From the NCBI RefSeq assembly GCF_026210795.1, contig NC_089458.1, positions 1,302,001 through 1,366,000 on the forward strand: a stretch of DNA of 64,000 nucleotides, read 5' to 3'. Under the pieces are notes generated by a model. The model searched no databases and had not been told where the DNA came from. It worked only from the letters and a program-made list of their open reading frames with translations. Below are positions 1-64,000 of the stretch, piece by piece; the stretch's first letter is position 1; every line of letters starts with the position of its first letter. A program made the translations under genes and the position numbers. Source of the DNA: Rhizophagus irregularis (taxonomy: Eukaryota > Glomeromycota > Glomeromycetes > Glomerales > Glomeraceae).

Positions 1-107
1 ATTTTTCCTTCTTCTGCTGCTTTTTGATCCGCAAGTCTTACACTTTTTGAAACAAATTTTCTCGAAGGTAAATGAATAACATAAGGTTCTGGTTTTGGTT
101 CATACAT
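1..107 (-). CDS. 5' end of an unidentified protein-coding gene (partial)
   Basis: Reading leftwards from an ATG at 107, 35 codons are open up to the window edge. The peptide begins MYEPKPEPYVIHLPSRKF and continues with a charged, alanine/glutamate-rich stretch ending in AAEEGK. Codon use and the lack of stops look coding, and the upstream side (108 onward) turns at once into AT-rich non-coding DNA, which suits a true N-terminus. A second in-frame start is not available nearby. I do not recognise the family. The rest of the gene lies outside the window, so length, domains and introns cannot be judged. Confidence 0.5.
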   Translation of the reverse strand, partial: MYEPKPEPYVIHLPSRKFVSKSVRLADQKAAEEGK

Positions 108-225
108 ATTTGCTTGAGAAGATAAAAAAAACGCGTTAAAATAATGTTAGGAAGAAAGAAGAAATGTTAGTGATTAAGTTTTATACAGTATAGGCTTTTT
201 ATAGACTCATATTGCGCAGCGTAGT

Positions 226-400
226 ATAAGTCAGTCTGATAGTTTAATATTGGGGAGCATTATATCTTTAAACTCTTTGCAAACTACTTCTAGGCTCTGG
301 CTGATAATAGACACCAATTTAAGTCCGATAGTTATTGAGGAACAATATATCTTTAAACTTCATGTGAACTACGTCTAGGCAGAAGATGATTCCAGACGGT
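226..400. repeat. Imperfect 85-bp tandem duplication
   Basis: Two diverged copies lie head to tail. Both contain TATATCTTTAAACT (from 261 and again from 346, an offset of 85), preceded by a GATAGTT block and followed by AACTAC.TCTAGGC. The copies differ by many substitutions, so the duplication is old. Confidence 0.55.
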
Positions 401-1567
401 CAAAATCACATGATCACGGATATTTCGGCCGGACATAATAAATACTGTACTTTTACTGATATTAAAAATCTGCAATATTTCATCGTTTTGTTTATAATGA
501 TATGTAACTCAAATATCATTTGAGAAATAAAAATCTATTTTTTTGAATTATTTTTAAATCGCACGTCAATTGACTTATAAAGTTAATTATAAATTTTAAA
601 TTTTAACAAAAAAAAAAACCAATCAATAAAAATTCGCTGACAAATTATCTTTTGTATGCACATTTCTTGCTTTTGCATACAATTGACATTTATCATTAAT
701 CATTTATTTTTTTCGGTATTATGTACTCCACAAATGCAAACATTTTTTTAAAAAAAACTTTATATATATATATATATATTTTCTAGAAATAAATAACAAT
801 AATAAATTTCCAAAAAAAAAATTTTATTAAATAATTTTTTTTTTACCAATAAATTTATTAAAAAAATCATCCATGCGTTAACTAAATAAAGGAAATAAAC
901 TGTAAGCTTAACATTTTTACTTATCTAAAAATAATCATTGGATATTAAATGAATTTATCCAATTTATTTCAATTTATCCCTAATAAAGCATGGTATCTAA
1001 ACTCGTAATTTTGAAACTTTGATATCCTTTTTCATTGTCTCTACAATATGTCAAAAAATCCATAATTTCCAAAAAAGGGGATCAAATTATATGTAACATC
1101 AATTTAATTTTTTTCTAGCTAAAAAAAGAAATACTGCGGTCATTCTAATAAATAACGTTTTACCTACTAATCGAACAAAAGAATTTATTAAAAATTAAAA
1201 ATATGCAATACTTGTATATGTAACGAATAAAATTTTGATTTTATATCAAGCCGAGGTGGCGACGGGCATAAGCATGTAAAGGTACGTAAACAGTTATATT
1301 TTTCCCATAATTGTACTTTAATATATTTGGTAATTTATAATGTCCTTCAATCCAAATTTTCCGGTCCGATTTTTTTGTGTTAAATCCGAATTAAACTAAA
1401 TTTGGGTTATAAACAATTTTTCATTATATATTGAAACTGTTAAACCTTTGAATTATTATACTTTATATAATACAAAGAAGCATGATATATATCACGTTTT
1501 TTTTTGTTTTCCATAAATTTCAATATAATCAATCCATTTGTTTATCTTTGAACGATCTTCGAAAATG

Positions 1568-1576
1568 TATATAAAG
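1568..1576 (+). promoter_or_regulatory. Probable TATA box of the lipase gene
   Basis: TATATAAAG lies 193 bp before the lipase ATG, in otherwise mixed sequence, and is followed by the pyrimidine-rich tract where transcription probably begins. The match to the TATA consensus is seen; its use is inferred. Confidence 0.4.
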
Positions 1577-1640
1577 AAATGAGAAAAATGATGATTTTCC
1601 TCGACCAATATTTATTTTTCATTTTAACCCTTCGTTCATT

Positions 1641-1690
1641 TTCATTTCCCTTCATTTCCCTTCATTTCCCTTCATTTTCTTTCATTTTCC
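1641..1690 (+). repeat. 10-bp pyrimidine-rich tandem repeat in the lipase 5' leader
   Basis: The unit TTCATTTCCC occurs three times exactly (1641-1670) and is followed by two variant units to 1690. It lies 70-120 bp before the start codon, between the TATA box and the ATG, so it is probably in the 5' untranslated leader or at the initiation region. Confidence 0.6.
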
Positions 1691-1760
1691 CACTATTAAA
1701 AAGTGTTGGGAAAAAATTCATTCTTTTTTTTTTTTTACTCTAGAACATTTATAATAAACA

Positions 1761-2980
1761 ATGAAACAAATCATCTCCTCGAGTTGCGGTGCAATTCATA
1801 CCACTAAACATTTTCATAAATCCCTTTCACACTCATCATTTAAATTCTCATTCAAATTAACTTTTATAATTTCTTTAATTCTCTTATCAACATTAATCGA
1901 AGCCGTTCCAACTCCTACCTCCTCTTATTCAACCCTTGATAAAAGGAACGATAATATTTCGAAGGATGATTTAAGTAAATTTGCTAATTTCGCTGCTGCC
2001 GCTTATTGTGATACTTCTGTTTTTAAAGATTGGAATTGTGGACCTCTTTGTGATGCAACTAATGGTACTGTTGTTAATAAATTCTTTACCACTAAAAACA
2101 CCGCTACACGAGGTAACTATATTATTGCGCCATATTTCGTCACACAAATCCTTGGGATTATCTACTAACTACTTTTAATAATAAAATCTAGCTTATATTG
2201 CAACATATGAAGAAGAAGAATTAATCGTTGTATCATTTAGAGGAACTGTACCAGATAATATTAAAACTGTACTCACTGATGCAAAACTTCTTTTAAGAGA
2301 TTATCCACCTGTAAAAGGAGCAAAAGTACATACTGGATTTTATGAAGCTTTTCTTGAAGCACAATCCGAAGTTTTCGACGAAGTTCAAAAATTACATGAA
2401 GAACATCCTAATTTTAAAGTTTTATATACTGGTCATAGTTTAGGTGCTGGTAAGTAAAAAAATTATATATTTTTAACGTTTTTTATGGTTTTTATGTTTT
2501 AACTAAAGAAATTTATTTATTATTTTCATTATAGCGCTCACTTTATTAGCAGCATTAGATCTTGTACAAAATTCAACAGATTTCAAAGCAAATGAAAATC
2601 TTTTCGTTGCTACCTATGGTGAACCAAGAGTTGGTGATTTAAAATTTTCTAAATTTGTTGATAGTAAATTAAAAGTAACAAGGGTTGTAAATGGAGGTGA
2701 TCCAGTTCCTCATTTACCACCAAAATTCCTTTCTTATGAACATCCTAGCGGTGAATTATGGATATCAGATCCTAAAAAAAGTTCAAGTGAATTTATTACA
2801 TGCAAGGGTCCAGAAGATCCAAAATGTTCCAATTCGTTACCTATTATTCAATTAAATGCAATTTTTCACATGGGCCCATATTTCGGTGTTTCTATGAGAG
2901 GTTGTAAATCTAACAATGATAAATCTGTCGGACAATTATTATCAGGTTTAAAATTTAATAAACTTGAAAAAGACAATTAA
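1761..2980 (+). CDS. Secreted class 3 (alpha/beta-hydrolase) lipase
   Basis: A triacylglycerol-lipase/feruloyl-esterase type enzyme of the Lipase_3 family, predicted to be secreted. Three exons (1761-2112, 2192-2449, 2535-2980) join in phase to 351 residues. The N-terminus has a basic lead followed by a hydrophobic core (about residues 30-48, ending TLIEAVPTP), then a dibasic LDKR that looks like a Kex2 processing site. The catalytic serine sits in GHSLGA, split by intron 2; YGEPRVGD, the aspartate in NGGDPVPHLPP and the histidine in IFHMGPYFG complete a normal Ser-Asp-His triad. Several cysteines in the mature part suit an extracellular fold. The order of motifs and total length are typical for the family. 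Substrate cannot be told from sequence; extracellular lipid or ester hydrolysis is the family role. It is followed after 272 bp by the Pmp3 gene on the same strand. Confidence 0.93.
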
Positions 2981-3138
2981 ATAGATAATTTATTAGAAGG
3001 TTATTAGAAGGAATGAAGGGTTAAATGACAATTAGATTAATTTTAAATAGAGTTTGTTAATTTAATTTATTTGTACTATTGTAATTTTAATAAATACTGT
3101 ACGTAATATATCAGAATTATCTGAAATATCACGACTGT

Positions 3139-3154
3139 CACGTGATTTCACGTG
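3139..3154 (+). promoter_or_regulatory. Paired CACGTG (E-box-like) elements before Pmp3 gene
   Basis: CACGTGAT at 3139-3146 and a second CACGTG at 3149-3154 are spaced 10 bp centre to centre, that is on the same face of the helix, about 110 bp before the Pmp3 start codon. CACGTG is the core bound by bHLH factors such as Cbf1; which factor acts here is not known. Confidence 0.45.
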
Positions 3155-3252
3155 GTTATACTGTATGCATGAATATACTTTTAAATGGGCGTTAATTCTT
3201 CCCCTTAAAATTAATTTTCTTCTTTTAAAAAAATTCTAAAAATACTGTCAAT

Positions 3253-3711
3253 ATGGCTGAATATACCGGCTGGGAAATTTTGGCTATAATCATGGCATTT
3301 TTTTGTCCACCTTTAGGTGTATTTATGAAAAGAGGTTGTTGTAATCTTGACTTATGGTTAAGTATCTTTTTTTTTGTTGTTTATTATTGTCCTTATTATT
3401 TTTTCTTTTTTAGCTAAAACTTTTTTTTTACTTTTAGCCTAAGTATTTTATTGACAATATTAGGTAATTTTACGTTCTAAATTTATATATTCTTTATAAT
3501 ACATTGTTGTAAATAATGAATAATTGATTTTTCTTTGTTAAAATTTTTTAGGTTGGCTTCCAGGTAAAAAAAAAATTATTCTTTGTTCTTTTTTTAATAT
3601 CAAATGTTTCATCTTTATTTTTTTATAGGAGTTTTTCATGCTTTTTATATAATTTATAAACATCGCAAGCTTGAAGAAAGACTTTATAGTGAATATAGTG
3701 AACTACCATAA
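3253..3711 (+). CDS. PMP3: Plasma membrane proteolipid 3 (Pmp3/UPF0057 family), 74 aa
   Basis: A small hydrophobic protein of the Pmp3 family, which affects plasma-membrane potential and salt/cation tolerance in fungi and plants. Four coding exons are needed: 3253-3356, 3438-3463, 3552-3563 and 3629-3711, giving 74 residues. Exon 2 is 26 nt and exon 3 only 12 nt, yet phases match exactly and the joined product reads through the family signature: FFCPPLGVFMKRGC, then LSILLTILGWLPG, then VFHAFYIIYKH. Two transmembrane segments are evident (about residues 8-28 and 36-58), and the tail is charged. It faces a second Pmp3 gene (3940-4323) tail to tail with 228 bp between stops. The micro-exons make this gene easy to miss by automatic prediction. 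Confidence 0.93.
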
Positions 3712-3939
3712 TTTTTACATTACTTTATATACTCGGTAACAATTATTCAAGAACAAACAAAGTATTTTTTTTTTTTGGTTAATTTATATTACGCAAGACA
3801 AAATTTTATATATATTTGAATGAAATAAAAATATAATTATATAACCAAAAAAATAATTATTACAATAATTATTTATTAATACATATATTATTAATAACAT
3901 GAAAGTAATTATTTAAAAACATTCGTATAGGATTATTAA

Positions 3940-4323
3940 TTAGTGTATACGGTGCTTGTAAATGATATAAAGTGCGTGAGCAATTCCTGGTATAAAACCT
4001 TTTTTTAATTCACAAAAGAAATCAAAATTAAAAAAAATTAGAAAAAAAATCAAAAAAAAAAATAATTGAAAAAGAAAATTTGATTTTTTACCTAGGATGG
4101 TCAGTCCAATATTAATAAATAAATCCCCATGACATCCTCTTACAAGTCCTACACCAACTTTTTTTTTTAAAAAAAAAAATAATAAAAATTTATCAAAATT
4201 AATAAAAAAAAAAAGAATTATATTTTTTTAAAAAAACATAATAATAATAATAAATATTTTACCTGGTGGTAAGAAAAATGCAAAGATCATAGCGATTATA
4301 TCTCTTGTGGTGTATTCTGCCAT
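3940..4323 (-). CDS. Plasma membrane proteolipid 3 (Pmp3/UPF0057 family), 61 aa
   Basis: A second Pmp3-type proteolipid on the opposite strand. Exons, in reading order, are 4323-4263, 4157-4092 and 3998-3940; they join in phase to 61 residues starting MAEYTTRDIIAMIFAFFLPP and ending FIPGIAHALYIIYKHRIH. Both membrane segments and the family motifs PPVGVGLVRGC and TILGFIPG are present. Relative to the plus-strand neighbour it has a shorter C-terminus, lacks the CC pair, and shares only one intron position (inside the glycine codon of TILG); the intron in the PP-G/V codon is its own. The two are paralogues brought together by an old duplication/inversion or by chance. Family role: membrane potential and ion stress response; here inferred. 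Confidence 0.92.
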
Positions 4324-6396
4324 TTTTTTTTCCTTTTTTTTTATGAATTTATTGGTTTAATTCAAAGTAATTGAAGTAAAATTTTACTTTGACCTCGAAG
4401 TCGTCTTTATATAAACGAAAAAAATATTAAAGAATTGACACCTAAATCTTAAATTATGATATATTAATTACGCAATCATTACAACAGGATTAGTTACTTA
4501 AGTAATAATTCCTTAAATATTTAATGACGTAATTAATTTGTATAATTCTAATTCTTGGCAAAATTTTGAGCTTCGTAAGCGGATCAAAGGCGGATCTTGA
4601 GTTTTTAATGTCATATGACATATTTCGGATATTATGTACTGTACTGTATAAACGCAGCTACTTTTCTTAAAGTCTAGTCGAAAACAATCCCGTGTTTTAC
4701 TATAATTTCTTAAATTGACATATTATTAATTTATGCTGCGTACCGTTTGAGGTACTTTCATTTGTATATTTTAATATACAAAATGAAAAAAAAAACTTTT
4801 ATAATTTTATTTATTTATTTAGTTAAGAAGAAAAAGTGTTCAACTAGTGCGCATTTATTAAGGAAATTAGAACCTTTTTAATCTTTTTAAAGGATTAAAT
4901 CAAAATTTTACACGTATATATAATATCGAGAACTCAATGATTGGTTGTTGGAAGAAATTTAATCGGTTTCTCTATATATTGTATGAAAGAATTTATCCAC
5001 GTAAATAAAATGAAAATGTATTTTATAATATTGATAATAATATACTATACGAATTATTAATGCTAATGCAATTGATCCGTGTAATTTAACGAGAATCTTT
5101 TAATATGAAAGTCTTTCTATCTCTATTCAAGTTCCTAAACCATTTTGTATAAAAAAATATAAATTTCATTGACTTTGGAGCGTCTCAGTTTATTTTTCTA
5201 TTACAATTATATTTAATCGTTCACGATAAACTTTTGTTCGATGATGAACGATACGTTTGTTGATCTTCGTATATCTGTTGTGCCCCAAGTTGACGATGTT
5301 GCCTCAAATTGCTCGTGTTATGAACATTTAGTATTTGTTTAAATTTCATTAAAATTTCATTTGAAAGTGTTTGATTTTTGAAATTTTGTTACGTCTATAG
5401 AATAGAAAAATGTGAAAAGGTCATACTATGTATGAAAATTTTTCTGTATAATTTTTTTAAAAAAATAAGGTTAATAAAATTTTCTTTGTTTGAAAATACG
5501 TTAAATAAATGATTAAAATTTAAAGAGCATTAAATAAATGCGAGTCAAATAGTCAATAAGTAAAAATGAGGAGTCTGCTTAAATAAAATTATATACTAAA
5601 ATTTTATTGGCTCTCGTATATCTGCTTTGAAATAATCTATCCTTTTATTTATAAGCATCTCACTTATTTATTTAACTATATATTTTAATAGTTTAGATTT
5701 TTGAATATATTTGCAATTTTCCTCGTTTTTGAAAAAAGTTATAATCTTTATTCTCTCATTTATGTTTAAATGAAATTTTCAAACTGCGTACGTGAAGTAC
5801 GTGAAGAATTTACATTAAAAAATTTGTCGATATTCGATACGAGGACAGGCAATTTTTCTAAAATCACTGATTTCTCAATACAGCACATATTTATTACGTA
5901 GAAGAGGTTTTTATCTCTGCTTAATGCGCAGGAAGATCACTTGTAAAAATTAAACCGTGAACATATTGATTACATTTTATTTTACCGAAATCCATAATTT
6001 TTCTCCGTATGTACCGTTTTAAAAATCGAGGTAATATATATTCAAGATAAAAGATTCAGTTTACATGACTATATGTATAAATATAATTCTTGATGATTGT
6101 AATCCACAATATTTATGAAAAAAAAAAAAATATTTTTTTAATTCATTCAAGTTTTGAAATTTTGATATGAATTACGAAACTTATTAAAAGATAATAAGAC
6201 TTTCGTATGTTTAATTTCTTTAAATAAGATTTGAGCCTCTTACTAGATATTGAGATTTTTGTGTATCAACGTTTTTCACATGTCAATTTGCAGATAATTT
6301 CCCAAAAATATAATGTTTTACAAACAATTCATATTTTAAACAGCAAATTTTATTTTTTATTAATGAAGACAACGATAAAATGACTTGAAGAACAAT
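4324..6396. other. Intergenic region between Pmp3 and Hsp70-like genes
   Basis: A 2-kb AT-rich stretch without a credible ORF. Its left end holds the promoter of the minus-strand Pmp3 gene, with a TATA-like box at 4406-4415; its right end is the leader of the Hsp70-like gene. Several stretches of mixed composition (about 5215-5340 and 5810-6000) show no recognisable product in any frame. Confidence 0.5.
4406..4415 (-). promoter_or_regulatory. Probable TATA box of the minus-strand Pmp3 gene
   Basis: Read on the minus strand this is TTTATATAAA followed by G, about 85 bp before the ATG at 4323. The spacing suits a core promoter. Use is inferred from position and sequence. Confidence 0.4.
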
Positions 6397-8994
6397 ATGG
6401 ATTTATTGAAAAAATTTGATGAATTAAATAATAGATTGTCAACTCTATTAGAAGAAAATAAAGAGCTTAAAAGGCAAAATAAAAACTTTCAAGAAGAAAA
6501 TCATGTATTAAAGGAAAAACTTAATGAAAGAGATTATGAAAATCTTCAAGAAGAAAATAAGAAATTAAAACAACATGTTCTAAATTTAGAACATCAAAAA
6601 AATGATCAACTTCGGAAATATAAAAATCTTCAAGAAGAAAATAAAAGCCTTAATATGAAAGAAACCCAATTTCAGCAACATATTCAAAATTTAGAAAAAC
6701 AAAAAAGTGAGCAATTTGAAATATTTTCACAAAATTTAGAAAAGGCTTTAGGAAAGTTGAGATTAGATGACTTACATGAAGATAATGTGAATAATCCCCA
6801 AAAAGATTTTATTTTGAGTTCAGATGAATTAGATGAAGATAATGTGAATGATCCCAAAAAAGATGAGAGTCTTGATTATATGAAGGATTCTACTATACAA
6901 AAAGTGACTATAAAGAAAGTAATACATCCTATAGATAAAAGCTCTTTTAACAAAGGTACGTAATGTTAAATGATTACAATTTTAAAATAATAATTTTGAT
7001 TAAAAACAAAAACTTATAATTAGATAATATCCGAGTCGTAGTTGGATTAGACTTTGGAACAACATATTCTGGATTCTCTTATTGTCATGTTGCTGATTCG
7101 GAAAATATTACTACAAATGATCAATGGCCCGAAAATTTCGGAAATTTAAAGACAAATACGGTACTTCAATATGATTATGAGTATGATCGAGTTGAGTCAT
7201 GGGGACTACCAGCTCTAGCTAAAAGACCGAGTCGTCGAAAGAATGAAAATAGAAAAAGACCAGTTGAATTATTCAAATTGCATTTAGGTAATTTATCAGA
7301 AAATTTAAAACCAAAACTTCCAATTGATTTTGATTATAAGAAAGCTATTACTGATTATCTTCGCGAAATTGGAAAGGTAAGAGTAAAACTTCGAGAATAA
7401 TATAACACATTTACTATAATTACTTATTTGTATGTAAATTTAAGTTGATTAAAGAAACAATTGAGCTACGCTTTCAAGGAATTGATTTTCATAAACATGT
7501 ATTATTGGTTCTTACTGTTCCTATGGAATATTTGGAAGAAGACATAGCTATTATGAGGGAATGTGTATATGAAGCAGAGTTGATTGCAAAAAGGTGCTCA
7601 AATAAGTTACAATTTACTACAGAGTGTAAGTAAAAAATTTTAGAAAAAGCTATAGAATAAAATAATTTAATCAACGTAATTAATACAAAATAATTTTTTT
7701 TTTTACAGCTGAGGCCGCAGCAATTTATTGTATGCAAAATGTATTAAAGGAGCATGATTTGCTAACATCGGGAAGTAAGTTATGAATATTTATTTGATAA
7801 TAAATCTTATAATTATTAAATGGATTTTATTTATTTAAATTAGAAACTATTATGATTGTTGATTGTGGCGGTGGTACTGTAGATTTAACTATTCACAAGT
7901 TAATTGGAAATAATCAATTAAGTGAAATCACCGAAGGTACCGGTGATTTCTGTGGAAGCACATTCATTGATAATGAATTTATTGGTTTTTTACGTAAAAA
8001 ACTTGGAATTGATGCCATAAATTCATTCAGAGACAGCTGTTATAGTCAATTTCAATCTATGATTCAAGAATTCTGTCAACGTGTAAAATTACCTTTCACG
8101 GGAGATGATTTAGTTTTTTCATATGAATTAGATATTGAAATAACTGCTCCAGTTCTATTACAATATATCGATAAAGAAACCAGATTTAAAATGGAAGAAA
8201 ATGAATGGTTGTTTGAAATTAATTATGAAGACATAAAAGCAATGTTTGATCCTGTTGTTGATCGAATTATTAGGTTGATACATTTACAACTTTCTAATGC
8301 TCGAGAAGAATGTTCTGCAATGTTCTTAGTTGGAGGTTTTAGTGAATCAAAATATTTACAAAAAAGGATTAAACAAGAATTTCAACGGGAAGTAAAAAAT
8401 ATCTCAGTACCTAAGAATCCTATAGCAGCAACTTCACGTGGAGCTGCATTATATGGATTTTCTTTATTCAATTCAAAAAATGATAATATGAAAGTTACTA
8501 GATGTATTATTGCTACAAGAATTCTTAAGTATACTTATGGTATTAAAGTGAGAAACTACTGGGTAAGTTTATGGTAATTTATAATATAGTGTATATATAA
8601 CTTTTTTTACTAAGAAATTCTCCTTTTACTTCAGTTGGAAGGAGATCCAATTGAAAGAAAAATCCGCGATGGACGTATTGATAGATTTCATTGCATAGCT
8701 AAACGTGGAATTCAAGTTAATGCTAATGAAGAATTTACAACATTTTTCACGCCACTTTCTCCTATGCAAACAAGAGTATGTTTTAAAATATATTATACTA
8801 AAGAATATAGTGCAAAATATTGCGATGAACCTGGTATGAATCTTTTAGGGAAACTTATTATTGATCTTTCTGGATCCGGACATCTTGATAAATTATTATT
8901 TGGGGTTTCTTTTGGGCAAATGGAATTTGCTATTACTGTAAAAAATGAAACAAGTGGACAGTATTGTAGAACTAAGTTTGAAATTGATATTTAG
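6397..8994 (+). CDS. Coiled-coil/Hsp70-like ATPase fusion, 745 aa
   Basis: An Hsp70-superfamily protein of the divergent type that is strongly expanded in some fungi (closest in style to HSPA12-like proteins), carrying an N-terminal coiled coil. Six exons: 6397-6955, 7024-7376, 7445-7625, 7709-7774, 7844-8562, 8635-8994; all phases agree and give 745 residues. Exon 1 (about 186 aa) is a coiled coil with repeated NLQEEN..LK blocks followed by an acidic linker. The ATPase part begins at VVVGLDFGTTYSGFSY (phosphate-1 loop), has MIVDCGGGTVDLT (phosphate-2) and FLVGGFSESKYLQ (adenosine motif). No canonical peptide-binding domain or C-terminal EEVD is seen; the last exon is a beta-rich tail. I start at ATG 6397 because upstream in-frame codons give no other ATG. 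Cytosolic location and chaperone-like or signalling role are inferences; the exact client is unknown. Confidence 0.88.
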
Positions 8995-10125
8995 TGAATA
9001 ATTATTTTCAATCTGATAAATTCATTGATTTACCTTATATTATCATTTGACAATGTTATTCGCGCAAAATCTCCTGGTTTTTTATAGTATCTATTTATTC
9101 AAAGAAAGTTGGTTCATTCTGAAAAAAATTCTGTATAATAAAAAAAGCCGACATTCACTTGTAACATGTTTAGTCCTCTGATCGCAACCAATAAAAAATT
9201 AAAAATAAAAATTACTTTAGAAAAACTATAGTACAAAAAAGTAATTGATTCCTTTAAGCCTCTGATTATTAATTTCTTAGGCCACACTCTCTAGATCCTT
9301 CCTTAGTGTTTTATAATCTCTTTATGATATAAAGATACTATTTTTCGATGATATGATCATTTAACTAGTCTTTTTTTTCCTTATATCAAAATTGAAGTTA
9401 TTACATAATTATAAGATGACAAAAAAAATTTTAACTTTGCTTGCGAATTTATAATGTATATGTACTGTACATTATGATATTAAAATAATTAATTTTGAAG
9501 AAATAATTTAATGAGTACCACCAACTATACCACCAATGCATTAAATGCATTCTCCTTTATCGGGCCCTTCTTCCAAAGTTATAGCTTCCTTGTTGTGATC
9601 CTTTAATTTACGTCATTCACGTGATATTTTACCGAAACCATTTAGTTTAATTTATTAAACACACGGAAGTAATACTGAGTTGGAAAGTTAAAATTTTAAT
9701 GTTATTTCATTTGTAAATTTGATTCTCCGAAGATATTTCAAAATTCGCTCTTCCATAGCTTAATATGAAACTTGGAATTAACCTAGCTGCCGAACTATTA
9801 TTGTTTAATTTCTATATTTCTTTAGCTTGAATTGCTTGATTTTTATTTTATTATTTTTTTTTCTTCTTAGATACAAAAATGTATAGATTATTTACGATAT
9901 TTACAAAGTACAGCTATTGGTAATATTTATTTACAATATCAATTATATTAATTTATCTTGTGTTAAGCTACTTCACTTTATTCACTTTACTAATATTCAA
10001 AATTAGGTATTCTAATACAAAAAAAAATAAAAAATAAAAATATTATTACTAGTTTATGTGATTTTTTATAAAAGCTATTAAAATAATTTAGTCAAATTAA
10101 CGTAAAAAAATTTTTTTTTTTTGTT
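8995..10125. other. Intergenic region after the intact Hsp70-like gene
   Basis: AT-rich DNA without a credible gene. It contains a CACGTGAT element at 9618-9625, which has no intact gene behind it and may be the orphaned promoter of the decayed Hsp70-like copy that follows. Confidence 0.45.
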
Positions 10126-10905
10126 TACAGCTGGGGCTGCAGTAATTTATATACGAAATTTATTAAAGGAACATGATTGGTTAACACCAGGAAGTAAGTT
10201 ACTTGACAATAAATCTTATAATCATTTAAGCGATTTTTATTTACTTTAAATTTAGCAACTTTTATGATTGTTGATTGTGGCACGGTAGGTATCATAGATT
10301 TCACAAGTTACATAATTGGAAATAATCGGTTAAGTGAAATCACCGAAGGTACCGGTGATTTCTGTTGGGAGCACATTTGTTGATAAAGAATTTATTGATT
10401 TTTTAACGTAAAAAACTTGGAAGTAATGCTGTAGACCTATTAATTGAAATCATTATGGCTGTTTCAATACATGATTCAATATTTCTGTGAAAAGTAAAAT
10501 TCCTTTTACGGGAGACAGAGAAGATTACGATCCATATGAGCTAGATATTGAAGAAACTGCGCCGGTTCTATTGAAATATGCCAGTATGAAACCAAAGATG
10601 AATTGAAAAAGCTAAATTTTTTATTAAAATTGATTATGAGAACCCGTCGAATTATAACAACTTCGAGAAAAATGTTCTGCGATGTTCTTGTTGGCGGTTT
10701 TAGTGAATTAAAATACTTACAGCAAAGGATCAAACGAGAGTTTCAAAATCAGGTAAATGCTATTTCGGTACCTAAACAACCTACGGCAGTAAACTTTATG
10801 TGGAGCTACATTATACGGATTATCTTTAAACATATAAATTATTACTACAAGAATTCTTAAATATACTTTTGATATTAAAGTAAGAACTACTGGGTTGTAT
10901 TTAGT
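10126..10905 (+). pseudogene. Decayed Hsp70-like gene copy A (exon 4-5 remnants)
   Basis: The stretch aligns by eye with exons 4 and 5 of the intact gene at 6397-8994, intron included. An acceptor CAG and the alanine-rich block (GAAVIYIRNLLKEHDW) stand at 10129-10194 with a conserved GTAAGT donor, and the phosphate-2 region follows at 10257 (MIVDCG, then the GGGT loop is scrambled). Later pieces keep LVGGFSELKYLQQRIK (10686-10733). Reading frame shifts several times and central parts are missing, including most of the segment before the adenosine motif. Exons 1-3 and 6 are absent. This is a host gene duplicate that has lost function. Confidence 0.85.
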
Positions 10906-10984
10906 ATAAAATTAAAAATATTAAAATTCGGCAAATCATTATCATTATATATTAATATACGCGTAAATCTTAGTTTATATTATT

Positions 10985-12662
10985 ACAATTAATCAATGGC
11001 CTGATATAAAAACAAATACAGTACTTCAATATGATTCTAAGTTTATAAATGTTGAAACGTGGGGTTATCCTGCACTATCTAAACGACCAAATCGAAGTAA
11101 CTCACATAATTCCTTCCAAAGGAACTATACTTTCAGAAAGCTATTACTGACTATCTTAGAGAAATTAGAGAGGTAACCTCAGATTATATACATATTTATT
11201 GTTAATTTTTAAATTATTTATTTATTAATTTAAATTTAAGTTGATTGAAGCAACCATTGCACAACGCTGGTCAGGCATTAATTTTCAAAATGTATTATTT
11301 GTTCTACTGTTCCTGCAGAATATTCATGCAGTGAAATAGCCGTTATCAGAAATTGTGTTTTTAATGCACGATTAATTGAAGAAAAATGCTCAAAAAATTT
11401 ACAATTTACTACAGAACGTAAGTAAAAGAAATTTTGAATTTCCATCAGATTAGGACCACATTAATATTACTACTCTGTTAATGTAAGTGATATAATTTTT
11501 TTCACAGCTGAAGCAGTTGCAATTAATTGCTTGAAATATATGGGAAAAGATGACATAGGATGTAGTTTTTCATACGTCAAATATTTTTAATATAAATCAT
11601 TAAATCGACTTTCTTTATTATTAAATTTAGTAAATTTTATGGTAGTTAACTGTGATGGTGTTACTGTAGACTTAACTACTCGCAAGTTACTTGAAAATAA
11701 CAAAATGAGTGAAGTTTACGAACGTAGTGGAGATCTCTGTGGGAGTACATTTATTGATCAAGAATTTATTAAATTTTTACATAGAAAACTTGGAAGAAAT
11801 GCCATAGGTTTATTAAGAGAAAATTATTATGACCAATTTCAATACATGATTCAAGATTTCTGTCGAAATGTAAAATTACTTTTCACAGGAGATCCAAGCG
11901 AATATAGACTTTATGAGCTAGAAATCGAAGAAACTGTTCCGGTTCTATTACAATATATCAAGGGTAAAGACAAGGAAGACATAAAAGAAAATGAATGGGT
12001 TGTCGATATTGAATATAAAGATATAAAAGCAATGTTTGATCCTATTGTTGATCGAATTATTAAGTTGATACATTCACAACTTTCTAATGCTCGAAAAGAG
12101 TGTTCTGTAATGTTCTTAGTTGGAAGTTTTAGGTAAATCAAAATATTTACAAAAAAGGGTTAAACACATTTATTTGTTTTATTTATTACAGTATTTTTAT
12201 TTAAATGAAATAAAATTCCGTAGTATTAATTAAATAATTTTTAGCAACTAAAATTACATACGTAATAATATTCTAAGAAATCGCTTCCTATATTTGAAAA
12301 ACATGAAACGTGCATAGAAATATAATAAAATTTATTTGTACTGTTACTGTGGGTATTGAAAAGAAAATAAAATTAATATAAATTTTTTTTAACTCGTTCA
12401 GTTTATGACAGACGGACCTTCATTGTATAGCTAGACTTGGTATAAAAATCAAAAAGTTACAATTTTTTTACACAAATTTCGAAGTTTCATTACTTTAAAA
12501 CTTTAGTAAGTTTTAAACCACTTTATACAATGCAAAGTATTGTGATGAACCTGGTATGATGTGTTTTTGGTTGTTCATCTTTCTGGTTCAAAGACACCTT
12601 AGTGAACTATTATTTGAGTTTACCTTGAAATTTAATGTCAATGTAAAGAATGAAATAAAATA
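10985..12662 (+). pseudogene. Decayed Hsp70-like gene copy B (exons 2-6, rearranged)
   Basis: Remnants appear in gene order: exon 2 from NQWPDIKTNTVLQYDSKF (10988 on) to 11171, with an internal gap; exon 3 at 11241-11416; exon 4 at 11508-11560, truncated; exon 5 from 11633 to about 12160. Within exon 5, 165 codons (11639-12136) are still open, but the phosphate-2 loop reads VNCDGVTVDLT where the intact copy has VDCGGGTVDLT, so nucleotide binding would be impaired even if expressed. A segment copied from the 3' flank of the neighbouring gene follows (12165-12410), and only then a frame-broken exon 6 remnant (12411-12662, DEPGM still legible). The first exon with the coiled coil is missing. Confidence 0.85.
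12165..12410. repeat. Copy 1 of a duplicated ~230-bp segment (inside pseudogene B)
   Basis: From GTTTTATTTATTACAG to AACTCGTT.AGTTTATGA this matches 16045-16270 closely, with small insertions (for example TTAAATAATTTTTAG) and scattered substitutions. The other copy lies directly downstream of the stop codon of the second Hsp70-like gene. Here it sits between exon 5 and exon 6 remnants, so the pseudogene was assembled from more than one parent copy or received the segment by insertion. No terminal inverted repeats are visible. Confidence 0.75.
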
Positions 12663-13134
12663 ATATTAAATTTAATTATTATTATAATGACTTCCAATAG
12701 TTTCAAAATGAATAAACGAATTTCCAAATCTTCCTCTAACTTTTGCTTTCCATTTGCTAAACAATTTTTCTGTGTTTGAAGTCGGTGTTGTTTTACTTAT
12801 CATCATAAATTGACTTTTATTTATACATTATTTTATAACACGCGATTTCCTAAATATATGCGTGTCCGCGCCAATCAGAAGAGATTTTTGTCTTCCCTGA
12901 TAATCCGATGTTTGAGACATCAAATTAACTTTTAATTTAGTTTTGCCAACCAAATTTAAAGTGGTACTCATGCTGTAAAAAACCTGGTTTCGAAAGCTAT
13001 TTAACAATCATGTTCTGACTAATTTCTTTAATATAGAGCCGATCATTTACGTAATTAGGTACACGTGATAATTCGCCGATCATTAATTCATATATACTGT
13101 AAATGTGAAACCACATTACGAAAAAAAAATAATC
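12663..13134. other. Promoter region of the second Hsp70-like gene
   Basis: 472 bp between pseudogene B and the next start codon. A CACGTGAT element at 13062-13069 lies 73 bp before the ATG and a TATATACTG stretch follows at about 13091. No ORF of note. Confidence 0.45.
13062..13069 (+). promoter_or_regulatory. CACGTGAT element before Hsp70-like gene 2
   Basis: Exact CACGTGAT, 73 bp upstream of ATG 13135, in the same orientation as the copies before Pmp3, TIM22 and eIF2-beta. It resembles a bHLH (Cbf1-type) site; function inferred. Confidence 0.4.
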
Positions 13135-16011
13135 ATGAATTTATTGGAGAAATTTGATAAATTAAATAATAGATTAACAAGTTTATTAGAAGAAAATAAA
13201 GAACTTAAACAACATTATAAAAATCTTCAAGAGCAACATCAGGAATTAAAAGAAAAACTTGATGAAAGTGATTATAAAAATCTTCAAGAAGAAAATGAGG
13301 ATTTAAAACAACGTATTCTAAATCAAGAAAAACAAAAAACAAATTTATTAAGAGAAAATGAAAGGCTTAACCAACAATGTAAAAATCTTCAAGGAGAAAA
13401 TATGGATTTAAAACAACGTATTTTAAATCAAGAAAAACAAAAAACAAATTTATTAGGAGAAATTGAAATGCTTAAACAACAATATAAAAATCTTCAAGAT
13501 AAATTTAACGAAATAGATTATAAAAATCTTCAAGAAGAGAATAAAAAATTAAAAGAAAATTTTAACAAGAAAGAAAAACAATTTCAACAACATATTATAA
13601 ATTTAGAAAAACAAAAAAATGAACAACTTGAAATATTTTCTCAAAATTTGGAAAAAGCCTTGGGAAAGTTGGAATTGGATGAATTAAATGAAGTTAATGA
13701 AAATGATATTAAAAATTCTAAAAATTCTAAAGAAAATGAAAATGATATGAAAAATTCTAAAAATTCTAAAGAAAATGAAAATGATATTAAGAATTCTAAA
13801 AATTCTAAAGAAAAAAATAAGCCTACAATATTTCCTTTAATTGATGATGATATTAAAGACAAGGAATTTATCCAACATATTGATGATCCCTCTGGCTCTG
13901 TTCCATTTTCATCTGAAGATAAAAGTAATCGATCAGAAAATGAACACTCAAGGGGTTCTTCTAACGAAAGTACGTAGTAATAAATGTTTTTTTGTAATTT
14001 TTTAAAAAAAATAATTATTTGTGATTAAAATGAAAAAAATTAATTTAGGAGACAATATCAAAGTCGTGGTTGGACTAGACTTTGGAACAACTTATTCTGG
14101 ATTCTCTTATTGCCATACTGCTGAACCGAAAAATATTATTACAAATAATCAATGGCCTGATATAATGGGGTATTTGAAAACAAATACAGTACTTCAATAT
14201 GATTCTAAATTTATAAATGTTGAAACGTGGGGATATCCTGCACTAGCTAGACGACCAAGTCGAAAAAATCAAAGGGAAAAGAATGAAAGTGAAACAAGAC
14301 CAGTCGAATTATTTAAATTGCATTTAACTTGTAATAAGAAACCTTACCTTCCAAGGGAATTATGCTATAAAAAGGCTATTACTGACTATCTTAGAAAAAT
14401 TGGAGAGGTAACCTCAATATAATTTATAATATTATTTATTGTTAATTTTTAAATTATTTACTAAATAAATTAAATTATAAGGTAATCAAAGAGACAATTG
14501 ATGTACGCTTGTCATCACCTGCCGATTTCTTTCGACATGTATTATTGGTTATTACTATTCCTGCAGAATATTCAAACAAAGAAATAGCTATTATGAGAGA
14601 TTGTGTTTTTAATGCAGGATTGATTGGAGAAAAATACTCAAGAAATTTACGATTTATTACAGAACGTAAGCAAGGAAATTTTTAGATCTTCATCAGTTAT
14701 TTTGTTGGTTAAAACATATATTAGGACCATTAAATATTATTACTTTGTTAATGTGAGTGATATAATTTTTTTCACAGCTGAAGCAGTAGCAATTAATTGC
14801 TTGAATGATATGGGAAAAGATAACATACTAACAATAGGATGTAGGTTATGTACATTTTTCATATGTCTAATATTCTAAAAAAATTCACTAAATCGATTTT
14901 CTTATTATTAAACTTAGCAAATTTCATGATAGTTGACTGTGGTGGTGGTACTGTGAAATTACCGAACGTGCTGGAGATTTCTGTGGAAGTACATTTATTG
15001 ATAAAGAATTTATCAATTTTTTACGTAAAAAACTTGGAAGTAAGGCCATAGATCTATTAACAGAAAATCATTACGGCCACCTTCAATATATAGTTCAGGA
15101 ATTCTGCGAAATTACAAAATTTCCTTTCACAGGAAACAGAGAAGATTATGGGTATGAGCTAGATATTGAAGATTTTCCAATTCTATTAGAATATATCAGT
15201 GAGGAAACCAAAGATGAATTGGAAAAAACTGAATTTCTTATTAAAATCGATTGTGATGCTATAAAAGCAATGTTTGATCCTGTTATCAGTAGAATTATTA
15301 GTTTGATACATTCACAACTTGATAGCATTCAAGAAGAATGCTCTGCAATTTTTTTAGCTGGAGGTTTTAGTGAATCAAAATATTTACAAAAAAGGATTGA
15401 ACAAGAATTTCAACATGTAGTAAAAAATATCCGTGTACCTACGCGTCCTATTGCAGCAATTTCACGTGGAGCTGTAATGTATGGATTATCTTTAAAAAAA
15501 GGCAATGTTATTTCTACAAGAATCCTTAAATATACTTACGGTATTGAAGTAGTAAATTACTGGGTAAAGTATTTTATATTTGATATTTAATCTTATATAT
15601 AAACTTATATAAACTGTTTCAAGGAATTCTTATTTTACATTATTTTAGATGGACGGAGATCCAATCAGTAGAAAACTTCATAATGGACGCATTGTTAGAT
15701 TTCATTGTTTAGCTAGACGTGGTACTCAGGTTGAAACAAATGAAACAGTTAAAACATTTTTTACACCACTTTCTCCTCTCCAAACCAGAATAAGTTTTAA
15801 TATATTTTTTACTAAAGAATATAATGCAAAATATTGCGATGAACCTGGTATGCGGTTTTTGGGAAAACTTGTTGTTAATCTTCCTGGTTCAGGCCTCCTT
15901 GATAGGCTATTATTTGAGTTTACCTTTGGACAAATGGAGATTACTGTCAATGTAAAGAATGAAACTGATGGACAAAGATATATTACCACTTTTAAATTGG
16001 AAGCTGATTAG
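13135..16011 (+). CDS. Second coiled-coil/Hsp70-like gene, frame disrupted in exon 5
   Basis: A paralogue of 6397-8994 with the same exon plan: 13135-13969, 14049-14407, 14482-14665, 14778-14840, 14918-15563, 15649-16011. Exon 1 codes for a longer coiled coil (about 278 aa) containing internal tandem repeats. The ATPase start VVVGLDFGTTYSGFSY and the adenosine motif GGFSESKYLQKRIEQEF are intact, and splice phases at all exon borders match the paralogue. In exon 5, however, the sequence jumps from GGGTV straight to the codons for EITERAGDFCG: compared with the paralogue about 43 nt are missing, the frame shifts, and translation would stop at 15051. Downstream codons remain well conserved, so the break is recent, a polymorphism or an assembly error. 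As read, the product would be a coiled coil plus an incomplete ATPase lobe. Confidence 0.8.
13276..13485 (+). repeat. Two 105-bp tandem repeats within coiled-coil exon
   Basis: Units 13276-13380 and 13381-13485 are near-identical and a third, shorter start (AAAAATCTTCAAG) follows at 13486. 105 bp is 35 codons, exactly five heptads, so each duplication lengthens the coiled coil without breaking its register. Encoded core: KNLQ.EN.DLKQRILNQEK. Confidence 0.85.
13699..13815 (+). repeat. Three 39-bp tandem repeats encoding ENDIKNSKNSKEN units
   Basis: Three consecutive 39-bp units (13 codons) encode EN-D-(I/M)-KNSKNSKEN in the linker between coiled coil and ATPase. The intact paralogue has no such block. 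The units differ by one or two bases, so the expansion is recent. Confidence 0.85.
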
Positions 16012-16044
16012 ATGATTTGTTATGATAATGTATATTGTTATTTA

Positions 16045-16270
16045 TTTATGTTTTATTTATTACAGTATTTTTATTTAAATGAAATAAAATTCCGTAGTAT
16101 TAGTTGACAACTAAAATTAAACACAGTAATAAGATTCTAAGAAATCGCTTCCTATATTTGAAAAACATGAAATGTACATAAAAATATAATAAATTTTGTT
16201 TGTACTGCTACTGTGGGTATTGAAAGAAAATAAAATTAATATAAATTTTTTTTAACTCGTTTAGTTTATG
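16045..16270. repeat. Copy 2 of the duplicated ~230-bp segment (3' flank of Hsp70-like gene 2)
   Basis: Begins about 35 bp after the stop codon of the second Hsp70-like gene and matches 12165-12410. It probably includes the natural 3' untranslated region of this gene family. Confidence 0.7.
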
Positions 16271-16905
16271 AGTCTAAACATCCAGAAACCCTTTAGGTTT
16301 AGGTATATACCGAACTTAATTTCAGAACCTGCATTTATTATTCCGGATCCCGAATTCCGAATCTACCCAAAACTCTCAAGACATTTATATACCGAAATAT
16401 AACCGAAACCTATTAGTTCGCTTTGTTTGTTACATAAGATTATATTAATAAAATTAAATTATCATGAATTAAAGTTACTTGCAACATAGTGACTTTTGTC
16501 TATTTCGTCTGATCGTCTCCTTGCTTAAGAAAGGCTTTTTTGGACGTCCACCGGTACTATTTGCAGACTGTTTTTTTTGAATTTGATGGTAAACTAGCCA
16601 ACATTATTATTTAAAGAAGAAAAAGACCTCTAAATTAAGTCTTAAAAATAAGATGATTATCAAACATCGATCTATCAAATATCGATCTTTATTAAATATT
16701 TGGATTATCGCGTGATTAAACTTAATCCGTGAGTTTCGGGAATTGGGTTGGTTTCAGAATTAATTCCAGAATATCGGGATTGGTTTTAAGATAACCGAAA
16801 TTAGTTTCTGGTTTTGGAATTTGTTTAGAGTTTCGGGTGAGATTTCGATTCGTATATTCCGAAACCCGAAACTTTCAGAGGTTTCGAGTCCCATGTTTAG
16901 AAATT
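16271..16905. mobile_element. Decayed transposon-like element with diverged inverted arms
   Basis: The two ends are rich in TTTCGG/CCGAAA words in opposite orientation: the left arm (16271-16410) starts with TCTAAACATCCAGAAACC and the right arm, read on the minus strand, with TCTAAACATGGGACTCGAAACC. Between them, on the minus strand at about 16465-16575, 37 codons stay open and read ...TGGRPKKPFLSKETIRRNRQK..., a basic GRPKK motif such as occurs in transposase- or DNA-binding-type proteins. The arms are strongly diverged and no target duplication is clear, so this is a degenerate copy; the superfamily cannot be named. Confidence 0.4.
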
Positions 16906-17822
16906 CATATAATCTAACATATTCAGGCCCCACATCACTTATTTGATTTTAAAGCTAAACAATTGATTTCTTCATGACATCTTTGCCGTCTCATTTTGGC
17001 CAACTCTTTTATTTACTGTATTTGGAACAACTTCAAGGATTTATCCGGAAAGCACACTTTTGTTTGTAAAATATTGGAAAATCACTAATTTGAAAATTTG
17101 ACATGAAATCTCAATTTCGAAAGAGATACAAATTTGGCACTGATCTAAGTGACCGATTACGAGAGTTAAAGCTGAATAATCAATTCAAAAGGCTTTAAGC
17201 TTCAACTGTACAGCGTACATATCGGATTATTAATTTAAGGAAGCGAGACTTATAATAGGCTGAATAGATAATGCTGTTTCTTACGGCATATGTAAATATC
17301 CAAATATAATGAATAGTATATAAATATCCGTTTAATTAGTTGATTTAAAATTTCATCTTTAAATTCTAGACTAAATTCATGATATCAATTTAGTTAAATG
17401 AACTTTGATCATATCATGCCACTTGTAGTATCTCAATGACTTTTTTGTTCCACTATTTTAAGGGTATGTAGGATATGTATCGCCAGTCTGATTCGCAAGA
17501 TGTCCTAGAACTTATTTTTTTTTAGAGTCTGCTATTAAAGTCTTTTACAAAAAATCTATTTTTTGCGAGAAGCCCTATAAATATGTAATATATTTTTGCT
17601 ACTGAGATTCAACAAAAATAAACGAATAATTTTTAAACCCAATTATGATGACTTCAATTAAAATAGCGTTATAATAGAGCATTATTTATAATATCTAACA
17701 TATACAATAGTATTATATCCAGCATATACAGCAGTCTTTGATATATAATATCCAGCATATACCGTACTAACCGTAGTACTTCAGTTACAGACTTCCCTTT
17801 TTACTACAAACTACAAAGTAGG
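16906..17822. other. Intergenic region
   Basis: Mixed AT-rich DNA without a credible ORF. Near 17700-17780 the word ATATCCAGCATATAC and close variants recur three times, a small degenerate tandem repeat just downstream of the minus-strand gene's stop codon. Confidence 0.4.
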
Positions 17823-18518
17823 TTATTGTAAAGATAAAAGATAATCATTTGAATACTTGATAAAATATTCCAATAAAATCTTTAAAATTTCCAAATAATA
17901 ATCAGTAAAAGAATTATAATTAATATGACCAATTTCTTCAAGAATAATATCATTTAATTTATTATCATCATTAAAAACAATATTTCTATAATCTTCCAAT
18001 AAATCTTTTAAAGATTTTCCATCAAAACTTTCAAGAAATTCCAAACCTCTAGGATTTTCATTTCTATAAATAAGAAAATTATCATTAATAAAATTTAACC
18101 ATAATCTAATACTAAGAATTTCATTACATAAATCTTTATATAATAATAATAAATCATCTTGATTTGGTATTAAATAATTTGAATCTTTAATCCATAATAA
18201 TTCTTCAACCCAAAAAGTTGAAGCAAATTGTATATAACCATTTAATAAAGTATTTTGAATTTGTTTTTTTATAATATTATTAAAAGATTTTTGTAATATT
18301 AATAATGATTGTAATTTTAATATTTCATCAATTAAATCCCAATAATTTAAATATTTTGAATATTTTTTATAATAATAAGAATACCATGGAAGATTATTTT
18401 TTAAATATATAACATCTGAATCAAGGATTAATCCTATATATAATTGTCTATATGCGTTATCTAATTTTATAAGATGAATATCAAGTTTTGAGATGGACGC
18501 GTTGTTATCAGATGTCAT
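17823..18518 (-). CDS. Hypothetical protein, 231 aa, single exon
   Basis: An uninterrupted 231-codon frame starting MTSDNNASISKLDIHLIKL. It is rich in Leu, Ile, Asn, Tyr and Asp, appears fully alpha-helical and has no signal peptide or membrane span. A frame this long in such AT-rich DNA, with balanced hydrophobic/charged periodicity, is unlikely by chance. Patches such as LPWYSYYYKKYSKYLNYW and FASTFWVEELLWIKDSNYL show aromatic clusters typical of helical repeat or F-box-associated proteins in this kind of genome, but I do not recognise a family. Upstream (18540-18870) lies a minisatellite instead of ordinary promoter sequence. It may be a lineage-specific gene. Confidence 0.6.
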   Translation of the reverse strand: MTSDNNASISKLDIHLIKLDNAYRQLYIGLILDSDVIYLKNNLPWYSYYYKKYSKYLNYWDLIDEILKLQSLLILQKSFNNIIKKQIQNTLLNGYIQFASTFWVEELLWIKDSNYLIPNQDDLLLLYKDLCNEILSIRLWLNFINDNFLIYRNENPRGLEFLESFDGKSLKDLLEDYRNIVFNDDNKLNDIILEEIGHINYNSFTDYYLEILKILLEYFIKYSNDYLLSLQ

Positions 18519-18544
18519 GATTTTTTAGGATTTTAAGGGAAAAA

Positions 18545-18865
18545 TAGGTGATATTTGACAATTCGGAATAGTTATAGTGTAGTTGACAATTTGGAATAGT
18601 TGTGTACTGTTTGTTTTGCAATAGAGATAGTTGACAGTTGTGTACTGGTTTGCAATAGGAATAGTTGAAATTTGATAATTTGGAATAGATGTACACTTTT
18701 TTGACAATTTGGAAATTGGAATAGTTGTACACTTTTCGTCAACAGAAATAGTTGACAATTTGGAATAGTTGTACCCTTTTTTTTGTAATAGGAATAATTG
18801 AAACTTGACAAATTGGAAATTGGAAAAAGTTTGTACACTTTTTTTTTTCGCAATAGGAATAGTTG
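18545..18865. repeat. Degenerate minisatellite (GGAATAGTTG/GACAATTTGG units)
   Basis: The words GGAATAGTTG, TTGACAATTTGGAATAG and GTACACTTTT alternate about ten times over 320 bp in units of roughly 25-40 bp. It sits immediately upstream of the single-exon gene and would overlap its promoter. Frames on the minus strand stay open for 74-93 codons only because the repeat lacks stops. Confidence 0.75.
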
Positions 18866-21112
18866 AAAAACAGTTTAAACCCGTTTATAATATCACTTAA
18901 ACTATAATTAAGCTAATTAAGCTTATTTTTGATACTATCATAAACTAACGTTTTTTATACTATAAATTAATCATATGATGTCGCGATGTCGCGTAACAGT
19001 ACATAAAAAATTAAAAAGAGAATTTTTTTTTTTTAGCGCATACATAAAACATTTAACTTGAATTATTATAATAAAAAAATCAGGATATTTTTTTCATCTT
19101 TCGGAAAATAAATTTCATCTCGGGAAATAAAATTTATAGTGATATTTATATTTATTATATACTGTATATATAAATTACGTCAAAGTAATCAATATATAAC
19201 TGGACAATTCTATAAATATTTTAAAGTATAATTATTCTATTAATTCTCTTTATAGTCAAGTTTGCTTGGATATCAACAGAACTAGATTATAATCAATATA
19301 ATGATTATAATGATTATAATGTGCTTTTATTATAAACTTTTATAAACTCTTATAAACTCTCCGGTTTAATAACAAGATATAATTGTGTATTACAAGATTT
19401 ATTACAAGATATAATTGTTTGTTTATTACAATATATAGACAAAATATAGTTAAGTTTATTACAAGTTATAGTTACTAAGACAATAAGACAATTTTTTTTA
19501 AAAAATTTCTTAGACCTGGGTTAGCCGATAAATCTGATAAATCCGATAAATCTGGTAGGAATTAAAATTTTAAGGTGGGTCTTGATGATCATTGAAAAAT
19601 CTCAGCCAAAGATAATCTACATGTATTTATTTCTTTTTTTATGCGAATAAGCGAATGAAATTTTTTCAAGTTTAACATAGTATTATTGTGTACTTTATAT
19701 GATATTGTATATATAGAATTTATCATTTATCTTATAATTTATTTAATTTATTGGATATAAATTACTTAAAAAAATTCTGCTACTATCGATACTATTTGAT
19801 ATGTACAGTGTACAGTAAAGTATATTTTAAAATATTTAATATTTACATCAGTTATTTAATGTTTTACAAGTTTATTAAAAAATAATATATATACAGTACA
19901 TATAAAATTATCAGTAGTATAATAGTAATTTTTTAGTATATTGCTAATAAAAATGGGCGTTATGAATTCACGATAAATAAATTTTTTACATCAATTTTTT
20001 TTTGACGTATTTTTCAGCAATTTCATTGTCATAGTAATCTTGTGTATCCCATTTAAAGAATACGCGACAATTTAAATTTGCACTTTTACAATTAATATTG
20101 TCTTATTTTAATTATTTTAATTCTTACCCTATTTATCCTGCAGATTACGCAGGTTACAACATAAATATATATCGTTAAATCTATGATGTTGAGAAAATCA
20201 CGGTGATAGCAAAAATGTGAAAAATGGGATAACAATTCAAAAATAAATAAATAATATACATATAGCGTATTATTATTATATATATATGTCGTATTATTAT
20301 ATATATATTGATATATCGTATTATTATATATATGTATTTATTATATATACAGTATGTATATACCGTATTATTATATATATATATTCTTTTTATTATTTTT
20401 ATTAATTTACTGATTTTTACCCGGATTTTTATTCGTACAATCAGTATATTAAAAAGGCAACAAATAAAGGACAAAAATCTGTATAAAATATCGCGTCTTT
20501 TGTCAAACAAGAAATTTAAACACAAAAAAAAATTAAATTACAAATCGGAATAATTTCAATCTAAAAAAAAAAAATATCTTGAATATCCTTAAATATCTTG
20601 ATGAAAAAAAATGAGGGGGATTATTTTATTAAATTATTGAAATGTCATTTTTCTTGATCCGTGCGTATTTTTTATTATCGACATACTTGAATGATCGAAC
20701 TGTAATTTTTAAATATAGTTAGTTATACGGAATATGTTATCCAATTGGGATATGATATCCATTTGAAAAAAGAAAAAAACGCGATTTTTATTTTTTTGTT
20801 TATGATATTCATCAATATATAGTAAATTGTTTATCCCTATCCAGTAATGTTTGTTTTTTTTTTATTTTTATTGGCGTTTTTATTTATTTTAAAAATAACT
20901 GATTTAATATACATTAATATCAAGGGAACCCTTATTAATAGAATATTCGGAAACTATATATTTTTACATTTTTACATTTTTTTACCGTTTTTACCTAAAC
21001 GTAATTATTACGGGAAAATGCCAATTTTTCATGGGGAGAATGATGGAAAGGTGGGGAACTGGAAAATGGGAATTAATAATTTCCGATAAAATAGATAAAA
21101 TAGATAAAATAT

Positions 21113-21172
21113 TAAGTACAGACGTAAGTACAGTTCGTAAGTACAGTAGTAAGTACAGAGTAAGTATAGTTA
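21113..21172. repeat. AAGTACAG(T) short tandem repeat
   Basis: TAAGTACAG recurs four times in 60 bp with small spacers, following three copies of ATAAAATAG (21087-21110). Confidence 0.6.
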
Positions 21173-21389
21173 TATATACAAATTATCATAAGTTCATAAC
21201 ATCATCATTTGTTCATTTATTGTCATTATTATATTATTCAGCTATTATTTATTTATTTATTATTTTATTTATTTATTTATTTATTTATTAATATATCTTT
21301 ATTAATATATATTATTTACTATTTAAACTACTTATTATTATATAATATATATTATATATTCGATTTTATATTATATAATTCTATTTATT

Positions 21390-21440
21390 ATATATTACAT
21401 TTATATATTACATTTATATATTACATTTATATATTATATT
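21390..21440. repeat. 14-bp tandem repeat (TATATATTACATTT)
   Basis: Three to four consecutive units of TTATATATTACATT within TA-rich DNA. Confidence 0.65.
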
Positions 21441-22995
21441 TTATATCCTATCTTATTTTAAGATAATAAGATATTTAATATATATATTCTAAATAATTAT
21501 ATTATAATAATGTAAATTACATCAAATTACATCAATTAGACGCGTTAAACAACTTTATTCAACAAGCTGATTAAATTAATCTAATTAAGTTAATTTCGGT
21601 GAATTTTTTTACGGTTTTTTTTAAAAAAAAACCTGAAAAATTAAAGGCCCGGTGAACCTAAAAGAAAAAAAAAATCAAATATATATTATCAAATATTACG
21701 AGATATTAAACTTGATTTTTAAGTGTTGCACAAGATTAAATGATTTTATATTTTCGTATAAATTAAAAAACCCTTTTTTTTTAATGATCATAGTTAATGT
21801 TACAATGGAGTGTGAAATTTCCCAAAAAGAAATTAGATTCCCATAAGATTCTTTCAAATATGGGGAAATTATTAAGAAAAAAATTGTCATTGTGAATAAA
21901 AAAAGGTTTAAATTTATACATCACTTTGAAATAGACATAAAAGGTAATTTACTATAAGAGTACGCGACTTTTTTTTGTGAGAAAAGGTTTAAGGGAAAAG
22001 ATTAATTTATTTGATGATTATTTGTAAACTGTATTACATGTTGTAATTATTATTATTTAGTTAAGTATTACATATTGTATTATTTTGTATTATTTTTTTG
22101 TATTATTACATTATATTATTAATAATAACTTATAACGATTATTTAGAAAAAAAAACTAGATTTTTTAAATAATAATGATTGATGATGACAATTATGATGA
22201 TAATTATTAAAAATCATCAATAATCATTTATAATGAATTTTCCTTTTTTTAAAAAAGGTCCCCAAGTTTTTTTAGTTTTTTCATACAAATATGTATATAG
22301 AAAGTTTTTTTACGCTTTACGATATTAGTTATTGTTCTTGTGATAAATTGTTGTTTTTTTTTTTTACGGTTAAAAAAAATTTAAAAAAGATTATCAATCT
22401 AAAAAATTAAACATATTCATATAATCATTTAGGGCATTTGGGGAAAAAATTTTTATTTGAAAAAATTTTTTAAATTTTTTTTTTTTTACCAAAATTACCA
22501 AAATTATAAAAAAAAAAATTTTTTTTTTTTTAATATGAAAATACCAATTTAAGATAATGATTTATTTATTTTATTCTCACAATCAAATTATTATAATAGT
22601 TAAATTTATAAAGTTTTTTTATGTAATATTATTCATGATTTGAAATAAATCATGAGACATTTTTTTTTTAACATGAGAAAATTTTGCCAAAAAAAAATGT
22701 TTAAGGTTAAAAAAAAAACAGCCTCAAAAAAAAAGTTCGAACCTATATAAAGAGATTTTTATTCAAATTCTATATATATATTAGGATTATGATTTTAGGT
22801 TTATTTAGGTTATTTCAATTCTATATATGTATATGTATATATATATATATTAGGTTTTTATGATATATTTTGTATGATATAATTATGATATATTTTAGGT
22901 TATTCAAAATTTTCAATTAAAATTAATTAATATTAATTTCAAATTTCATTCAATATTTTCCATTATTTTCATTATTTCGATCGATTCCGATATCA

Positions 22996-23150
22996 AAAAA
23001 AAAATAACATACACAAAAAAAGATACAAAAAAAGATACACAAAAAAGAGATACACAAAAAATACACAAAGAATACACAAAAAATACACAAAAAATACACA
23101 AAAAATACACAAAAAAAACATAAAAAATACATAAAAAAAACACCCATAAA
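22996..23150. repeat. ATACACAAAAA tandem repeat
   Basis: About a dozen units of (A)TACACAAAAA, 10-12 bp each, decaying on both sides. The minus strand is open across it, giving a Phe/Cys/Val-rich string that is a by-product of the repeat. Confidence 0.75.
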
Positions 23151-26100
23151 AAATAAAAAAATTACAACTCGCACAATTACTTTTACTTTCGATTTAGAAC
23201 AATGAGAAAATTCTGTAAAGTACAAAATAAAAAAAAAATCATTATTATTATTATTAAATATTTATTCTATTTATTTATTTATATATTTTATTTATTTATT
23301 TATTATTTTTTAATACTACAATGATATCTTTTCTTTGATTGAATAAATCTAGGTAATTCATTTGAAAATTAAAACATTTCCTTTTATTATTCAACATTAA
23401 GTGTGTTACATTTTTAGGGGTGAGCAAAATTTTATTAAAAAATGAAACAAAAAAAAAAGTTGAACGTATCACAAATTTTTTTTTTTTTGCCATTGTATTT
23501 TATTTTTTTTTGTATAAGTACAAAATTTTATTCATTGTATTATCACGAAAAGAAGGGTTTTTTTTATATATTTATTCTTTTGTTTAACCATGGCGTAGAA
23601 TGACTTTTTAAAAAGAATTATTATTCTTTTTATTATTATTCAATTATTATTTCAATGGAACTAAACAAAGTTACACTTTTTTTTTACAATGAATGAAAAA
23701 TGGTAATGGATTCCAATTATGTAAATTCCCGCTTAAAAAATTCGCCTATTTCGTTTTAATTCATCCTAAAAATTCTTCCTAAATTCGATATTAATTCGCT
23801 TAAATTGTTAAGATTTTGAAAGATGAAAATCTTTTCCATATTATAACAAATGATTCTAATTTGATTGTTATAATTTGAAATTTTTTCAAAGGACCAATTC
23901 CGAACAATACGCAGTATCGATCATATGATCATTCATACTTTTACATAGATGGTAAAGTTCTTTTTAAACTTAGAATATAAAGGGATTATTATGGTACCGA
24001 TTAATTTTTACAAATCAATAAATAACGATGTTTCATTAAACCTAATTCATCAAGTAAAAACTTTTGATTCATTCAATGGATGGATAAAATAATTGCCATG
24101 AATAAATAATCCATTTGTTTTAAGTTAAAAAAAAAATTTTTTTTTTTTTTTGAAAAATAAATTAAAATAAGATAAAATTCTTAAAATCTAAAGGTTCCTT
24201 TTCGTACCGGGGACCACCGATGTTTGTAATCGCGTCTATCTTTTTTGCGCCAAAACCGAGAAAACCGAAAAAACCGAAAAAAAAAAACAATTATTAAAAA
24301 ATTTACGTCATTAAAAAATTTTAGGCAAAAAAAATTTTTTTTTTTTAAAAAAAAAACATTTTTGTACATTTTGTACATTTTGTAAACTTGACATGTGAAT
24401 ATTTTTTTGGTTATCGGTAGAAATGACGGAACGGTTAATCTTAACTATTATTCAGTTCAGTTTTACATAAAATGTAATTTCAATGAAAAAAAAGAAAAAA
24501 GGAATATTTTTTTTTAACAAGTTAAATTAATTGGCGTAATATAAGTGGTTGAATACTACGCCAATATGAACAAATATGGTAAATCAGATTATGCTGCGGT
24601 ACATTCTCAATAATAAATATTATAAGTATAAGAAAAATGCAAATTTTGATTGATGCGCCACAACATAAAAGGATCAAAACAAACAAAGAAAAAAAAAAAG
24701 AACAAAAGATAAAAATAAAGAAAAATAAAAAAAAAGGGTTCAAAATTTATTTACTATTCTTTTTTTTATTATTTTTGATTATCTGTCATCGATCGACCGT
24801 CGTAAATTATTTCAAATTATCAAATATTGTAACAATCACTTACATTATAGTAAACTTTATCGGAAATTTTTTTTTAACAAAGAAGAGAAAGGATCTTTGG
24901 TTCTCCTTCGGGACAAAGAAAATCAAATCATAAAAAATCAAGATTTTTTGCTGACCATTTTTTTTTGATTATTAATATTATTAATATATGTATAATACAT
25001 AATACTATATATATATATATAAACTGGTCAAATTTGGCTTAAATAACGCGTTTCTCATTCAAAGTGACGCAACAAGCTAGTATGGAAAGTTTTTACCAAA
25101 TTTCGGAAAATTAAGGGGGATTAGCCTGTTTATCATAAATCAGAAATTATCTGATAAATTAGATAAGTAAGTTGGAACAACCTTCGTTTGTCCTTAAATG
25201 GTGAATATTACGTAAGTACGCATACACATTACGTATGAACTTTATCGATATCAAATTAATCATCATCAAACTTGATTTGTTCTTTGGTAATTTTTTGGCG
25301 TGTTTGAATGTTTGATGGGGCAAAAAATTTTTTTCCCTAGAAATATATTTAGATATTTATTACACATAAATATAACACGTGTACATGACACAGCCACATA
25401 ATTCACATAATTGTTAATATATATAAGACAAAATTGGAAGGAGGAATAAATAATAGCGAATTCTCTTAAAAGGTAAATTCCCGTTTGAACAAAAAGATAT
25501 GAAAAGATATTCACTTGTTTATTTATTGTTGTATATCATGTTACATTTGAACAGGGGGAAAAAGTTAATCTGTTTAAACAAGGGTAAGGCAATTCTTATT
25601 GGGTAAATTAATTTTATTGGTCAAGTTGATATGCACGAAAAATATTTTTAATGAAAAAGTGAGAAAGATAAAGAGAGAAAATAGAGAAGGAATAGTATAT
25701 ATAATAAATTATAGTTACATTAATACTTGTAATATGTTTAATATGTAAGGATATGTAAGGGATTTGAGTAACATTTATACGTACAGTAAGTAGTAACAGT
25801 AGTAACTGTAGTATTCTTGTTAGAAAACTCGTTTTTTAGAAAACTCGTTTTTTTAAGAAAAAAAAAAAAATTTTAACTTTTTAATTACGGAAATTATGAA
25901 AATAGATGAATTTATAGATTGTAATATAAATAATATAAATAATATAAATAAATATATATGATATTTATATGATATTTATATATAATATCGTACACATATA
26001 CAGTCGGTATATAAATAATATATAAATATATAACAAACAAAAAAGCAAAAATATAGTTTTGGCTTATCAACCTAAAAACTAAAGCCTAAATACCAAATCC

Positions 26101-26194
26101 TGTATTAAAACTAATCTTAGAAATTACGTAAAATTGGAAAATTGTGGAGATTAAACTTACTATTAATCACTAATTTAATTGCTAATTTAATTAC

Positions 26195-26400
26195 TATTTA
26201 ATTACTTTAATTACTTTAATAAAATTACTTGATTAAAAATTACTTTGATTACATTTTTTTTTAATTACATTTTTTTTTAATTACATTTTTTTTTAATTAC
26301 ATTTTTTTTTTAATTACTTTTTGCTTTTTAATTACATTTTGCTTTTTGATTACTTTTTGCTTTTTGATTACATTTTGCTTTTTGATTACTTTTTTTAAAA
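26195..26400. repeat. ATTACTTTTT minisatellite with two unit variants
   Basis: Starts as ATTTAATTACTTTAATTA, passes into four units of TTAATTACATTTTTTTT (about 17 bp) and ends in five units of TTGATTAC(A/T)TTTTGCTTT (about 17-18 bp). The ordered change of unit type along the array shows stepwise local expansion. Confidence 0.75.
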
Positions 26401-27943
26401 AAGTGATGAAATTAAATACGTAATATCTATCAATATACTATGCGGAGAGTATAATAAGCTTATCTTTAACGATAAGCTTAAATGATGAAGAGACCAAAAT
26501 TGTAAAAAATAATACCGAACGAGTAATAATAATTGAATACCTATTAGAGCAATTACAATAAGAACTGTGGCCAAGTTTGGACAATATAAACAAAATGTCC
26601 CAAATAATCAAAATGACCAAAAAGACCGCAGCATGAGCCCATACCGTATTTTACTATGCACCTATGCACGAATTATAACTGAAATTCTCATTATAATTAT
26701 GGTTTATGCATATCAATTCTACTATAGGTTAGAAAATAAACTATGTATAACATTTTAAGTTTTTTTAGCCATTTTAAACAGAATATTCAAATAGAACAAC
26801 AATTTCGGTGATGGGATATCATCCGAGATTATATTTTAAAAACCGGTTTTATATCTAGTATCTTTTTTTATTACGCGTGTTTTATTGCTTATAAATGCGC
26901 ACACACCCTCTTTCAAAAAAAAATTTTTAAAATAAATCCTATCTCGGCAATCGGCACAATGAAAATCGTTGGTGTTACTATACGGGAATTTTTGACATTT
27001 GAAAAATTTTTTTTTTTTTTTATTTTTTCCAAGATGCAGTTTTATTTATTTTTCTTTTTTTTTATTTCTCATTTAAAGTAGAACCCTTCTTTTTTTATTT
27101 TTACCCGGTTATATTTTGTTTATATAAAATTTATTTATTAATAAAAAAACTTTTAAAAACGAACTGAAAAAGACCTATAATTATTTTTTATTCTTTTTTT
27201 AAAAATTTTTCTTTTTTTTTTTTTCTTTCTTATTTTATTTTTATTTCTTCTTTTACTTTAAATAAAAGATAAATAAAATCTTATCATATGAAATATAAAA
27301 TTTAATCAGAAAAAAATAAAAAATCTTATACCGGTTAACCTTTTTTTTTTTCTTATCATCATCCTCTTTATTTTTATCATAAAAAAAAAGATTTTTTTTT
27401 TTTTTCGTTAAAAAAATATTCTTCTTTCTCACTTTTCACACAGATTCCTTTTTTTTCCACTTTAAAAAAAGAAAAATTTTTTTTTTTAAAAAAATATAGA
27501 TTCAATTTTTTTTTCTTTCCTTTGTATTAGAAAAAAAAAAAACCAAAATAATAAACATTCATTATTTTATATATATTTATATATTCAGATTCCTAATTTA
27601 TAATTCCTATTACAAGATATATAAAAGGAAATTTAGTTATCTGGATAGGGCAGAACATTTCTTATCATAATTTTATGTGATGCAAAAGGACCATTAGGAC
27701 CATTTTCACCGAAAACTGATTCCACGTGCTTGAATCAACTTAAAAACAAAAAAAAAATCTTCGTAAATAATTCATCTGAGCCTTTCTCTCTCTTTCTTCA
27801 ACTTTTCTTTCTTTTCCACTTTTTCAAGGAAAAAAAAAAAAAAAAAAGAAAAGAAAAACTAAAAAAAGGAAAACAGGAAAACTAAAAAAAAAATTATATA
27901 TATACACATCATATATTATTATATATAGAAAAAATTATAGAAT

Positions 27944-30900
27944 ATGCCTGTTGTATTAATAACATCAGTTTCACCTTCAGGAAATTTGGTTACAACAAAG
28001 AAATTTCAAGATTCGAAAACATCATCAAACTTGTTTGAAAATAATATAACTGATAATAATAATATTACTATTACTACGAATAATAATGACATAGATATGA
28101 CAAAAAATTTAATAAAGTACGTATATATTTTATTTTATTTTTAACCTAACTATTTTATTAATTTAATCACCAGCAAATCCTTTATTATTACACAATAAAT
28201 TACTTATTTTATTTACTAAACCAAAAACGAAAAGAAAAAAAATTTTTTTTTTTTATATAATACTTTATATTATAAAATGTATATATATATATCCATTTTT
28301 AATTTTTTAATTTTTTTTTTATTTTTTTTATTCTAGTAATGGGCAAAATTTCTCCTCAATGGGAAACATTGAATATATCACCAATTTCGAGACATTTAAC
28401 GAAAGAACATATGACGATGATAAATCGTCATATCAATATAATAATTTTACTAATCATAATATAAATAAAATTGTGACAGAAAAAAACGCCAATGAAAATT
28501 TAAATTTTAAAAATAATGCTAATTTAATTTCAATTCATGAAAATTCAATTTACACTACTTCATCATCATTATCATCATCAATATCATCATCATTTTCTTC
28601 ATCATTTCTTTCTAGTTCGCCAGAGTCTAACGTTAACAATATAATTAATTATTTAAGTATGCAACATATAACGACGACATCTTTAAATACGATAAATACG
28701 GTTAAAAATTCTTTAACCTCTCATTTGAACCAAAATATTTACGATAACAACATTATCAATAATTCGTTAAATAGTAATAAAATTTCAGCAAATCTTCATG
28801 GGACTAAAAGTAATGGTATGTATTATTATTCTATTCATTCATTGTATTAGTAATATAATGAATTACGAACTATTTATTACTTTCGTTTTTATATAAAATA
28901 TATATATTTTTTATTTTATTTTATTTTTTTCTTTTTCTATTTCTTTTTATTTTTTTATTTCTTCTTTTTCCTTTTTTCTTTTCCTTTTCTTTTCCTCTTT
29001 TATGTTTATTTATATATTATAACCACTTATTATTCTTCATAATAATCAACAAATATGATGTTTCAGTATTGGTTTGATAACCCCCCCATATATATATTAT
29101 ATATGTATTATATACAGTATATTATTACGTAATTTATATCTATATATAATATTTCCCTTTAACTATTTAACCCTCCCCCCAAAAAACTCCCCTTCCCCCC
29201 CTTTTCCCTTTTAATCGTTCCGTGTTTTTTTTTATATATATAAAAAAAAATCCAGTTTTTTCAACCTGTATTAGTTGTTTAAATATTTTTTATGAGCAAA
29301 CAAACAAATATTTTTATTCCAATTACAATTACTACTTATTTGTTAATTCAATTTATTTTTCCTTATTTTTTTTTTTGCTTTTTTGCTTTTTTTTTAAAAG
29401 TTTTGATTTATTTATTTTCAAAAAAATTATATAATACCCAAAAAAAAAATATTGGATTTTTTTTAATCAAATTCCCCCCCAATTATTTTCATATTTTGTA
29501 GAAATTGATCGCGTAATAATTTCTGATGATAAGAATCGTTCACAACCTTGTCTTCGTAAACAACAATCCCCATCAAAGATTCAACGTTTAAAACGTACAT
29601 TTAGTCTTTCAAAAAAATCTGATAGAGAAGTGGAAGAACTGGAACAAGGAGAAGAAGAAGTGATTAATAATTCTTGTGATAATCGCTTGTCATTTTTTGC
29701 TACTGCTACTCCTCCTTCTACATTAAAAGATAATTATCCTTTTCGTCCTTTCACAATGAGTCGTGATTCTGATGATGTTTTGGTTAATTCCAATAATTCC
29801 TCTCAACATTTAAATCATTCAACTTATAAAAAATTTTCTTCTTCAACTATAACAATATCAACAAAAAAATCTATCACTTTGAAATCTTCTCCATGTGTTT
29901 GTAATGATAATATAAGAAAACGCGTAAAATCAAATAGTATTCATCATTGCCCTATTTTACCTTCTACTATTTCTTTAACTTCACTTGTTAATGATTCTTC
30001 CTCAAAAGATTCTTCTATCACTTGTTCGTCACCTACTACTACTACTACTGTAGCTGATATGATCATCCCGGAATCACGCGAATCACATGATCATCCTTCA
30101 AAAATAAAAGCTCGAAATTCTATGGATGATCAAACTGAATTTGATATAAGACGTTCATGGTCTCATATTGAAGTACGACATCTTAAAGGTTTATTTAGTA
30201 GAAGAAATAGGCATAGTAGTGATGTTCAACGAAGGAATTCTTACGCTTATACTAATTCACAAAGAGCAAATCGACAAGTGGCTACAGAATCTGAATTTAA
30301 GGTTTTAAATCATGTTCATAAGTTTAAAAAAACGAATCTTGTTAATGAAGAAGGTACATCCACGACATCCACGACATCCACGACATCCACGACATCTACG
30401 ACATCCACGACACCTACGACGCCTACGACGCCTACGACACCCACGACACCGCCTACGACGCCTACGACGCCTACGACGCCCACGATATTCACGTCATCCA
30501 CGACATCTGATGTTGAACAACCATCACCAAAAAAATTTCCTGTTGATCTATTTGCTTTACAAGCTGATATGGAAAAAGAACCTGATGGTGTTACAAGATC
30601 ACGTCAGATGAGAAAGTTTATTATCAGTGAGATTTATTCTACCGAACAAAGTTATTTAAGTCACATGAAGACTCTCAAAAAGGTATGTAAATGTAAAAAA
30701 TGTAAAGGTGTAGTAATTGTAAAAAATCTTTGATGTTAACTTTTTTTTTTTTTCCTCAATTTTTTAGACCTTTATGGATCCTTGTATTAACGCATCAACC
30801 TCACCTCCACTTGTAAATAAAGATGATATAAGAATCATTTTTGCTCATTTGGATGATTTGATAAAACTTTCTGATAAGTTTGTGGAAACTATTGAAACTT

Positions 30901-31454
30901 CAATGGATCCTTATGAAGTTTATGATTCTAAATTGGGCCAAGTGTTTCTTGATTTTGCGGAAGGATTTGAAGTTTACAAAAAATATGCTGAAAACATTCA
31001 AAGAAGTCGTCAATTACTTACCAAAAAAGTTAACCAAAGTGTATTTTATCGTAGATTCGTTTCGGTAATTATTTTATTAATCTTATTTTTGTGTTTGTAT
31101 TATTTGTATTGTTTGTATTGTATTGTATGTATTCGGTAAAAATTAATCAAATTCTTTTAATATAGGCGCAACGAAAAAAGGAAAATATTAGACTTGGCCT
31201 TAGTGATTATTTGATAATGCCTATACAACGTGTTGCCAGATATTCTCTGTTACTTAAAGGTAAATTGTATACACCATTTCACAATTTTGGATTTTATACG
31301 CCATGACTATGATAAAGTATTAACATTTTATTTATGAATAGATTTGAAAAAATACACGATAGAAACGCATTTTGATTATAATGATTTGTGTAAAGCTTTG
31401 GATTACATGGTGTCTCTAGCTAAAGAATGTAACAACAACATTCAAGATATATAA
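27944..31454 (+). CDS. RhoGEF with DH (Dbl homology) domain, 778 aa
   Basis: A guanine-nucleotide exchange factor for Rho-family GTPases. Six exons join in phase: 27944-28116, 28337-28815, 29502-30682, 30768-31064, 31166-31259, 31342-31454. The N-terminal two thirds are low-complexity and Ser/Thr/Asn-rich, probably disordered, with a TSTTSTTP repeat encoded at 30355-30495. The DH domain occupies about residues 595-778: it begins RKFIISEIYSTEQSYLSHM, continues with ...LGQVFLDFAEGFEVYKKYAEN and ends with the signature SDYLIMPIQRVARYSLLLK and DLKKYTIETHFDYNDLCKAL. The stop at 31452 follows the last DH helix directly: there is no PH domain, which normally accompanies DH and helps activity and membrane targeting. 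Role inferred: local control of polarity or actin through Rho/Cdc42. Confidence 0.88.
30355..30495 (+). repeat. 9-bp coding minisatellite (Thr-Ser/Pro-Thr)
   Basis: Units of ACATCCACG change over to ACGCCTACG/ACACCCACG, encoding TST then TPT repeats about 15 times. All units are whole codons, so copy-number change would keep the RhoGEF frame. Confidence 0.85.
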
Positions 31455-32733
31455 ATCAATATTACCATTTTTGAGGTAAAAGTTATATTATTAACAATTT
31501 TGTTAAAAAAAAAAGAGAGAATCGCGAAATTGTCGATCTCTCTACAAAATTCCATTTTTCTTTTAAAAATTTTATTTTTTTTTTCAATTTGCATTTTTAA
31601 AAAAATTTCTTCTCTAAAAAAAATATAAAATATCCTATTTTTTGTAAATATTTATATATATATATATATTTTTATACAACAACATATATTATAGCTTATC
31701 TCTTATCGAAAACTTAAAAAAAGTTTTCACGAAAAAAAAATTTATTACTTATGAAAAAAATATCTTTATTGTTATGTTTTAAAAAAATTTATGCGTAACA
31801 AAACGAAAAAAAAACATTATTTTATCAAAATTTGTAAAAAAAAAGAAAAAAAAAATTTTTTTGTATTTCATTTTTTTTTTTTTTTAAAAAAAATTATTCT
31901 TTCTTTTTTTTGTCCCTTTGTATTTTTGTATAATTTATTTGTACCAATTTTAATTTTTTGAAAAAAAAAAACACTTTTTTGTTCTCTTTAAAAAAAAAAA
32001 TTCATTTTTTTTAAGTAAACTGTATTATTTGTGGTATTTGAGGTTATTTTTCTTTTGATATAAATACAAAAAAAAAGAAAGAATAATTTAATTTGTTGGG
32101 TTTATAAAGAAAAAGGGTGGTGGGAAGTGTTTCTTTTAAAAACATTTTTTTTTTTAAAAAAAAACATTTTATGATTCTTTTATTTTTTTATATTATATAA
32201 TTATGAACTTATTGACAAAATAAAAAAAAAATTATGTTCCTTAATATAAAAATATAAATTTTTTTGCGAAGCATTATTTTATTATTTTTATTATTGGAAG
32301 TTTTAAATTGCAAGGACGCCCCGTACAAGTATGTGTTTCGTAATTTGCACGCGTTAACGTTTAATTGATACATACACCATTGCAATAATTAAATTTTACC
32401 GGTATTATGTTTAAATGCGAAGCATTATTATTGGAAATTTTAAATTGTAATTTGCACGTAAGAGCTCTTGGCGTTAACATTTAATTGATATTGACCATGC
32501 AATCAGTAATTAGCATGCGATGCGTTAAATCGATATACATCATTGCAATAATTATTGAATTTTACCAGCATTATTGCAAGATAACAAACTTTTAATTTTA
32601 CCAGCATTATATTTGTACGTGACTTAATAACGTTTGAAACAAATCTGCATTACACGTGTAACCTTAAATTTTTTATATAAACCCCTAACTTCTTTTTTAA
32701 AATAAAAATTTTCTTTTTCGATCATCCAAAATA
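31455..32733. other. Intergenic region between RhoGEF and sideroflexin
   Basis: The first 700 bp are poly-A/poly-T rich (likely the 3' region of the RhoGEF gene). The stretch 32265-32640 holds diverged direct repeats described separately. No ORF of note. Confidence 0.5.
32265..32640. repeat. Diverged direct repeats (TGCGAAGCATTATT and AATTTGCACG modules)
   Basis: The modules TGCGAAGCATTATT, TTGGAA(G/A)TTTTAAATTG, AATTTGCACG, GGCGTTAAC(G/A)TTTAATTGATA, CATTGCAATAATTA and TTTTACC(G/A)GCATTAT recur two or three times in the same order with different spacings. This is an old, partly deleted tandem array or two nested repeat copies. Confidence 0.6.
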
Positions 32734-34430
32734 ATGTCAAATGGTACGGAGAAAAACTCAAAAATTGATCTATGTAAGATTATTTCACCTTTTCAAAACT
32801 TTTTTAGGAACAAAATTTATAATGATCATTATTGAATTCATCGAAAATCGAAAATGAAAATATATATATATTTTTTTTTTTGTAGCAAAACCTCGATATG
32901 ATCAATTTACGTATTGGGGTCGTGTAAAACATTTTATTGATATTACTGATCCAAGGTAAAATAATAATAATTAACATTCGTTAAATTGATCAATTTTTTT
33001 TTTTTTTTTTTTTGAAAATTGAAAAAAAGTTTAATATTTCATTCTTATTGTTATTATTTTTTTTTTAAAGAACATTGTTTGTATCAAGTAAAGGTCTTGA
33101 AGAAGCAAAAAAATTAATTAATGATTATAATTCTGATAAAATTCAAAATGTGGATCCAGAAAAATTATGGCATGCAAAAAAAAGTGAATAATTATTTATT
33201 TAAAATTAACATATTTTATAATATATTTTATAAAAAATATATATATATTTTATAATAATATTTAATAAATATATATATATATATTATATATATTATAAAT
33301 ATATATAAAAGATATTTTAACAATCTATAATATTTTTAATATTTTTCAAAAGTTGTCGATTCAACAATTCATCCGGATACAGGAGAACCAGTATTTCTTC
33401 CTTTCAGAATGTCATCATTCGTACCAACCAATCTTGTTGTTGTAGCTGGTATGCTAATGCCTAATCCTAGTGTAAGATAATTTAAATAATTTTTTTTTTA
33501 TAATCTTTCTTTATTTTTTTAAAATTTATTATTATTATTTTTTGTTAAAATAAACTGACATTTTTAGAATTTTAGATAGGTAGTATTATATTTTGGCAAT
33601 GGACAAATCAAAGTATCAATGTAGCTATAAATTATTCAAATGCTAATAAGACAATTGAAATGAGTTTAAAAGAGACTGCAAGTAAGTGATTGGGGATTGT
33701 ATATTATTTTTATTATTTATATTTTAAAACATTCAATTAAAAAAAAACATTTTTTAACATTTATAAAATTTTCGACATTTTACAACATTTCAATTAGTTG
33801 CATATATTTCAGCCGTGACAACTTCATGTGGATTAGCGGTTGGTCTTACACAGGCTGTACCACGTCTTAAATTCTTAAAACCATCTGTACGTGGTGTATT
33901 AACAAGATTAATTCCATTTGTAGCTGTTGCTAGTGCTGGTACTGTTAATGTTTATTTAATGAGAATGAAAGAAATTAGAAATGGAATTGATGTTTATAAT
34001 GATGAAGGAATTAGTTTGGGAAAATCGAAGAAAGCTGGTGCATCAGCTGTTGGTCAAGTCGCAATTTCACGTGTTTTAACTCTTGCTCCTGTATTAACGA
34101 TTCCACCATTTGTACTTTCTCAACTTGAAAAAACAAATTTATTAAAAAAGAATCCGAGACTTTCAATTCCATTTAATTTTGGTAAAAAAATTGATAATAT
34201 ATATATTTATTTATTTATTATTTTAAAACTAACTCATGTATATATATATTTTATATATTTTTTTTTTAGGGATTATAACAATAACATTGATGTCTGCTTT
34301 ACCATTGGCTATTGCCGCTTTTCCACAAAAAGCCGTGATAGATCCAATGAAATTAGAACAACAATTTTGGGATTTAAAAGATAAAAATGGTGAAATTATT
34401 AGAAAAGTATATTATAATAAGGGATTATAA
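32734..34430 (+). CDS. Sideroflexin (mitochondrial tricarboxylate/serine carrier family), 325 aa
   Basis: A sideroflexin, an inner-mitochondrial-membrane transporter family; animal SFXN1/3 import serine for one-carbon metabolism. Seven exons: 32734-32773, 32886-32955, 33071-33183, 33353-33471, 33576-33681, 33813-34181, 34270-34430, total 325 residues, the family's usual length. Hallmarks: YDQFTYWGRVKHFIDITDPR followed by TLFVS near the N-terminus, IVDSTIHPDTGEPVFLPFRM, FVPTNLVVVAGMLMPNPS, IFWQWTNQSINVAINYSN, and the C-terminal membrane segments with LAIAAFPQ. Four to five hydrophobic spans are visible. No cleavable presequence, as usual for the family. Substrate in this fungus is inferred from family knowledge only. 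Confidence 0.93.
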
Positions 34431-34975
34431 CAGGAGTTCCTATGTCTAGTAAGGATAAGGATAAAAGTGATTATGGAAAAAAAAATACAAGCAAAATCGG
34501 AGATCAAGTAAAGATTATTATTATTATTTTTAAAGAAATTAAAAGAAATGTTCTCTTGAATTATCAATGATTATAAAGTTTTTTTTTTTTTCAAGAAAGT
34601 TCAAGAATAATATTAATATTATTTAATAATATTACTTTTCTAAATTCTAATTCTTTTTAATTATAATTATTATTTTTTTTTTTCGTTAGTAAAATATTAG
34701 TATGGGCTAAACAAAAAATACGTTTTTTTTTACATCTCAAAATGTGAGCAAACAAATTTAATTAATTAAACCACGTGAAATAACGAAACAAACAGAAAAT
34801 TTTTCGTTAGATTATAAATTTCGGCTCGTATTATGATATTGTATTTTCGTGCGCCTCATACAAAGTCTAATATATGACATATATGACATAACTTTTTAAA
34901 CTTTACATATATTACAAACTTTACACAAACTTTACACGTCATATTGTAAACTTTACATAATTAAAAAAAAATGGC

Positions 34976-35052
34976 GAATTCTTGTAGCTTGGCGCAGTAT
35001 CGCGGTCTCTTTAATGTAAGGTGAAGTCGTGAAATCGCTTATCACCATAATT
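34976..35052 (+). other. Stem-loop segment with tRNA/U4-like start, identity open
   Basis: In this AT-rich setting a GC-richer patch reads AGCTTGGCGCAGTATCG from 34986, which resembles both a pol III A-box (TGGCGCAGT) and the 5' end of U4 snRNA lacking a few bases. Downstream, GGTGAAG..CG at 35020 can pair with CGCTTATCACC ending at 35046. I see no full cloverleaf, no B-box and no convincing Sm site, so this may be a decayed small-RNA copy or chance. Confidence 0.2.
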
Positions 35053-35530
35053 TCTTATTTCTTTTTATCCGTTTATGTATTAATTTTATTTTGGAATTTT
35101 ACATAATACAATAGATCCGACATTATTTCATCTTGAAAAAGTTTCGCGTATTTCTATGTAGGTTGGTATGTCATAAACAATTGTAGAGTACGTGATAATT
35201 GGGGTTTAAATTTTATTTCGGAAATTGTAGAAGCAGAATTAGCACTAGGTAGTAATGGAGGAACTCTCATTTCATATGTTAATGACCATTACTTCATTAC
35301 ATTAATAATAAATACATTTAATAAGACTTTATAAGACTTTAGAGATTTCCCATCACAAGAAATTTTTCAGCTTATTTTAATTTGTTCATTCGTTCTCAAA
35401 TATGAGTTCTTCCTTATGATAAGTGTACCATTTATCAAATTTTATTGACCAAAGTAAAATTCATGCATGCTTCGATTAAAATGGAATAAATTGTTTTTTT
35501 TTTTAACGAACAAACCCTATTTTTTTACCA

Positions 35531-36148
35531 TAACCTTTATATGGTATCGGGACTTTACGTCAATATTCATTTCGCTGAAGCCATTTCGCCGAAGGGATGT
35601 TTCACCGAATGGATATATTTTGCCGAATGAACCATTCCTCCGAAAAATTATTTACTCACTTGCCTACCTACTCTACTGTTCCTATACTAAATAATACATA
35701 AAGAAACCTTTTTTAGAAAAATTTTTGAATTAGATGATTTTTATTAAATTTATCTCATTGTTTATAATACATTTTAAAATCTTTTTTTTTTTTACTTACT
35801 TTTTCGTGAATAAATGTTTTCAGGAAAATAAAGTTATTTATTTATTGCTTAACAATTAATGATAATATTAGTTACTTGAATATTAAAGTGATAATAATAT
35901 CCTGGAAAAAAAAAAATCTCTAAAAATAATTTATTTTTTATTTTCATTGCGCGATGTTTTTTATAAAAATGTTAATCGCTACGAAATGTCATTCGGCGAA
36001 ATGGACGATTCGGTGAAATGGATTCGATAAAATTCACTTTCGGTGAAACGTCCTTCGGCGAAACATCCCTTCGGTGAGACATTCCTTCTGCGAAATGACT
36101 TCTACGAGATGAGTTTCGATTTCGGCGAAATGTACCGTAACCAGGTTA
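35531..36148. mobile_element. Fold-back (inverted-repeat) element with TTTCGCCGAA motifs
   Basis: The left part (35531-35660) carries (A/T)TTTCGCCGAA-type units in one orientation (CATTTCGCCGAAGGGATG, TTTCACCGAATGG) and the right part (35975-36148) the complementary units (TTCGGCGAAATG, CTTCGGCGAAAC) many times. Ends are alike: TAACCTTTATATGGTA on the left and, on the minus strand, TAACCTGGTTACGGTAC on the right. The middle is unrelated AT-rich DNA. No coding capacity. It is a non-autonomous element or a self-amplifying inverted minisatellite. Confidence 0.65.
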
Positions 36149-36782
36149 TATTACTTCACAATGCATGTTCGAGTCAGATATTGAGTTGAACAAAAAGTCT
36201 AAGAACTAAGATACAATAATTTGAAAAGTCAAGTTCACCAAATCAATCCGCATATTTAACTAATTAATTTTCCGGCTTTTTGAATTTGCAGATTTTTTAA
36301 AATTCACAAATATTTTTCTTCATATTATTTTCTTTACACATTCGCAATATAATTATATTACGAAATTTCATTGACAGTAATTAGTTATTAATAAATTCAA
36401 ACCTTTTTAAAAAATATAAGAATATGTATTTATTTTATGTTAGTTTGTATATTATATTAGCAAAAACTTTGTCACGATATTGAGCTTTATATAATTTTTA
36501 TTTCTATATGATTATATAATGAATGACACAAAATAAAATTATCGTTACATTACTTTAACATTAGATCGCATTATTAGTCTGTAACGATGTAAATCCCCAG
36601 AAAGAAATTATTTTATCCGTACGTATTTCGTTTCTATTTTTTCCGTTGTATTTCATTTTTATTTTATCATGGAAACCCAGCCATCTACCCAACGACTCCT
36701 CCCCATGAGCAGTAATGAATTTCCGGAAGACTCATCTTTATCCAACGATTACCCCAATCTTCTGAAGCCAATATTTGATATG

Positions 36783-37520
36783 CCTTAAGCAATTTTTTAA
36801 CAGCACCACAATTCAAGATCTCTACTCATGAAACAAAACTTTCCAAACTTGACTTGGAATTAGACCACAAAGCTGAAAACCCATCGGAAATAATTATAAT
36901 TAAAGACTTCTTGTATTTGTCAGAAGCAGTTTTTTGATATATAATTATAATGGTAATGGTAAAAATATTCTGCATTTTTTGACTGTTTTTTTTAAAAAAA
37001 AAAGAAATACTATTAGTTTACAACTAAAACATGTTCTATAAGAATTTCAGAATTTGAGCTATCCACGAAAAGGCGAAAATTCAGGCAAATATACACTTTA
37101 TATCTACACTTGCCTTGGAATTAGCCACTTCCTCGTAGAAACAACTTTATCATTTGTGGATTTCTTGGTAGTCTGTGTGATCCTCAAAAACCGCGCATCT
37201 AAATATAGAAATACTGTGATATTACTAACGTTTTGCATAATCCGGTAATAAAAGTAACAACTTAGGCGTTCTTAAAGGGGTCGAAGATGTATTCTTAAAT
37301 TGAAGAGTCGAGAAAAATTCCAAAGTGAGATGCTTCGAGACCAGGACACACCATTTTATTAACCGGAGCAACGATAGGCGATTTCTTCTTAACGATCAAA
37401 TCCATACTTGTAACCCATAAAGCTGAAAGCCATCGGGATAATTCCAAGTCAAGTATAGAAAGATTTGTCTCATGAGTAAGTTTTGATTCGAGGTACTGTT
37501 AAAGGATTGCTTGAAAAGCC
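36783..37520. repeat. Rearranged inverted/direct repeat pair
   Basis: Positions 36783-36865, read on the minus strand, match 37441-37520 (AATTCCAAGTCAAGT, then TTTGT.TCATGAGTA, then CTGTTAAA..ATTGCTT). The adjoining piece 36866-36896 (CA.AAAGCTGAAA.CCATCGG) matches 37413-37443 in the direct orientation instead. A third fragment (CTTGCCTTGGAATTAG) lies at 37112. The pattern shows duplication followed by a local inversion. Confidence 0.65.
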
Positions 37521-37532
37521 ATCAGAGATCGA

Positions 37533-37640
37533 GGAAAAAGAAGGAGGAGAGGAAGGGAAGGGAGGAAAAGAGCGAAGAAGGAGGGAAGAAGGAAGGAAGG
37601 GAGGAAACGAGCGAAGAAGGGAGAGAAGATCGAGACTTTA
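37533..37640 (+). repeat. Polypurine (GA-rich) tract
   Basis: About 100 bp with almost only G and A on the plus strand (units such as GGAAGGGAGGAAA and GAGCGAAGAAGG, the latter twice). Six-frame openness here is due to composition. Confidence 0.7.
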
Positions 37641-39084
37641 CATTTCTCGCATTCTTGATTGTTAAAAAAAGAAAAGAATCATCATGTCATTAAATAAAAT
37701 GATAACATACTGGTCATCATAGTAAAACCTCAACAAAAAAAATACTTACGAAAGTTTCTATCTCTTTCTTAAGAGAAGCAGAGAAGCAGATAAGCGTCAA
37801 TTTTCTTTTTTGAATACTTTCTAATACAAAGGTCTGTTGATGTAACCGCGTCATCCGGTCTGTCGGTTTTATGAATGTCGTCGTTTTCTTGCTATTGGTG
37901 TCATTTATACAACTTTTTTTTTTTCTTACAAATCTCAAAAAAAAAAATGATCTGTTGATTGTAACTGCGGCGTCCGTTTGTCGAATGTCGTTGTGAAGAT
38001 AATATAAAACAAGCAAGTTTCCATAATAATAATAAAATAAAAATGAAATACGACGGAGAAATAGAAACGAAACGAAATACGGACGGGTAATATGATTTTC
38101 TTTATGAGGAAAAAAAGTATTGAATTTGAAAAAAAAGATTGAGGTTGAGGCAAATATACTGTTCTTATATATACCATCAGGTACCACAAAGTATGTGCGA
38201 AAAACGAGATTTATTTATTTATTTGTAACGAAAAACGAGATCGCGATCAACATGATTATTCATCATGATCTCATGATCACATGCTTACATTCCATATACA
38301 TAATTTACGCGTCGTCGCGTCGTTATAACGAAAAATGCGATTAGCCATACGTGTTACGCGTTTCTTTATCGTAAAACGGGGGGGTGGAGTGTACGATTAA
38401 AATATAGCGAATGTTATTGGCCGTGTTATTGGTATTAAAGCTTAGTAAGATTAGTTTTATTTTATGTACATTTATTTTATTTATCTTGGGAAAAAATTAC
38501 GCAATGTTTTTCAACAAAAAATATTATTTAAAAAATTATTCGGTGTTTTACATAATAAAAAGAGCAAAGAAGAAGCGTTTATATAGAATAATTTTAACAA
38601 TTTTTTTTATATGTTTTTTTTATTACAAAAATAAAAAATTTGAGCTATACAGTCTAACAGTCTAATAAATGGTATGCAAAATATATATTTATATCTTTTA
38701 CTATCTGCTATTAAAACATATACTAATAAATCTCTGTAAGCTTCAATCAAAGCTTCTATAAGCTAAACTAATAAAATTTCTATTAAAAGATACTTCACCG
38801 TGTTTTTCAGAAAAAAAAATATTTCAGTTAATCATAAAATAAAATATACTATTACAGTAAATAAATTATAATAAAGAAGAAATAACATACCTTCAAGACG
38901 AAATTTACAGCAAAGTGAAAAGAGAACCAAAAGAAAAATATTTAGTGCATCTGATTATACAGTATATTAGCGCACACCCTAATTTACACCCCACCTTACG
39001 TAAGGAATCACCCAAAATGTCACGTGATAAATATATGTTATATGTCACGCCGGGTACTGTTATGTATCCATTACGAGATGTGAC

Positions 39085-39185
39085 ATTTAGGTTCGGTCTT
39101 TCGTTTGTCGGTCTTTTTGTTTGTCGGTCTTTCGATTGTCGGTCTTTTTGTTTGTCGGTCTTTTTTTGTCGGTCTTTTGACCTAG
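39085..39185. repeat. GTCGGTCTTT minisatellite
   Basis: TTTGTCGGTCTTT with TCGTTTG or TTGTTTG spacers occurs six times between 39096 and 39180. Overlapping frames on both strands are by-products of the repeat. Confidence 0.75.
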
Positions 39186-40500
39186 ACCTCATTTTTATCA
39201 TGTATCATTGTATCATGTATCATAACATTAAAGAAAATTAATCACAAAAAAAAATATGATAATAATAACAATTATTTTGATGTTCAACATCGAATTTTCG
39301 TAAAAAAAATTGAGAATTGATAAATTGAATTATTATTATTAGTTTTAAATAAATATTACAAGATTAAAAAAAATTCGAATCATTTTCATCTATTTTACAG
39401 TAATTGAATAAGATAACGGAATAAAAATCCGTGGTATCTTTGACCTGCATAGTAATTTCTGCAAGTTGCTAAACAAACTCTTACATAATTATTATGTCAT
39501 TCTTTTAAAATGAATTAACTAATATAAACCCTGAAATGACACAAATTTACCTTTTATTCATTTTAAGTATATTTCAAGATTATATAATTATATATAATAC
39601 TTGAAAAATATCGGGACATTTTAACCGGAAACCGAATATAACGTTTAATTAATATCACAGCCTCATAGGGATATTTCTTGATATATATCAATAATAAAAT
39701 TATTTATCAATGAACATACCGCAATTATATTAAGATTGATACTTTTTTTCGAATACAAAATTAGAACACGAATCCAAAACTTATATTACAAATCTTAAAA
39801 CTAACCTTTTTTTAAAAAAAATCAAAAGTATCAGAAGTATGATCGGTATCGCGTTTTAATTAATATAATTAAATTACAGTTTAACTATGTTTACTATGTT
39901 TCAAATTATTACAAAGATTGATGAGTCATTTTCTTGTCTTCAAAAGAAAAAATAGAGTTAATTATAGATCTAATATATCTAATATTTTACAAATTTTGAA
40001 ACAAACTTTCTTACAATAAAAGGCATACAATAAATACATATTTTAAATAATAGTATATTCAATGTACGGATCCTAATATATATAGTACTTTAAATTGAAG
40101 AATGTCGATTAAATCCATCATTCCATCAATTTCAAGTGAAAATTCCGGAGTATTATAGAATCTAGACCAGAAATATCATTATGAAATCGTTTTATCTAAT
40201 GCTTATGAATTTAAAGAACAAATATATAACAAATATGCAGTGTAAAGTATTATGTAGTTTTGATGTGCAAGATTGCAAAATTGAGCGCGTCCAGTCACCA
40301 GATAATCCAGTCCTTTACTTAATCGCGATGTCATTGTGATAAGCGAAAATCGAAAATAGTATAAATAAATTACTTTAAATAAATATTCGTTATAAATAAA
40401 ATTTATTTGCTTTAAATAAAAATAAAATTTATTCGCTTTAAATAAATTAATATATACATAATTTAATTGGTTATATTTAATCATAATTTTTTTTTTATTT

Positions 40501-40960
40501 TTATATTATCTTGAAAATATTTCTAAAATGAAATTTTAATAATGGATTTAAATTAATATGTTTCAAATCAATATTATGATATTGAATTAAATTAATTATA
40601 GATTGATGTAACTCATTTTCTTGAGATTGTAAATGATTAAAATTAAGAGTATCCCAATCTAATTTTAAAAATTTTAAGTTTAAAAGAGGAAAATCTTTTA
40701 AATTATCAACAAAATTTAAATCATTAAAAGTTAATTCTAAAGAATTACTCCATTCATCATCTAAAAAGTAAAAACCAGAATCTTCAACATTATTATGAGA
40801 GATTAAATTTAATTTCATTATAGAATAAAAATTATTTTGTAATTCTAATAAAATTAATTTTATAAATAAAGAATTATAATTAATATGTAATTTTTCAAGA
40901 TAATATTGAGATTTAATTAAATTAATTAAATCTAAATAAGAATTAAATTCCGTATTATTA

Positions 40961-40997
<37 letters not shown>

Positions 40998-41766
40998 TAT
41001 ATACATCATAAAAACTTAATGATAAATCCCTTATTTGATTATTTGATAATTTTAATATATTATATAATATATCAATATCTTTTACTAATAATTTACAATG
41101 AAACTTTTTTAAAAAGAAACCAGTAAATCCATTATTCCCTATTTGTTCAGGTATTTTTAAAAGTATATTAAAAATATCTTTTGAACGCCAATAAAATATA
41201 TCTAATATTAATGTTTCAATTCTTGAATTATTTAAAATAATTAAAAGTATTGATTCAATAAATTTATTTGAATCTTCTTGTTTTATTGTACTTTTTACGT
41301 TCAAAATATTTTCAATTTCATGTTTAATAACATGATAAGAATTTTGTTCAAATATTTGCATCATTCCATAATATAAATAATTATCATTCATAATTGAATA
41401 ATCTTTTGGATTGTTTCTTAATTTTTTTAAACATGTTATTGCTTGATAACACATATTTGTATAATCCAATTCTTTTATGAATGATACATAATTAAATGTT
41501 GGTTTTTCTTGAATATTATTTGTTTTTGTTTTATTATTTTCTTCAATTTTTAATGAATTTCTGATTTCTTTATCAAGATATGATATTAATGGTAATATCA
41601 CTTTAAAATGTTCGTTCGTTTGATTTTCTTTAAATGGTTTTTTCCATAATAATGATATACTTATTCGACACCATGTTCTATTAACCAATAATAATGAATA
41701 TAATGATTTTTCATCAATATATTTAAATATTTCTAAAAGACATTCATCTGGTAATTTTGTTGCCAT
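40501..41766 (-). CDS. F-box protein, 421 aa, single exon
   Basis: An F-box protein, expected to bind Skp1 and recruit targets to an SCF ubiquitin ligase. The F-box covers residues 3-45 (LPDECLLEIFKYIDEKSLYS, then LLLVNRTWCRISISLLWKKPF). The remainder is leucine/isoleucine/asparagine-rich with irregular leucine-rich-repeat-like spacing (for example LRDLSLSFYDVYN..., LKFLKLDWDTLNF) and could be the substrate-binding part. A run of NDND and eight Asn residues is encoded by an ATT/ATC microsatellite at about 40950-41000 on the plus strand. Intronless, start ATG at 41766. F-box genes are very numerous in some fungi; the target is unknown. Confidence 0.85.
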
Positions 41767-43008
41767 CGTTTAAGTATGAGAATAGGGAGAGGATAAATTT
41801 AAGTTATTTGAAATAATTTTTGTGTATTTTTCAAAAAAAAAAAATATAAATAAATAAATAATTTAATTTTAATTATAATAAAAAAGTAAAATGAATGAAT
41901 TTTTATTTATTTTATTTTATTTTATTTTATTTTTTTTTTTCGAACGTTTTTTTAAAAAAAAACAAAAAAAAATTTATAAAAATTCGTACGTATTTAAATA
42001 TTCCTCTTTATTTATTTTTATTTATATTTTTTTTCAATTTATCAATTTTGACATGCGGTGGATAATTTATAAAAAATTCATTCAACCAATGTACATCATT
42101 TTCGGAATAATAACATTATAAGTTATGATTTACTTTTGTTTTTTTTTATGATTTAGTAATATCTTATGTAATCGGAAAATTTTCCTGATTTGTTATAGAA
42201 AAGTTTTGAAGTTTTCCATATCACAATAAAGACATAATGTAACAATAACAAATTGATATATATGTACATGACTATAATACATTTTAGGTATTAAGGTGTG
42301 AAAAATTTTAATATTGTGTATTAAATTATTTTAAATTATTATTATTATTTTTTTTAAACGTTAGAAAAAAAAATTAAAGTTGAGCAAAAGTATTACGCCG
42401 TACGATGCGCCAATCTTACCGATCACTTAGAAAAGTGTTATTTTATTTTTTGACATAATTCTTTGTTATCAAAATATTGTTCTTTTATGTAATATATTAC
42501 GTGATTATATATATATATGTATCTATTTACTATATGTATTATATTTTAATAATGTTCATGTACTTTTATATTTTATTTTTACCATTTTTAACCTTTACTT
42601 CGAAACGCGAAATTGTTGATTCATTCCTTTTTTTTTTCTTAAAAAAAAAAAAAAAAAAAATTCTCTTCGTAATTCTTTTCCATAAATATTCCTGATTTAT
42701 ATGTAATTAACGGAATAAGTTCCAATGCTTCTGGAATAATTTTATGTAAACAACTATGTAAACGTTAACCTGCATGTTAAAAAAAAAAAGCTATATTAGT
42801 TGCAGATTATATAATATGTTTATCAATTTTTTGGATCGAATTTATGCATATTACCTCACGTGATCACATGACGCACAATGTATATTATCACTATTATGTT
42901 GTTAATGTTACACTTCCCATCTATCATAAATAGGATCGGATCACAAATAAAAAAAAAAAATCTCTTTTTTTTTCGTGACAAATTTTTCACGTAAAAAATT
43001 AATAATAA
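41767..43008. other. Divergent intergenic region (F-box / TIM22)
   Basis: AT-rich with poly-A at 42640-42660. It contains a CACGTGAT element at 42857-42864 overlapping GATCACATG, 152 bp before the TIM22 start. No ORF of note; the hydrophobic frames at 41891 and 42477 are low-complexity. Confidence 0.5.
42857..42864 (+). promoter_or_regulatory. CACGTGAT element before TIM22
   Basis: Exact CACGTGAT on the plus strand, 152 bp before ATG 43009, at about the same distance as in front of eIF2-beta (154 bp). Function inferred from recurrence. Confidence 0.4.
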
Positions 43009-43676
43009 ATGATGGCAGGATTTCCTAATAATAACGAAACTATACCAAATGAATTAAAATATATGCAAATGATACAAGAATCATGTTTATTAAAAATCGG
43101 TTTTAGTAGCGTAGGAGGTATAATTTTATTTTTGGAGAAAAAAAAACCTTTTTAAAAATCTCCTGATCCTCTATTATAATATAATTATTTTATATTTTTA
43201 TTTATTGGTAATACATAAAAATAGGATTTGCGTTTGGAGGATTATTTGGAATGTTTATGTCATCATTTGAGATGGCATCGGTAGATCCAGCAATTTATGA
43301 ACAACCAATGAAACAGCAATTAAAAGCAACAGCAAAGGATATGGCTCATCGTTCTTTTTCTATGGCAAAAAATTTTGCTATAGTAGGTGCAATATTTTCT
43401 GGAACTGAATGTGCTATCGAAACAGTAAGTACAAAATAGTAATAATAATAATAATAATAATATATTCCTCAATTATTATTAATAATATAACAGTATATAT
43501 CTTATTTTGTGTTATTATAGTATCGAGCGAAAAATGATTTATATAATGGTGTTGCTTCTGGTTGTATAACTGGTGCTGTATTAGCAGCTAGATCTGGTCC
43601 GCAGGCCACTTTAATTGGATGTGCCGGTTTTGCAGCTTTTTCAACTGCTATTGAATATTACATGAGAAGAGAATGA
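43009..43676 (+). CDS. TIM22: TIM22, mitochondrial inner-membrane carrier translocase subunit, 154 aa
   Basis: Tim17/22/23-family protein forming the core of the TIM22 complex, which inserts carrier proteins into the inner mitochondrial membrane. Three exons: 43009-43117, 43225-43424, 43521-43676, in phase, 154 residues, close to other Tim22 proteins. Features: an N-terminal [19 protein letters not shown] membrane segment, the loop with [30 protein letters not shown], and the family GxxxG-type motifs [18 protein letters not shown] and [20 protein letters not shown]. Four membrane spans are visible. The conserved cysteines (in ESC and SGTEC) that can form the Tim22 disulphide are present. Start at the first of two adjacent ATGs. 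Confidence 0.93.
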
Positions 43677-43920
43677 AATAAAAAAAAATACATTTTATTA
43701 AAAATAAAAATAATACTATTTATTAAAATAAATAATATTTAATTAATAGAAATCTCATTCATAAAAGCATCATTGATTAATTTATTCAAGTTGTATATAA
43801 ATATTATTAAGTCGGAATCAATATATAGTGTAAATAGATAAATAATAATAAATAAAAATGTAACATAAAAAAAAAAGCCTAAAAAGTAAAACTTCCAAAT
43901 TATTTTCTTAAATTAATCAT

Positions 43921-45956
43921 CTATCGTTTATAAATATCAAATTCAAGATGGAAATATACATAAGGATAATAATCCTTATCAATAAAGTTTTGATATTCTT
44001 CAATATTTTCATTCTCATCACGGCCATATGCTAAACCATCAAGTTTTCCATATAGGTTATTTAATATCTCCCTTATTTTTTTATCCATCTTAAATTTTGG
44101 CTAAATATAAATAAATTACAAATTAGTTTGTGTAAGTGTAGGTGAAAGATGCATAATTCGAATTAATAAAATAACTTACTCTTATAACAGCAGACATGAA
44201 ATCCGGCGGTAAGCCATAACGTAAAACAGATTCAACATAAACTCTCAATGCTTTGAGATGGATCCATGATGAAAATACTTCACCAAAATTTGCAGTGGCC
44301 AGTCTTAATAATTCAACCTAATTATATAAAATGATTTTAAATTAATAAATTATAAAGAGCATCTTAGAAAACCCGTAGTATATTATTAATCGAAATTTAC
44401 AGCTAACTCTTTTTCTACAGCTCCAACTTCCTCAAATTCTTTACGTTGATTTTCCATATCATTTTCATCATATTTGAAATCTCTTACGACGAATCTTTGT
44501 AAGATCAATAAAAAAAAAAGTCAATATATATCTTAAATAAATTTTTTCAATTAAATGATTTAAAATTTAAATATATAATTACTTTTCTTCTCGGCATTTA
44601 TTCGCAAACTCATCGCTTACTCTCTTAAATAGAGTTACGGTGAATAAACCATAATCATTGTCTTCCGCAATTTTTCTATATAATATTTCCAGATCACCGT
44701 TAGAGATATTTCCAAATTAGAAAAAAACACAATTAAATGTTTATTTCACTTACTGAGAAGAACGAGGCACAATCATTGACGCGAGAGTTTCATATTTGGA
44801 ATTCCAATCTTTGTAACGATTCCTTAAATTTGATATAGCTTACAATTAGCAAAATTAAAAAAAAAAACAATAATATTAGAATTTATAAAAGTCAAATCAT
44901 ACTTGGGAACTGCTACAACCAAGGTTTCTAAATATTCTGAATCCAGAATGAAATATTCTTTTTTAGCAAATTCTGCCACATTACGTACCGCTAAATTTCC
45001 ACTATTAATAAATAAATATAAATTAATGAGGGAAAATAATAAAAAGGAAATGAGAACATAAAGAATATAATTATTTTACGTTTGCTTTCGTTCTAAAGCT
45101 TGGAGATTGCCTTTAATCTGATTATAATGTCCCGATTTATTCTTCATAATGTTGTCAATTGATGCCACTTCCTGTTATCATGATAAATTATTGAGACTGA
45201 TAATATTTTTTTATTTTTAAAATACTCTGAAAAAAAAGTTCAAACCTTGTTGAGGATTTGGGCTATTTCTTGAAGAGATTTTTCAGCTCGAAATTTCATT
45301 GTGTCCCATTGAAAGGTCTTCAAAAATTGTTCGACCGATTCTGTTAATAAAAATAGGTGAATATGTCAAATACCTATAAATAAGTGTCACTTTAAGAATT
45401 CATCGCTTTAACAGATTATTTAAGAAAAATAAAATATTGAGTAATAAGTAACTTACTATCGTTAACGATCAAATTAGCTGCAACTTGGTCTAAATCGCCT
45501 TGTAAAAGGGTGCGTAAAATATCAACAATCTTGAAAGCTGTCGATTCAAAGGATTGATCATATTTTATAAGTTCGTCTGAAATAACAACGAGTGCATCAA
45601 GTGTTCCAATCTATCGAATTTTAAGTTAATAAAATAAACTATTCATTATACTAAAAAAAATGACTGTAATATGATTAGTATTTTAACACTACCTTAAATT
45701 CTGGAATTATGAATTGGTATACTTCAGCATAATCGGGCCCTGGAGCAGATAATTTTGACTTTAAATTTTCAAACACAACTGATTTATTTCCTTCGGCAGG
45801 AACTGTTTAAATGCCAAAAAAAAAATGATTTATTTTAATATATATATATATGTATTTTTTTTTTTTGATTATTTACGATCAAGGCTAAAATTAGACTAAG
45901 TAAAAAAAATTACCAGAAATGAACCAGTAAGTGTCATGTCTGTGTTTAGAAGACAT
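43921..45956 (-). CDS. VMA5: V-type proton ATPase subunit C, 388 aa
   Basis: Subunit C of the V1 sector of the vacuolar H+-ATPase, the peripheral stalk protein that links V1 to Vo and leaves on reversible disassembly. Eleven exons in reading order: 45956-45914, 45802-45693, 45610-45457, 45340-45246, 45171-45080, 45001-44903, 44822-44754, 44675-44583, 44494-44401, 44317-44180, 44100-43921; phases agree and give 388 residues, the family length. Recognisable blocks: [122 protein letters not shown] followed by LPPDF, and [13 protein letters not shown] at the end. It is convergent with TIM22, with 244 bp between stops. Confidence 0.95.
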
Positions 45957-48406
45957 TGTTGAAAAACTAATTTATTGTTTTGGGCAGTGTCTTTTCTAGT
46001 GATGTTATTAGGGTTATTAAGAAAAAATCAACGTAACACTTTTTCGTACTAATGTTCAAAATCAACATCTAGAAGATCTAATAGATCTGATTTATATACG
46101 AAAAGCTAATGCTAGATTTAGTAAATCTGATCGTTGTGCACCCAAAAATGAGTTGGCTAATATCTTTGAAGTAACCAATCGAAGATAATTCTTTATGATT
46201 TAGATGAAGCCTAAAGATGAAGCCAAAAAGATATTGTGCTTTTTTTTATCGAACTCTACTAAAAGAAAGACATAAGCAAGAATTTGCAGTTTAACCTTTT
46301 GCATATCTTTCTAATATAAAACAGCCAGATGTAACCTCGCAAAAACTTTTTTACCGGGGTTCATTAGATGTTTTCATTTCATGCAGAAATTAAAAAAAAA
46401 GGTTTAATATATTTGTACATGATACAAATGATAAATGTTTTGTACATGATACAAATGATAAATGTAAAATTTAACAACTAGATCATTATTAATTTACATC
46501 GGGCTAGGAATGCTGTACTTGACACAATGTCGATCATGAAATCGCCAGTTTGCGAAAGCTTCAAAAAAGTTCTGCCACGTGATTTTCGGTATTTATGCTC
46601 TAACACGTGATTGTAAGAGTAATTAACCTTTAGTGAGAATATTCTTTTTTCAATTTAAATGAAAATAAATAAATAATTTAATATTAATTTTTCAAAATTA
46701 ATATAAATTAATTTAACTATAGAATCATTTAATTTGGTTTAACTTATTTTATTAAATTTTTTAATTAAAGTTTAAATTTGATTTGATTTAAGATTCTGAA
46801 CATCTAATATATAGGTTATAATGGACTTTTAGTTAAAATCACCCTTTTTTGCCAAAATTCAAAAATCATTTTTTTGCAAATATCTTTGGTATTTAGTAGT
46901 TCAATTTTGATAAACTTTTTTTTTTTAAATTATAGAACTTAATAAGAGCCATAAAAATAAAAAAAAATTCATTGAAATTAGATCACTAGATGTTAAGAAA
47001 ATTGTATAACCCTAATTTTTAACTTTTAATAGATTAATTTGTCAAAAGAATAACTTATGACTTATTTTAAAAATATCAGAATTCTATTTAATTTATATAT
47101 GCTATTTAAATTCAAAATAATCAGAAATTTGATGAATTTAAAAGGATTTTTAAATATAAAAGTATTATATTAAGATAATTATTTATATGTAACTATATAT
47201 TTTAATTATTTTATTACTAATAAATTTAGTAAATATTATATTATTAATTATTATTACAAAGATTCCTATTATTATAATTAAAAGTTTTATTTGGAAATTT
47301 AGAATTTGAAATTTGAATTTATCATAAAACAAATTTAGAAATTGAAAATTAAAATTTAAAACTATAAAAATTTGAAATTTGAAATTTGAAATTATTAATT
47401 TTAATTTAAATAATATATATTTTTTTACTTAAATCAACTTATTTTTGGATGATTTAATCTAATTTATATATAGTAAATCTGTATTTATATTAAAAAGAGT
47501 ATAAAAGAGTATATTAAATATTAATATTAATAATAATTAAATCTATCTATACAACTTAAAAACTAAATATTTCTTATTTTTTTTTTAATTAGTATTGATG
47601 CTAAAAATGCAATCTTACTATCATTGGATTTCTTTTATTAATAATATAAATTTTATTAAAATTTAATCAATAAATTTTTTAAAATAAAGAATATATTAAA
47701 TTTTACTTAATTGTAAACTATATATAATATATTTGAAATTTAATAATTTTTTAAATAGAATTTTTTTTTTTGTTTAATTTTACTGGAAGTAGTAGTTTAT
47801 TAGAAATTTATGTAATATATAAAAAAAAACAATTCCATCCATTAGCAAAGAGGATTTAAATGAAAATTCAGTTTAAAGTATTAATTAAATTAGATATATA
47901 TTAAATATGATAAGTATAACTTGTTTTTATTTAATTAATAAACTTACAACAAATTAATATACTACTTTATAAATATAATTAATATTATTAATTAAATAAA
48001 TTTTCTTAAAGGTAGATTTTCAAATTAAAAAATATTGATTTTAAAATAAGTATTAAATTAAATTATTAGATTCTACTTATTTATTAATGAATTCAAAATT
48101 TTAATATGGCAATTTAACTTATTTTTTATATAGTTAAATTTTAAAAATTTAAAAATTAGGATTGTAATTTTTCTTACTACCTATTAATTCAAATTTTCGG
48201 ATACGAAATTACGTTTATATCAATATACTGTGCCAATCATGTGATTTTATTTCATTTCTGGTCAATCAGCTTTAGAGTAACACAGAATGTAGTATCCGGC
48301 CTAAAAAGGACGAGATTATCGCCGGCGCCTGTAGAAATTCAACCAATCTGGTGGTACGAAAAATAATAAATTAAAACGCGATCTTGTTTAAAACATTTTA
48401 CATAAA
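45957..48406. other. Divergent intergenic region (V-ATPase C / Nup107)
   Basis: 2.4 kb without a credible gene. Two CACGTGAT elements lie 28 bp apart at 46576 and 46604. From about 46640 to 48170 the DNA is extremely AT-rich with repeated AAATTTGAAATTTGAA (47285-47395). The last 200 bp before the nucleoporin start regain normal composition. Confidence 0.5.
46576..46611 (+). promoter_or_regulatory. Pair of CACGTGAT elements
   Basis: CACGTGAT at 46576-46583 and again at 46604-46611, same orientation, 28 bp apart, about 620-650 bp from the V-ATPase C start codon and 1.8 kb from the Nup107 start. Target gene unclear. Confidence 0.35.
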
Positions 48407-51400
48407 ATGGATCAAAGCAATTCCATGGATGTTGATCCTATTAGCACGCCGCGTGTTTCACGGTCTCAAGAAACGCCAAGACATTATACTCCTTCGTCGT
48501 TATATGCCACTACACAATCTTATTCTTCCGATTTGTTTGTCCCCAGTATTGTTGGTTTTCTGCACATTTTTCTTACTTCGGTTAATACTTTTTATATTAA
48601 AAGGTTGATTTAACTTTTTTTTAGGTAAATTCATCCATTGCCAGTTTGGAAACAAATCTAAATGGTCTGGAATTTTATTTATTTGTCAATGATTTATGAA
48701 TAACTAAATTTAACGCGAATAACAATTATAGATGGGATATACTTTGGTAATGATATAATTCTAAAGTATGCTGAAGTGTATGAAAATACACGGTCTCAGG
48801 AAGATATAACAGCTGTCCCTAAGACATATGAACAAATGTGTGACGAATAGTAAGCTCTAATTAATTAATCACATTCATTCAACTTAATATTTAATTGAGC
48901 GCGTAATTTAGTGTTGCTGATTTTTTCGTAGTTATAAAACGTTTCGTGAAGAAAGTAGTGGAATGTTCAATTCTGATCCCCGAGGATATCAGATCTGGGA
49001 GGCTGAACGGAATACGTGGAATTTATTAAAATTATTATCACAGTAAGTAAAGTTTGAACACTAATAAGGTGCGTTTGTAACTAATATTGTTATATTCTTA
49101 TCAATCAGATATCGATTCACACCTATAAAAAATATTGATGAAGCAAGAAAACCATTTCAAACGGATGGGCAACTTTTATGTGAGCTTCTCGCGATCAATA
49201 AGGATTTTGCTGAGGCTTGGGTGAGTTATTAATAATTTTGAAATTATTTTCTGATATATAATGGTAACTAACCACATTCATTCTATAGATCGTACGTCAA
49301 TGGTTGTGGAAGATAGCACCAGAATTCATTACTGTAGAAACAAATCCTGAATATCGTGCTTTCACTAAAAATGCAATCCTATTGAACCTTAAAAAAGGAG
49401 ATTCAGAAGAATACAAGTACCTTGATCCAGATGGTGTTCACAGAACCCAACGAGCTTTAGATTCTCTTGATCAGGTAAATTCGAATTATCCAATCAATTT
49501 CTCTTTTTTACTGGATTTTTTATGTTATGATTAATTTAGGAACACGAAAAAGAGCTTGCGAGGTCTATATTTGAGTATTTACGGAGAGGTCAGGTTGACG
49601 ATGCAATGGATATTAGCGATAAAAATGGTCATTTTTGGCGAACTGCCAGTATGAGTGGGATCATATTATACAATGAAAAAGTTGATGGTAATGTCTTATA
49701 GAATAAAATCTTGGAAATATTCATATATTCGTTTTTTATGGAATTTTCTCTTTGGTAGAGAATAGTATAAGAATTTGAAGTATGGCGAATTAAGTTATAA
49801 AATTGTAAAACACAAAATTCTTATTAATCCATAATTATGAATATGGATTTGAAGGTTTACGAATTTCGGATGAATAATGAATACAACCTTGAATAATTCA
49901 GAATATTATAATTTTAGTTTTTATTAAATACTAATAATATTAATTAAAATATCTACGTTAAAGATGATGTTATATCAACAATTGGTAATATTAACCGGCA
50001 TATATGGCGTACAACGTGTTATCATTGTGCTAATCAGGTAAATGTTTATATTTTATATTTTATACAAATTTATTTAAAATAATTATATGATACATGATAT
50101 TTTATGTTTGTTTGTAGGAAAACCTTTATATTTATGATCGAGCAATTTATGGTGTTCTTAGTGGAGATTATGAAAATGTAAATATATTGAGTGCATTTTA
50201 AAATAGGAATTAATTATGTAATACAATGTTCTATATTTTTAAGATCATTCCTGTTTGTCGGACCTGGGAAGATCATATTTGGGCTTATTATCATAGTCTT
50301 ATCGAGTGTCAGCAAGATGAGGTGTGTATTCTAATAAATTTCTAAGCACTTATTTTAAATTTATTAGCAATGACATACGTATTCTTATTTATATATTTAA
50401 AGTACTTTAGTAAGCATGTTCGACATATGGGAGTTAATGAAGACGACGATTTACCTATAAATATCAAATCTACTACACCAAATAAAATTTTTGAAATGGT
50501 GGAATCAAAAAGAATTGACAGGCAAGCATTTAAAATTTAAGTATTTTAGGATTGACATAAGATCATCCGTAAATATTTACTTTGTTTAATGACTTTAGAG
50601 ATCCTGATATTGAAAGGTTTCACATCATTCAAAAATTGATTATTTTGAATGATTCAAAGGAATTGGTTAAACAATTAAAGGAGGAATTAATCGATAAACG
50701 GCTAAGTCGTGAAGAGTAAATAAGTATTTGAGATATTGTGCTATATTATATGATTTATTATTAATTGAATAAATTTTATCTAGTGAAACTGCATATTTTC
50801 ATTTCCTTCGCCTGGCAACGCATTTGATTTTGTATTTACGTGATTTGATGCTTCCAACTCCTGACAAGGAATCGGATCATATTATCAAATTATATACTGA
50901 ATTATTAATAGAATATCGACAGGTATATTTTATATATTTTACAATCTGATATTATTTTAAAAAAATTATTAATGGTTAATATTAAACCAACAGAATAAGC
51001 TTATTGCATTATATGCTTCAAAATTACCTAGAGATACATCTATTGAAATTTATGCCTTGTTTTTAAAAGGTAATTATCTTATATTTATCTTATGTAATGT
51101 ACAAAAACTTAATATGTTTTACATGTAAAATTAGATGTAATGGCAAGTTATGCAGAGCGTCATAAACTTTTCATTCTGGCAGAACAGTATGGTCTAAATG
51201 TGATCGCCATTGCACGAAAAACTTTTGATTTAATATTTCAAGAAATTGAAACTGCGGTATGTAATATTAATGTTTCATTTAATTTTTTTCAAAAATTATT
51301 TTATTAATCGAATCAATATTATATAGGATAAGCATGGTGCTGTTTTTGATGTCAGAATAATTTCTTTGAAAGAACCTATAAAACAGACCGAAATAATTCA

Positions 51401-52462
51401 AATCCGTGCATTGGAATGGCTGACGTTTAACAAGGAGCAACATCGTGAAGCCCTTAAATTAGGAAATACTTTATGCAGAAGATTTCTTGGTAATTAATCA
51501 AAGTTTTTTTTTTTTACTTTTAAAATTTAATGATTCAATTATATTTTAGCCTCGGGGAAGATGAATGTAGCGGGTATGATTATAATGGAGATGAAAAATT
51601 CAAAATCGCCTTTATCAATTATACGCTATGAGAAATCGGAAGATGGTGAGATTGATACTGTATACGTTGAGCATCAAAATTATTACAATATGATAGAATA
51701 TTATAACAGATATGAGATTTGGTGGAAAACATGGAAGTCGAAACCTAAGAAGTAATTAATGATTCTAATTGGTTCTTTTTATTTCAACTTTACTTACTTT
51801 TATTTCAATTAGGAGTAATTTGAAAGATACGGATGACTGGAATAAAAGTATTAAAGTATGAACCAAAAAAATATTTATAACATATCTGGTTGTGAACATT
51901 AATTTTTATATGATTTTTTTATTGACTGAAATTAGGAAGTCACGAATTCTTTGGATAATCTTTTTCACAAATTTTTAGAATCGTATGTTTATGACTACAT
52001 AAAAGAGTCGAATAACATGATGACTGATGAAGGTAACATTAATTGATTTAAGTCTAAATATCTAAAATAATGAACTAATTTATTTTTTTAAGATGAGAAT
52101 CGGATACGTGAATCGGAACGAGTAATGGATATTTATATTCCTAATGCAGTACTTCGACATCATACTGCATTGTACGAAACACGTGAAATTATTCCAGAGT
52201 ATGTATTCTAAAAATTTTATAAGATATATATTAAATAAAAATTTTAATAATTCGGTTTTTTTTATATAATAGAAATTTGGAAAAAAGTTTTAATTTAGCC
52301 AATATAGTAGTAGAAGAAAGTTCAGATCTCTCTATGCATTTTGTGCGATCGAAAAAATTGCAAGCGCTTCTAATGGCGTTACGCGACTCTTATCTTGAAA
52401 TACTAAGGAAAAACCCTAAAGATATCTCAAACGTTTTATACGATGAACAAAAATTCAATTAA
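48407..52462 (+). CDS. NUP84: Nucleoporin Nup84/Nup107
   Basis: Nup84/Nup107, an alpha-helical scaffold protein of the Y-complex in the nuclear pore. About 21 short exons span 4 kb and encode roughly 800 residues. Recognisable parts: an N-terminal disordered stretch (SMDVDPISTPRVSRSQETPR), LARSIFEYLRRGQVDDAMDI followed by SDKNGHFWRTASMSG (family block), CRTWEDHIWAYYHSL, LYLRDLMLPTPDKESD and IRALEWLTFNKEQHREALKL followed by GNTLCRRFLASGKMNVA, a strong Nup107 signature, then a C-terminal segment ending NPKDISNVLYDEQKFN. The first intron border (near 48560) is uncertain: exon 2 (48625-48664) must be entered in phase 0. One intron, 50522-50598, uses a GC donor (AG/GCAAGC). Start ATG 48407. Confidence 0.9.
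50522..50598 (+). other. GC-AG intron in the nucleoporin gene
   Basis: The exon ends GACAG and the intron begins GCAAGC, with acceptor TTTAG at 50598. Only this junction keeps the frame (RIDRDPDIERFHIIQK). The rest of the donor fits the consensus well, as is usual for GC introns. Confidence 0.75.
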
Positions 52463-52682
52463 TTAATAGTTTAATAATAGATCGACACTGACTTAAATCT
52501 GATATAGAGTAACTAATATTATTCATCTTATTTCCTTCATTAAGGAACTTTGTAGTAATAAAGCAAGTTATTGAAAATAGTTAATTATTATTTTATTTTG
52601 AATTAATCAATGTTAAACAAATGTTTTTGTTAATTTATTTTCTTTTTTAAAAAAAAAAAAATCGTGGACGTCGAATAATAAA

Positions 52683-53414
52683 TTAAAATTGAGAAGCCAT
52701 TTGTTGACAAGCTTTGAGATTCTCTAAATAATATTGACAAAGACTAATATTATGGTTATTTAATTCCAAACACTTGGTCAAAGCCTTGGCATCCTTTTCA
52801 CATGAAGCTCCACCATAACTATCATTTTGGTAAGCTTGATATTGAGGTTGCTATTGAGCAATGGTTTGGTTTTGAGTTAAATAATAAATATATTAACAGT
52901 TAAGAATCAAAAGTAAATTGATAAAAGATATATTTACCACATCTTGAGTTTGAGGAGTGTATTGACTTTGAGAATCTTGTGAAGCTGGTGTTTCAGATGA
53001 ACTACCGCCCGAAAACAAGCCAGTAATACCATGACCCTGTTGATTTTTATAGTGCAAGTTATTAACAATAACTAGAAGGTAATTAATTAAATCATAAATT
53101 TACTTACAATGCTATGTCCGACGGCTACACCAGCAGCAGTTGAAGCCATCTAATTATAAAATTAATTATAATAAATGTTTATCATAAATTAATAAAAAAA
53201 AAATTACAAAATCGATAAAGAATGCGCTAACCTGTCCAAACAAACCAGGCGACCTTTGTTCGGCTAACTTAGTTGGTTGTCTAGATGGAACAGCAGGAAC
53301 ATTAGCGTTTGCTTGTTGTGCAGGTTTTGTTGGAGGTGGATTAGGACGCGCTGAAGAAGTGGAAGCTGTTCTTTTTTGTTTAGGAGCTCTAGCTGTGGAC
53401 TTACGACGAGCCAT
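52683..53414 (-). CDS. MIX17: MIX17/CHCHD2-family twin CX9C mitochondrial protein, 163 aa
   Basis: A small CHCH-domain protein of the MIX17 (yeast) / CHCHD2-CHCHD10 (animal) family, imported to the mitochondrial intermembrane space through Mia40 oxidative folding. Four exons in reading order: 53414-53232, 53149-53108, 53036-52938, 52850-52683, giving 163 residues. N-terminus MARRKSTARAPKQKRTASTS is basic and Ser/Pro-rich; the middle has the hydrophobic glycine-rich MASTAAGVAVGHSIGHGITG segment; the C-terminus has CEKDAKALTKC and CQYYLENLKAC, two exact CX9C motifs. It is convergent with Nup107, with 220 bp between stops, and head to head with TAF8. Precise function in fungi is not settled; respiration-related roles are known for animal relatives. 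Confidence 0.93.
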
Positions 53415-54022
53415 TTTTTACAAAATGAAAAAAAATTTAGATCAGCCCCTATTTTATGATGAAAATCTATCGGCCAGAACCGAGTGATCCGCAATCCGGA
53501 TCACTGGATTGCGGGATTGCGGATAAATTAATAACTCTTATCATTTATGTAACAAATGGTTTACGCGTAAAAAATTTTAAATTTCACTGAATTAATCACG
53601 CGTTTTTCTCATCCTATCAGAATTTTAATGTCTGGTTTTCTTGAAGCTGAAACGGTCACCGGTTCTCGGCCACTATGAAAATCTGCGCGAATTGTTATAT
53701 AATATCAATGTTTTCGCTTAAGGTTCAAAATTTCAATAATACTGTGTTATACGATCTACCAATTGAAGAATTTTCCGTTAGCATGATAAAGTTAGTAAAA
53801 ATCGACGAAAATTCGGTAATATTAATAATACAGTCCCTTGGGAGTTGGGATCATATATAATTTACAAAAACAAAGCGCATAAGCTTTGGAATGGACTCTG
53901 TTGTGCACGTGGCTTTAATTGTAATTTTTGGCCAATCAAAATTGAAAGAAACGTCATATCACAAATTTGATTATTTTGGCTCAGCTTTAAAAATTCTCCC
54001 TTTTTCCTTTTTTTTTTGAAAA
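53415..54022. other. Bidirectional promoter region (MIX17 / TAF8)
   Basis: 608 bp between divergent start codons. Near 53484-53523 GGATCACTGGATTGCGG and neighbouring ATCCGCAATCCGGATC form a small palindromic cluster. The 61-codon frame at 53675 (MKICANCYIISM...) has no supporting features. Confidence 0.5.
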
Positions 54023-55019
54023 ATGAATGAACCTCGTAGTTTAGAGACAAATAATATTAATACAAGAATAGTTAATGAAATAAATAAGAGAATAGGAGCA
54101 TTTTTAGCAAAGGAGACCGGGTTTTCTAGTATAACTTCTTCAGCAAATGAAGTATTAGCCAACGTATTGGAGACATGTAATCAAAGATATATTAAATAAA
54201 TTTATTTGCTTTAACCCGTTCAGAAACTAATAAGATTAATTCGAATTTAGATTTCGAAAACATAATTAAAACATCACAAGCATATGCAGAATTAGCGTGT
54301 CGGTCACAGATAAATCTTAATGATGTCGAAAAAAGTTTTAAAGAATGGAATATTAAAACAGGAGCCCTTGAAGGGCACATAGAAAAATGTCTCAAAGGTA
54401 ATTGATAAGATCTTAATTATGTATGTTGTTAATGGTTAATTAAACAACTTTTTTGTTTACAGCAAAGGAAAATTATCATACATTCGCGTCTGATTTAAAA
54501 TCTTCAATACAATCAGAAAGCCAATCAAAGACGCCTTCGATGACATTATATAATCCTGAAGATATAAATGAAGATGATGAATATCGTCCAAAATATGTTC
54601 CTTCCCATATGCCTCCATTTCCTGCTAAACATTCTTACAAGAAAACACCCGTAAGTCATCTTTATCCACGTCTTATTCAAGTTAAAAACATTTTCTAACA
54701 TAATTACTATTTAATAAAGGTATATCCTAAGCTAAATATCCATAATCCAATAAAATTAAGAGAAATGAAATTAAAAGAAGTTAAATTGGTGGAAAAAAGT
54801 TTATATAAATTAGTTCAACATCAAGAAGAGCAAAAAATACATAATCGATCTTCAATTCCGGATTCACCTGATACTTCTTCCACTGTCGTGTCTGCGGTTT
54901 CTTCTCCTCATAGCTATGATTTACTCTCAAAATCAACTTCTAGAAAATCTTCCACAGCCAATATTCGCCTATCTAAAAAGAGACCTTTAGAAAATGATTG
55001 GTCTGAAGATGAGGAATGA
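54023..55019 (+). CDS. TAF8: TAF8, TFIID subunit with histone fold, 263 aa
   Basis: TFIID subunit 8. Four exons: 54023-54163, 54235-54397, 54463-54650, 54720-55019 (263 residues). The N-terminal histone fold (about residues 10-85) has IGAFLAKETGFSSITSSA and TSQAYAELACRSQINLNDVE, typical of the bromodomain-associated/TAF8 type; the central YVPSHMPPFPAKHSYKKTP is the TAF8 C-terminal family signature, and the tail ends in a Ser-rich segment with SKKRPLENDWSEDEE. The first intron is awkward: the obvious donor GTAATC (54176) would create a stop, while AAC/GTATTG at 54163 with acceptor ATAAG at 54234 keeps the frame and gives a histone-fold helix of normal length. TAF8 pairs with TAF10 and bridges TAF2 to core TFIID. 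Confidence 0.85.
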
Positions 55020-55398
55020 TCTCCGAAGTAAAGGTTTTTGTTTGTAATACTTTAATTTAATTAATAAATCTAAAACTTAATTAACCCTTCAAATATATGT
55101 AATCTTATTAATACTTAGTGATTTGGCGAAGTGTAAAAATTAATATCATCGTTCGAAGCTTATTTAATATAATCTAAAAAAAAAGAACAATTTTATTATA
55201 ATTAATCCTAATTCCCAATACGAACAATAATAAATAAACAAAGGTTATCAAAAATATATCTTATTTTTTTTTTTCAAGTACGAAATTAAAATACTTTACA
55301 TCATTTTTTTAGTATCAAAAATAGAAGAGAAAGTCCTGAGAACATTTTTGATACAACCAACTCAAAAAATGATCAAGTCTTATGCAGTAAAAATGCCG
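55020..55398. other. Convergent 3' region of TAF8 and the small unidentified gene
   Basis: 379 bp of AT-rich DNA between two stop codons, with a poly-T run at 55264. Nothing else seen. Confidence 0.5.
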
Positions 55399-55808
55399 CT
55401 ACGAAAAATGTATTTCTTCCGTGCAATCTCCATTATAATTTTCACCATTTCTTTTGTTGTCTTCAATCTGTAAAATAAAACTTTTAAAAGAAAATAGTAA
55501 TAAATTAATGTTGATTTTGATTTAATACATACCAAAAATTTATTAAATTTCGTATTCATTTTAGTTCTTCCACTGAACCATACTTTCATTTTCTCATTAT
55601 TTTTATTTATATAATTTATCTCTTTGTTTATTGACCTATTATAATTTTCATAAGTTAAACCGACATGATTTATTTGACTAAAAGATACCGTTTTATTACT
55701 TTCATGTTCTTTTCGATCAAGATTTTTAGCTTGTTTCTTTAAATATCCTTTACGATATCTATGTTCTCGAATTGATTTATTTGGCAACGAAACAGAATTG
55801 TTATTCAT
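55399..55808 (-). CDS. Hypothetical small basic protein, about 114 aa
   Basis: ATG at 55808 opens a lysine/asparagine/arginine-rich frame, MNNNSVSLPNKSIREHRYRK..., that runs to MNTKFNKFL at about 55533, where a GTATGT donor follows. Splicing to the TTTTACAG acceptor at about 55470 gives a second exon IEDNKRNGENYNGDCTEEIHF ending at the stop at 55399; without splicing the frame runs instead to 55380 as a hydrophobic string typical of intron translation. No signal peptide, membrane span or known domain is visible. I do not recognise it; the basic first half could bind nucleic acid, but that is a guess from composition only. Confidence 0.5.
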
Positions 55809-56617
55809 TTTTTTTTCAATTTAAATTAAAGAAATCATTTGTATTTAAACAAACATTTAACCGATTTTGTGTAACATTGAAATTGATGATTCGAATCACA
55901 AATGTCTCAAATAAAACAAGGCCATCGAACTATAATATCATCTTATAGAATTTTTTAAAAATGAACATCTCGAAGAATGAAATATAAAAAATTGGCCATT
56001 TTTCAAATATTTGTGTTTGAGTCACATGACGTATCCGAATCTGTCACATTCGTATCTCGAATTCTCGAATTTTCCAAGATTCACTCGATTTATAATCAAA
56101 TATTCGAATATCAAGGAACCTCCAATTAATAAATGCTTTTGGAAGTCTACTCGATAGTCTGAATGCTAGTCATACCAAAAAAGGATGTTCAATTATATAC
56201 AGGCAATCTCGATAAACCAGATCTTCGATATCTGAAGTTATAGTACGATAATAAACTATTAAATTTATTTTAGATTTCTTGATATATCGATTTTTTTTTG
56301 AAAATTTTTACTATGATACGTAACGGATGATCCGATTTTTCATGATTGCCTGTACATGTGTATCATCCCTGCTTTTAGTAGTACTTACTGGTAAAATAAC
56401 AATTTCATCCTCACTTCTTTTACTCTAGAGGGTTATTATTATAATTAACTTTTGAATTTGTTTTTCATAAATAAATAATAATATTTATTAATGACTTGGA
56501 AAATACTGAATATATTAATAATTAAATAATAAATAAATAATAAATAATAAGTAAATAAATAAATAAATAAATACATAAATAAATAATTAATAAAAGTTAT
56601 AAAAATCCGGTCCCTTT
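55809..56617. other. Intergenic region with a small TIR element
   Basis: Apart from the 153-bp element at 56200-56352 it holds TTCGAAT/ATTCGAA words (56040-56120) and an AAATAAATAAATAA microsatellite (56520-56595) next to the EBP stop codon. Confidence 0.5.
56200..56352. mobile_element. MITE-like element, 153 bp, TA target-site duplication
   Basis: It begins CAGGCAATC and ends GATTGCCTG, a perfect 9-bp terminal inverted repeat, and is flanked on both sides by TA (56198-56199 and 56353-56354). Size, inverted termini and TA duplication fit a non-autonomous Tc1/mariner- or pogo-type DNA transposon. No coding capacity. Subterminal CGATAAACC on the left and its loose counterpart on the right extend the similarity. 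Confidence 0.7.
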
Positions 56618-57545
56618 TTAATCAGTTTTCTTATTTTTCCTTTTTTGATTCTCCCTAACGGCGTTGGTCAAATTTGACCAACTTTGTAGTAACAAAGCAC
56701 CGGGTATAAAAGCCCATATGGAATTAATTCCCAAAAAGTAACCCCAAAAATATAAAGGTTCAGGACGTGAATGGGGAAATCCTTCAAATGATGATGTCCA
56801 ATAATATAATACTAATCCATATATTTGGCCTAAGCTTGTTACCAATTGTATAACATGTCGTGATGGCCAACTCTGATGTATTCCTATGGCTGTTAAATAA
56901 GACCCTGTTCCCCAAAAAATCTAATATACCGCATAGTAAAAAAAGAAAGAATAGTTGTGAGAACAAACTAAAATACAAAAAAATTAACATACTTCTTGAA
57001 ATTTGCTATTACCGCAGTGATTCGTTCCATATTCACCACGAATGGGTCAGATGATAAGTATCTTGAATCGCTTAAAGCATATTCTTTCCACCATTGACCA
57101 ATTAAGGAATTATCAGACTGCAACGTTTCATGAAAGTATGCAAAATATCCTTCTACAAATATATGAATACTTCCAGTTATAATAAACCACACAAATGCGA
57201 ATTTATTTGCTTTGCTAATATTTTGTTTTTGATAAATAATTAATGTGGATATTAAAGTAACAATTATCGCTATTCCTGCAAAAACTCCTAGTGAATATTC
57301 CATTGAATGTGTTTTTTCGGTAAATGTTGGTAACTTTCAAAAAGAAAAGAACATGAAACACAATAAATTAGTATCGAATTGATGATATTACGAAGTAGTT
57401 TTCTTAGTTTTTCATTTAATACCTTAAGATTTCTTGGATAAAATGGATGATTCGGGAATTCAGGTTCTATCTTTTCGACTACTTGTTCAGCTGGTTGTTC
57501 CATATTAACGTTTGCGAAATATGGGTAAAAAAATTTTTGCCACAT
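56618..57545 (-). CDS. EBP-type 3-beta-hydroxysteroid Delta8-Delta7 isomerase (EXPERA domain), 248 aa
   Basis: Emopamil-binding-protein-type sterol isomerase, which moves the C8 double bond to C7 in sterol synthesis, in the ER membrane. Three exons in reading order: 57545-57423, 57333-57013, 56920-56618, 248 residues. The N-terminus has HPFYPRNLKLPTF, common in EBP proteins. The EXPERA core has four to five membrane spans with SIHIFVEGYFAYFHETL (His and Glu of the active site), WKEYALSDSRYLSSDPFVVN followed by MERITA, SLGQIYGLVLYYWTSSFEG and FWGYFLGINSIWAFIPGALL. The end is basic (RENQKRKNKKTD). I end exon 2 at GCG/GTAATA because only this keeps the frame into IFWGTGSYLTAIGI. Most well-studied fungi use the unrelated ERG2 isomerase for this step. 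Head to head with the transporter gene, 315 bp apart. Confidence 0.92.
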
Positions 57546-57860
57546 TGTTTAAAAAAAAAATCTCCCTATGTCGTAACATACTCTTTATATAGTGGGATAT
57601 GTTAACTTTAAGCCAATGTCCCACGTGAATCCTTTGTACTCAATGAATTCAATCCAACGTATATCTAAAGTTATCTACTGAAGTCAATAATTATGGTTAG
57701 CCGATAATCAATTATAGTAAAACGCAATTTTAGTGATTAGCATTTATCTATATAATAGAATACTAAATAGAATAACTAAACAATAGAATTACTAGTTAAT
57801 AGAGTAAATAGAGTAAAATAATAAAAATCAATCGTCAACTTATTTTTTTTTAATATAATA

Positions 57861-59950
57861 ATGTCTCATAATTCTTCTCAGGATAACTTACCTTTTGTAT
57901 TAGATAATGAAGAAAATGAAGAGTTTGAAGAGTCTATATCTCTTCAAGTAACTTCTCACAAACAGAAACATAAAAAGTATTTACCCGAAGAAGAGAATGA
58001 ACCTTCAAACACTGGTGATTTGGCACCATTATTATCTAATTCTTCACGAGACTCCATAGCACCAGATTCAAATAGTATATTAGTTTTAGAAAATGGAGAT
58101 ACCTTAAGAATGCCAAAGGATGGCGGTTCATTTTTTGAAAGCTTTTTAAATATGGCAAATAGTATTATAGGAGCTGGTAAGATTAAAAATTTTCTTAATT
58201 TACTAACTAGATCAATAAATAAATATTAATTAAAATTATTATTTATTTACTAACTATCTCTTATTTATAGGTATTATCGGTTAGTATCATTTCACGGACT
58301 TCATTTTATGAATTCCGTAAATTGTAGCCATTTGAACCTGTTTTTGATTATAGGACTGCCGTTCGCATTTCGTGAGTCTGGTGTATTTGCCGGTGTTATT
58401 CTTTTAATAGGACTCACGGTTTTGGTAGATTGGACGATACGACTTTTGATCTATAATGCTAAATTATCAGGACGAAACTCATATCAAGAGGTTATGCAAT
58501 TTTGTTTTGGAAAGAGTGGACTGATAATAATATCCGGATTTCAATTTGTATTTGCATTTGGAGGTGAGAAAAATTTTTATGTCTTTTGAATAATGTTTTC
58601 ATTAACAAATTTGTTAAATCATAATTAATTATTTTTAGGAATGTGTGCATTCTGTGTTGTTATAGGTAAATAAATAATCGTTAATAATAATTTGCCCAAA
58701 CTTTTCCTTTGTACATATTAAGATGAGAAAAAGAAAAACAATATTCATAAATACTTTAGGTGACACAATTCCTCACGTCATTGCATCGCTATTTCCCGCC
58801 ATAATAAAGATCCCGGTTCTTAATCTTTTTACGGATCGTTATTTTGTTATCATGTTTTGTACTATTTTCATATCATATCCATTATCTTTGTACCGAGATA
58901 TTTCAAAGTTGTCTAAAGCAAGTGGATTGGCTTTAGTATCGATGACTGTTATAGTAACATCTGTTGTAATAGAGGCTCCTCAAGTTGATCAAAAATTAAG
59001 GGGTAGCAGTGAGGAAACTTGGACTTTTGTTCAACCACAAATATTTCAGGTAGGATTTACGCAATTATTCAATTTTAGAAAATAATTATTCTCTAATCGT
59101 TTTTTTTAACTTACTAGTCAATTGGTATAATTAGTTTTGGTAAATATATTTTCTTAACCAGAAATTTTACTGCGATGGATATACTTAAATATTGTTATAA
59201 TTTGTAGCTTTTGTTTGTCATCACAACAGTTTGTTGATTTTCGATTCATTGCGTAAACCCACGTTGAATCGATTTGCGGCAGTAACACACTTATCTACGG
59301 GAATATCAATGCTAGCATGTTTACTGGTAGCTTTGGTCGGATATCTGGTGTTTACTGATAAAACAGAAGGTTATTTCTAATACAATAAATACATTGAAGC
59401 TATTGAAATTATTACGCTTTATATTGACACCTTTTTTCCTTTCTTTCAGGAAATATTTTAAACAATTTTCCCAAAGATAACGTTATTATAAACATAGCAA
59501 GATTTTGTTTCGGATTCAATATGTTTACAACTTTACCATTGGAAGCATTTGTTTGCAGAGAGGTATTTATGCTTTAATTGCAATAAATATTTTATCTAGG
59601 CATGTTAAAATTAATGTTTATCTTAATATTTTTAGTCAATTGAGATATATTATTTCTCAAATGCACCATTTTCAATGAAACGACACGTGATCTCGACTAC
59701 TGTACTCGTTGTGTGTGCAATGATAGTGTCATTGTTAACAAGTGATTTAGGCATTGTATTAGAATTGACAGGTGGATGTTCAGCAACAGCATTAGCTTAT
59801 ATTTTACCTCCTGTATGTTTCCTTAAATTGTCGTCAGGGAAATGGTGGAGTAGGAAAAAACTACCAGCCGTATTATGTGTTGGGTTTGGAATAGCTGTAA
59901 TGATACTAAGTACCATTTTAAGTATAATAAAAATTTATAAAAATTTTTAA
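57861..59950 (+). CDS. AVT/SLC38-family amino-acid transporter
   Basis: A transmembrane amino-acid transporter (Aa_trans family), closest in layout to yeast AVT vacuolar transporters and animal SLC38. Nine exons: 57861-58176, 58271-58279 (9 nt), 58354-58563, 58639-58665 (27 nt), 58760-59049, 59118-59139 (22 nt), 59218 to about 59368, about 59450-59562, then to 59950. Joined product: an acidic soluble N-tail (about 90 aa), then NMANSIIGAGIIGLPFAFRE (family signature at TM1, created by the 9-nt exon), about eleven membrane spans, ISFAFVCHHNSLLIF (signature centre), FGFNMFTTLPLEAFVCRE and a C-terminal TGGCSATALAYILPP. Likely vacuolar or plasma-membrane proton-coupled amino-acid transport; direction not deducible. 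The acidic N-tail (DNEENEEFEESIS) could be a regulatory or sorting region. Confidence 0.9.
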
Positions 59951-60890
59951 AGCACAAACGAATTATGAATCTTTAATATAATTATTTATGTTAAAAAAAA
60001 AAGTATTATTGAGATAGAAAATTTAAATCATAGAATATTTTATATAATAATTATAATTAGATCATTTATATACTTATATTGTAAGTGGCAACAAATTTTT
60101 TTTATTTCTCTTTTTATTTAATAGAGACATATACAGTATGTTTATTCATTTGTATCAACAATTTTATTATGAAAAATAGAGTCTTATGAAGCCATTGTTT
60201 AATATATAATCTTCGGAGAATAAATCATACTATCACAACTAAATTTCATTTCAACATAAAAGATACTCATATTACTCACATCAATATTTTAAACCTGATT
60301 TATTACAAAATTTGGTCTTATTTTTGATGTATGTAGTTGGTGAATTTTGGAAAGTGCCCTTAATACTGTTCTCTTACATTTAGGTGCAAGATCAAAACCA
60401 GACTTCGATTATTCTCCTTTAACTATCTATTAACCATGAGTGAAATCACACCAAGCTCGTCCTGAACAGTATATATGATCTGATACTAGCAGCTTCACAG
60501 TTATTTTTCCATCTCTCTCACTGGCGATTTACGTTTCTTCACAAACCTTTCACGAAAACTCACAAGTGCTATCTACAACTATCACACCTATTGTTATCTA
60601 AAATAATGAAATCTGAAAACACAAAATCTATTCCCTACAATATTTACTTACATTTGAAAGAAGTTGAAAATTGTTATAACAAGGCATAGAAAGATTTTCC
60701 AAAAGTCAATAAGCAAATCAGTTATCAACCAGTTTTGGTTTTTAGGTCCTTTAACCCTAAAAGTTTCTTACGGACAAAATATCTAATTGTTCTTTAGTCT
60801 TCACTTCCAAACATGGTCTTAGTGCATTAGGGCAAAACGTTCAGTGAGTCGTTCAGTGGCGGAAATTAATATAAACTATCGGAGAGTCTG

Positions 60891-60898
60891 CACGTGAT
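60891..60898 (+). promoter_or_regulatory. CACGTGAT element before eIF2-beta
   Basis: Exact CACGTGAT, 154 bp before ATG 61045, same orientation and similar distance as at TIM22. It is followed by two ATGACTCAT/TGACTCATTG words (60910-60940), which resemble Gcn4/AP-1 sites (TGACTCA) and suit a translation-factor promoter. Confidence 0.45.
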
Positions 60899-60909
60899 TG
60901 ATGTGTTGT

Positions 60910-60945
60910 TATGACTCATCGTAATTTTATGACTCATTGTAATTT
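60910..60945 (+). promoter_or_regulatory. Two TGACTCA (Gcn4/AP-1-like) sites
   Basis: TGACTCATCGTAATTTTA and TGACTCATTGTAATTTTG follow each other with 21-bp spacing, 105-135 bp before the eIF2-beta start. TGACTCA is the bZIP (Gcn4) consensus core. Both the site and the surrounding 20 bp are duplicated. Confidence 0.5.
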
Positions 60946-61044
60946 TGAATGATTATCTTATAAATAAGGCATAATTCAGGGTACACTTTAATAATTAAAA
61001 TAACCCTTGATCTATTTATTTTTTTCGAATTCTAAGCTGAAACC

Positions 61045-62621
61045 ATGTCAGACATTGAAAACGATCAACAAGAGAAACAAAATTTGGAAGAAGAGAAGAG
61101 CGAAGAAGTACAGAGTGAAGAAGTACTTATGATTATATATATATATTCGGTTATTTATATTTTGCTTTTATATTATATAGTTGCTGTTTGATCCTTCTCT
61201 GAAAAAGAAGAAAAAGAAAAAGAAAGCTGTAATTTTTGAGGATGAAATAGAAAATGACGAGGATGCTGAAAATCAAGCAGAAAATGGGGATAAATCAGGT
61301 AAAATGAATTAATTAATTGGATGAATTAATATCTGATGCAGTAAAATATATTGGAGTTACAACTATCATTGATCTAATCTTTATGATAACACCAGCCGAA
61401 GCCAATGAAGAAGAAGTAAAAGCAGATGATGATGATATTTCAATATTTGCTGACATGAAGAAAAAGAAAAAGAAAAAGAAGGAAGCAGCTGATGTAAATA
61501 TCCCTCTAGATTTTTTTTTTTGTGTTAATAGGTTTATTGAATAATTGTCCTGATGTTTTATTCCTTTACCTTGCAATAGAAAGAAAAGACAGAAGAAGAA
61601 GCCGCAGAACCTTCTGAATTTGGTGATCTACCACCCAAGAGAAAGAAGAAGAAGAAGACAGATATGTTGGAATTTGAAAAACAATTAAAGGAAGGTGATG
61701 AAGTCGAAAATAGACAAGATGATGACATATTTGTTGGAGAAGGTGAGCAAGATGTTAAAGAAACAAAAGTTGAAGAAGCCTGGCTTAATTCAGATCGAGA
61801 TTATACATATCAAGAAGTATGTATTTTTTGCTAATTAAGAGAGAAATTATTATAAATGTTTTCTATTAAAAAAAAAAATATTATTAGTTTTTCTTAAATT
61901 CGTTATCAATTTTGTAATTATAGCTTTTGGGACGAGTCTTTCAAATTCTTCGGCAAAATAATCCCGAGCTTGCTGGTGAAAAGAAAAGATATACAATTGT
62001 ACCACCCTCAGTTCATCGCGAAGGAAATAAAAAGACGATATTCGCAAACGTTGCAGATATTTGCAAAAGGTTAAAAAATTGAAGAATTTTCAAATTCGTT
62101 TTATAATTTCGAATTCAATTTGATAATATGATATTATATATACTCGTTACAGGATGCACAGACAACCTGAACACGTAATTCAATTCTTATTTACTGAATT
62201 GGGTACAAGTGGTTCAATCGACGGTTCACAACGTTTGGTCATCAAAGGTCGTTTTCAGCAAAAACAGATCGAAAATGTTTTGCGTCGGTACATAGGTATT
62301 TAGATGGATTTATAAAGTTGTTATAAATTAGGAGAATGAGCTAACATGTGTAAAATGATCATCTATTCAGTCGAGTACGTTACTTGCAAGACTTGTAAGT
62401 CTCCTGATACAATTCTTACCAAAGAAAATCGTATTTTCTTCCAACAATGTGAAAGTTGTGGATCAACAAGATCAGTTTCTGCGATTAAATCAGGTACTTT
62501 ACATACATATATTATCATTGTATTTATGAATGATGGAATTCTTTAACGTGAATTCTTTTTCATGTTATAAACAGGTTTCAAAGCACAAACAGAAAAGAGA
62601 AGAAGACAAGCTGCTCAATAA
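61045..62621 (+). CDS. SUI3: Translation initiation factor eIF2 subunit beta
   Basis: Beta subunit of eIF2, which with GTP delivers initiator Met-tRNA to the 40S ribosome. Eight or so exons; the N-terminal half holds three lysine blocks (KKKKKKKK at about 61201-61230, again at 61459-61485, and KRKKKKK near 61642), the K-boxes that bind eIF5 and eIF2B-epsilon. The conserved domain has [20 protein letters not shown] followed by [20 protein letters not shown], then [20 protein letters not shown] and [20 protein letters not shown]. The C-terminal zinc ribbon is CKTC...CESC with the usual long spacer and the end reads [15 protein letters not shown]. All key residues are in place. Exon borders in the acidic N-terminal part (61283-61400) are less sure than the rest. 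Confidence 0.94.
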
Positions 62622-63130
62622 CAAAAAAAAAAAATCAGTCACAAAAAATTTTATCTTTCGGGTATGTCTTAACTATTTGGTTCTTTATTGTACATTCTAT
62701 TCTAATTTTCTTTATTTTTAGATCGGAAATGGATAGAATATGTGTGTATATAATTATCAACAATATTTGTTTGGTTAAAAAGTGTACACAAGAAAGGAGG
62801 ATTGACTTTGTTGGTTGAAGCCGACGGATTTCGGGAAATTAGAATAAGAAATTGAAAAAGTATCATTTATAATAAAAAAAATTGCTTAATACTGTAGTTC
62901 AAACCAAAAACACTATAAATTGATAACTATACATGTGATTTTATTTTAGATAATATAACTGTTGATCCAATATTATAATGTATTAGACTAATTTCCTTTT
63001 CTAATGTCGATCAAACTTTAAACTAATTTAATTTATATCTTATCTCAATAAACGAATTTTATTTAAGAAGTATAAATTACCAGGAAACGCAATCGGCTTT
63101 ACCTTGACTTTCAAAGACCATAAATCTAAG
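62622..63130. other. Intergenic region (eIF2-beta / amidase)
   Basis: AT-rich 3' region and short promoter. The frame at 62530-62721 is a read-through of the last eIF2-beta intron and exon in the wrong phase. Nothing else seen. Confidence 0.5.
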
Positions 63131-64000
63131 ATGAAAGTTGGTAGGGATTATCATTAAATTCGATAAATTATTCATATTCAAAAGTAAAAAATCGTGATTT
63201 AATGTAAATTCAAAGCATGTCTACAGTTTAATCAAATTATCGGTGAAGTTGAAAGAAATCAAAATTTCGCGTCTAAGTTGCTGGAAAAGTATGTTTTCCT
63301 TGGTATTTTGAAACAGGAACTTTGAACCGTTCTTAATATCATACTTGAAATGCAGATATCAACCAGGTGATATTGACATTCTAGTTCTTTCGGAAATGGC
63401 CTTTACCGGTATATATAATCAAATAGTTCATACCTATTTCGCTTTACCGAATTTAAATCAGTATTTATTGATATTAGGTTACGTTTTCAAAGATAAGGAC
63501 CATATTAAGCCATATTTAGAAGACTCTGAGACAGGAACTTCAGTTCAATGGGCCAAAGATCAAGGTTAGTTTTAACATATATTTAATAAAATTGAAACAT
63601 TGAAAATATATTTATTTCTAAATTTTTCTACAAAGCTATTAGATTACGTGCATTTGTCGTAGTCGGATATCCACAAATTGTAAAAGGCATCAGAAATGAT
63701 AAAATTCATTTAATTGATAGATATCATATTAGCCAAATGATTTTAACGTATGATTTCAAAATTTAAACAGGAAATCCAGACAGATACTATAATAGTATAT
63801 GTTTTATTGATCCGTATGGTAAACTTATTGAAACATATCAGAAGTCTCACTTGTTTTCAACAGATGAAAGTTGGGCTGAAGAAGGTCCTGGATTCAAATC
63901 AATAAATGTTCCTAATCTGGGAAAGGTTCGTCTCTTTAGCAAGTTAAATTGTAACATTATTACAAAAATAATGTTAAAAATTTAAGTTTCTTCAAAAGAT
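63131..64000 (+). CDS. NTA1-like protein N-terminal amidase, nitrilase superfamily (partial)
   Basis: A nitrilase-superfamily amidohydrolase resembling NTA1, which deamidates N-terminal Asn/Gln and so feeds the N-degron pathway. The first coding exon is only 10 nt (63131-63140, ATG AAA GTT G); joined to the exon at 63216 it gives MKVACLQFNQIIGEVERNQN, the expected start of this family. Next exons give YQPGDIDILVLSEMAFTG (catalytic Glu in LSEMAF), a splice to YVFKDKDHIKPYLEDSETGT, then AIRLRAFVVVGYPQI and NPDRYYNSICFIDPYGKLIE with TYQKSHLF (catalytic Lys). The catalytic Cys lies beyond the window. The junction between GYPQI and NPDRYYNS does not fit a standard donor in phase, so that intron border is open. 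The frame leaves the window in an intron after 63927. Confidence 0.85.

Follow-up and report, generated by a model that had tools for sequence, protein, structure and literature searches.

Regulation of Hsp70 chaperones ordinarily falls to separate co-chaperones and to the lid. The domain order of canonical Hsp70/DnaK, in which the ATPase is followed by the substrate-binding beta domain, is shared, as judged by profile matching, with the fungal protein described here, although the latter has gained an N-terminal coiled coil and lacks the helical lid (SBD alpha) and the EEVD tail. Among atypical Hsp70s, HSPA12A and HSPA12B are described as having a substrate-binding part that is missing, incomplete or highly diverged, as lacking the C-terminal motif for Hsp90 contact, and, in a survey of genomes that took in three fungi, as having homologues in vertebrates alone; unlike in the fungal family, an N-terminal coiled coil goes unmentioned in the portions of that article on which we draw (PMC2266713). 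The Hsp70-like NBD/SBD units of CoCoNuT systems, as presented in the excerpted sections of their description, are likewise divergent Hsp70s amid coiled-coil-rich systems, but they are fused to, or lie beside, McrB/McrC parts (PMC11090510). Hsp70-type proteins have expanded in Glomeromycotina, and the relevant excerpt of that report proposes no more than a general stress role for the expansion (PMC8778642). Among the papers listed by our full-text searches of the open-licence literature, no description of an N-terminal coil combined with an Hsp70-type ATPase was seen.

In bacteria, divergent 'Hsp70 family proteins' from Streptomyces plasmids and from cyanobacteria (P0002-P0004; L005-L012) are colinear with the fungal ATPase and C-terminal domain, being about 22-33% identical in their best segments and having the DCGGGTVD and VGGFS motifs in common. 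They differ in that they are intronless and that the coil mostly lies on a separate downstream ORF. The general rule invoked in the earlier note, that nothing stands in front of an Hsp70 ATPase, describes 24 of 49 bacterial loci, which clearly begin at the ATPase (first possible start at most 13 residues from the match); in the remaining loci the start is ambiguous or the match is partial, and two ORFs, L013 and L040, extend about 500 residues in front.

The window, a stretch of 64,000 nucleotides from Rhizophagus irregularis, holds four copies of the fungal gene, with the following predicted features:

6397..6955, + strand: copy A exon 1, coiled coil and acidic linker, 186 codons plus 1 base
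6956..7023, + strand: copy A intron 1, GTACGT...TTAG, phase 1, predicted
7024..7376, + strand: copy A exon 2, ATPase start (VVVGLDFGTTYSGFSY), a motif with no preceding in-frame ATG
7445..7625, + strand: copy A exon 3, ATPase, boundaries from GT..AG and copy comparison
7709..7774, + strand: copy A exon 4, ATPase
7844..8562, + strand: copy A exon 5, carrying the DCGGGTVDLT phosphate motif, lobe II and the LVGGFSES motif and opening the C-terminal domain
8635..8994, + strand: copy A exon 6, diverged substrate-binding beta domain to the stop, without lid or EEVD
about 10079-10895, + strand: copy B, decayed, with pieces of exons 4 and 5
about 10979-12655, + strand: copy C, decayed, with pieces of exons 2 to 6
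13135..13969, + strand: copy D exon 1, coiled coil, longer than that of copy A
13970..14048, + strand: copy D intron 1, GTACGT...TTTAG, phase 1, predicted
14049..14407, + strand: copy D exon 2
14482..14665, + strand: copy D exon 3
14778..14840, + strand: copy D exon 4
14918..15563, + strand: copy D exon 5, 43-base deletion at about 14952/14953, frame shifted
15649..16011, + strand: copy D exon 6, open in the pre-deletion frame only

The predicted product of copy A (6397-8994) is an intact 745-residue protein of six exons, with a reading frame open throughout and the catalytic residues present. A flexible acidic linker sits between its coil and its ATPase, and the chain ends a few residues beyond the last aligned beta strand. 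The first exons, the GTACGT donors, the phase 1 and the junctions 6955/7024 and 13969/14049 in copies A and D are as the earlier note gave them. Its picture of two intact copies is not upheld: as assembled, copy D (13135-16011) is a pseudogene, its frame lost through the 43-base deletion, and it is most likely a sister gene that was broken recently. Cryptic splicing was considered as a rescue of copy D and rejected: the frame that stays open beyond the deletion is interrupted at 14934 by a stop immediately ahead of the motif, and the next usable acceptor, judged by eye, lies beyond the motif, so that the phosphate-2 loop would be lost either way. Copies B and C, which lie between A and D, had been overlooked in the first reading; a coil exon was sought in both and not found.

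Copy A contains the Hsp70 phosphate-1, connect and phosphate-2 motifs with the catalytic D, K, E and D. Residues D9, K84, E177, D206, G208-G210, T211 and D213 are invariant between its ATPase and three Streptomyces relatives, and K84 probably corresponds to K70 of DnaK. The HscA and DnaK NCBIfam models match the ATPase at E 1.4e-7 to 8e-6, far below the model cut-offs, and Pfam HSP70 (PF00012) returned no row for copy A at E up to 10; among the bacterial relatives, P0002, P0003, L006 and L013 pass this model, P0004 falls just below it and L040 gives no row. The Hsp70-type rows in PDB searches were DnaK, SSB1, Hsp70 and BiP, and the chain is colinear with DnaK up to the end of the DnaK beta domain. 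By motifs and profiles the ATPase is of the Hsp70/actin type and not a P-loop NACHT or NB-ARC ATPase; the resemblance to HSPA12A/B, a label used in the earlier note, is presumed here.

The earlier note saw neither a recognisable substrate-binding domain nor an EEVD tail. The tail is indeed absent, as is the lid, but exon 6 encodes, on profile comparison, a diverged Hsp70 substrate-binding beta domain. The last domain alone, as a profile of 26 bacterial and 2 fungal rows tested jointly, matched the beta domain of 11 Hsp70 sequences over 111 columns with P = 3.8e-5, and none of 100 column shuffles scored as high. The reversed-profile control gave P 0.068, and shallow Hsp70 profiles gave a weak match (P 0.04-0.23; in another run 0.007 local and 0.07 global).

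Judged by its pattern of substitution, the coil exon is under purifying selection as coding sequence in most comparisons. Between copies A and D, exon 1 shows a pS of 0.46 and a pN of 0.24 (bootstrap pN/pS 0.40-0.75), and pN/pS lies below 1 in 51 of 55 pairs among 11 coil exons, a set from which L099, L101, L132 and L133 were left out and in which L077 was trimmed to 165 codons; the other four pairs have no excess of silent change, the highest value shown being 1.19 for D-L098. Heptad patterning, compared with shuffles in 13 exons, is stronger than in most of them, with 0 to 24 of 100 shuffles reaching the observed value: three in copy A, three in copy D and 24 in the weakest case, L072. In copy D exon 1, positions 13275-13393 are duplicated at 13380-13498 (92% identical) with a shift of 105 bases, that is, 35 residues or five heptads. 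An argument for heptads from indel length was rejected, since against this 35-residue repeat stands a 29-residue insertion, measured by eye, in L133 relative to L132.

Genome searches placed the coil exon at 18 sites, 17 of them with an ATPase exon next on the same strand; the eighteenth is a relic full of stops. In 13 of the 15 genes read, copy A included, no ATG occurs from the upstream in-frame stop to the phosphate-1 motif, the exceptions being copy D and L081. These two counts bear out the proposal of a real exon-level fusion as opposed to a mis-joined gene, and the coil exon plus ATPase architecture is, at the level of predicted genes, well supported as a family trait. The linkage at C14 and C18:692 was read directly. 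The best 30 of 134 matches to the ATPase exon were scored for coil on the sense strand over 1.5 kb of upstream sequence, and the top score was 1.56-1.70 in 12 and at most 1.40 in 18; two of these 30 fungal loci also score high on the antisense strand (L090 1.64, L092 1.46).

All junctions are predictions from sequence. The script that listed intron-1 donors, which took phase 1 only, returned GTACGT in three genes, GTATGT in eight, GTATAT in one and GTATTA in the broken L101, and L132 and L133 have GTAAGT; conservation of GTACGT, as claimed earlier, thus holds between copies A and D and not across the family. Wherever any phase was allowed, phase 1 scored highest, a weaker phase-2 pick also being allowed in L081. 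The family tree, which has 35 short rows of 97-130 residues, has poor resolution. Coil genes are not recovered as one clade, unlabelled rows lie among them, and the coil label amounts to two changes against four rows of other labelled groups, a count that leaves 18 rows uncounted; with this outcome, the tree does not settle a single fusion event.

Directly downstream of the bacterial relatives, 20 of 22 ORFs are coil-rich by a home-made score, while among the other ORFs the count is 6 of 205. The fungal range (at least 1.56) is attained by only 13 of the 22, and the loci of just two blast clusters supply 18 of the 20 coil-rich neighbours, which are therefore not independent. A coil-rich next gene suggests a joint action of coil and ATPase. 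Relatives were not confirmed in viral contigs in two scans and were not found in phages, and five bacterial proteins had no match in PADLOC at E 0.01.

We give about an even chance to the reading that copy A encodes a spliced N-terminal coil, an acidic linker and a lidless Hsp70 that together act as a coil-assembled switch; the oligomerising ATPase switch guessed earlier is, as a coil-driven device, plausible. The coil would most likely assemble multimers, either of the protein alone or together with its sister copies. Binding and hydrolysis of ATP would toggle the ATPase between states in which the beta domain takes up or lets go of a peptide or partner, and several switches clustered on one rod would bind strongly and cooperatively. 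Splicing itself is inferred here, as are assembly into multimers, an ATP cycle and cooperativity in binding. The phosphate motif of C14 reads DCGESTIDIT, compared with DCGGGTVDLT in copy A, and since the ATP motifs of some sisters are damaged in this way, ATP cycling need not be general.

Alternatively, coil and ATPase could be adjacent genes or alternative products joined by a merely apparent splice junction. Left unspliced, exon 1 runs to a stop that lies two codons inside the intron, and an in-frame ATG precedes the ATPase of L081 and lies at 14030 within intron 1 of copy D, where it could start the ATPase alone. In copy A a transcript starting in intron 1, as the earlier note envisaged, cannot yield an ATG-started ATPase, because the frame has no upstream ATG; the same absence in most family members, the recurrent phase-1 join and the regular succession of coil and ATPase exons all argue against separate products, which we consider highly improbable. 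The coil might instead do no more than tether the ATPase, for targeting or as a scaffold, to a structure such as the cytoskeleton or a membrane, without multimerising it. The flexible linker sets the two parts apart, and exon 1 varies from 119 to 278 residues across the family (broken L101 left out), both of which would suit a tether, but no targeting domain was found in the coils of copy A and L077, whose Pfam matches all lie below cut-off; this explanation seems doubtful while deserving some weight.

That the family is decaying, with mostly pseudogenes in the window and a coil of no present function, agrees with three broken copies out of four (B, C and D), with stops in coil exons on C3, C10 and C13, and with pN/pS near or above 1 in some distant coil-exon pairs. 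It agrees less with copy A, fully open and with its catalytic residues kept, or with the pN/pS of 0.32-0.40 in the close pairs L077-L086, L077-L087, L086-L087 and L084-L085, and we regard decay as unlikely.

By functional analogy, the divergent Hsp70 might be the central switch of modular sensors in this fungus, in a role like that of NACHT/NB-ARC in NLRs, with exon-shuffled N-terminal modules; this is a speculative reading of low probability. The modules envisaged are the coiled coil, which stands ahead of the ATPase exon at 17 sites, a kinase and perhaps a MACPF-like unit. Kinase exons precede the ATPase of L094, whose phosphate-1 motif is GLEFG. A MACPF-like ORF lies upstream of L082, linked to it by adjacency only, and the ATPase frame of L082 has its own ATG. 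If the NLR-like reading were true, the clustered growth and decay of the family would suit recognition of non-self or of partners.

For the coil-assembled switch, a coil built in front of a lidless Hsp70, together with the coil-rich ORF that often follows the bacterial relatives, would point to an ATPase run as an assembled switch, and the coil-Hsp70 family offers a way into the expansion of Hsp70-type proteins in Glomeromycotina.

The genome searched comprises 146.7 million bases on 32 contigs, and the window (C30:1302001-1366000) has a GC content of 25.6%, a low value that, along with the genes present, would suit an arbuscular mycorrhizal fungus such as Rhizophagus. Within it, copy A (6397-8994) is predicted to encode 745 residues in six exons, with introns of 68-83 bases that are all of the GT..AG type. 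Its first exon encodes a coiled coil followed by an acidic linker, and the predicted phase 1 splice at 6955/7024, which joins this exon to the one opening the Hsp70-type ATPase, matches exactly the junction proposed in the earlier note. Comparison with relatives indicates that the catalytic residues are all in place. The surroundings, as annotated by Pfam, are ordinary:

Window 2507-2977: class 3 lipase
Window 33767-34381: sideroflexin
Window 40504-41769: F-box protein
Window 58678-59082: amino acid transporter

Copy D (13135-16011), which had been put forward as a second gene of the same design, follows the plan of copy A through exon 4, including the GTACGT donor and phase 1, but its frame is broken in exon 5. 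This loss of frame is due to the absence of 43 bases found in copy A, directly after DCGGGTV; past the deletion, likeness to copy A persists, but in another frame only. A recent loss of function and an assembly error at the deletion site would each account for the state of copy D, which in the first case would be a young pseudogene. Two further copies, situated between A and D, are in an advanced state of decay; no coil exon was found in either, and one of the four window copies is intact.

Sequence comparison suggests that the coil exon is part of the protein. Exon 1 of copies A and D evolves like coding sequence, and among 11 coil exons compared pN/pS was below 1 in 51 of 55 pairs, the four exceptions including copy D against the coil-bearing gene L098 (1.19). 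In 13 of 15 genes read, copy A among them, the ATPase frame holds no ATG between the upstream stop and the phosphate-1 motif, and therefore the ATPase of these genes needs an upstream exon; the exceptions were copy D and L081. Searching the genome with four coil exons and two ATPase exons revealed at least 18 distinct coil-exon places, on contigs C30 (two), C18 (eleven), C15, C14, C13, C3 and C10, those on C18 being:

C18, near 236, 249, 276, 294, 401, 443, 503, 647, 692, 722 and 824 kb: coil-exon places from the genome search

An ATPase exon lies within 1 kb downstream on the same strand at 17 of the 18 places, that on C14 being recognised by reading the DNA and that at C18:692 by a weak match together with reading. 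The sole place lacking one, C10:758485, carries several stops, and stops are also present in the C3 and C13 coil exons. The places are copies related to one another, not separate events, and they show that the fusion was retained rather than that it originated repeatedly.

The earlier statement that the protein lacks a substrate-binding domain does not hold, as a comparison with 11 canonical Hsp70 sequences aligns the last domain by itself, along 111 columns, with the beta domain of Hsp70 (P = 3.8e-5). The score of 34.3 exceeds the maximum of 100 column shuffles (17.1) and that of the reversed profile (16.2). The profile used, with 26 bacterial and two fungal rows, aligns to DnaK from residue 118 through the entire beta domain; shallower profiles gave weak matches. 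On the basis of this match, the protein consists of a coil, a linker, an ATPase and a lidless beta domain.

Relatives of copy A occur in bacteria, including eight Streptomyces plasmid records found by protein search and 56 loci from a set covering 84,980 species, where the lowest E-values were cyanobacterial. The bacterial proteins are colinear with copy A, three having been compared as far as the last residues. At 24 of the 49 loci examined (the seven weakest matches were omitted), the first possible start codon lies no more than 13 residues from the ATPase match; at the other 25 either no clear start can be assigned or the match is incomplete. In L013 and L040 the ORF extends about 500 residues upstream of the ATPase, and L013 stops short of the beta domain; by eye, both extensions contain charged, helix-like stretches.

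The bacterial loci were also examined for ORFs directly downstream of the ATPase gene (-60 to +80 bases) that share its strand and span 90 residues or more. Such ORFs number 22, with 27 loci lacking any, and a home-made coil score of at least 1.45 was reached by 20 of the 22 against 6 of 205 other ORFs, a set containing spurious ones. Among directly upstream ORFs the figure was 3 of 16, while the bacterial ATPases themselves score 1.0-1.40 (n = 30); 13 of the 22 downstream ORFs fall within the fungal-coil range (1.56 or more). Counted by locus, 18 of the 20 coil-rich ORFs belong to two blast clusters of 10 loci each, the first made up mostly of cyanobacterial loci and the second mostly of streptomycete loci, forming apparent operons with divergent Hsp70s. 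Two Streptomyces downstream partners scanned (P0005, P0006) gave no Pfam match above cut-off. Because the score is home-made and the comparison set includes spurious ORFs, we take the result to point strongly towards a coil partner for this Hsp70-type ATPase, without proving one.

The fungal family is itself large and varied. The first ATPase exon has at least 134 matches genome-wide, split and broken copies included, 85 of them on C18. Among the best 30 of the 134, a sense-strand coil ORF scoring 1.56-1.70 lies within 1.5 kb upstream in 12, and the corresponding score is 1.40 or less in 18; on the antisense strand, L090 reaches 1.64 and L092 1.46. Other members seem to start near the ATPase, for instance L103, where MSDNLDNDIRVVVGI is read first and the small exon after it carries the motif. 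In L094 (G000:C18:842029-845388, reverse strand), exons of a protein kinase domain (PK_Tyr_Ser-Thr) stand directly upstream of the ATPase exon, the ATPase frame has no ATG, and a phase 1 join is possible through a GTAAGT donor. The phosphate-1 motif of L094 is GLEFG, which could mean an impaired ATPase. Its kinase segment recurs in identical form next to a second ATPase match at C18:830 kb. Upstream of the ATPase exon of L082 (G000:C18:156512-159859) there is an ORF resembling fungal MACPF proteins (PF22693, 29.5 bits, cut-off 27.5); it stops some 0.7 kb short of that exon, and the two may be adjacent without being fused. In the coil-bearing sister L132 (G000:C14:1229300-1230850) the phosphate motifs are damaged (DCGESTIDIT), and it is perhaps a non-hydrolysing member. 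A weakly supported tree from the short first ATPase exon does not unite the coil genes in a single clade, placing L072 as a deep branch and copies A and D apart from the C18 group; an old coil, lost or replaced later in some lines, would fit this tree.

Passages of published work describe an expansion of Hsp70-type proteins in Glomeromycotina (PMC8778642), divergent Hsp70 NBD/SBD units in bacterial conflict systems (PMC11090510) and Hsp70 adjoining GTPase systems there (PMC7159879). The passages of PMC2266713 place HSPA12 homologues in vertebrates only among the genomes examined, and for this reason we are cautious about naming the fungal proteins HSPA12. Among the matches listed from open-licence full texts, the passages returned contain no description of a fungal coiled coil ahead of an Hsp70 ATPase.

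Most likely, the coil would multimerise the chain, nucleotide would switch the ATPase, and the lidless beta domain would bind a peptide or partner, although some members may only bind, as the damaged ATP motifs on C14 warn. If a coil partner does belong to the bacterial ATPase, the fungal fusion would represent a partnership of this type within one chain. On a more daring reading, the ATPase would be a modular switch whose front ends are exchangeable.
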